DNA of 39,217 bases. Source: a virus. The position numbers and the translations under genes are program-made. The notes beneath the pieces are model-generated. The model was not told the DNA's origin and made no database searches. It saw nothing but the letters and a program-made list of their open reading frames with translations. Where the stretch lies: the IMG/VR virus record IMGVR_UViG_3300027900_000001, positions 1 to 39,217 of that record. One strand, written 5' to 3'. This document shows, piece by piece, positions 1-39,217 of the stretch. Positions within the stretch are counted from its first letter, which is position 1. Each line of letters begins with the position of its first letter.

Positions 1-99
1 ATTGCCTTGCTGAAAGAGTCTGGCATGGTGTCCGATGTGGATGCAATGCTGGCGGTCAAGATTGACTACTTTACCAATGTGCTGACTGCCGAGGATGAT
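1..99. repeat. Terminal overlap of the circular assembly (copy 1)
   Basis: Bases 1-99 are identical to 39119-39217. The repeat lies inside the portal reading frame and keeps it open across the join, so it marks a circular or circularly permuted genome joined at the ends of the sequence. It is unlikely to be a packaged terminal repeat, because an exact 99-base coding overlap is what a k-mer assembler leaves. Unique length is therefore about 39,118 bp. Confidence 0.93.
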
Positions 100-213
100 A
101 GTTGGTGGTCTAAGACCTATACCGAAAAGAGGCAGGACTTGGAAAGGCTGGCACTGGAAGAACTTGAAAAGATATCGCAGCGGCAAATTAGCCGGGTTAC
201 TTTTGAGGCATGA
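1..213 (+). CDS. Portal protein, C-terminal end (continues from 37586-39217)
   Basis: This is the tail end of the portal gene that starts at 37586. Codons are in phase at position 1, and the frame agrees with the copy at the right end. The C-terminus is a charged, probably helical stretch rich in E, K and R ending in VTFEA. The stop overlaps the start of the next gene at 210 by four bases (ATGA), which suggests translational coupling of portal and MuF-like protein. Joined across the circle the protein is about 581 residues, a usual portal length. The fragment should not be counted as a separate gene. Confidence 0.85.
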   Translation: MALLKESGMVSDVDAMLAVKIDYFTNVLTAEDDSWWSKTYTEKRQDLERLALEELEKISQRQISRVTFEA

Positions 214-1073
214 GCCGAGAGGACATCATAAAGAAAATCGAGGCTTTGGAAAATCAACTGGAAGCTGATTTTGCGGCGAAATATCCGACGATTTTCAAAG
301 ACCTTTACCGGCAAGTGCTGGAGATTACTGCACCTGTCCGGTTTGGTGGTTCTGCAGATACCCGGGCAAAGCAGCTTTTGGAAATCATTCGCCTGAAAAA
401 GAAAATCATGGCCACGATTGGCGAAAACGAGGCCTATAACGAGGCAATAAAAGACTTTACAAGCGGCTACAAGCAACTTCGAGACCTGACCGATGAATAC
501 TTTTCTTTGGTGGTGGATAAGTACACTCCCAAAGCTGACCTGTACGACAATCTGGTAAAGGTCAGTATCGAGCAGACCAAAGATGCGCTACTCGGTGCAG
601 GAGTTGAGGCAGCACTGGCAGAACCGATAGTCAGCAGCCTATTAACCAGTTTGAGCAGCAAAAGCAACAAGGTACAATTTGAAGCCCTATTGCAGAACCT
701 AATCGAAGGCACTAAAACTGCCAATCCGATTCTGCAAGGCGAAATCGGCAGACTGGCTTCCGATAGCATGATGATTTTCCAACGCAGCTATCTAGATGCA
801 GTCAGCAGCGATTTAAATATCAGCTACTTCCTTTATTCAGGAACTGCAATTAAGACAAGCCGGCCTTTTTGCAAGACTCGAGTTGGCAGGATATACAAGA
901 AATCTGAGATTGAATCATGGGCAAACCAAAATTGGTCCGGCAAGATGCCGAACACCACCAAGCAGACCATATTCAATTATGCAGGCGGTTACCGATGCAG
1001 GCATAAGATGTGGCCTGCCTCAAAGGAACAATACACCATGCAGCAGAAAAGAGATGGCGGAAAAAAAGTTTAA
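210..1073 (+). CDS. MuF-like minor head (head morphogenesis) protein
   Basis: A 287-residue protein placed directly after the portal, the usual position of the phage Mu F-like minor capsid protein that contacts the portal during head assembly. The N-terminal 200 residues look helical with no clear motif. The C-terminal 70 carry the family pattern: SGTAIKTSRPFC, then GRIYKKSEI, then GGYRCRHKMWP (conserved Cys, Arg-His and Pro near the end). The start at 210 overlaps the portal stop in an ATGA. The 3' end overlaps the next small gene by 20 bases. The family call rests on the C-terminal motif plus context; the helical N-terminus is unassigned. Confidence 0.75.
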   Translation: MSREDIIKKIEALENQLEADFAAKYPTIFKDLYRQVLEITAPVRFGGSADTRAKQLLEIIRLKKKIMATIGENEAYNEAIKDFTSGYKQLRDLTDEYFSLVVDKYTPKADLYDNLVKVSIEQTKDALLGAGVEAALAEPIVSSLLTSLSSKSNKVQFEALLQNLIEGTKTANPILQGEIGRLASDSMMIFQRSYLDAVSSDLNISYFLYSGTAIKTSRPFCKTRVGRIYKKSEIESWANQNWSGKMPNTTKQTIFNYAGGYRCRHKMWPASKEQYTMQQKRDGGKKV

Positions 1074-1284
1074 GACCAAAATCGGCGGCAAGACCATCAA
1101 GTTTGGTGCAAAAGGATACTCCATTGCACCCGGTACACCGAAAGGCGACAACTACTGCGCCAGATCCAGCGGAATTAAGAAGTGCGCAAAACCACCCTGC
1201 AAGAATGACCTTTCACGGCAGGCATGGGGATGTGTAGGAAAAAAATCAGTGAAATCAAAAGCTAAAAAGTTCAAAAGAGTATGA
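1054..1284 (+). CDS. Small basic Cys-containing protein, unrecognised
   Basis: A 76-residue protein starting MAEKKFKTK. I prefer the ATG at 1054, just inside the end of the MuF-like gene; a longer upstream reading would run through the coding sequence of that gene. It is strongly basic (Lys/Arg-rich at both ends) with four cysteines in the middle (NYCARS, KKCAKPPCKN, WGCVG). The spacing could bind a metal, but this is inference. It lies in the head operon between the MuF-like protein and the 349-residue structural protein and overlaps the start of the latter by four bases. A role in head or DNA packaging is possible from position only. Confidence 0.65.
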   Translation: MAEKKFKTKIGGKTIKFGAKGYSIAPGTPKGDNYCARSSGIKKCAKPPCKNDLSRQAWGCVGKKSVKSKAKKFKRV

Positions 1285-2330
1285 GCAATTGCCTGACAAA
1301 TTATATCGGCCTGAAAGGATGCAGCAACGAAGTTCCTGCATCTGGGCTTTACATCAATGACCTTCCGGGAATCAGCAATGAGTTCCTGAATTCGATTGCA
1401 ACGCAGGACCAAGCAAGCTATGTGCAGATGTATGAATCTGTGCAGCGCATAGTTCTGGAGCAGATTAAAACCGATGTCAGGCAGGCTCTTTACGAGATTG
1501 CCGAGGCTCAGATGGATCAGGTGTTATACTTTACCAAAAGGCCGACGGTGTTTACTCAGCAGGTCATTCAGCCTACCGGACCGGAAGCCAAATGGAAAGG
1601 CATCTGGATTTCTGCCTTCGGGTCAAAGTATCTGCAATTGCGGATTAACTCAGTCTGGATTTACAACTCCGGTGCAGAGGCGCAATATGTGCCGCTGAAA
1701 GTATTCAGCACCTTTGATTGGTCTGTATTGTATGAGACCACTATCACGGTGCCTGCGGGTTTTTCCGAGGTGCCGATAAATCAGGTATTAAACCTGCAAT
1801 TTGACGGCCTGAATGTCTTTCTGGCAATCGACACCACCGATGTAGCGACTATCAAGAATCCGTGGTTATCGGACCTTTCCAGTTGGGGAGTCTCAGATTG
1901 CGCCTGTGCTAACAGAGGGCCAAATCATTTTTCAAACTTTGAGGATTGGACTATTTACCCGGTAACCATGCCGCTTGATGTTGCGTTGCCGGATAAGATT
2001 AGAACCGACTTCAATCAGTCAGGGGTGATGTTCAACTTGGAACTGGTATGCAGCACTGAATCATTTATCTGTGCCAACCGGGAACACTTGAAGATGTTCA
2101 TGGCCTATTCACTCGGAGAACAGATATTGCTGAATAAGTTGGCTGGCTTTAATCAGAACTTTCATGCAACCTTTAATCCGGAGCAGACCGAGCGCACAAT
2201 GGTAACCTTTAAAGCTATGAAGGAAAAGGCACTGAGAACTTGGGCCAAATCTGCCAACCTAAGCGGGGAGGATATGTGCTTCAGCTGCGGCGATGCTCAG
2301 TACATTCAGTCGGTTGGGGTGAGGTCGTAG
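1281..2330 (+). CDS. Probable virion structural protein, unrecognised
   Basis: A 349-residue protein that ends the portal operon. I do not recognise a family. It opens with a short Cys-bearing segment (MSNCLTNYIGLKGC), has a beta-rich central part with many aromatic residues around residues 95-190, and a helical C-terminal third. Cysteine pairs occur in SDCACANRG and DMCFSCGD. Its position after portal and MuF-like genes, and the ATGA overlap at 1281, suggest a head or head-tail connector component. It is followed two bases after its stop by a 50-bp repeat also found at 12663. Confidence 0.65.
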   Translation: MSNCLTNYIGLKGCSNEVPASGLYINDLPGISNEFLNSIATQDQASYVQMYESVQRIVLEQIKTDVRQALYEIAEAQMDQVLYFTKRPTVFTQQVIQPTGPEAKWKGIWISAFGSKYLQLRINSVWIYNSGAEAQYVPLKVFSTFDWSVLYETTITVPAGFSEVPINQVLNLQFDGLNVFLAIDTTDVATIKNPWLSDLSSWGVSDCACANRGPNHFSNFEDWTIYPVTMPLDVALPDKIRTDFNQSGVMFNLELVCSTESFICANREHLKMFMAYSLGEQILLNKLAGFNQNFHATFNPEQTERTMVTFKAMKEKALRTWAKSANLSGEDMCFSCGDAQYIQSVGVRS

Positions 2331-2331
2331 G

Positions 2332-2381
2332 GTTTCGCTTTTCGGTCAAATAGGCGCAATTATGCGACTATAAAGTAGTTA
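2332..2381. repeat. 50-bp end repeat, copy 1 (edge of array A)
   Basis: By hand alignment this segment matches 12663-12712 at 42 of 50 positions without gaps. The two share GTTTCGCTTT, the identical block CAAATAGGCGCAATTATGCG and a final GTAGTTA. The block contains the short hairpin GCGCA-ATTA-TGCG. In both places the repeat sits just after a plus-strand structural operon and at the 3' end of a minus-strand array of small genes. It looks like the shared boundary of an inserted module, possibly a degenerate recombination site. Confidence 0.8.
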
Positions 2382-2390
2382 GCACCAATT

Positions 2391-2702
2391 TTACGCATGG
2401 CCGACAAGCTGAATGATATTATCAAAAAATCCTTCCGTTTGACCTGTTGGTATGTGAAATAAAACGTGCCTGTTTAATTCTACATTATAGCCAGTAAGCC
2501 GACACTCCTGCGAATAATCGTCAAACTCTAAAATGTATTCGGTGTAGTCATTACACCATATAACCGTCCTGCCATTATCAATGTATGTATCGCATCCACG
2601 TCTTTCAATCGCCCATTTATTGACGAAAGAAAAAACTGGTGCTAACAAATTATTGCCGACAATGGCGGCTAAACTGCTTGCTTGAGGCTTTGTGCTACTC
2701 AT
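2391..2702 (-). CDS. Array A small protein 1, unrecognised
   Basis: A 103-residue protein of unknown function. I choose the ATG at 2702 (MSSTKPQASS) rather than an upstream one, because the M-(S/N)-STK start and the sequence before it match the genes at 13155-13370 and 12725-13075. The body looks like a compact alpha/beta domain with alternating aromatic and acidic residues (YTEYILEFDDYSQEC). Codon use is more AT-rich than in the flanking head genes, consistent with separate origin. It is the last gene of array A, its stop lying ten bases from the 50-bp repeat. Confidence 0.55.
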   Translation of the reverse strand: MSSTKPQASSLAAIVGNNLLAPVFSFVNKWAIERRGCDTYIDNGRTVIWCNDYTEYILEFDDYSQECRLTGYNVELNRHVLFHIPTGQTEGFFDNIIQLVGHA

Positions 2703-2779
2703 ATACTTTTGTTTTAAAATTGAACATTTGTGCTTTTTAAACCGCCACTGCGGCAATAATCGGAACGTTATAGGTAATG
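2703..2779 (-). repeat. Cassette-like boundary and leader, array A
   Basis: Between two minus-strand genes. Read on the gene strand it holds: CCTATAACG just after the upstream stop codon; a hairpin CCGCAGTGGCGG; AGCACAAATGTT; a T/A tract; then AACAAAAG before the ATG. The last 45-50 bases resemble 13371-13420 closely. The TATAACG plus GC-rich hairpin resembles a shortened integron attC site, but the full paired R and L boxes are not visible. Confidence 0.5.
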
Positions 2780-3133
2780 CTAAAAGACACGACCTGTAAT
2801 AGCTGTTATTATTGTTTTAACATCTTCAATCTTTGTGTAACCATCGTAATCGTAATTTTTTAAAACAATCAAATCGGTTACTTTCTTGTTATCATCATTA
2901 TCAATTTGCCCTATAAAAAGCATTTCGTTTGGTGTTCCCAAGCACCCTATTGTTAGGTATCTGCCACGACCTAAATCGTAAAGCAAACTGTTCATTACTG
3001 TATAGTGTGGCATCTCTTTAAATCCGATTGTTTTAAAATCATCACGAGAAGCACTACCTATAACAGCACCTACCAAAAAGGCGGGGCTTTCGGCTTCGTC
3101 AGAAGCATTTGTGGTTAAATTATCTTTTGTCAT
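2780..3133 (-). CDS. Array A small protein 2, unrecognised
   Basis: A 117-residue protein of unknown function starting MTKDNLTTNAS. It has an alternating beta/turn pattern (FLVGAVIGS, YLTIGCLGTP, EMLFIGQIDND) and ends in a helix, ITAITGRVF. No membrane segment or catalytic motif is evident. The DNA is AT-rich compared with neighbouring phage genes. Its stop codon lies inside the conserved boundary TTAGCATTACCTATAACG (gene strand), the same arrangement as the gene ending at 3197. This supports the view that genes in the array move as units with a shared 3' end. Confidence 0.55.
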   Translation of the reverse strand: MTKDNLTTNASDEAESPAFLVGAVIGSASRDDFKTIGFKEMPHYTVMNSLLYDLGRGRYLTIGCLGTPNEMLFIGQIDNDDNKKVTDLIVLKNYDYDGYTKIEDVKTIITAITGRVF

Positions 3134-3196
3134 TTCTATTTAATTTATTGGTTAAAATCCCGCCCTTCTGGTAGCTGCATCACGTTATAGGTAAGG
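3134..3196 (-). repeat. Cassette-like boundary, array A
   Basis: On the gene strand this starts with CCTTACCTATAACG right after the upstream stop, nearly identical to the boundary at 2765-2779. It continues through a GC-rich stretch (GAAGGGCGGG) to a short AT-rich leader before the ATG at 3133. No strong hairpin is visible in this copy, so as a recombination site it would be degenerate. Confidence 0.45.
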
Positions 3197-3370
3197 CTAA
3201 GAAACATACACCCCTTTAAGGATGTGCTTACCACCTTTATCGTTTATACCTAAGAAAATATGACCATCAGTGTCGTTAAATCCCATTTCTTCAACACTTT
3301 CAAAATCTTCGGGCTGAAATATTGTGTTTTCCCAACCAAATCCACTAACCCAGTAGTGCGTAAATTCCAT
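3197..3370 (-). CDS. Array A small protein 3, unrecognised
   Basis: A 57-residue acidic and aromatic protein (MEFTHYWVSGFGWENTIF...LKGVYVS). The frame is open from an ATG at 3370 preceded by an AT-rich leader, to a TAG that again lies inside the conserved TTAGCCTTACCTATAACG boundary. Repeated Asp/Glu/Asn and Gly turns (GFNDTDGHIFLGINDKGG) suggest a small beta-rich domain. No function can be given. The shared boundary and the good reading frame make it likely to be a real gene despite its length. Confidence 0.5.
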   Translation of the reverse strand: MEFTHYWVSGFGWENTIFQPEDFESVEEMGFNDTDGHIFLGINDKGGKHILKGVYVS

Positions 3371-3406
3371 GTTTTTTATTTTATTTAAGTTTGTGATAAG
3401 CCCTAC

Positions 3407-3529
3407 CTATTGTGGTCTAAAGTCTATTCCGCAACAAAACTTACGCAATGTGCCTACAAGTTCTCCATTTCTGTAAACTTTTTTTTCGCCTTCCACTTCT
3501 TTAATTATTAATGACTTCCCCGCTTTCAT
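3407..3529 (-). CDS. Tiny basic protein coupled to the lipoprotein gene, unrecognised
   Basis: A 40-residue protein (MKAGKSLIIKEVEGEKKVYR...CCGIDFRPQ). Its ATG at 3529 overlaps the stop of the upstream lipoprotein gene in a TCAT (ATGA on the gene strand), so the two are probably translationally coupled. It has a Cys-Cys pair near the end and several lysines. After its stop comes ATAGGTAGGGCTTATC, faintly like the array A boundary, so this may mark the point where array A joins the phage operon. Confidence 0.45.
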   Translation of the reverse strand: MKAGKSLIIKEVEGEKKVYRNGELVGTLRKFCCGIDFRPQ

Positions 3530-3741
3530 TGCTTCAAGATTAAAAGTTTGTCGCTTCTCTTATACTTTCCGCATACATCGGTAATCTCCAATGAAGCTGT
3601 AAAGTCTTCGGTTGTGAAGACATAGACACAGCCGATGCCATTACTCCGAATAACACCGCCGTAGTGATATTCGATAAACTCCTGCTTTTTGGTGCAGGAA
3701 AACAGGCATACAAAGGCCGCTGCAATTAGAATCTTTTTCAT
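3526..3741 (-). CDS. Small lipoprotein
   Basis: A 71-residue protein with an N-terminal lipoprotein signal: MKKILIAAAFVCLFSC, with the lipobox Cys at residue 16. The mature part is about 55 residues with two further cysteines (IGCVYVF, DVCGKY) and predicted beta strands. Known of such signals: export and lipid attachment to a membrane. Phage lipoproteins may act in superinfection exclusion or lysis, but no specific family is recognised. It overlaps both neighbours by four bases and belongs to the 7249-3407 operon. Confidence 0.6.
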   Translation of the reverse strand: MKKILIAAAFVCLFSCTKKQEFIEYHYGGVIRSNGIGCVYVFTTEDFTASLEITDVCGKYKRSDKLLILKQ

Positions 3742-4046
3742 AGTTGTATTTCACTTCCTTTTTTAATCTTGACCTCTTCCGGGTATCGCTGTACCAGTTC
3801 TGCAACCTTTTCAGCACTCAGGTCAGGGGCCGAAATGGTTACACACATATCTTGCCGGGCAATACTGGCTACCGCCGTGCCGTACTTGAAAACATTCAGG
3901 TTTCCACCGTAAAGTTTCAAAAATTCCGCAATCATAGGCAAATCACCATTGATGCGGATGTAAAGGTGTGTGAAATCAAGGCATTCCACTGTGTGATGGC
4001 CGATTTCAACTAATGAATTTGTAAAAACTGATTTGTTCATGGTCAT
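3738..4046 (-). CDS. Small phage protein, unrecognised
   Basis: A 102-residue protein of unknown function. It seems to alternate strands and helices (HTVECLDFTHLYIRINGDLPMIAEFLKLYGG), giving a ferredoxin-like impression. It has weak similarity in layout to the proteins at 6687-7016 and 23300-23548, which also combine a beta segment, a helix of the type MIAEFLKLY or AMHFLIRLI, and a second beta segment. The shared origin is only a guess. It overlaps the glycosyltransferase downstream of its operon start by four bases (4043-4046). Confidence 0.5.
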   Translation of the reverse strand: MTMNKSVFTNSLVEIGHHTVECLDFTHLYIRINGDLPMIAEFLKLYGGNLNVFKYGTAVASIARQDMCVTISAPDLSAEKVAELVQRYPEEVKIKKGSEIQL

Positions 4047-4669
4047 AAAATTACTGAATATGCCTGAATATCAGGCGAAAATTGAAAATTAAATTGTGTA
4101 ATTGATTCGTAATTCAGGTTACTGAGGCCCGATTCAAAGTCCGGGCCTTGCTTCAGTAGGGTCAGGTTGGCTTCGTGGGTCTTCTGCTCGTAGTTGTGCC
4201 GGTGATACAGGCTTTTGAACTTGCCCGGATAATTGGCAATGGTAATGCCTTTTTGCAGTACTCTATTCCGCAGGTCGTCATCTTCGCCACCCCATCCCCA
4301 AAAGTCATTTGAAAAGCCGTTGATGTCTTCAAAGTGAATCGGGTTGAACATGGTAACCCCGCCGAGGTATTCCGGGTATGGCATCTTCATCCCAAACTGA
4401 GTGCAGCACCCTGCCAAATGGGTAACTGCATCTGGATTGTATCGGTAGCAATCCGAGTCGATGGGTATCATGTCCACATCATGGAATATGCAATAATCCA
4501 TAGTCTCCCGGGCAATGGCAAAGCCGATATTCAGCAGCTTGCCTCGGTTAAAAGGCCGGTTGTCTGCCTGCTCAATTACAACGACCTCGCCAATCGGCAA
4601 AAGATACGGTGCCAACCTTTGCAGGTGTTCTTTGCGATTGCGGTAAGGGATGATGAAAGTGGGTCTCAT
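4043..4669 (-). CDS. Glycosyltransferase, GT7 (beta-1,4-galactosyltransferase-like)
   Basis: A 208-residue protein with the full set of GT7 landmarks: FIIPYRNR at residues 5-12, FNRGKLLN at 40-47, the metal-binding DVD at 64-66 in CIFHDVDMIP, YLGGV at 101-105 and WGWGGEDDDL at 124-133. GT7 enzymes transfer galactose or GalNAc from UDP-sugars to a GlcNAc, xylose or similar acceptor. The length matches a bare catalytic domain with no signal peptide or membrane anchor, so it should act in the cytoplasm. It sits in an operon with two other glycosyltransferase-like genes. The acceptor (phage DNA, virion protein or host glycan) is not shown by the sequence. Confidence 0.85.
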   Translation of the reverse strand: MRPTFIIPYRNRKEHLQRLAPYLLPIGEVVVIEQADNRPFNRGKLLNIGFAIARETMDYCIFHDVDMIPIDSDCYRYNPDAVTHLAGCCTQFGMKMPYPEYLGGVTMFNPIHFEDINGFSNDFWGWGGEDDDLRNRVLQKGITIANYPGKFKSLYHRHNYEQKTHEANLTLLKQGPDFESGLSNLNYESITQFNFQFSPDIQAYSVIL

Positions 4670-4875
4670 GACTTGCCGTAGGTTTCGGTGTAGTATTGTT
4701 CGCCTTTTTCATCCCAACCTAATTGCCTTTGAGAGTTTACTGCATCAATTATCTGCTCCTTCACCATTTGTTTGGCCTTTTCAATCAATTCGTACATAAC
4801 GCCATGTACGCCCACCGTTTCCTCAAGTTTGAGGAACTCGGCCTCAAGCCACTCGACTGCTGTCTGCTGTTTCAT
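4666..4875 (-). CDS. TAVEWL-type small conserved phage protein
   Basis: A 69-residue helical protein starting MKQQTAVEWLEAEF and continuing with VMYELIEKAKQMVKEQIIDA. This pattern is familiar in many Bacteroidota phages and prophages as a small protein of unknown function. It is strongly charged and probably forms a helical hairpin. It overlaps both neighbours by four bases. It helps assign the host phylum but gives no function. Confidence 0.65.
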   Translation of the reverse strand: MKQQTAVEWLEAEFLKLEETVGVHGVMYELIEKAKQMVKEQIIDAVNSQRQLGWDEKGEQYYTETYGKS

Positions 4876-5525
4876 CTCCGTACTTCGTTATAGATTGCCA
4901 ATATTCTTTCTTCCTGCGCCTCAAAGTCTCGGGCATACCACGAATGCAGGGCAAACCCGGTATCTGTACTGATGCCGTCCTTGTGCTGCTCTACCTTGAT
5001 AAAGTCCACCAGCCCGGAAGCGACAAGGAAAACAGATAAGCCATGAAAAGGCTCTGCCGTACTTTTTACCGCCGTGCCGAATTCCTCTGGAATCCAAAAA
5101 GGCCGGTATTGGTCCAAGTCAGGGCGGTAACCCATCTTGTTAATCTGCCACCTCTTTAATCCTGATATTTCTATTCGTCGCCGGATTACCGGGGCATCCA
5201 GAAGCATAAAAAAAGGATTCAACTGGAACCAATCAAAGCCTGCCCGGTGTTCAGTAACACCGCCGTCTGGAATTGCCAGAACCGCCTTGCTGCCTGTCTC
5301 CAGATAGGTCAGCATCTTTTCAATGCGGCTCCAGTCGTATATAAAGCAATCCTCATCGCAAATCATGGCATACCCTTCAGCGGTCAGGATGACTTGCCAG
5401 AGAAAGTCGGCGGCACCTTGGAAGCCGTTGAACTCAAGTGGGTGCCGGGCAATGCCTTCCGGCCAAAAGGATGCAGCAAGCGGGTATAGCTGGCTGTCTG
5501 AGTGGGTGCGGGTGAAAATTTGCAT
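4872..5525 (-). CDS. Probable glycosyltransferase (GT-A-like, DED motif)
   Basis: A 217-residue protein. Near residues 52-62 it has YAMICDEDCFIYDW, where D57-E58-D59 at the end of a hydrophobic strand resembles the nucleotide-sugar/metal DxD site of GT-A glycosyltransferases. The downstream VLAIPDGG and LNPFFMLLD strands fit a Rossmann-like core. I cannot name the family. The call rests on this motif and on two clearer glycosyltransferase genes in the same operon. It follows the alpha-CTD-like gene with a two-base gap. Confidence 0.55.
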   Translation of the reverse strand: MQIFTRTHSDSQLYPLAASFWPEGIARHPLEFNGFQGAADFLWQVILTAEGYAMICDEDCFIYDWSRIEKMLTYLETGSKAVLAIPDGGVTEHRAGFDWFQLNPFFMLLDAPVIRRRIEISGLKRWQINKMGYRPDLDQYRPFWIPEEFGTAVKSTAEPFHGLSVFLVASGLVDFIKVEQHKDGISTDTGFALHSWYARDFEAQEERILAIYNEVRR

Positions 5526-5527
5526 GG

Positions 5528-5941
5528 TTAGTTCTTCAATTTTACCCCTGCCATTTCGCAGAGGTCTATTAACTCTCTTTCGGTTGTCTTGCCAAAATTA
5601 AGCCATTGCCGGATTTGGTGCAGGCTGAGACTTTCAATTTCCCGGAACAAAACCTTGTCGCTGCCATTGCCGAGGTTCTTTTTCAGAATGTTATATAGCC
5701 GTATCGAAATAGGCAAGTCAATAATCGGCCTATTGCGCATCGGGTTAATCGACATCTCTTCTTCCGAGATGCCAACCAGCGAAATGACTGAGGCATAGAA
5801 AGAGGCATCCCATTCATATCTGGACTTGCGCCGGATAGATTGAGCCTTTATTTCAGCAATCCTTTTCTTCCGAAGCAGGACCGCAATAATCTCTTCTCTA
5901 CTAAATGTGCCTTCCATGACCTGTATGGCGTACATATCCAT
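5528..5941 (-). CDS. RNA polymerase alpha-CTD-like protein
   Basis: A 137-residue protein whose second half (residues about 70-136) resembles the C-terminal domain of bacterial RNA polymerase alpha. It has RPIIDLPISIRLYNILKK, then a helix, then LNFGKTTERELIDLCEMAGVKL. Relative to E. coli alpha, R265, N268, N294 and G296 of the UP-element contact surface appear conserved as R81, N84, N115 and G117; K298 is replaced by Thr. The first half is basic and helical (REEIIAVLLRKKRIAEIKAQSIRRKSR). It could bind DNA or mimic alpha at phage or host promoters, which is inference. A later start at 5917 (MEGTFSREE) would reduce the 41-base overlap with the upstream gene. Confidence 0.7.
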   Translation of the reverse strand: MDMYAIQVMEGTFSREEIIAVLLRKKRIAEIKAQSIRRKSRYEWDASFYASVISLVGISEEEMSINPMRNRPIIDLPISIRLYNILKKNLGNGSDKVLFREIESLSLHQIRQWLNFGKTTERELIDLCEMAGVKLKN

Positions 5942-6578
5942 TTAAGAGGGTAAATGCCGACATTCCGGCCTTTTTGTAAATCTTACCGACCGCAGATTCA
6001 GCAGTCCAAGGCGTTGCCGGGTTAAAAGGGGCCACCGCTGCATATCCTTTCGGAAATATGCGCTGGTAATCTGCCAACCTTCTGAGGCCGGGATTGAAGC
6101 TAAACCCGCACCATGCGCCGCCGCCGTGCCTGTCGCTCATGCGCTGAAACCGGATGCGGCTCAGGGTCATTCTGATTGGCCCGGTAGCTGGATGCCCATT
6201 GCGGTCATTCTGCGCTCTGAGCCATACCATGCTGCAATTCGGTACTGCCTGCAAGATGCTAAGGCTGGCTGTGTAATACCCGGTGCCGTAAAAAAACCAG
6301 TCATCTTCACAATGGAAAATTAGCGGGGTTTTCACAAGGCTGTAAAGTGCATCGATTGCGGCAATCTGCCCGACCTTGCCAGATAGCAGGGTAATCTCAA
6401 ATCGAGGGCCTGCCATTTCGCATAGGGTTTTCAGTTTGACTTTTTCCGGCTGGGTCAGGTCTGCATCCTCGTAAATCAGCAGGTCGCAATCTGGGCCGTC
6501 CCAGCTGTTGTTCAGGCTGTGCAAGGTTTCAGTCAGCAGGTCATGCCTGCCGCAACTGGTTAGTGTAATAGAGACCAT
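5901..6578 (-). CDS. Glycosyltransferase, GT2-like
   Basis: A 225-residue protein starting MVSITLTSCGRHDLLTETLHSL, the usual opening of family 2 (GT-A fold) glycosyltransferases. It continues with LLIYEDAD and GQIAAIDALYSLVKTPLIFHCEDDW. E91-D92-D93 is the likely metal and nucleotide-sugar site. A hydrophobic tail to anchor it in a membrane is absent, so it is probably soluble. It is one of three glycosyltransferase-like genes in this operon. Substrate and acceptor cannot be read from sequence. The C-terminal FNPATPWTAESAVGKIYKKAG fits the acceptor side of such enzymes. Confidence 0.75.
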   Translation of the reverse strand: MVSITLTSCGRHDLLTETLHSLNNSWDGPDCDLLIYEDADLTQPEKVKLKTLCEMAGPRFEITLLSGKVGQIAAIDALYSLVKTPLIFHCEDDWFFYGTGYYTASLSILQAVPNCSMVWLRAQNDRNGHPATGPIRMTLSRIRFQRMSDRHGGGAWCGFSFNPGLRRLADYQRIFPKGYAAVAPFNPATPWTAESAVGKIYKKAGMSAFTLLNGYVRHTGHGRHI

Positions 6579-13436: not shown

Positions 13437-13646
13437 TTACCCCTCCCCGACCTCAGTAAAAGTGCAATGCGCCTTCCGGATTGTCAGCTCTTTTTCGCTG
13501 ACATGAAATTCACCGATGACAAAGCCGCCGACCCAGATAGCATCCTGATAGGTAATCTGGATTTTCATCCGGTCTTTGTGCAGGTGGTCCACCTTGTAGG
13601 TCTTGCCGATTACTAAAGTTGGGGTTGGCATGGGAGTGCTAATCAT
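13437..13646 (-). CDS. Small phage protein after the helicase-methyltransferase, unrecognised
   Basis: A 69-residue protein, MISTPMPTPTLVIGKTYKVDHLHKDRMKIQ..., with beta strands and a YKV-type barrel pattern. Unlike the AT-rich genes around it, its codon use is like the core phage genes, so it probably belongs to the original operon rather than to array B. Its start overlaps the end of the helicase-methyltransferase gene by eight bases, and its stop is the first base group of the array B boundary. Confidence 0.5.
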   Translation of the reverse strand: MISTPMPTPTLVIGKTYKVDHLHKDRMKIQITYQDAIWVGGFVIGEFHVSEKELTIRKAHCTFTEVGEG

Positions 13647-15804
13647 TAAAAAGGCTCAGTTGATTTTTTTTAGAAACGACAGATTGAATATTTGCCTTCG
13701 CTAAATCATAATAGCTTTCTTTCAACTCAAAGCCAATTCCTTTCCTGCCCATTTTTACAGCTTGGTAAATTTCAGAACCTATACCCATAAAAGGAGTAAA
13801 AACCGTATCGCCTTTATTTGAATAAAGAAGAATAAGGCGTTCAATAGTTTCCAGTTGCAAAGGGCAAATGTGCTTTTCATCATTTTTATCCCTTGCATTT
13901 CTGAATCCCTGCAAAGTGTTTCCATAGTCAATATCCATCCAAACTGGAGAAGCGATTTTCTGCCATAAATCAACTGGCATATCAGTATTAGTTACCGGAT
14001 CGGTTCTTTCACCATCTTTCCGAAAAACCATAACATAATCAGGAATACCCACCCGGCTCATTGTGCTATCCTTTTTAATTTGCTTATGAAGCAATCCAAG
14101 GGCTTTTGTCCGTTGCATTTCAACTACCGGATCTTTCCAAATTGTAACCCTTGAATGATAAACAAACCCGGCATCCTGAAAAGCCGAAAGAATCATTCCT
14201 GAAAAATCTCTGAGCCCTATAAAACCTTCTTTGCCTTTTTGGATTGGTAAGTCCATGCAATGTACGGCTACATTGCGACCCGATTTAACGACCCTGTAAA
14301 GTTCTTTGATAAGAAACCCGAACTGAGTCAAGAACTCCGTGTAGTCCTTTGAATTACCCATATCTTCCAAATGATTTGAGTAAGTGTAAAGTTCTGCAAA
14401 TGGCGGGCTAAAAACTGAAAGACCGACCGATTCATCTGGTAATGATTGAATCAATTGTACTGAATCCCCTCGTTTGATTTCATACAAATCGGTTTTTTCG
14501 GGTGCCGTGTCGATCAATGATTCTTCCATGAATTGACCGTTTAAATTCTCATTAATTGCTTTGCTCATTTCTTTTTGCATTGTTAAAAATTGTTTTTGTT
14601 TTGTGTCGATAGCGGTTTTTACGTTTGCCATTGTATCAGTGGTAATCAGATAAATGTTTACCTCATTCTTTTGCCCGAATCGATAGGAACGTCTTATTGA
14701 TTGGTAAAGCCCCTCAAAACTGAAATCCAATGAAGCAAAAACTTGATTACGGCAGTTTTGGTAGTTCATTCCAAAAGATGCAATCTTAGTTTTGGTAATC
14801 AAAACCCGAAAGTCATTATTTGCAAAGCCCAAAAGCATCCTTTCTTTATACTCAGGCGAATCAGAGCCGGAAACTTCAACCGCATCAGGAATTAATTTTT
14901 TTAATAGCTCGCCTTCCTCATTTTGCTTAATCCAAATGATAAAATTTTCATCAGAATCATTTACAATTTTCGCAACCTCATCCAACCTTTCAACTTTGGT
15001 AATCCTTAATTCCTGATTAAAATTTGTTGCTGAAATAATGGCATCATTAAAGATCCTGCCATTATCTCTTTTGGGCGTTTTAATTTCATGCTCAATAAAA
15101 TTCAAATAAGGCAAATCATATCCTTCCATCTCAAATCCAATATCCTTAGGGTTGTTAAGCATTATTGCCCATGTTCCAACAAACCGATAAAACAGTTTAA
15201 CAGCATGGCCCTTTAGCCTCCATTTAGCCGTTTCCCCTCCATCATGAATAAAATACATTGCAAGCATTTCATTTCGACTCATTACGTCTAAAAACTCAGA
15301 ATGATTGCCTAGTTCCATTGGATCATTAGGGCTTGGAGTAGCGGTGCAAGCTAATTTGTAAGGGGTTTTTGAAAACAAATCAATTATTTGTTTTTTGGTA
15401 GCACCCTCAAAGTTTTTCAAAATTGAACTTTCATCCAGCACAATACCAGAATATTTGTTGCAGTCCAAATTATCTAATTGCTCATAATTCCAGACTTCAA
15501 TAAAATCTGACGGAATGTTAAAGTTTGCCATTTCCTTAATTGTTTGACCTTTTACAGCCAAAGGTGCCAGAATCAAAACAGGCTTATTTGTTTTTTTTGA
15601 AACCTGATTGGCCCATTCCAACTGCATGAATGTTTTCCCAAGTCCACAATCGGCAAAAATTGCATACTTACCAGCTTTTAAGGCTCGTTTGATTATGAAT
15701 TTTTGAAATGGGAATAATAGTGGATTCAGTTCTGATTCTGCAATTTCAAAACCAGAATGAATAATTGACTTTTGCTTTGCTTTTAAAAATTCTGAATATT
15801 CCAT
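13639..15804 (-). CDS. Helicase-DNA methyltransferase fusion
   Basis: A 721-residue protein starting at 15804 (MEYSEFLKAKQK). The first half is an SF2/SNF2-like translocase: ADCGLGKTFMQLEW (Walker A), VLDESSILKNF (DES in the DEAD-box position), ACTATPSPNDP (motif III) and RSYRFGQKNEV (motif VI). The second half is a beta-class DNA methyltransferase: SPPF (motif IV) near residue 455 and FTPFMGIGSE (motif I) near the C-terminus. The order of helicase then methyltransferase resembles a Type ISP restriction enzyme without its nuclease. It is likely to modify phage DNA. The gene is AT-rich compared with its neighbours and may have been acquired. Confidence 0.82.
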   Translation of the reverse strand: MEYSEFLKAKQKSIIHSGFEIAESELNPLLFPFQKFIIKRALKAGKYAIFADCGLGKTFMQLEWANQVSKKTNKPVLILAPLAVKGQTIKEMANFNIPSDFIEVWNYEQLDNLDCNKYSGIVLDESSILKNFEGATKKQIIDLFSKTPYKLACTATPSPNDPMELGNHSEFLDVMSRNEMLAMYFIHDGGETAKWRLKGHAVKLFYRFVGTWAIMLNNPKDIGFEMEGYDLPYLNFIEHEIKTPKRDNGRIFNDAIISATNFNQELRITKVERLDEVAKIVNDSDENFIIWIKQNEEGELLKKLIPDAVEVSGSDSPEYKERMLLGFANNDFRVLITKTKIASFGMNYQNCRNQVFASLDFSFEGLYQSIRRSYRFGQKNEVNIYLITTDTMANVKTAIDTKQKQFLTMQKEMSKAINENLNGQFMEESLIDTAPEKTDLYEIKRGDSVQLIQSLPDESVGLSVFSPPFAELYTYSNHLEDMGNSKDYTEFLTQFGFLIKELYRVVKSGRNVAVHCMDLPIQKGKEGFIGLRDFSGMILSAFQDAGFVYHSRVTIWKDPVVEMQRTKALGLLHKQIKKDSTMSRVGIPDYVMVFRKDGERTDPVTNTDMPVDLWQKIASPVWMDIDYGNTLQGFRNARDKNDEKHICPLQLETIERLILLYSNKGDTVFTPFMGIGSEIYQAVKMGRKGIGFELKESYYDLAKANIQSVVSKKNQLSLFND

Positions 15805-15866
15805 TTTTTTTTCTTTGGTTTTAAGACCGGCCCGGCACCTTTCAGCCACCGGGCCAGTTGCTTCAT
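15783..15866 (-). CDS. Short reading frame between Gp157-like and helicase genes (possible gene remnant)
   Basis: A 27-residue frame, MKQLARWLKGAGPVLKPKKKKW plus five residues. Its ATG overlaps the stop of the Gp157-like gene (ATGA), and its 3' end overlaps the start of the helicase-methyltransferase. The first 50 bases have core-phage codon use; the rest turns AT-rich. It may be a real tiny basic peptide or the stub of a gene replaced by the acquired fusion gene. Confidence 0.3.
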   Translation of the reverse strand: MKQLARWLKGAGPVLKPKKKKWNIQNF

Positions 15867-16366
15867 CTTATTGTCAAACTGATGTTTTCCCTCAAAGTAG
15901 CTCCCTCAATCTCTTCACCGGCCTTCAGCGCATTGCTGATTGTCGACTTGCTGACCTCTTTTTTGATGACCCAGAACAATTCAGGCAGGGCATCTTCGTC
16001 AGTGATTTCAACACTCTGGCTTTTCCGGGTGCTGATTTTCAAAAGGTCGGTTTCATGCCGCCGGATTCCCTTGCCGTCTTCCTCACCGAAAACCAGTAGG
16101 GCTTGCAACAAGGCTTCCCGGAGCCGAAGGACTGTATTCTCTTTCGTCTTTTTGATAGCCTGCACCCGCTTAATCTCAGCGGCTGCGGCCTCGGCCTCGG
16201 ATTCCAGTTTCAGAATCACCTTGGCATATCCTTCGGCTTTGGCTGCGAAAGATTCCCGGGTTATGGTAAGTTCCTGCTCCATTTCAGGAGTCAGCTCGCC
16301 GCCGGCCTCTTCAATAAGAGAGGCCAGCTCGAGGTATTGTGCGGTGATGTTCCAGATGTTTGCCAT
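15863..16366 (-). CDS. Siphovirus Gp157-like protein
   Basis: A 167-residue protein. I use the ATG at 16366 (MANIWNITAQYLELA), five bases after the ERF gene. The N-terminal helical pattern IWNITAQYLELASLIEE and EMEQELTITRESFAAKAEGYAKVI matches the Gp157 family, found in siphophages near recombination genes. The middle is a coiled coil rich in Ala/Glu (LESEAEAAAAEIKRVQAI). The C-terminal half has strands such as LKISTRKSQSVEI. Gp157 has been linked with phage resistance and recombination, but its role is not settled. Confidence 0.8.
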   Translation of the reverse strand: MANIWNITAQYLELASLIEEAGGELTPEMEQELTITRESFAAKAEGYAKVILKLESEAEAAAAEIKRVQAIKKTKENTVLRLREALLQALLVFGEEDGKGIRRHETDLLKISTRKSQSVEITDEDALPELFWVIKKEVSKSTISNALKAGEEIEGATLRENISLTIR

Positions 16367-16370
16367 GACT

Positions 16371-16973
16371 TTAAAAGGGAATTTCGTTATTATCTTCTGC
16401 TTCTGCCATGTAGGAGTGCTTTTGCGACTCAGTAAGGGTGGCGGCCTGCAATGCTGCAACTTGCTCAGCGTTCAACTGGAAGACCTGCTGTGCGGCTTCT
16501 ATGGCTCCTGAATCGCCGGACTTCACTCGCTCGAGTAAAGCCTGCCATTGCTTATCGCTTATCAGCTTTTTCGCCGGGGCTTTGGCTGGCTGCGGGGCTG
16601 CGCTCTGGCTATCGGGGTCGGCTTCGGTCTCGTCGATAAGGAAGAGGCCATTCAAAGCATACTTCCGGGCGTAACTGGATGCGCTTCCGGTGGCTTGCTC
16701 TGCACTCATGCCCTTGTGTTCGGCAAGCTCTGCAAAACCATTTACGCAGGTGGATTGCCCACCTATGGTAAGGCAGGCGGTGGCCTTCATGAAGAAGCGA
16801 TTGCCGATGCAGACTATTTCATCGGTCAGGATAAGGGTCGCATTATGTTTAACCAAAACTGGTTTGGCAACCTCAAGTATGTCCTCGCAGGACCGATACC
16901 GGAATTTTGCGCCGAAGTTGCTCTGATTTGCCTTCGGCACTTTGATTTCTTTTTGAATTGCTGTTAAACTCAT
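16371..16973 (-). CDS. ERF-family single-strand annealing protein
   Basis: A 200-residue protein. The ERF core is clear: FGAKFRYRSCEDILEVAKPVL at 20-40, LILTDEIVCIGNRFFMKATA, and ATGSASSYARKYALNGLFLID at 94-114. ERF proteins anneal complementary single strands in phage recombination and genome circularisation. The linker (PQPAKAPAKK) leads to a helical C-terminal part. The protein ends EAEDNNEIPF, an acidic tail ending in Pro-Phe like that of SSB proteins, which is unusual and may recruit replication partners. It lies next to an SSB-like gene. Confidence 0.88.
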   Translation of the reverse strand: MSLTAIQKEIKVPKANQSNFGAKFRYRSCEDILEVAKPVLVKHNATLILTDEIVCIGNRFFMKATACLTIGGQSTCVNGFAELAEHKGMSAEQATGSASSYARKYALNGLFLIDETEADPDSQSAAPQPAKAPAKKLISDKQWQALLERVKSGDSGAIEAAQQVFQLNAEQVAALQAATLTESQKHSYMAEAEDNNEIPF

Positions 16974-16982
16974 GGTCGTAAA

Positions 16983-17282
16983 TTAGAATGGTAAATCGTC
17001 GTCATCTGAAACTTGCGCTGCTGCCGCCGATCCTGCGGGCTTTGCTCCCGGGGTTTCACTAGCCCATACCGTCTTGCCATTGCCGATGTAAACTTTTGCG
17101 GCTTTGGCTTCTCGTTCTTCTTTGGACTGCCCGGTAGTAATGGCAACATCGTTGCCAAATTTGTCAGCATCATCATTGACTGCGATGCTGATAGAGTAAT
17201 ACTTCTGTCCATTCTTACCCTCGGTAATTTTAGACCTGTCGATTTTTGCGAGGTCTATGCTCGCTGAAATTATTCGTGCCAT
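16983..17282 (-). CDS. SSB-like single-stranded DNA-binding protein
   Basis: A 99-residue protein that begins MARIISASIDLAKIDRSKI and has OB-fold-like strands (YYSISIAVNDD, DVAITTGQS, KVYIGNGKTVWA). It ends in the acidic tail DDDDLPF, the hallmark of bacterial SSB C-termini that bind partner proteins. It is shorter than a usual SSB, and the classic OB pattern is only partly visible. It is placed before the ERF gene, so it may coat single strands for annealing. A near-leaderless promoter lies four bases upstream. Confidence 0.7.
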   Translation of the reverse strand: MARIISASIDLAKIDRSKITEGKNGQKYYSISIAVNDDADKFGNDVAITTGQSKEEREAKAAKVYIGNGKTVWASETPGAKPAGSAAAAQVSDDDDLPF

Positions 17283-17286
17283 GGCG

Positions 17287-17317
17287 CAAAGAAAAAGGGA
17301 TTAAATTTAATTACAAA
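17287..17317 (-). promoter_or_regulatory. Promoter of the SSB-ERF-Gp157 operon
   Basis: On the minus strand: TTTG (17317-17314), spacer 19, then TTTCTTTG (17294-17287; one mismatch to TAnnTTTG). Only CGCC separates it from the ATG at 17282, so the mRNA is likely leaderless or nearly so. The -33 box overlaps the end of the upstream coiled-coil gene. Confidence 0.6.
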
Positions 17318-18012
17318 AAAAATTTTAAATAAATGGCAAAACTTCCAAAAAGGACCAGATTGCCGACAAGCATAAAAAGGGCAATCATCCGCCACTTGGA
17401 TGCTGCGGCTTCGGATTTGAATGCTGCGGCTTCGGATTCTTCAAGTTCAGCCATTGCGGTCTGCAACGCTTTTTTCGCATCGGTCAGCTTATTATAGCTT
17501 TCCGCTTCGGTTGCCTCCAGTTGAATCACCCGCTTTTTCAACCTTTCAACAGATTCCTGCAATTGCTCTTTTTCCTGAGTAAGCACCGTTTGTTCTTCTA
17601 TTAAACCACCTAATTGATTGTTTAGGTTTTTGATAGTTTCGAGACAATTTTTGTTATCACGCAATTCACGCTCAGTCTCTTCTAATTCAAAAACCCTTTT
17701 ATTCAGCCTTTCAATGCTAAGTTCCATTTGGCCTTTATCAAGATTTTGAAGAACAGTAGCTCTGCGCCTCCAATATCGATGCTTATCACTTTCTTGTTGC
17801 AGCATCCTCTCTACCACTTCCACCTGAAGCAGTTCCTCTGCAATTTTAGTAGGTAAAACAAAAGTGCCTTCAGGCTTAGTTCTCGCCTTTAGGTTATACT
17901 CCATTTGGCAGTGCCCATCGGCAATGTGAGTTACAAAAAACCGGCCTCGACCGATTCCAAAGCGGATACCCTCTCCCAGATACAGCCGCTCTCTTTTGAT
18001 GAACTTTGACAT
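17311..18012 (-). CDS. Coiled-coil protein with C-terminal membrane anchor
   Basis: A 233-residue protein starting at 18012 (MSKFIKRERLYLGEG); an earlier ATG at 18033 would overlap the promoter. It has a small N-terminal beta domain (RFGIGRGRFFVTHIADGHC), a long coiled coil from about residue 80 to 195 with two similar heptad blocks (SIERLNKRVFELEETE and SVERLKKRVIQLEATE), and a final hydrophobic segment, MIALFMLVGNLVLFGSFAIYL. It is a tail-anchored membrane protein of unknown function. It is the first gene leftward from the divergent promoter, so probably an early gene. Confidence 0.6.
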   Translation of the reverse strand: MSKFIKRERLYLGEGIRFGIGRGRFFVTHIADGHCQMEYNLKARTKPEGTFVLPTKIAEELLQVEVVERMLQQESDKHRYWRRRATVLQNLDKGQMELSIERLNKRVFELEETERELRDNKNCLETIKNLNNQLGGLIEEQTVLTQEKEQLQESVERLKKRVIQLEATEAESYNKLTDAKKALQTAMAELEESEAAAFKSEAAASKWRMIALFMLVGNLVLFGSFAIYLKFFL

Positions 18013-18026
18013 TTGTTGAAAATATT

Positions 18027-18062
18027 TTTGCAAATAAAAAAGACTTAGTTTTAATTTGCAAA
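18027..18062. promoter_or_regulatory. Compact symmetric divergent promoter with two TTTGCAAA palindromes
   Basis: Plus strand: TTTG (18027-18030), 20 bases, TTAATTTG (18051-18058). Minus strand: TTTG (18062-18059), 20 bases, TTTATTTG (18038-18031). Each TTTGCAAA palindrome (18027-18034 and 18055-18062) gives the -33 box for one direction and the end of the -7 box for the other. RNA polymerase can therefore serve only one direction at a time. Confidence 0.65.
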
Positions 18063-18079
18063 AAAAATTTTAAATAATT

Positions 18080-18292
18080 ATGAATCCGACCAATCTGCCC
18101 ATTACAATCTGGGCCTTTACTCAAAAGTATGGACTACCTTATTACATTACCCGCAGGCTTGTATCTGAGGGGGCAATGCTGACCGTGCAGTCTGCAACTG
18201 GTCGCCTGATGCTGATGGACATTCAATCCAATATAGTGCAGGCAACACAGGCAAAGAAATTGAAACCGGGCCGCAAAAGCAGCAAGAAATGA
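18080..18292 (+). CDS. Small helix-turn-helix (MerR/excisionase-like) protein
   Basis: A 70-residue protein (MNPTNLPITIWAFTQKYGLPYYITRRLVSEGAML...). The stretch WAFTQKYGLPYYITRRLVSEG fits a helix-turn-helix of the winged MerR/Xis type, followed by a small beta wing (LTVQSATGRLMLMD) and a basic tail, KKLKPGRKSSKK. It is the first gene rightward from the divergent promoter and so could regulate it. No integrase is seen, so an excisionase role is less likely than regulation. Its stop overlaps the methyltransferase start by four bases. Confidence 0.55.
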   Translation: MNPTNLPITIWAFTQKYGLPYYITRRLVSEGAMLTVQSATGRLMLMDIQSNIVQATQAKKLKPGRKSSKK

Positions 18293-18834
18293 AAGCCACC
18301 GGAGTCTGGTCTCAAAAGGAGGCCGAAAGCAATCACCAATTCAGCCCGGCACTGGCTAAACTTCTGGCTGGCCGGGTTTTTCGCAATTCACATTCAGTCT
18401 TTGACATTGGATGCGGCCCGGGTAAATATGTGGATTACCTTGTATCACAGGGCATCCCTGCAATCGGGGTCGATGGCACTTCATTCGGGAAACAATTACA
18501 GCATGACCTGACCAAACCATTCCCGGATGACTTTATCACAGGCGGTCATGCCATTCTTTCCCTCGAAGTTGCTGAACATATCCCGGCTGAATTTGAGGAC
18601 AGCTTTCTGCATAACCTGATTAAGTTCAGCAGCGGCCTGATAGTTCTTTCATGGGCAATCCCGGAACAGGGCGGCTTTGGCCATGTAAACGAGAGGTCTA
18701 ATCCCTATGTTATCAGGAAAATGGCCGAATATGGTTATAACTTGCAGCCTTTCATGACCAACTTTTTGCGGCAATCCCTGAAAAGAGATGACTGCTGGTG
18801 GTTTCGTAATTCAATCTTTGTTTTCTCATGCTAA
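18289..18834 (+). CDS. SAM-dependent methyltransferase (class I)
   Basis: A 181-residue protein with the Rossmann fold signatures of class I methyltransferases: VFDIGCGPGKYVDYLVSQG (motif I), IGVDGTS (motif II acidic loop) and ILSLEVAEHIPAEF (motif IV region). The substrate is unknown. The pattern is like small-molecule, lipid or glycan methyltransferases rather than DNA adenine or cytosine enzymes (no DPPY/NPPF). It is tightly placed between the HTH protein and the primase-helicase. Confidence 0.78.
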   Translation: MKATGVWSQKEAESNHQFSPALAKLLAGRVFRNSHSVFDIGCGPGKYVDYLVSQGIPAIGVDGTSFGKQLQHDLTKPFPDDFITGGHAILSLEVAEHIPAEFEDSFLHNLIKFSSGLIVLSWAIPEQGGFGHVNERSNPYVIRKMAEYGYNLQPFMTNFLRQSLKRDDCWWFRNSIFVFSC

Positions 18835-21053
18835 TTTCATTATTCAAATCATCACAAAAAGGAATCAGGAATCCGATACCGGAAGAAGACCTGACATTCA
18901 CGGCCTACATCGAAGGCATCCGGGAAGGCCATTGGTACATTGAAGTTATGGCCTATCGGCAGGAAAAGTCCGAGGAAAAAAAGCGGCAACTTCCGGCGGT
19001 AACTCCTTCGGGGCAATTCAAAAAGCAGGGAAAAGAAGGCCTTGTCGAGCATTCAGGGGTTATCTGCATTGACATAGATGCAAAGGATAACGAGGGCGTT
19101 AATATGCGCAACTTGCTAACTGATGAATATCTGCTGGCAATGCACCTTTCTACCGGCGGCGAGGGTTATGCAGCCTACTTCAAAGTCGACCCAAATAAGC
19201 ATCTGGATGCTTTTCTAGCCCTTGAAAAAAGGCTGGCAGATAAGTACCACATCATTATTGACCCGGCCTGCAAAGATGTTTCCCGGCTTCGGTTCGTATC
19301 CTTTGATACCGAGGCCTATTTGGCAACAAAGCCAATTCCGGTTTTCAAATCGTACCTGCCGAAATCCAAGTCAGCTCCCATAATGAAGGTTTACCCGCAT
19401 GGTGAACACGACATCGAGTTTATCATGGCTCAGATTGAAAGTAAGCGCATTGACCTGACCGATTCCTATGCTGACTGGATTAAAATCGGCTTTGCCATTG
19501 CATCCAAATACAAGGAAGCCGGCTATGACCTGTTTCACCGGATAAGCCAGATTTCCAGTAAGTACAAGCCAGAGCAATGCGAAAAAAAGTATAAGCAGCT
19601 CTGCCAAAGTACCCATAACTCGGTAACCTTCGCCTCTTTCATGTATCTGGCAAAGAATGCAGGGGTGGATATTCAGACCAAGGAGACAAAGCATATTGTC
19701 GCTACGGCAAAGGCGCACAAGCTCAGGGTCGGCACCAACGGCGGACCGAAGGACATTAACTCGGCAACTGATTCAGCACTCCGCATTCTGAAAGAGATTG
19801 ATCAGGTCGAGGTGGACCAACTGGACCAGATAGTTGCGGACACCATGCAGCTTGATTTGAAAGACCTCAAAGCTGTTGCCGAAGACACTCCGGTAAAACA
19901 AATCAAGTCCTTTCTTCGGTCATATAACCTACGATTTAATACCGTTACCCGCAATGTAGAGTTGGACGGCAGCCCGATTACAGACCAAGACATTAACAAC
20001 ATCTACCTTGATTGCCTTGAGTCTTTCGGGAAAAAAGAGGTCAGCATGCAGCTTATTCAGGCGATTATTGACTCGCACTTTGTCATTCAGTACAATCCTT
20101 TTTTGGAGTTCTTTTCTGCCAACCAAAACCGCCATGCAGAAGGCCATCTGGAAGCACTGGCAAGGTGTGTAAGGTCTGGCAGCCAGACTCAGGAGTTTGT
20201 CGAGTTGATGGTCAGGAAATGGGTTTGCTCAGTGGTTGCATCCATGCACGGTGAATACTCAGTTATTATTCTAGTCCTTTGCGGAAATCAGGGTATTGGA
20301 AAAACAAACTTCTTCCGCAATCTGCTACCTGCATCCCTGCGGTCCTATTACGGCGAAAGTAAACTGGATGCCGGAAAAGACGACGAAATATTGATGTGCA
20401 AAAAGATTATCCTTTGCGATGACGAATTCGGCGGCAAATCCAAGCAGGAAGCAAAGAAACTCAAGGAGCTTTCTTCCAAGCAGACATTCAGCATCCGGAA
20501 GCCATACGGCAGGGTGCATGAAGACCTGAATAGGTATGCAGTTCTTTGCGGCACTTCCAACGACGAAGAGGTAATCAACGACCCGACCGGTAACCGCCGG
20601 ATTCTGCCCATATCAGTCTCAGACATTGACTGGGAGGCGTATAATGAGATTGATAAGGACTTGCTTTTTATTGAGGCTCTGCATGAATACCGGACAAAAG
20701 GTGCAGATTCATGGCAGCTAAGCCGGGCCGATATTGGCTATCTGGACCAGCTGACCTACAACAATGTGCAGCCGGCAGCGGAAAAAGAATTGTTCCTGAA
20801 ATTTTTCTATATTCCAGAAACTTTTCTGGAGTCATCAGGCGAATGGATGACCAATACCGAAATCAAAGATTACATCGAGACTCGGACCAAGCAGCACATC
20901 AGTTCGCACAAGTTGGGGGCGATTTTGAAGACGATGGGTGCCAAAAAGCACAATCGAAGGGAGAAAGGCTTCTGTGGTTGTTACTTTGTGGTTAGATATG
21001 ACTACGCCGAAAAACACCCCTATCAAGTTGATACTCAGATTGCTCCGTTCTAG
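18828..21053 (+). CDS. Primase-helicase with BT4734/VirE-like N-terminus (VapE/VirE type)
   Basis: A 741-residue replication protein. The N-terminal part (up to about residue 175) has the BT4734/VirE archaeo-eukaryotic primase-like pattern, with GVICIDIDAKDNEG carrying the Asp pair and MHLSTGGEGYAAYFKV. A PriCT-like helical segment follows (YADWIKIGFAIASKYKEAGYDLFHRIS). The C-terminal half is a VirE/VapE P-loop domain: VLCGNQGIGKTNF near residue 485, IILCDDEFGG near 530 and LCGTSNDEEVINDPTGNRR. It should prime and unwind at the origin. A candidate origin lies directly downstream. Confidence 0.85.
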   Translation: MLISLFKSSQKGIRNPIPEEDLTFTAYIEGIREGHWYIEVMAYRQEKSEEKKRQLPAVTPSGQFKKQGKEGLVEHSGVICIDIDAKDNEGVNMRNLLTDEYLLAMHLSTGGEGYAAYFKVDPNKHLDAFLALEKRLADKYHIIIDPACKDVSRLRFVSFDTEAYLATKPIPVFKSYLPKSKSAPIMKVYPHGEHDIEFIMAQIESKRIDLTDSYADWIKIGFAIASKYKEAGYDLFHRISQISSKYKPEQCEKKYKQLCQSTHNSVTFASFMYLAKNAGVDIQTKETKHIVATAKAHKLRVGTNGGPKDINSATDSALRILKEIDQVEVDQLDQIVADTMQLDLKDLKAVAEDTPVKQIKSFLRSYNLRFNTVTRNVELDGSPITDQDINNIYLDCLESFGKKEVSMQLIQAIIDSHFVIQYNPFLEFFSANQNRHAEGHLEALARCVRSGSQTQEFVELMVRKWVCSVVASMHGEYSVIILVLCGNQGIGKTNFFRNLLPASLRSYYGESKLDAGKDDEILMCKKIILCDDEFGGKSKQEAKKLKELSSKQTFSIRKPYGRVHEDLNRYAVLCGTSNDEEVINDPTGNRRILPISVSDIDWEAYNEIDKDLLFIEALHEYRTKGADSWQLSRADIGYLDQLTYNNVQPAAEKELFLKFFYIPETFLESSGEWMTNTEIKDYIETRTKQHISSHKLGAILKTMGAKKHNRREKGFCGCYFVVRYDYAEKHPYQVDTQIAPF

Positions 21054-21250
21054 CGTGGTTACTTTGGTCAGTTTTTTATGCAATTTTCTTTAGGCAATAT
21101 ATAGCGATGTGTGTGTGTACCTATATATATAATATATATACTCTAATAAAAGAAAGTAACCAAAGTAACCACATTAACCACAAATGGCCTTTACGCTATT
21201 CCAGAGGCCGGTTTTTTGTGGCCACTTCCAAAATTACCAAGTAACCAACA
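21054..21250. other. Candidate replication origin region
   Basis: A 197-base AT-rich gap between replication genes. A perfect 14-base inverted repeat GTGGTTACTTTGGT lies at 21055-21068 and, inverted, at 21159-21172. The unit AAGTAACCA occurs at 21154-21162, 21163-21171 and 21239-21247, with a degenerate ATTAACCA at 21173. Between the arms lies a GTGTGTGTGT run and a TATATATATAATATATATA tract that would open easily. This is typical iteron-plus-AT-rich architecture. It may alternatively be an operator for the helicase gene. Confidence 0.5.
21186..21217 (+). terminator. Possible terminator before the SF2 helicase
   Basis: GGCCT (21186-21190) can pair with AGGCC (21205-21209) across a 14-base loop, followed by GG and TTTTTT. 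The stem is short, so the terminator is weak if real. Confidence 0.35.
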
Positions 21251-22699
21251 ATGACTACACTCCGAGAATATCAACAGACTGCAATTGACCAGCTCCGGGC
21301 CAATATCATGCAGGGAAAAAAGAGGCTTATCCTTTGCAGCCCGACAGGTGCAGGAAAGACCGTCATGTTCAGCTACATGGTTGCCGCTGCATTGCAGAAA
21401 GGAAAGAGGTGCATAATCTTTACCGACCGCATAGAATTGCTCAGGCAGGCTGATGGTAGTCTGGCAAGATTCAATATTGCCGCAAGTCTTATCGAGGCCT
21501 CTAAGGGCAGCATTGCGCCTGATGCTGCCTGTTATATCGCAATGGCGCAGACCTTCATCCGGCGAAAGGCAAATCCAGCCTATGCCGACCTGCTGAATGC
21601 GATGGACTTGGTAATCATAGACGAGGCGCATAAACAAACCTTCAACAACCTTCTGGATCTGATTAACCCAAATGCCGTGGTAATAGGGGCAACTGCTACA
21701 CCATTGCGCCGGGGAAAACAAACCTGCCTTTCCCAATTTTACCAAAACCTGATTAACCCTGTGCAGGTCTCAGAGTTGATTCAACTGGGCTTTCTTTCCG
21801 ACCCTGTTTCTTTCGGCACTCAGATTGACCTTTCCGGTATTGCAATGAAAGGCGACGACTACGATACCAGCCAAATGGCGCAACGCTATTCAGAGCGCAA
21901 AGTTTACGCTGGTGTGCTATCCAATTATTCCCGACTTTGTGATAGGAAGAAAGCCATTGTTTTTGCTTCCAATATTGCCAGCAGTCAGGAAATATGCGAT
22001 GCCTTCCAGATGGCCGGGTACCCTGCCCGCCATGTTGATGGGGAGATGAGCAAGAAAGAGCGGGCCGCCGTTTTGCGGTGGTTCAAAAATTCGCCGGATG
22101 GCATCCTTTGCAATTGCGACCTGATGACAACCGGTTATGATGAGCCGACTATCGAGGTGGTCATCCTTTACCGGGCCACTGCAAGTTTGCCACTGTTCAT
22201 GCAGATGGTGGGCCGTGGCAGCCGGGTAACCGAGACCAAAAAGCGGTTTATCATTTTGGACTTTGGAAACAATATTCAGTCTCACGGCTACTGGGAGCAA
22301 GACCGGGAATGGAGTTTGAAAAAGAAGCAGATCAGAAAAAAGGCCGGGGTTGCCGGTGTAAAAAGTTGCCCGAATTGCGAGGCCTTAATACCGCCTTCTA
22401 CTCGGGTATGTAAATATTGTGGGCAAATAATTGAGCAAAAACCAAAAGACCCGCCGCCGGTAGCTGAATTACAATTGCTGACAAAAGCCGATGGCATGAA
22501 ATTGGCCAAAAATGCTGATATTGCGGCGAAAGCAAAACTGGCAAAGGCCAAAGTAATCAGTCCTTTCTGGGTGCTGCATAACTGCAAGTCCAAAGACGAG
22601 GCCTTGCAGTTTGTTTCACTGATGGGCTGGAAAAAAGGCTGGTTATTTCATAACGCAAAGAGATTCAAGATTTTCGCAAGTTCAGATGGAAGAGTTTAA
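21251..22699 (+). CDS. SF2 DEAH helicase with C-terminal zinc ribbon
   Basis: A 482-residue superfamily 2 helicase. Motifs: REYQQTAID (Q-like), SPTGAGKT (residues 30-37, Walker A), IIDEAH (about 122-127), GATATPLRRG (motif III), and a C-terminal TTGYDEPTI and QMVGRGSRVTETKK (motif VI). Around residues 372-396 a zinc ribbon is visible: CPNCEALIPPSTRVCKYCG. The ATPase should unwind DNA in replication or repair. Its end overlaps the VRR-NUC gene by 14 bases. Confidence 0.86.
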   Translation: MTTLREYQQTAIDQLRANIMQGKKRLILCSPTGAGKTVMFSYMVAAALQKGKRCIIFTDRIELLRQADGSLARFNIAASLIEASKGSIAPDAACYIAMAQTFIRRKANPAYADLLNAMDLVIIDEAHKQTFNNLLDLINPNAVVIGATATPLRRGKQTCLSQFYQNLINPVQVSELIQLGFLSDPVSFGTQIDLSGIAMKGDDYDTSQMAQRYSERKVYAGVLSNYSRLCDRKKAIVFASNIASSQEICDAFQMAGYPARHVDGEMSKKERAAVLRWFKNSPDGILCNCDLMTTGYDEPTIEVVILYRATASLPLFMQMVGRGSRVTETKKRFIILDFGNNIQSHGYWEQDREWSLKKKQIRKKAGVAGVKSCPNCEALIPPSTRVCKYCGQIIEQKPKDPPPVAELQLLTKADGMKLAKNADIAAKAKLAKAKVISPFWVLHNCKSKDEALQFVSLMGWKKGWLFHNAKRFKIFASSDGRV

Positions 22700-23006
22700 A
22701 TTACAGGCTCAGTGCTTTCAATGGCACTGGAACAATTACCCGGATGAAAGAGGCCTATTGTTCACGGTGAATAACAACTCAGGCAGCAGGAAAGAAGGTG
22801 CTGTGATGAAGGCAATGGGAGTTGTCGCCGGGGTAAGCGACATGATTTACCTGCAATCCGGTGGCCCGGTTTTTCTGGAGTTCAAAACCGCTACAGGTCG
22901 GCAATGTCCGGCTCAGAAACGATTTCAGGAAGTAGTAGAATCGCAGGGCTATCAGTATCACATAATCCGCAACTTTTATGACTTTAGAACTGCAACTGGA
23001 AAATAA
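22686..23006 (+). CDS. VRR-NUC nuclease (Holliday junction resolvase-like)
   Basis: A 106-residue protein with the VRR-NUC (PD-(D/E)XK) pattern: GVSDMIYLQSGGPVFLEFKTATGRQCPAQKRFQEVV. Likely catalytic residues are D52, E65 and K67, with Q77 in the following helix. VRR-NUC domains cut branched DNA and can resolve Holliday junctions made during recombination-dependent replication. It is coupled to the helicase, fitting a replication/recombination module. Confidence 0.83.
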   Translation: MEEFKLQAQCFQWHWNNYPDERGLLFTVNNNSGSRKEGAVMKAMGVVAGVSDMIYLQSGGPVFLEFKTATGRQCPAQKRFQEVVESQGYQYHIIRNFYDFRTATGK

Positions 23007-23292
23007 GTGGGCACTGGCAAAGTGCTACATATACAGCTTCATTGCCCAACCGCCGAGGGAGTTCTGGGATAATCCTGAGTTTATGGACCAGCGGGAGTTC
23101 CTGCTTGCCTTTTTAGGGTGGACCATTGTCAAGACAGATTTCAATGTTATCTTTGCCAATTACCGCCATTACAGGCCGATTCAGGAGGCGCTGGCGGCTG
23201 CAAAGTTAGCCTATGAGACAAAGACCCTTCCAAAGAACATTGCTGGATTCTGGAGCCGCATCGTTGCCGAAGGTGGCCTTTCTTGCCTTTGA
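22978..23292 (+). CDS. Small protein after the nuclease, unrecognised
   Basis: A 104-residue, mostly helical protein (LELQLENKWALAKCYIYSFIAQPP...). It overlaps the nuclease gene by 29 bases. Aromatic residues are frequent (FLGWTIVKTDFNVIFANYRHY). It ends AGFWSRIVAEGGLSCL. No domain or function is recognised. Its place in the operon suggests a replication accessory role, but nothing in the sequence proves this. Confidence 0.45.
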   Translation: MTLELQLENKWALAKCYIYSFIAQPPREFWDNPEFMDQREFLLAFLGWTIVKTDFNVIFANYRHYRPIQEALAAAKLAYETKTLPKNIAGFWSRIVAEGGLSCL

Positions 23293-23299
23293 GTTCAAG

Positions 23300-23548
23300 A
23301 TGGGAAAGCCAAAGTTATTCCTTTCGGTCCGGCCCGGGGTGGAATGCAGGATTCATACGATTCAGGAAGGCGCAAAATCTGGGAATGATTACGAGTTCAA
23401 GTTCAATGTCGAGGCCATGCACTTCCTTATCCGGTTAATATCCGATTGGAATTGCGAGGTCAGCATCTATGCCAATCACCCGATGACCGCTGAATGGGAG
23501 GCCTTCTGCCAGATGCGAGGGATTCAGCATGGCGTTGTGGAGTATTGA
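23300..23548 (+). CDS. Small protein ending the replication operon, unrecognised
   Basis: An 82-residue protein with start at 23300 (MGKPKLFLSVRPGVECR), eight bases after the previous stop; a longer frame from 23213 overlaps the previous gene and is less likely. Beta strands and one helix (VEAMHFLIRLISDW) are followed by VSIYANHPMTAEWEAF. It faintly resembles the proteins at 3738-4046 and 6687-7016. No function is given. Confidence 0.45.
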   Translation: MGKPKLFLSVRPGVECRIHTIQEGAKSGNDYEFKFNVEAMHFLIRLISDWNCEVSIYANHPMTAEWEAFCQMRGIQHGVVEY

Positions 23549-23559
23549 AAAACTTGCCG

Positions 23560-23646
23560 TATCTTTGCCTCGGTTTTGAATTTGAAATGAATGTTGTTAA
23601 ATCTTGGTTTTCCAAAAGAAGCCGCCTTTTAGGTGGCTTTTTTTTT
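23560..23646 (+). ncRNA. Candidate short RNA or leader between a promoter and a terminator
   Basis: TATCTTTG (23560-23567) is a perfect TAnnTTTG box. A terminator follows at 23619-23646 (AAGCCGCC-TTTTA-GGTGGCTT and a T-run). A transcript of about 70-75 bases would start near 23573. The -33 side is poor. It may be a small RNA, a leader/attenuator, or simply the operon terminator with a chance box. Confidence 0.3.
23619..23646 (+). terminator. Terminator after the replication operon
   Basis: AAGCCGCC (23619-23626), loop TTTTA, GGTGGCTT (23632-23639) and a T-run to 23646. One G-T pair in the stem. It ends the operon that starts at 18080. Confidence 0.8.
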
Positions 23647-23670
23647 GATAAAAATCAAGAAGTTAAAAAA

Positions 23671-23725
23671 GTTTGCAAAATATTTTGAATAAAGTTTGCA
23701 AAATAGAAAACAGGTATTACCTTTG
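23671..23725 (+). promoter_or_regulatory. Strong promoter with a tandem GTTTGCAAAATA repeat
   Basis: TTTG (23695-23698), spacer 19, TACCTTTG (23718-23725) matches the Bacteroidota consensus exactly. GTTTGCAAAATA occurs twice (23671-23682 and 23694-23705), the second copy holding the -33 box. The first copy may bind a regulator. The leader to the ATG at 23764 has a hairpin CTGCA-ACGG-TGCAG (23731-23744). Confidence 0.7.
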
Positions 23726-23763
23726 TATCACTGCAACGGTGCAGGATTTAACAACAAAAAAAA

Positions 23764-23985
23764 ATGAGAACGCAAAATTTAGGTCAGAGAATCGTTAGCC
23801 TTCTTTCAAAAGTAGGGTCAATGTCAGATTCAAAAAATTCATCAACAAAAAGAAGTCAAGCCGCATATCTGATTCAAAGAGAAGAATGCAGCAAGGAAAT
23901 CGCAGCACTAAGGTCATTGGGAGTGAATGAAACCAAATTCCCTTACTTTAATGATGCGGTGGTAAAATTCAATTACTGGAGATAA
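23764..23985 (+). CDS. Small protein under a strong promoter, unrecognised
   Basis: A 73-residue protein, MRTQNLGQRIVSLLSKVGSMSDSKN..., basic at first, with a helical middle (EECSKEIAALRSLGV) and an aromatic end (FPYFNDAVVKFNYWR). It stands alone between a perfect promoter (23695-23725) and a GC-rich terminator (23994), so it is probably expressed strongly and separately. Such single small genes are often early host-takeover proteins; here this is only suggested by context. Confidence 0.55.
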   Translation: MRTQNLGQRIVSLLSKVGSMSDSKNSSTKRSQAAYLIQREECSKEIAALRSLGVNETKFPYFNDAVVKFNYWR

Positions 23986-23993
23986 TTTAAACC

Positions 23994-24010
23994 GGGGCTT
24001 CGGCCCCTTT
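23994..24010 (+). terminator. Terminator with TTCG tetraloop
   Basis: GGGGC-TTCG-GCCCC (23994-24007) followed by TTT. The stem is very stable, but the T-run is short, so readthrough into 24023 is possible. Confidence 0.65.
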
Positions 24011-24022
24011 ACCTCTCTGGTA

Positions 24023-24160
24023 ATGCCCAAATCCAACGCAGGCCGAAAACCGCAATACGGCGAGGCAACTACTACGGTCGCTTTTCGGGTGCCTCAATCA
24101 CAGGCACCTGAAATCAAAAAACTGGTTGCCGAATTTCTGAAAAAACTCAAAGCCTCTTAA
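24023..24160 (+). CDS. Ribbon-helix-helix (Arc/CopG-like) DNA-binding protein
   Basis: A 45-residue protein: MPKSNAGRKPQYGE, then TTTVAFRVPQSQAPEIKKLVAEFLKKL. The pattern of a basic start, a TVAFRVP strand and a helix of the type EIKKLVAEFL is typical of small ribbon-helix-helix repressors common on phages and plasmids. It would act as a dimer on DNA. It lies between two terminators and before the DNA-modification genes, and may regulate the nearby promoters. Confidence 0.6.
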   Translation: MPKSNAGRKPQYGEATTTVAFRVPQSQAPEIKKLVAEFLKKLKAS

Positions 24161-24174
24161 TCGGGGCTTTTTTT
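24149..24174 (+). terminator. Terminator after the ribbon-helix-helix gene
   Basis: AAAGCC (24149-24154) pairs with GGCTTT (24165-24170) and runs into TTTTTTT. It overlaps the 3' end of the gene. The stop codon lies in the loop. Confidence 0.6.
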
Positions 24175-24175
24175 G

Positions 24176-24183
24176 TAACTTTG
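24176..24183 (+). promoter_or_regulatory. -7 box upstream of the DUF6496-like gene
   Basis: TAACTTTG matches TAnnTTTG exactly, 19 bases before the ATG at 24203 and directly after a terminator. No TTTG box is seen at the expected -33 distance, so strength is uncertain. Confidence 0.45.
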
Positions 24184-24202
24184 CATCCTAAACCAGTTTG
24201 CC

Positions 24203-24346
24203 ATGCCATTGAAAAAAGGTTACAGCCAGAAAACGATAGGTTCAAATATCAAGACTGAAATGAAGCGAGGCCGGCCCAGAAAACAGGCAATCGCAATCTC
24301 TCTATCGGTCGCTAAAAAGGCAAAGAAGGCAGCAAAAAAGAAGTAA
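24203..24346 (+). CDS. DUF6496-like small basic protein
   Basis: A 47-residue protein starting MPLKKGYSQKTIGSNIKTEM, then KRGRPRKQAIAISLSVAKKA and a poly-Lys end. The pattern MPLKKG-S-K-I--NIKTEM and KQAIAI-LS is that of DUF6496, very common in phages and plasmids of Bacteroidota and Proteobacteria. Function is unknown; the basic composition would suit binding to DNA or RNA. It is the first gene of the operon with the ParB-like and Mom-like genes. Confidence 0.75.
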   Translation: MPLKKGYSQKTIGSNIKTEMKRGRPRKQAIAISLSVAKKAKKAAKKK

Positions 24347-24351
24347 CCAGC

Positions 24352-24942
24352 ATGCAGGTAGTTCCAATTTCAGAAATAACCAGAAACCCGGCAAACCCTC
24401 GCATAATCAAAGATGAGCGATTTGCAAAGCTGGTTCAAAGCCTGAAAGACTTTCCAGAGATGGCCAATGTCAGGCCGATTGTCGTCAATAAGGATATGGT
24501 TATCCTTGGCGGCAATATGCGATTTCGGGCAATGAAAGAGGCCAAATGGAAAGAGGTGCCAGTTGAGGTTGTAGATTGGTCTGAGGAAAAGCAAAGGGAA
24601 TTTATCATCAAAGACAATGTTGGGTTTGGAGAATGGAATTGGGATGACTTGGCGAATGATTGGGATGAGGAATTATTAGTTGAATGGGGTTTGGATTTGC
24701 CAGTATTTTTTAATGATAGTGATGATTTAGGAACTGATTTTAGTTTGCCAGATGGGGACAAAGCACCGTTTCAACAAATGACTTTTACATTGGCAGATGA
24801 ACAAGCGGAACAAATTAAAAACGCAATAGCAGACATTAAATTAACAGATGAATATAAGTATGCTGAAACAATGGGTAACGAAAATTCAAATGGCAACGCA
24901 CTTTATTTAATTATAATGCAATGGGCAGAGCAAAGGAAATAA
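24352..24942 (+). CDS. ParB-like (ParB/Srx domain) protein
   Basis: A 196-residue protein. The N-terminal 90 residues are a ParB/Srx domain: VVPISEITRNPANPRI, LVQSLKDFP, RPIVVNKDMVILGGNMRFRAMKEAKWKEVPVEVV. Such phage ParB domains often sit beside DNA methyltransferases, terminases or Mom. The C-terminal half is acidic (WDDLANDWDEELLVEWGLD) and AT-rich in DNA. The composition break near 24560-24600 lies inside the gene, just after the ParB domain, so this half was probably exchanged together with the Mom-like gene. The gene ends 22 bases inside the Mom-like gene. Confidence 0.78.
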   Translation: MQVVPISEITRNPANPRIIKDERFAKLVQSLKDFPEMANVRPIVVNKDMVILGGNMRFRAMKEAKWKEVPVEVVDWSEEKQREFIIKDNVGFGEWNWDDLANDWDEELLVEWGLDLPVFFNDSDDLGTDFSLPDGDKAPFQQMTFTLADEQAEQIKNAIADIKLTDEYKYAETMGNENSNGNALYLIIMQWAEQRK

Positions 24943-25709
24943 TTGTAAAAGTAATACCTAGTAAGATTGCTAATGAGTTTGTAAAAAAAAATCATTACAG
25001 CGGAAAGGTAGTACCTAATAGCACTTTACACTTTGGTTGCTTTTTAGATGAAAAATTGCATGGAGTAATGTCTTATGGTAGTTCTTTAGATAAAAGTAAA
25101 ACAATAGGATTAGTTGAAAATACAGGGTGGAATGATTATTTAGAATTAAATAGAATGGCATTTGACGAATATTTACCAAAGTATTCAGAAAGTAGATGTA
25201 TTGCAATTACCTTTAAATTGATTAAAAAAAATGCTCCTCAAATAAAATGGATTTTATCTTATTCAGATGGATGCGATTGTGGGGACGGAACTATTTATAG
25301 AGCAAGTGGATTTAATTTAACTTTAATAAAAGAAAATAGCGATTTATTTTTATTACCTAATGGGAGTAAAATTCATTCAATGACAATAAAGTCAAGTAAA
25401 ACATTAATGAATAAATATGGTAATTGGAAAAAATATTTAGATAATGAACATAATGGGTGGCAAAAGATAAAAGGCTTTCAATTAAGATACATTTACCTAA
25501 TTGACAAGACTTGCAAAATAACTGTTCCAATATTGCCATTTAGCAAAATAGATGAAATGGGAGCAGGGATGTATAAAGGGAAAAAAGTATCTTTGCAAGA
25601 TCGAAAAACACAAGCGGCACTACCTCACAAGGGAGAGGGTCAGTCACTCCAGACTGAAGGGGCGTTCGATTCGACCGTGCCGCTCAATAATTCCGTAACT
25701 AATCCGTAA
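24921..25709 (+). CDS. mom: Mom-like DNA modification protein
   Basis: A 262-residue protein. The GNAT-like pattern of phage Mom proteins is visible: KKNHYSGKVVPNSTLHFG, GVMSYGSSLDKSK, LELNRMAFDEYLPKYSES and ILSYSDGCDCGDGTIYRASGF. Mom proteins of Mu-like phages convert adenine in the phage DNA into a carbamoylmethyl form, which blocks restriction. The gene is AT-rich up to about 25560; the last 34 residues (from about residue 228) return to core-phage codon use and look disordered. With the adjacent ParB domain it may be a DNA-hypermodification unit. The family assignment rests on sequence patterns only. Confidence 0.7.
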   Translation: MGRAKEIIVKVIPSKIANEFVKKNHYSGKVVPNSTLHFGCFLDEKLHGVMSYGSSLDKSKTIGLVENTGWNDYLELNRMAFDEYLPKYSESRCIAITFKLIKKNAPQIKWILSYSDGCDCGDGTIYRASGFNLTLIKENSDLFLLPNGSKIHSMTIKSSKTLMNKYGNWKKYLDNEHNGWQKIKGFQLRYIYLIDKTCKITVPILPFSKIDEMGAGMYKGKKVSLQDRKTQAALPHKGEGQSLQTEGAFDSTVPLNNSVTNP

Positions 25710-25713
25710 TGCA

Positions 25714-26016
25714 ATGGCAGGAACAAGACCCGGACGGAACGGAGGCACATTAAAATCAGGAGGAGCAACTGGAGGAGGCCGTCCAAAAAAACTCCCGGAA
25801 CTCCGGGAACTATTAGCCAATGTTTTAGGCGATGAAAAGGACGGCAAGACGGCGGCAGAGGCAATCCTGATGGCCCTCAGAGCCAAGGCGGCAAAAGGCG
25901 ATGTTCGGGCCGCCGAACTACTTCTTGACCGGGCCTATGGCAAGCCTAAGCAAGATGTGGACCTTTCCGGCAGCATGGTAACGGTAATCAAACCAAAGCC
26001 GATTGCAGACTCTTGA
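25714..26016 (+). CDS. Small terminase subunit candidate
   Basis: A 100-residue protein. After a Gly-rich start (RPGRNGGTLKSGGATGGGRPKK) comes a helical pattern, LPELRELLANVLG, then KTAAEAILMALRAKAAKGDVRAAELLLDRAYGKP. This pattern occurs in short phage proteins placed directly before large terminases and is often called a small terminase subunit. DNA recognition would be through the helical part. It overlaps the large subunit by 14 bases. Confidence 0.6.
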   Translation: MAGTRPGRNGGTLKSGGATGGGRPKKLPELRELLANVLGDEKDGKTAAEAILMALRAKAAKGDVRAAELLLDRAYGKPKQDVDLSGSMVTVIKPKPIADS

Positions 26017-27400
26017 CCTCTCAGACCCGGCACTGTGGCAACAGAAATACTTGCCCTCAGTAATTAATCCGAAGACCTTCAATATCCTTTGGGGCGGAAG
26101 CGGCTCGGGTAAAAGCCAGTCCATGATTCAGCTCTTTTTGGCTGAAATCTGCAATCATGGCGAAAACCAATATCAGACTTTCTTTGTAATCCGCAAGGTT
26201 GCCGCAACGCTGCGCAATTCAGTCTTCGCCGATTTCAAAAACAAAATAAACGAGTGGGGCATAAACCACTTTCTGCAGGTCAAGCCCGGTTACATGGAGA
26301 TTCATTCAGGTACCAACAAAATAGTTTTCCTCGGCTGCGATGACCCGGAAAAATTGAAATCGCTAAGTCAGGCAAAGTATATCTGGATTGAAGAAGCGAC
26401 CGAACTTTTTCTGGATGACTTCACTCAGATAACCCTTCGATTGCGGGGCAAGTCCAATCACCAAAAGCGGTTCTTCCTGACTTTTAACCCGGTCAGCGAT
26501 ACACACTGGATAAAGAAGCGGTTTTTCGATGAGGTGCCGGAAGCAGAGCAGGACCAAATACTGCGGCTGCATGGTACCTACCGGGATGCCTTGAGCTTTC
26601 TGGATGCCAACTACATAACTCGGATGGAAGCCCTTCGGGAAGTGAATGAGACAATGTACGAAATCTATGCACTCGGCCACTGGGGTATCTGGGATAAGGA
26701 AAAGCTATTTGCCAAAGAATTTGATGAGACGGTTCATGTCTTCCGGGGTGCAATCAAAGCCAAACCCGGGATGCCGCTGTATCTGTCCTTCGATTTCAAC
26801 TCTGCCAATGGTGGAAATACCTGCCTTGTCGCACAGCACACGATTAACGCACCAAAGGACCGATACTATTGCAATGTTCATGTGCTGAAGGTTTACCGGA
26901 TGCACGACCTTGAGGCAATGTGCCAAACCATATTGGCTGAATATCCGGGCTTTGAATACCACATAAACGGCGACCGAAGCGGCAAGAATGCGAATGAGGC
27001 GACAAGTGATAACAAGTCCAATTATCAACTGATTGCCAATTACCTGCACCTCGACCCGACCTACCAGATGCATATACCCAATGCCAACCCACGCTACATA
27101 TCAAGTCGTTTACATACCAATCTGGTACTTAAGCACGGCAAAGTTCTACTCTCCTTACACGACCACAACGAGGGCTTATTTGCCGCTACTTTTATGCCTG
27201 AATTGATAGCCGACTTAAAAGCGGCCCGGATAAACAATGATGGAAGTCTGGATGCTTGGAAAAATGAAAATCCACAAATCGGCCACTGTCTGGATGCCTT
27301 GCGGTATTACCTGACAACCAACTTTTACCAGATAGTTGCTGAATATGGGCTGCAAGAATTTGGAGACAAAATTGCGAAAAGTAGTAACTTTGCCCCATGA
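26003..27400 (+). CDS. terL: Large terminase subunit
   Basis: A 465-residue protein, reading from a TTG at 26003; no ATG precedes the Walker A motif, so a non-ATG start is likely. ATPase motifs: GGSGSGKS (31-38) and YIWIEEATE (about 126-134, catalytic Glu). Nuclease motifs: D264 in LSFDFNSANGG, D324 in INGDRSGK and D431 in GHCLDALRYY. The protein cuts and packages phage DNA into the head. It follows the small subunit with an overlap and is followed by a structural gene that overlaps it by four bases. Confidence 0.93.
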   Translation: MQTLDLSDPALWQQKYLPSVINPKTFNILWGGSGSGKSQSMIQLFLAEICNHGENQYQTFFVIRKVAATLRNSVFADFKNKINEWGINHFLQVKPGYMEIHSGTNKIVFLGCDDPEKLKSLSQAKYIWIEEATELFLDDFTQITLRLRGKSNHQKRFFLTFNPVSDTHWIKKRFFDEVPEAEQDQILRLHGTYRDALSFLDANYITRMEALREVNETMYEIYALGHWGIWDKEKLFAKEFDETVHVFRGAIKAKPGMPLYLSFDFNSANGGNTCLVAQHTINAPKDRYYCNVHVLKVYRMHDLEAMCQTILAEYPGFEYHINGDRSGKNANEATSDNKSNYQLIANYLHLDPTYQMHIPNANPRYISSRLHTNLVLKHGKVLLSLHDHNEGLFAATFMPELIADLKAARINNDGSLDAWKNENPQIGHCLDALRYYLTTNFYQIVAEYGLQEFGDKIAKSSNFAP

Positions 27401-27753
27401 GTTGCTGCAAGAATATCCTGAAAGTCTGCACCCTTCTGCCCGATTGCATGGAGGGATTATTCATCCATGTACCGCCTGCCTATTCTGAGGCTGAGATCAC
27501 CATTCAGATAACCAACGGCAAGGGGCAAAAGATAACGCTAACCGAAGCCCCGCTATCAGGTCAGGTTGTCATCCTTACGCAAGACTACGATGCTGGGTTC
27601 TTCAATCCATACGGCGGCTTATACCAACTGCAATTCTTTACACCTTCCGGCCAACTGATAACCTTTGAGCAGGGCGGAAAGACTTATGATACTGTCAGCT
27701 TTGAGGTCGGCGAATTTGATTCGACAACCGGAGAGCTAAATGCCTTTTTGTAG
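27397..27753 (+). CDS. Small virion protein candidate, unrecognised
   Basis: A 118-residue beta-rich protein (ITIQITNGKGQKITLTEAPLSGQVVILTQDYDAGFFNPYGGLYQLQFF) with four Cys in the first 20 residues (SCCKN, KVCTL, PDCME). It overlaps the terminase by four bases and precedes a strong terminator. It may be a tail or head decoration protein; the fold looks like a beta sandwich. Not recognised. Confidence 0.5.
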   Translation: MSCCKNILKVCTLLPDCMEGLFIHVPPAYSEAEITIQITNGKGQKITLTEAPLSGQVVILTQDYDAGFFNPYGGLYQLQFFTPSGQLITFEQGGKTYDTVSFEVGEFDSTTGELNAFL

Positions 27754-27778
27754 TGATTTGATAGAATTGGACTGAAAG

Positions 27779-27806
27779 CCACTTGGAAATTTCAAGTGGT
27801 TTTTTT
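27779..27806 (+). terminator. Strong terminator after the terminase operon
   Basis: CCACTTG (27779-27785), loop GAAATTT, CAAGTGG (27793-27799), then TTTTTTT. Perfect seven-base stem. Confidence 0.88.
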
Positions 27807-27808
27807 GT

Positions 27809-27816
27809 TACCTTTG
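27809..27816 (+). promoter_or_regulatory. -7 box before the tiny Cys protein
   Basis: TACCTTTG matches TAnnTTTG and lies five bases before the ATG at 27822, directly after a terminator. The mRNA would be leaderless or nearly so. A -33 box is not clear (TTGG at 27783). Confidence 0.5.
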
Positions 27817-27821
27817 CGGAT

Positions 27822-27884
27822 ATGAAGTTCAAATGTAACTGCGGCACCAAAAAGCCGAAAGGACCAAGGGGCAGCAGGCGATGA
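27822..27884 (+). CDS. Tiny Cys-bearing protein
   Basis: A 20-residue frame, MKFKCNCGTKKPKGPRGSRR, preceded by a -7 box and ending in an ATGA overlap with the next gene at 27881. It has a CNC metal-binding-like pair and a Lys/Arg-rich end. It may be translated to couple expression of the membrane protein that follows, or be a short functional peptide. Confidence 0.4.
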   Translation: MKFKCNCGTKKPKGPRGSRR

Positions 27885-28171
27885 TTGTCAGTGCAATATC
27901 GACCGCTTTTTTTTGCTGGTTTTTCGCCTATTGTCTGGACGAGGTGCCATACCTGCATTGGTACGGTAAGCTAATTGACCGGCTGCCATACCGCCTTAAT
28001 AAACCAATGGGCCGCTGTCCTTTCTGCATGGCTCCGTGGCTTTACATTCTTTTCCTCTTAACTCCAAGTGATGCAAACATTATTAAACATCTTTGGCAGG
28101 TCGCCTTCGGCTTCGGCTGGGTCTATGCCGGAAACGAACTCTTTGCCCGATACATCTACCGAGGCGAATAA
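27881..28171 (+). CDS. Small membrane protein with CPFC motif
   Basis: A 96-residue protein with three hydrophobic segments: VSAISTAFFCWFFAY (near 3-17), APWLYILFLL (51-60) and LWQVAFGFGWVYAGNELF (71-88). A CPFC motif at 46-49 resembles a thioredoxin or zinc pair. Its function is unknown. It overlaps the tail chaperone gene by about 100 bases, one of the longest overlaps in the genome, which suggests strong coupling. Confidence 0.55.
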   Translation: MIVSAISTAFFCWFFAYCLDEVPYLHWYGKLIDRLPYRLNKPMGRCPFCMAPWLYILFLLTPSDANIIKHLWQVAFGFGWVYAGNELFARYIYRGE

Positions 28172-28811
28172 AGCCTACGCCGGAACTGCACCAGCGGAAT
28201 GGCGGGATAAAATCGAATATGCCTTTACCTCTGGCGGGCGCAATTATTACCGCTTCATTTCCGAGCCGTACATCCCTTACACCCGGGCCAATGCTGCTCT
28301 GGATATTTATGAAGAACTGGAATGGGGTATCAGTCCGGCAATCCTGCAAAAGCACATGGCCGCAGTTGATGCGGTCCTGATGGATAGCAAGATAAAGACC
28401 AAAGAAGCACTCCTGACCAAATTGGCGGTGCTGAATAGCCATCTGAAAGAGCGGTTTGGATTGGCCACCAACCTGACCCTGCGCATGAAGTTGGCCACGG
28501 TCCTGTACTTCGATGAAACTGAGGATATTACTACCTACAACTATCAATACGGCGTTTCAAAGGCAAAGCACTGGGCCGAAAGCCACGATATACCAGATTT
28601 TTTTTTGAAGCTGCCAATATTAAACTTTCTGCCCTCTTTGCAAGATTGGGAGCAGAATTTGGCAACTCTTATGCGAGCCGAGGCAATAAAGGCAATCCAC
28701 CATCTGGAAGTAGCTACTATGCTGAATATACCCGGAGAAACAAATCCAGAATTAGCGAACTTGTTAGAATCACAAAAGGCTCTATTCGAGATTATCAGGA
28801 ATTGGAAGTGA
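28071..28811 (+). CDS. Tail assembly chaperone, short form (gpG-like)
   Basis: A protein of about 246 residues, read from an ATG at 28071 (a GTG precedes at 28068; an ATG at 28125 is also possible). The sequence is mostly helical (AILQKHMAAVDAVLMDSKIKTKEALLTKLAVLN and later HHLEVATMLNIPGETNPE). It lies directly upstream of the tape measure gene and contains a run of nine T at 28598-28606, followed by an open -1 frame. This is the usual layout of G and GT tail chaperones, which hold the tape measure during tail assembly. Confidence 0.75.
   Translation: MQTLLNIFGRSPSASAGSMPETNSLPDTSTEANKAYAGTAPAEWRDKIEYAFTSGGRNYYRFISEPYIPYTRANAALDIYEELEWGISPAILQKHMAAVDAVLMDSKIKTKEALLTKLAVLNSHLKERFGLATNLTLRMKLATVLYFDETEDITTYNYQYGVSKAKHWAESHDIPDFFLKLPILNFLPSLQDWEQNLATLMRAEAIKAIHHLEVATMLNIPGETNPELANLLESQKALFEIIRNWK
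28598..28606 (+). promoter_or_regulatory. Programmed -1 frameshift slippery site
   Basis: The T-run reads GAT-TTT-TTT-TTG in the G frame, giving a T TTT TTT heptamer (28598-28604) that matches the X XXY YYZ rule. The -1 frame from here is open for 92 codons to 28876. Confidence 0.8.
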
Positions 28812-28876
28812 TGGGTATCTGGAAGCACAATGTAGTGAAGGAAGAACTGATCCGGCTGCACAAGGCTGGAAGATAG
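28598..28876 (+). CDS. Tail assembly chaperone T extension (via -1 frameshift)
   Basis: After a -1 slip, the frame continues FEAANIKLSALFARLG, then EFGNSYASRGNKGN, and ends LIRLHKAGR at 28876. It has no good start codon of its own before 28646 and overlaps the end of the G frame by about 200 bases. The helical FEAANIKLSALFARLG joins smoothly to the G protein, supporting a GT fusion of about 270 residues. Such fusions are made in a few percent of translations and bind the tape measure. The tape measure gene follows after 73 bases. Confidence 0.75.
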   Translation, partial: FFFEAANIKLSALFARLGAEFGNSYASRGNKGNPPSGSSYYAEYTRRNKSRISELVRITKGSIRDYQELEVMGIWKHNVVKEELIRLHKAGR

Positions 28877-28949
28877 CGGGCCGCAGGTTGCCTGCCCGAT
28901 CTGAGATAGCAGTCCGCAGATCGCCGGAAATCCTTATCTTTGGCGCACT
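28877..28949 (+). promoter_or_regulatory. Intergenic region with two hairpins and a -7 box before the tape measure
   Basis: 73 bases. Hairpins: GCAGG-TTG-CCTGC (28883-28895, extended by CGG/CCG) and CGATCTG/CAGATCG (28897-28903 and 28917-28923, loop 13). Neither is followed by a T-run. TATCTTTG (28935-28942) is a perfect TAnnTTTG box seven bases before the ATG at 28950; no -33 box is seen. Confidence 0.5.
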
Positions 28950-31388
28950 ATGGCAACGATTAGCACAAACGACATTGTAGTCAATTATAAGCTCGGTGAT
29001 GTCTCCGGGCTGGCTCAACTGGAAAGCAAGTTATCCGGGCTGACCAAAGATGAGCAGGCTGCACTTGCTGAGGCAAAAAGGCTGACGGCTCAATTCCAAA
29101 AGATGGGCAACGAAGGCAAGGCCGGGGCTGAAAAGGTCAGTCAGGGGGTCAATTCTGCAAGGTCCAGTATGGGAAACCTTGGCAGCACCATTAACAGCAT
29201 TGGCAGCTCTTTAGGTATAGCTTTCAGCGGTGCCGCAATAGTCGCCTTTGGAAAAGAGGTAATAAACATTACGGCCAAATTCGAGCAGCTTCAAAAGGCT
29301 ATCACCTTTTCATCCGGCTCAATTGAGGAAGGTCAAAAATCAATGGCTTTCATCCGGCGCACTGCATCCAGCCTTGGATTGGACTTGCTCGGGGTTGCTG
29401 AAGGTTACAAGACTTTTGCAGCCAGTTCCAAAATGGCCGGCCAAAGTACGGATGAAACGAATCGGCAATTTCTGGCAGTTACCAAAGCGGTTGCAGCAAT
29501 GGGCCTCAGTACGGACGATGCCAAAGGCGTATTTCTTGCCCTTGGCCAAATTATGAGCAAAGGCACTGTGCAAGCAGAAGAATTACGGGGGCAAATCGGC
29601 GAAAGATTGCCGGGTGCCTTTAATCTTGCGGCCAAATCAATGGGCGTAACCACGGCAGAGCTGAATAAGATGCTGCAACAAGGTCGGGTTATCAGTGGTG
29701 ATTTTCTGCCAAAGTTTGCAACCGAATTAGAAAAAACCTTTGGTGAAGAGGCCGCAAAGAATATCAATACCCTGACAGCCAGCCAAAACAAATTTGGGGC
29801 TGCATTGGATTCACTTATGGTTGCCCTCGGTACTACCTATCAGGGCCGGATTAAGAGCTTCTTCGATACTTGGGCAAATAACTTTGACCGGGTGAAAGGC
29901 CTGATTGACCCGGGTACGGCAATCTTTGACAAAGGAATGCAGCAATCCATGAAGCTATCTCAGGAGGCTTTGAAAATTGCTATCAACAACAAGAATGCAG
30001 AAATCAGGCAGCTGAAAGAGCAATACCGACTGAGGGCCGAAATAGTCGCCGCTGATGGAGAGATGAGCGACTTGGAAAAAGTTATGGTGGAACAGTTGGC
30101 CGATAAGATTACCATGCAGCAAAAGTTTCGGGATGGTATGTTTGCCAACCTGAAGACCACCGAAGACACGGCAAAGGCTACCGAGCAGACAACTGAATTG
30201 ACGGCGGAGCAGATTAAGCTACTCAAAGCCGAATTCAACGAGCGCAAAAAGCTATTGGAAATTCAGCGAGAATATGAATTACTGCTTAAATCGATTGAAG
30301 GCAATGTACCAGAGCCACAAGCCAAACTGGGTGCCGAAGTAAACTACCTAAAAAGTCTGGAATTGTTACAAAGGGAGTATGCGGCCAAAGGAGTTGATAT
30401 AACGAAGACTGAAATTGAAATCACCAAACTGAATCGGCAAAAGGCAAATGAGGAACTGATTTCGGAGGAAAACCAATTTCAGATGCAAATGAAAGATGCC
30501 AGTAAGGGTTATTTTGCTGAACTTGACAAGCAGCGCAAAGAAGATGATGAAAAGCGGCGTAAAAGTCAGGAGGACCGCATAAAGGCCGCAAAAGAGGCCG
30601 CAGATGCTGAACTTGCAGCTGAAAAGAAGTTGCAGGAAGAAAAGCAAAAAGCCCGGGAAGAGGCTGAAAGGCAGGCAATTGATTTGGCCCAAATGACTGT
30701 AAACTCAATATTCAGTCTGCAATCTCAGTACGCTGCCAATGACCTTGCCAGAAAGCAGCGGCAATTCGATGAAGAAATCAGGCTGGCAGACGGCAATGTG
30801 CAGAAAATCACCGAGATTGAGGAAAAGAGGCGGGCAGCGGAAAAGGAAGCCCGGCTAAAGCAATTCAGAGCTGACCAAATGCAGGCAATCGCCAATGCGA
30901 TATTCACGGCGGCTCCATACATTATTAAGTACACGGCGGGCCTGCCAGTTACGGCGGCAAACCTTTCGCTGACCTTGGGCGCACTTGCGGCGCAAACAGG
31001 CTTTATCCTTGCCCAACCAGTTCCTGAATTTGCAAAAGGGGTTGAAAACTTTGAAGGCGGTCCTGCAATCGTAGGGGAAAAAGGCCGGGAGTTGGTAAGG
31101 ACCGATTCAGGCAGTTACCTGACACCTGACCGGGCAACGCTGACCTATCTGCCGAGGGGTGCAGATGTTATCACGGCACCAAAGACCCGGGAATTGCTTG
31201 CAGGCAATTCGACCCTTACCAGAGTTCGCAATGAATGGTCGGCAATCGATACGGCACCGATTGCAAAGGCAATTATGGGAATGCCAGTTCAGTCTCTGGA
31301 AATATCCGAAAGAGGGCTGGAGCGATATGTTACGAAAGGGAATAGGACAACGAAAATCCTGAATAAAAAAAGAGGGGCTAATTTATGA
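28950..31388 (+). CDS. Tape measure protein
   Basis: An 812-residue protein, largely helical, with hydrophobic stretches (INSIGSSLGIAFSGAAIVAFG near residue 80 and TAAPYIIKYTAGLPVTAANL plus LGALAAQTGFILAQP near 650-690) and long charged coiled coils (AADAELAAEKKLQEEKQKAREEAERQ region). The segment GQSTDETNRQFLAVTKAVAAMG and GKGTVQAEELRGQIGERLPGAFNLAAKSMGV-type pattern are typical of tape measure proteins of siphophages. The length sets tail length; 812 residues predicts a tail of roughly 120 nm at 1.5 Å per residue. It ends GNRTTKILNKKRGANL. Confidence 0.88.
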   Translation: MATISTNDIVVNYKLGDVSGLAQLESKLSGLTKDEQAALAEAKRLTAQFQKMGNEGKAGAEKVSQGVNSARSSMGNLGSTINSIGSSLGIAFSGAAIVAFGKEVINITAKFEQLQKAITFSSGSIEEGQKSMAFIRRTASSLGLDLLGVAEGYKTFAASSKMAGQSTDETNRQFLAVTKAVAAMGLSTDDAKGVFLALGQIMSKGTVQAEELRGQIGERLPGAFNLAAKSMGVTTAELNKMLQQGRVISGDFLPKFATELEKTFGEEAAKNINTLTASQNKFGAALDSLMVALGTTYQGRIKSFFDTWANNFDRVKGLIDPGTAIFDKGMQQSMKLSQEALKIAINNKNAEIRQLKEQYRLRAEIVAADGEMSDLEKVMVEQLADKITMQQKFRDGMFANLKTTEDTAKATEQTTELTAEQIKLLKAEFNERKKLLEIQREYELLLKSIEGNVPEPQAKLGAEVNYLKSLELLQREYAAKGVDITKTEIEITKLNRQKANEELISEENQFQMQMKDASKGYFAELDKQRKEDDEKRRKSQEDRIKAAKEAADAELAAEKKLQEEKQKAREEAERQAIDLAQMTVNSIFSLQSQYAANDLARKQRQFDEEIRLADGNVQKITEIEEKRRAAEKEARLKQFRADQMQAIANAIFTAAPYIIKYTAGLPVTAANLSLTLGALAAQTGFILAQPVPEFAKGVENFEGGPAIVGEKGRELVRTDSGSYLTPDRATLTYLPRGADVITAPKTRELLAGNSTLTRVRNEWSAIDTAPIAKAIMGMPVQSLEISERGLERYVTKGNRTTKILNKKRGANL

Positions 31389-33643
31389 ATTACCGGTTTT
31401 TCCTCAATAACCAGCAGGTCGATGAACCTGTTGGCTGGGATCAAGTGATTTTCGCAATCAAGCGGATGGATAGCTATGGCATCGACCAGAGCTTCAGCAC
31501 TGGATTAACCTTCACAGGCGACCAAGACCGGATGCCTCAGATGGCCAATGGTGCAGCGATATTGCGCTTGATATTTGTCAATGAATTTATCAACGGAGCG
31601 GTTGATGTCCGCATTGAATCGGACTTTGTTTTTGAGGGCACCCAATGGAGCTTTCAGGGCCAAATTGATTTCAGCACCTATGAGGAAATAGAGATATGCG
31701 ATGGATGCAGCGACGGCGTAAAGGTCAGCATAATCGAGGACCAATGGCGGGAGGCTTTTTTGCGAAATCAGGATGTCGATTTGGACTTGCTGAATGAGAC
31801 GGCTCTGGATGGCACCGATATTGGGCCGTTCAATCTGGGCGAGGTAACGCTGCATTCGCAGGAGTTATATTTGCAGGGGCGTTGCAGGCAGTTGGCGAAT
31901 ACAGGTTACATAAATACTACTGCGGATGTGATTTGGCCTTTGTATTGGCAGCAATCGGATTTTAAAGGACCGTTTGGAAGTTCATTGGATGTTATTGGAT
32001 TAACATTTTCAGTAACTAATGTAATTTTTAAAAACAACTCAAATGTTACCAGAACCTTTATTGTAAATGGTAAATTAAAATGTAGGGTTGTAAATGGCGA
32101 TGACCCAAATGATATGATAATCAGGATGATAAAATATCCTGACCCAATGGGGCCAGCTACCTTAATAGCTGATTATGCATATACTTCATTTGGACCAATT
32201 GAAATCAAGACAATGGAGGCCGATATTGTCAATTTAACATTCACTCTTGGCCCGGGTGAATCCTTTCAAGTTCAGCACTACCTTACATCTTCTCTTTATA
32301 ATAGAGCGGTTGGCTTTATTTACCCAGAAGAAAACTACCTGACTTTTACCGAATACAACCGAGGCACCGCAACCTTTTGCCGGGGCGTTTACATTTACGA
32401 CTTTCTGGATAGGATAGTTACCAAGATGACCGGGCAAGCAGGCCGGGTGCGGAGTGATTACTTTGAGTATGGCGGGTGCCAGTGGAATCACCTGATTACA
32501 ACGGGGCTATTTATCCGGAATGGTCAGCTACTGGAAGAAGCCGAACCGCAAATACCGACGACCTACAAGGACTTCTTTGATGGCATCGACAAAATCTTTT
32601 GCCTTGGTTGGGAGTTTGAGCAAGACCAGAATGGCGATTGGTTCATCCGAATAGAGCCGAGGTCGTACTTCTTCCAGAGGGTTATTACCAGTGAGTTCTT
32701 CAATGTCTCCGGGATTACCCGGCGGCCAAATCTGGATTTGGTTTTCGGGAATATTTCGGTAGGCTATAACGAGAACTGGAAGAACACAGCCCTATCCGGT
32801 ATTTTCGAGATGCACACGAATCGGGAATACCATGTCCGCAATAAGGTGATGGAAAACGGCGCAACAAAGAAAATGGACCTGCTGACCGATATTATTGGCT
32901 CTGGCTATGCAATTGAGTATTCACGGCGGTTGCAGTTCTTTGAAGATAATTCTGGAACCAGCGACAGGCCGAATGATTATGAGTTATTCATCATCTGGCT
33001 TAATCGGGAGACGGTCAGCTTTGAGGATATTGCAGGCACCGGCTATGAGGTTGCAGGGCAGACAGGCGAATTCAGTTTCGGTCCGGGAACGGTCAGCTAT
33101 GGAAGCAATTTCATCGACTTTTGCGATGCCCCGATTGCCAACATTTACAACATCATCAACACTCCGGCCCGGATTGCGGTCAGGTGGTGGAAATGGCTCG
33201 GAATGAATACCTTCGGCCTACCTAATGCCGATAAGAAGCTGTTCTTTCAGGTAGGCGAATATTATACTCAGATGGGCAGCAGGCTCGGAAATGATGACCT
33301 GCCTTATGTCTGCAATGAGGTGAATGATGAGGACACCACCATTTTTGAAAATGCCAACATCGAGGCGGCTCTTTCGACCGAGGCAATTCTTGTGAATCCG
33401 GTCGAGTACACTTTTAAGGTGCCTCAGGAATTATGCGACTTTTTGAAATATGAATCCGACGGAAAAAAGGTGATTCAATTTTCCTGCGGGAATAGTATAT
33501 TTGCAGGGTTCTTGATGGAAAGTCAGAACACTCCAACAGGGGAGGCAGGCGGCGAAACCGAGTTCACTTTGGTAGCGACCGAACCGATCATTCCAGTTGG
33601 GCGGGCCTATTCACAATCAGCATACAGTAACGGTTATGGCTAA
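31385..33643 (+). CDS. Large tail protein (distal tail / baseplate-like)
   Basis: A 752-residue protein, overlapping the tape measure stop by four bases. It is beta-rich (YRFFLNNQQVDEPVGWDQV, FVNEFINGAVDVRIESDFVFEG). Residues about 175-300 (31900-32330) are AT-rich and differ in codon use from the rest, suggesting an exchanged domain. The C-terminus reads AYSQSAYSNGYG. Position after the tape measure suggests distal tail or baseplate hub function. No family is recognised with certainty. Confidence 0.6.
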   Translation: MNYRFFLNNQQVDEPVGWDQVIFAIKRMDSYGIDQSFSTGLTFTGDQDRMPQMANGAAILRLIFVNEFINGAVDVRIESDFVFEGTQWSFQGQIDFSTYEEIEICDGCSDGVKVSIIEDQWREAFLRNQDVDLDLLNETALDGTDIGPFNLGEVTLHSQELYLQGRCRQLANTGYINTTADVIWPLYWQQSDFKGPFGSSLDVIGLTFSVTNVIFKNNSNVTRTFIVNGKLKCRVVNGDDPNDMIIRMIKYPDPMGPATLIADYAYTSFGPIEIKTMEADIVNLTFTLGPGESFQVQHYLTSSLYNRAVGFIYPEENYLTFTEYNRGTATFCRGVYIYDFLDRIVTKMTGQAGRVRSDYFEYGGCQWNHLITTGLFIRNGQLLEEAEPQIPTTYKDFFDGIDKIFCLGWEFEQDQNGDWFIRIEPRSYFFQRVITSEFFNVSGITRRPNLDLVFGNISVGYNENWKNTALSGIFEMHTNREYHVRNKVMENGATKKMDLLTDIIGSGYAIEYSRRLQFFEDNSGTSDRPNDYELFIIWLNRETVSFEDIAGTGYEVAGQTGEFSFGPGTVSYGSNFIDFCDAPIANIYNIINTPARIAVRWWKWLGMNTFGLPNADKKLFFQVGEYYTQMGSRLGNDDLPYVCNEVNDEDTTIFENANIEAALSTEAILVNPVEYTFKVPQELCDFLKYESDGKKVIQFSCGNSIFAGFLMESQNTPTGEAGGETEFTLVATEPIIPVGRAYSQSAYSNGYG

Positions 33644-34907
33644 TACCAGAGTTCAACAGCAGACGCTAGTTGATGCTAATCTTCCAGATAATTCAACCAA
33701 TTTAATTACCCCTGAAAAGCATCGGGATGTAGAGACCGAATCTATATCAGCATCGGCCTTTGTAGATGACGACAACACATTCACCGAAAATAACGAATTT
33801 GAGCAGCCTATTATAGTGGGTGAGGCGACAATTTCGGCGGTGCCGACAACTAGTAACTTTCAGGCTGGGTTAAATGCAGGCAACGGTAACACCGGAACCA
33901 CCTGCAATCAGATTGGCGATAGTGCGGGTGCAAGCAACACCGGAACCAACTGCAATCAGATAGGACCAAATGCGGGTGCAAGCAACACCGGAACATACTG
34001 CAACCAGATTGGCAGTGCTGCAGGGCAGGATAACACCGCAAGCAATTGCGTTCAGATTGGACAAGATACCGGGCGAAATAACGAAGGGGCCAATTGCAAC
34101 CAGATTGGCGAGAGTGCAGGTGTAAATAACGAAGGGGCCAATTGTAACCAGATTGGCGCAAGTGCAGGTGTAAATAACGAAGGGGCCGAGTGCGTGCAGG
34201 TTGGCAATAGCGCCGGGCTAAGCAACACTGGAAGTTACTGCAACCAAATCGGCACAGAAGCAGGGAACGCTAACACTGGGTCCGGCTGCAACCAAATCGG
34301 CGGCAGTGCTGGTCAAGGTAGCACCGGGGATAGCTGCAATCAGATTGGCAATAGTACAGGCGGAAATAACACTGGAAGTTATTGCAACCAGATTGGCAAT
34401 AATGCTGGCTCCGCTAACACCGGAACCGAGTGCGTTCAGATTGGCACTGAAGCAGGGCGAGAAAACACCGGAGATTACTGCAACCAGATTGGATATGAAG
34501 CTGGTCGGGAAAACGATGGCGATTATACCAACCTATTCGGCCACCAAGCTGGAAAGCAGCAGACAGGTGGGCAGGTTACCGCTGTTGGAACCAATGCAGC
34601 CGAAGAAAACACGCAAAGCAATGTGATTGCAATCGGTGAACAAGCAGGAAAGAAAAACGCATCGACCGGAAATTGCAGCACATTTGTTGGAAAGCAGGCC
34701 GGATTTGACCCAACTATTGGATTATTAGGAGCTGGATGCACCGCAGCAGGTGCCATCTTTGCCATATCGCTTTGCACAATTCCCTCATTTGTAAACAAGC
34801 ATGCAGCCGAGACAGCTATAACAATTGCCAATGGTTATGTGGCTGGGAGTGCTTACCTGTATCTGAATGAGAATCACGGTTGGATTGGTTATGTAATCCC
34901 GGCGTAA
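33639..34907 (+). CDS. Repeat fibre protein with a cysteine ladder
   Basis: A 422-residue protein starting at 33639 (MANTRVQQQT), overlapping the previous stop by five bases. From residue 89, 13 successive 16-residue repeats have the pattern C-(N/V)-Q-(I/V)-G-x-x-(A/T)-G-x-x-N-(T/E/D)-G-x-x, with Cys at the first position each time, then three or more repeats without Cys (TNLFGHQAGKQQTGGQ, VTAVGTNAAEENTQSN, VIAIGEQAGKKN). The VTAVG/IAIGEQAG forms resemble the left-handed beta-roll of YadA-like adhesin heads. The end has GLLGAGCTAAGAIFAIS and GYVAGSAYLYLNENHGWIGYVIPA. A receptor-binding fibre is likely. Confidence 0.65.
   Translation, partial: ANTRVQQQTLVDANLPDNSTNLITPEKHRDVETESISASAFVDDDNTFTENNEFEQPIIVGEATISAVPTTSNFQAGLNAGNGNTGTTCNQIGDSAGASNTGTNCNQIGPNAGASNTGTYCNQIGSAAGQDNTASNCVQIGQDTGRNNEGANCNQIGESAGVNNEGANCNQIGASAGVNNEGAECVQVGNSAGLSNTGSYCNQIGTEAGNANTGSGCNQIGGSAGQGSTGDSCNQIGNSTGGNNTGSYCNQIGNNAGSANTGTECVQIGTEAGRENTGDYCNQIGYEAGRENDGDYTNLFGHQAGKQQTGGQVTAVGTNAAEENTQSNVIAIGEQAGKKNASTGNCSTFVGKQAGFDPTIGLLGAGCTAAGAIFAISLCTIPSFVNKHAAETAITIANGYVAGSAYLYLNENHGWIGYVIPA
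33903..34526 (+). repeat. Thirteen tandem 48-bp coding repeats
   Basis: Units begin with TGC at 33903, 33951 and so on every 48 bases to 34479. Each encodes 16 residues starting Cys-Asn/Val-Gln-Ile/Val-Gly. The copies differ by substitutions at many codon positions, with the framework kept, so this is an old, selected protein repeat, not a recent DNA expansion. Confidence 0.88.
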
Positions 34908-34913
34908 TAACCC

Positions 34914-36707
34914 ATGCAGCCCTTCATCCGATTTACCGACACAAATCTGATGCCCTTTGCTCTGGGGCTGGGTGCAGGCTTGAACCTGCCGAAAACCGAC
35001 CGCATCCGGCAAATTGAGGAGCAGGCTGGCAATGCCTTTACGGTTTATCCTTTCGGCTTTTATCAGGACGGCCCAAACTGGGTGAACCGATATGCCAATG
35101 ATAATGACTGGCAGCAATCAGGGCCGTGCCAACTCGGGCGCACTCGCAAGGTTCAGCCGCTATCCGGTAACGAGCTGCGAGGGGTAAACTACCTTAAAGC
35201 GGTTATTTCGGTTATTGTTGATTCGGATAATGCGACGACCATTATAGCCAATGCAGCGGGTATATTACCGGCAGGTCTGGCATACACGCTATCAACCGAG
35301 GATTACCTGCCTGACCTCTTTGAAGTTGCGCTAATTAATACCAATGGCAGCAGAGACCTGCATTTACTCGGTCAAAAGCAATATGGCCAATGGCGGGTGC
35401 AGATTTTCATTGCGACTGAGCCTAATGGAATAACTGACCTCTATCAGATTTACATAGATGCCTTTAATTCCAACTTGCCTCTTGAGGTGGACGGCAATGG
35501 TTTCACTTACCAGTCTGTTTTCCTTGACCTTGACTTTTGCGACTTTAGCCCGGAGCCATTGCAGGAATATTTTCTTCCTGCCATTCAGGGCGATGTCTTT
35601 CAGGTCAATATCCCGACCGAGGGCAGCAACATTCCAGAGGGTGCAGAGCTTTCAGCCTTGGTAGTGGATTGCAATGGTAATGAATTGCCGATGCAGTCTG
35701 AGATTGTTTGGCCGGATGCAAATTGCCTTTCAGTTGTTTTTCCGTACCTGATTACAGTTTCAGAGCCTAATTACTGGCTGGATTGGGATAAATTTATTTC
35801 GGACTATCTGGATGACTTCGACCTCAATTTCAACACTCTGATACAGGCCAGCAATCCGACTACCGGAGGCGCAACGGCAATAGAAGAGGCTATAATAGCA
35901 ACTTTGGTAACACTGCCCGCTGGAACCGTGCCGAGTGATGACCCGCAGGACTTTATTGATGCTGTGGTAGACTTAGATTGGCCCGATGGTATAACGGTAA
36001 ACGGCGAAATCATTCCGGTTGGCGAAACTTTCCGGGTACGGCTAAACTTCTGCTTTGAAAGTTGTCCTGAATTGAATGCAGTTCAGGCCGGAGTTGTTAT
36101 CGAAGACCTACCTTCCTTTTTCGGGGTGCAGGAAACGCTTGACTTGCAGTTCCTATTCCCGACCCAATACCAAGGCCAATTCACAATACCTTTTACCCTG
36201 CCTGATGGCACTTACAAAATTGCCCTTGTGGACAACTACACCGGAGCGGTATATGCTTTCAGCAATATTATCCAAGTAGATTCTACCGACCAATTCAGCC
36301 AGATTATTCAGTTCCAAGGTAATAACATCGCCGAGGGCTTCGAGTACTTCAATGGCTGGTTTCAGCAGGTCCGGTTTGGCATCAACGGCGGCGGGCCTGA
36401 CTTTGAAAATCAGGTTTCTGTTTACCGGGATTCAAATGGAAATAGTCGCAGCACTTCTGTTAGAACCGATTTAATACTAAATTTGCACACCAATTGGATT
36501 GACGATTCGACCCTGAAAGCCCTGCAATCTGCCACGAACCACAGGACTTTTAATGTCGGCAATCAATCTCTTTATGTTACTGACTTCGAGGTAAGCCACA
36601 ACCAAGACTTCAGCACGATAACTTCCTATTTTGGCCTTTGTCAAGTGAAGGTCAAAGCGAAAAAACAGAACTATCAGCCTCTAAATCAGGGCTGTGTAAA
36701 TTGCTAA
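34914..36707 (+). CDS. Large tail or tail-tip protein, unrecognised
   Basis: A 597-residue beta-rich protein (MQPFIRFTDTNLMPFALGLGAGLNLP...). It contains many acidic loops and several internal domains; a middle segment with SDYLDDFDLNFNTLIQASNPTTGGATAIEEAI looks helical. It ends SYFGLCQVKVKAKKQNYQPLNQGCVNC with three Cys. It lies between the fibre protein and the 286-residue protein in the tail operon and may be a tail tip or second fibre. No family is recognised. Confidence 0.55.
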   Translation: MQPFIRFTDTNLMPFALGLGAGLNLPKTDRIRQIEEQAGNAFTVYPFGFYQDGPNWVNRYANDNDWQQSGPCQLGRTRKVQPLSGNELRGVNYLKAVISVIVDSDNATTIIANAAGILPAGLAYTLSTEDYLPDLFEVALINTNGSRDLHLLGQKQYGQWRVQIFIATEPNGITDLYQIYIDAFNSNLPLEVDGNGFTYQSVFLDLDFCDFSPEPLQEYFLPAIQGDVFQVNIPTEGSNIPEGAELSALVVDCNGNELPMQSEIVWPDANCLSVVFPYLITVSEPNYWLDWDKFISDYLDDFDLNFNTLIQASNPTTGGATAIEEAIIATLVTLPAGTVPSDDPQDFIDAVVDLDWPDGITVNGEIIPVGETFRVRLNFCFESCPELNAVQAGVVIEDLPSFFGVQETLDLQFLFPTQYQGQFTIPFTLPDGTYKIALVDNYTGAVYAFSNIIQVDSTDQFSQIIQFQGNNIAEGFEYFNGWFQQVRFGINGGGPDFENQVSVYRDSNGNSRSTSVRTDLILNLHTNWIDDSTLKALQSATNHRTFNVGNQSLYVTDFEVSHNQDFSTITSYFGLCQVKVKAKKQNYQPLNQGCVNC

Positions 36708-36713
36708 AAATTT

Positions 36714-37574
36714 ATGAACTTTAATTGCGGTCAGGACTTATGCTATGTCCAGCCCCAGTGCGACTCCGAATTTTCGAGCCGAATCAATGCTATTGTTTTG
36801 GTCAAGAAAAACTATGCGGTCAGTAAAACTTCCAGTGCGGCGTTTTTAGACTCCATTTATGAGGGTATGCTTACTGGTGATGTGAAAGCAATCCTAAACA
36901 TCCGAGGCTCAAAAGCCCGGCCAGAAACTGCTGAATTAGGCGGCTTCGGAAATCAATCCATCAAAGTTGGAAACACATCTCACACTCTGGAGTATGTGGA
37001 CCAATTCATCAAGGAGAATCAGGCCTTCTACAATGCTATCCGCAGCGGTGGCAGTAAGTATGACCTGTATTATTTCACCCAACAGTTAATCTTTGATGCC
37101 TCTGGCAGCCAGATTACCCTGTACGGCGATGCAGTACACACTGACGGCCCGACCGACCTTCTGGAAGGACAGGCAACCATCAAGTGGGTGCAGAAAGGAA
37201 GTCCGCTGGCTATCTTTGACGACTACGATTCAGATGATTTCTTGGAAGGCCTCTACTATGAGGTGAACAACCTGCCAAGTCCTTACTCGGTGTCAATCGG
37301 GCCGGATGATACTGCTACCTTTACAATGCTCGGTACGCTGAATAAGTCAGTTGATAACGATTGCGATTTGATTTACTCGATTGAGTCAATCGATGCTGAC
37401 TACTTGACTTATGTATCGGCGGTAACACTTAACACTGCTACTGGATTGGTAACCATTACAACTGATGAAAGTGAGACTCCAACCGGGTCATTCAACATAA
37501 AGTTCAAGATTACCAACGATTGCAGCGATTGCACTGTTGGTTACTTTGAAGTTACCGTAACCAAAACTCTTTAA
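36714..37574 (+). CDS. Probable virion protein with C-terminal Ig-like domain
   Basis: A 286-residue protein. The first 190 residues have mixed beta structure and early Cys (NCGQDLCYVQPQCDSEF). The last 90 residues (PYSVSIGPDDTATFTMLGTLNKSVDND..., TGLVTITTDESETPTGSFNIKFKITNDCSDCTVGYFEVTVTKTL) look like an Ig/cadherin-type beta sandwich, common as an appended domain in virion proteins. It is the last gene before the portal. A role as tail tube or decoration is not decided by the sequence. Confidence 0.5.
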   Translation: MNFNCGQDLCYVQPQCDSEFSSRINAIVLVKKNYAVSKTSSAAFLDSIYEGMLTGDVKAILNIRGSKARPETAELGGFGNQSIKVGNTSHTLEYVDQFIKENQAFYNAIRSGGSKYDLYYFTQQLIFDASGSQITLYGDAVHTDGPTDLLEGQATIKWVQKGSPLAIFDDYDSDDFLEGLYYEVNNLPSPYSVSIGPDDTATFTMLGTLNKSVDNDCDLIYSIESIDADYLTYVSAVTLNTATGLVTITTDESETPTGSFNIKFKITNDCSDCTVGYFEVTVTKTL

Positions 37575-37585
37575 TCTTTGCGCCG

Positions 37586-39217
37586 ATGCTGACTCAGGAA
37601 GACTTAATTGCCATACTTTCTAACCCGAAAAAAATCAACTTCCAGACTGATTATCATGAGGAAGTGCGGGAGATTTACGAGGCATTGGAAAATCACTTTG
37701 ATGATGACTATCCAAGGCGGCTACTTGAGTCAACACGGCCAAATGAAGAAGAGTGGATGAAATTGGAGCGGGAGCGGGTATGGGAATGCCCCTCCCGAGT
37801 TCCAATTAAACGGGTCGAAAACCTGCTGACCAAAATCAGGCAGGCAGATGACTTCCGGATTAACTGGCTGGAAAATGAACTTGAAACCGGGATTGCTGCG
37901 GATAATAGCTTCCGTGATTATTGCGAAAAGAAGCTGCCTGTATATGGCAGTCTGGAAGATTGGCTCTTTCAGACCTTTCAGCGTTATTACTTATCAGACC
38001 CAAATGCCCTTATCTGGGTGGCTCCAAAGGTGGATGATATTCGGGAAGGGTTCAATTTGGATAAGCCATTTCCCCAGTTAATTGAATCCGAGGATATTGT
38101 CGAGTTGGGTGAATCGTATGCAGTCTGGAAGATTGAAGAGGACAAAAAGAAGCGAATCAAATACTTTGGTGCCTGCGATGAGACTACTTTCTACTATGTA
38201 ACTTACGAGCAGGGACAGACCGATAAAATCAGCATTGAGGTTTACCCGATATTTTCCTCTTATCCGATTCATACGGTAGGCTCAGTTGTCTACGAGGTAG
38301 AAGACTACACGGTAATCTATGAGTCCATTGTTCAGGCTGCCATTCCGGAGTGGAATCAGGCCTTACGCCGGGCCGATGACAACAACATCCTTTGGATTAA
38401 ACAGGCCTATCCGAAAGAATGGGAGTACAAATCCACTGCCTGCAAGACCTGCAAAGGTTCAGGTAGGGGCAAAGGTGCGGAGACTTCCTGCAAGACCTGC
38501 AATGGGTCGGGCAATGATGTAGTTGAATCTCCATTCCAGAAGATTGTAATCAGCATCCCTAAGACCAATGCGCTGACAAACGAAAACCAGCTGACGGCAA
38601 TACCTACACCGCCTGCCGGGATAATTGAGCGAGATTTGGCAACTATCAAAGAATTTGGAATCGAGATTCAGACCCGCCTTTACAACGGTATGCGGGCCTT
38701 GGGCCTTGAATACCTTTTTGAATCGCCGCTTGCCGTATCTGGAGAAGCCAAAATTCAGGACAAAAAAGAGGTGCATACCTTCCTTTATCAAGTTGCGGTC
38801 CATTATGTTACCATTTATCAGTGGGTTGCCAAAAACCTGTACCTGCAAAAGTATGCGGTCCTTCCTAATCTGGTAACTGAGGAAAGAATAAACCAGAACC
38901 TGCCAAAGCTGACCATACCAACCGACTTCGATATTTACACAGCCGCTGAGATTGCCGATGCTCTGGCAATGGCCCGGGATAAATCCTTCGGCCCGGAAAT
39001 CAGCAATGGCCTTGAAAGAGACCTATTGATTAAGCAATACGGTGAAGGTTCAATGGCGGTGAAGAAAAACGAAATCCGGCAAAGGCTGAATCCATTGCCG
39101 AATTACAAGCCTGATGAAATTGCCTTGCTGAAAGAGTCTGGCATGGTGTCCGATGTGGATGCAATGCTGGCGGTCAAGATTGACTACTTTACCAATGTGC
39201 TGACTGCCGAGGATGAT
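37586..39217 (+). CDS. Portal protein with embedded zinc knuckle (continues at 1-213)
   Basis: A 581-residue protein starting at 37586, split by the end of the sequence. The N-terminal part (to about residue 270) contains strands such as PIFSSYPIHTVGSVVYEV, and the C-terminal part is helical (IKEFGIEIQTRLYNGMRALGLEYLFES). Position before a MuF-like gene, length and overall pattern indicate a portal, the ring through which DNA enters. Residues 286-309 have two copies of CxxCxGxG (CKTCKGSG and CKTCNGSG), a DnaJ-type zinc knuckle, unusual in a portal. A -7-like box, TAATCTTTG, lies five bases before the ATG. The call is mainly from context. Confidence 0.8.
   Translation, partial: MLTQEDLIAILSNPKKINFQTDYHEEVREIYEALENHFDDDYPRRLLESTRPNEEEWMKLERERVWECPSRVPIKRVENLLTKIRQADDFRINWLENELETGIAADNSFRDYCEKKLPVYGSLEDWLFQTFQRYYLSDPNALIWVAPKVDDIREGFNLDKPFPQLIESEDIVELGESYAVWKIEEDKKKRIKYFGACDETTFYYVTYEQGQTDKISIEVYPIFSSYPIHTVGSVVYEVEDYTVIYESIVQAAIPEWNQALRRADDNNILWIKQAYPKEWEYKSTACKTCKGSGRGKGAETSCKTCNGSGNDVVESPFQKIVISIPKTNALTNENQLTAIPTPPAGIIERDLATIKEFGIEIQTRLYNGMRALGLEYLFESPLAVSGEAKIQDKKEVHTFLYQVAVHYVTIYQWVAKNLYLQKYAVLPNLVTEERINQNLPKLTIPTDFDIYTAAEIADALAMARDKSFGPEISNGLERDLLIKQYGEGSMAVKKNEIRQRLNPLPNYKPDEIALLKESGMVSDVDAMLAVKIDYFTNVLTAEDD
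39119..39217. repeat. Terminal overlap of the circular assembly (copy 2)
   Basis: Identical to bases 1-99 (see first entry). It lies in the portal coding sequence. Confidence 0.93.

Follow-up and report, generated by a model that had tools for sequence, protein, structure and literature searches.

The two groups of small genes found in this 39,217-base IMG/VR phage record (the window, by which we mean the whole stretch of DNA analysed) are very probably integron-type gene-cassette arrays that reside within a phage genome. Terminase, tail tape measure and other phage genes are present in the window (Table 1), and Bacteroidota-flavoured domains, e.g. BT4734-like_N, are present among its proteins. 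The cassette genes of both arrays, A and B, are all on the minus strand, codirectional with the upstream phage genes that read into the arrays. As in the clusters known as CALINs, the window has at least two attC sites in a phage genome, and no integrase homologue was detected among its ORFs or among those of L007, a phage contig with a related array.

The three minus-strand ORFs from which the original prediction started (the genes of A1, A2 and A3) are present, as are the boundary TTAGC(A/C)TTACCTATAACG after the first two stop codons, a repeat that is 88% identical over 25 nt, and the leader before position 2702, which is common to array B (2653-2756 vs. 13321-13424, 74%, E 2.6e-12). The prediction regarded these units as captured or decayed cassettes with incomplete R and L boxes. 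The first part of this, capture of integron-type cassettes, agrees with our results, but four of the five cassettes are not decayed, both R boxes and both arms being found in each of them. The arrays are not degenerate, and only A1 has lost its attC.

Hairpins resembling attC sites

The hairpins were identified by a purpose-written structural finder, which searched the whole window for AAC and GTT boxes 45-170 nt apart with complementary arms and a score of at least 34. In the entire 39 kb it returned four attC-like hairpins, all inside arrays A and B (13438-13313, 13143-13019, 3186-3064 and 2769-2646, read on the minus strand), and none at A1. By comparison, 300 dinucleotide shuffles gave a mean of 0.043 sites per strand and a maximum of two. 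It was the comparison of the two arrays that first pointed to the leader lying within a hairpin. Each hairpin is about 125 nt long, with one arm located after a stop codon (the boundary) and the other within the next ORF. Folding of the hairpins as single-stranded DNA gave z-scores of -2.2 to -4.4, compensatory changes were seen at 9 of 13 consensus stem pairs (15 sites from the window and other contigs), and the mean pairing score was 36.7 for arms of the same hairpin vs. 16.9 for swapped arms. The terminal inverted repeats of three gene bodies are identical at 13-15 of 18 positions, for which the background frequencies are 0.0002-0.002, and those of a fourth body match at 12 of 13. The two ends of each body between hairpins are boxes complementary to one another at 11-13 of 13 bases, and in sequence they have the appearance of R' and R'' of one cassette. 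The sites are palindromic, with AAC/GTT boxes, an asymmetric spacer and a stem, as is characteristic of attC. The GTT is constant, but GTTATAA, GTTATAG, GTTATAT and GTTAGCA deviate from the RRRY of the GTTRRRY consensus, and nothing relevant in Rfam matched the arrays. The gap in the arms is larger on the AACG side in all 145 distinct host sites from Bacteroidota (see below) and in all 18 phage-type sites. This asymmetry provides a polarity that is independent of the genes, according to which the phage-type genes are antisense.

Table 1. Annotated and predicted features of the phage window (positions in the window)
Feature	Positions	Strand	Remarks
Array A	2332-3521
attI-like site A, ..CAAATAGGCGCAATTATGCGACTATAAAGTAG|TT	2332-2380	+	predicted crossover between 2378 and 2379
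Cassette A3	2379-2767	+	canonical polarity (TT..body..attC..CG), gene antisense; terminal repeats 12/13, body 266 nt; end box 2378-2380
Gene of A3	2391-2702	-	103 aa; ATG at 2702 within own attC loop, 56 nt before GTT
attC-like hairpin of A3	2644-2769	.	score 38, de novo; DNA fold z = -4.1
Cassette A2	2768-3184	+	terminal repeats 12/13
Gene of A2	2780-3133	-	117 aa; start codon in own attC, 69 nt before GTT
attC-like hairpin of A2, GTGATGCAGCT type	3062-3186	.	score 36; fold z = -4.4
Cassette A1	3185-3410	+	attC lost (decayed); inverted repeat 3187-3198 / 3399-3410
Gene of A1	3197-3370	-
Remainder of variable region A	3411-3521	.	about 110 nt; homology of relatives restarts at 3522
Terminator-like inverted repeat, AAAAGGGCTGCA/TGCAGCCCTTTT and T run	12628-12665		strong; between rightward gene and attI-like site B
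Array B	12663-13438
attI-like site B, ..GCGCAATTATGCGCATACAGCGTAG|TT	12663-12711	+	predicted crossover between 12709 and 12710
Cassette B2	12710-13141	+	terminal repeats 11/13
Gene of B2	12725-13075	-	116 aa; start codon within own attC
attC-like hairpin of B2	13017-13143	.	score 35; fold z = -2.5
Cassette B1	13142-13436	+	terminal repeats 12/13
Gene of B1	13155-13370	-	71 aa; start codon within own attC
attC-like hairpin of B1	13311-13438	.	score 40
Phage gene, TAA stop overlapping array B junction	13437-13646	-	homology of L205 restarts at 13435
Helicase (SNF2/ResIII-like) and N6/N4 DNA methylase protein	13639-15849		736 aa; just upstream of array B, same strand
Erf-like annealing protein (ssDNA-annealing)	16371-16973
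Primase/helicase	18828-21053
Terminase large subunit	26003-27400
Tail tape measure protein	28950-31388

Both arrays start with a common 50-nt element (2332-2381 and 12663-12712, 84% identity). This docking element is a candidate attI, as judged from the breakpoints in related phages and from its weak likeness to one integrase-side sequence, about 13-14 of 20 bases being alike, by eye, in the sequence upstream of the G002 recombinase. The small cassette proteins that were compared with Pfam and NCBIfam could not be given a convincing function, and that of A3 was without a match in either database.

Hairpins related to those of the window were also present elsewhere. A near-identical copy of the A3 hairpin occurs in the Bacteroidota genome G393, and the type of the A2 hairpin in the same genome and in phages L007 and L047. 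The B1 hairpin was found together with other genes in the phage contigs L007, L033 and L034 and in the MAG contigs L013 and L014 (shortened in L014). These MAG contigs look viral: a phage tail/endolysin-type protein is encoded in L098, the complete contig of L013, and DUF3164 is present in L014. Retrieval of this sample was biased in part, as L007, L013 and L014 were found via the leader with its ATG, and L033, L034, L047 and L205-L218 otherwise. Of the matches to the leader-plus-ATG pattern, one of five in IMG/VR (L007) and two of six genome contigs (L013, L014) represented true arrays, and the GTGATGCAGCT pattern was real only in L007 and L047. Another pattern, GGCGATA..GCACAAATGTT, was rejected, as what it matched in ten other viral contigs is conserved and apparently codes for protein, and nucleotide searches of INPHARED yielded no convincing relative of the arrays. 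The array of L007 has six hairpins, and several DNA-methyltransferase-like genes and a radical-SAM-like gene were recognised in it by eye from sequence motifs.

Replacement of cassettes among related phages

Searches of IMG/VR with the two genes that adjoin the arrays identified 14 relatives (L205-L218), whose flanks beside array A are mostly 88-95% identical. Between these same flanks the cassettes are mostly different, and many of them have intact sites. This is the opposite of what the original prediction had set against the cassette idea, viz. homologous small genes in the same place with unrelated flanks. On the left side of array A, the breakpoints are at 2381-2383 in L209 and L210 and at 2359 in L212, and in the others they are at the stop of the adjacent gene (2328-2332) and not at the attI-like site. 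On its right side, all eight contigs long enough to be compared (L209, L210, L212-L217) are homologous again from 3522 onwards. One block in this array is common to L213, L214 and L217, and a 200-nt stretch is common to L210 and L215. The junctions are AAGTAG|TTATG, GCGTAG|TTAGC, AAGTAG|TTAGT, GAAGTAG|TTATG and GCTGAG|TTAGC. In array B, homology with L205 extends to 12697 and is found again from 13435; at the unchanged GGGGTAA|CG junction L205 has another first hairpin, and it has none at the attI end. As homology breaks at or near the attI-like site (..GTAG|TT) and restarts at 3522 or at the CG|TT junction at 13436, the turnover of cassettes takes place at these positions. A copy of the attI-like element was also noted further inside, behind an extra segment, in three of the relatives (L213:4578-4630, L214:2572-2624, L217:4238-4292), and the docking site itself may be duplicated or displaced in them.

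These observations may be compared with what is expected of an ordinary variable locus, where homologous or illegitimate recombination between repeats swaps unrelated accessory genes and the hairpins are terminators or regulatory elements. The window encodes an Erf-like ssDNA-annealing protein, and some hairpins and the attI-like element are common to both arrays, which makes homologous exchange possible. Further, L034 and L098 have in common a 144-aa cassette gene (MTTYVLTVSEFFPK..; L034:1337-1771 and L098:198-632), which is 96% identical over 495 nt with flanks that differ on both sides, and hence a body is not always passed on with its hairpin. (This common cassette was also tried as a test of the cassette boundary, which it did not decide.) However, the location of the breakpoints at G|TT and CG|TT, the pairing of the terminal repeats within each body together with the co-variation of the arms, and a polarity that is conserved with chromosomal superintegron-like sites all argue against such a locus, and we consider this explanation unlikely.

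Gene direction and start codons inside the attC-like sites

Relative to cassette polarity, the genes are antisense in all 22 phage-type cassettes, several of which come from related phages, in comparison to 13 of 180 in the host arrays, where 167 of the 180 bodies conform to the layout in which the gene reads towards attC. A total of 24 phage-type units were scored, two of which were the mirror image of palindromic L007 sites and were removed; the Fisher value for the contrast in direction (2e-18) was calculated on 22:2, before these two duplicates were dropped. The longer ORF is on the classical strand in 162 of the 180 host bodies by one measure and in 167 by another. When the longest ORF of each strand is compared, that of the minus strand is the longer one in every variable region examined, the margin being narrow in array B of the window (116 vs. 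88 codons).

In 15 of the 22 phage-type genes an ATG is present inside the attC, 29-99 nt before the GTT, and the first codons are also within the attC; the other arrangement, an own start codon after the R box, was seen in 7 of the 22. The ORFs of these 15 genes cross the R box in frame, and in most of them the stop lies 1 or 13 nt short of the next box. Because all three codon phases are represented among the 15 in-frame crossings, start and body are probably inherited together. Translation of these genes would start at the ATG within their own attC. Cassette polarity assigns each attC to the gene that has its start codon in the loop of that site, and the attC does not simply follow the stop of its gene as had been predicted; the phage genes are thus inverted with respect to classical cassettes. 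No description of antisense cassette genes that start in their own attC was found by the searches made in an open-access library.

The position of a hairpin after each stop codon along the gene direction, as in classical cassettes, could also be accounted for by ordinary forward cassettes with the cut at the other R box. In this case the hairpin would be that of the upstream gene, and the in-frame fusion of downstream genes to it would be due to chance or selection. This is very unlikely in view of the arm polarity, which agrees with that of host sites cut at CG|TT, of the exchanged first hairpin in L205 with no hairpin at its attI end, and of the fifteen in-frame crossings in all three phases. 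Reversed crossover chemistry of this kind was likewise rejected as the cause of the start codons in attC, as the direction of the host-array genes and the arm asymmetry point to canonical chemistry with inverted genes. Lastly, that the cassettes decayed after being captured once and are now fixed is extremely improbable. A1 without its attC and the remnant of about 110 nt following it fit such a history, but the relatives with 88-95% identical flanks mostly hold other cassettes, many with intact sites.

Bacteroidota arrays and a model for cassette capture

Related hairpins were detected in the whole genomes G393, G026 and G189, and the array query matched in 15 of 17 genomes of the genus of G189. 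The arrays of the five genomes examined in detail (G189, G476, G466, G463 and G468; loci L099, L122-L125 and L153-L170) are about 17-84 kb long, and 98 candidate sites are present in G476. Of 293 intervals in the Bacteroidota arrays, 175 have boxes that agree at 13 or 14 of 15 positions, the distribution being sharply bimodal. For host bodies that are 98.4-100% identical, the hairpins on one side are 0.99-1.00 alike (0.81-0.82 in two pairs), and most such pairs have unrelated hairpins on the opposite side (commonly 0.39-0.77, background median 0.54), the exceptions being mostly runs of one repeated cassette. As identical bodies keep the hairpin on one side, the mobile unit is the body plus one hairpin, bounded at CG|TT as canonical integron cassettes are, and going by their sequences the host cassettes are ordinary integron cassettes in layout. 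In connection with C1 and C2 of G393, a sequence of about 55 nt that precedes the hairpin in C4 was seen to recur at 13 other places of the genome.

A tyrosine recombinase of 408-446 aa is located 0.6-1.6 kb from the same array end in G476, G466, G468 and G189, and in G026 a similar gene is found about 240 nt past the end of the last cassette. In alignments, the recombinase of the G189 genus has a C-terminal SPLD motif as in IntI and is without the IntI insert, and its TIGR02249 score is about 186-211 bits vs. a cut-off of 265. Among seven genomes of this genus, none had a gene scoring above the IntI cut-off. Canonical IntI proteins exceeding the TIGR02249 cut-off were present in 84 of the 297 Bacteroidota genomes sampled, which is far above what literature surveys of complete genomes suggest; for Bacteroidetes, only In0 elements were reported earlier and then one complete integron, in Salinibacter ruber (IntegronFinder 2.0; PMC9024848). 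The IntI-linked attC sites that were sampled differ from the phage type.

At the level of sequence, an attC architecture with conserved polarity, cassette boundaries, replacement between close relatives and the direction of the genes are all apparent. In the model that we propose, where the action of a recombinase in trans, its identity and the mode of gene expression are presumptive, the phage would have an attI-like docking site at the 3' end of each of two leftward gene clusters, with a short cassette array after each site. A tyrosine recombinase, presumably from the integron of a Bacteroidota host, would act in trans on a folded attC and link its CG|TT end with the G|TT in the attI-like site, leading to both gain and loss of cassettes. 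The cassette genes would be reached by read-through transcription from the upstream phage genes, and translation would begin at the ATG in the attC of the cassette itself, so that with each integration a phage operon would be extended at its end by one gene that is ready for translation. Accessory genes are a plausible payload (cf. the DNA-methyltransferase-like genes in the L007 arrays). A broader view, which we hold tentatively as a possibility, is that Bacteroidota have a separate integron-like system, with a recombinase that is without the IntI-specific domain, and that phages have their own docking sites and an "append" version of it, in which antisense cassettes with attC-borne starts are added to operon ends.

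CALINs are known in phages, and supplying IntI1 leads to recombination of such phage attC sites with attI1 (Qi et al., 2023, PMC9892861). The phage genomes of that report resemble the present one in having attC clusters but no integrase. Phage-borne attI-like docking with population-level turnover, uniformly antisense genes and attC start codons are not described in the part of it considered here. Sedentary chromosomal integrons (superintegrons) resemble the phage arrays in their stem with R and L boxes and the crossover at G|TT, and they resemble the related host arrays in having tens to about 100 sites with a recombinase gene at the array end. The phage arrays differ from them in being short, without an integrase and with antisense genes, and the Bacteroidota recombinase adjoining the related arrays differs in being without the IntI-specific domain, which has been treated as defining (PMC9668308). 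The site attI1 is known to help translation of the cassette gene (ORF-11 / ORF-18, reviewed in PMC8876359). Here too a recombination site appears to supply translation initiation, but in that case attI does so by coupling, whereas in the phage the start codon and the codons following it would come from the cassette's own attC, in the reverse direction. Antisense promoters, and hence antisense transcription within cassettes, are also known (PMC11014356); those cassettes are gene-less, whereas in the phage antisense genes are the rule.

If the proposed interpretation is correct, phages use integron recombination for gene swapping, with a different gene at the same place in nearly every relative, and a foreign gene would be expressible on landing due to a recombination site that doubles as a translation start. 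It would also tie phages to very large, poorly described cassette arrays of the Bacteroidota, a phylum almost without complete integrons in IntegronFinder 2.0 (PMC9024848), and the need for the domain thought to define integron integrases would become testable.
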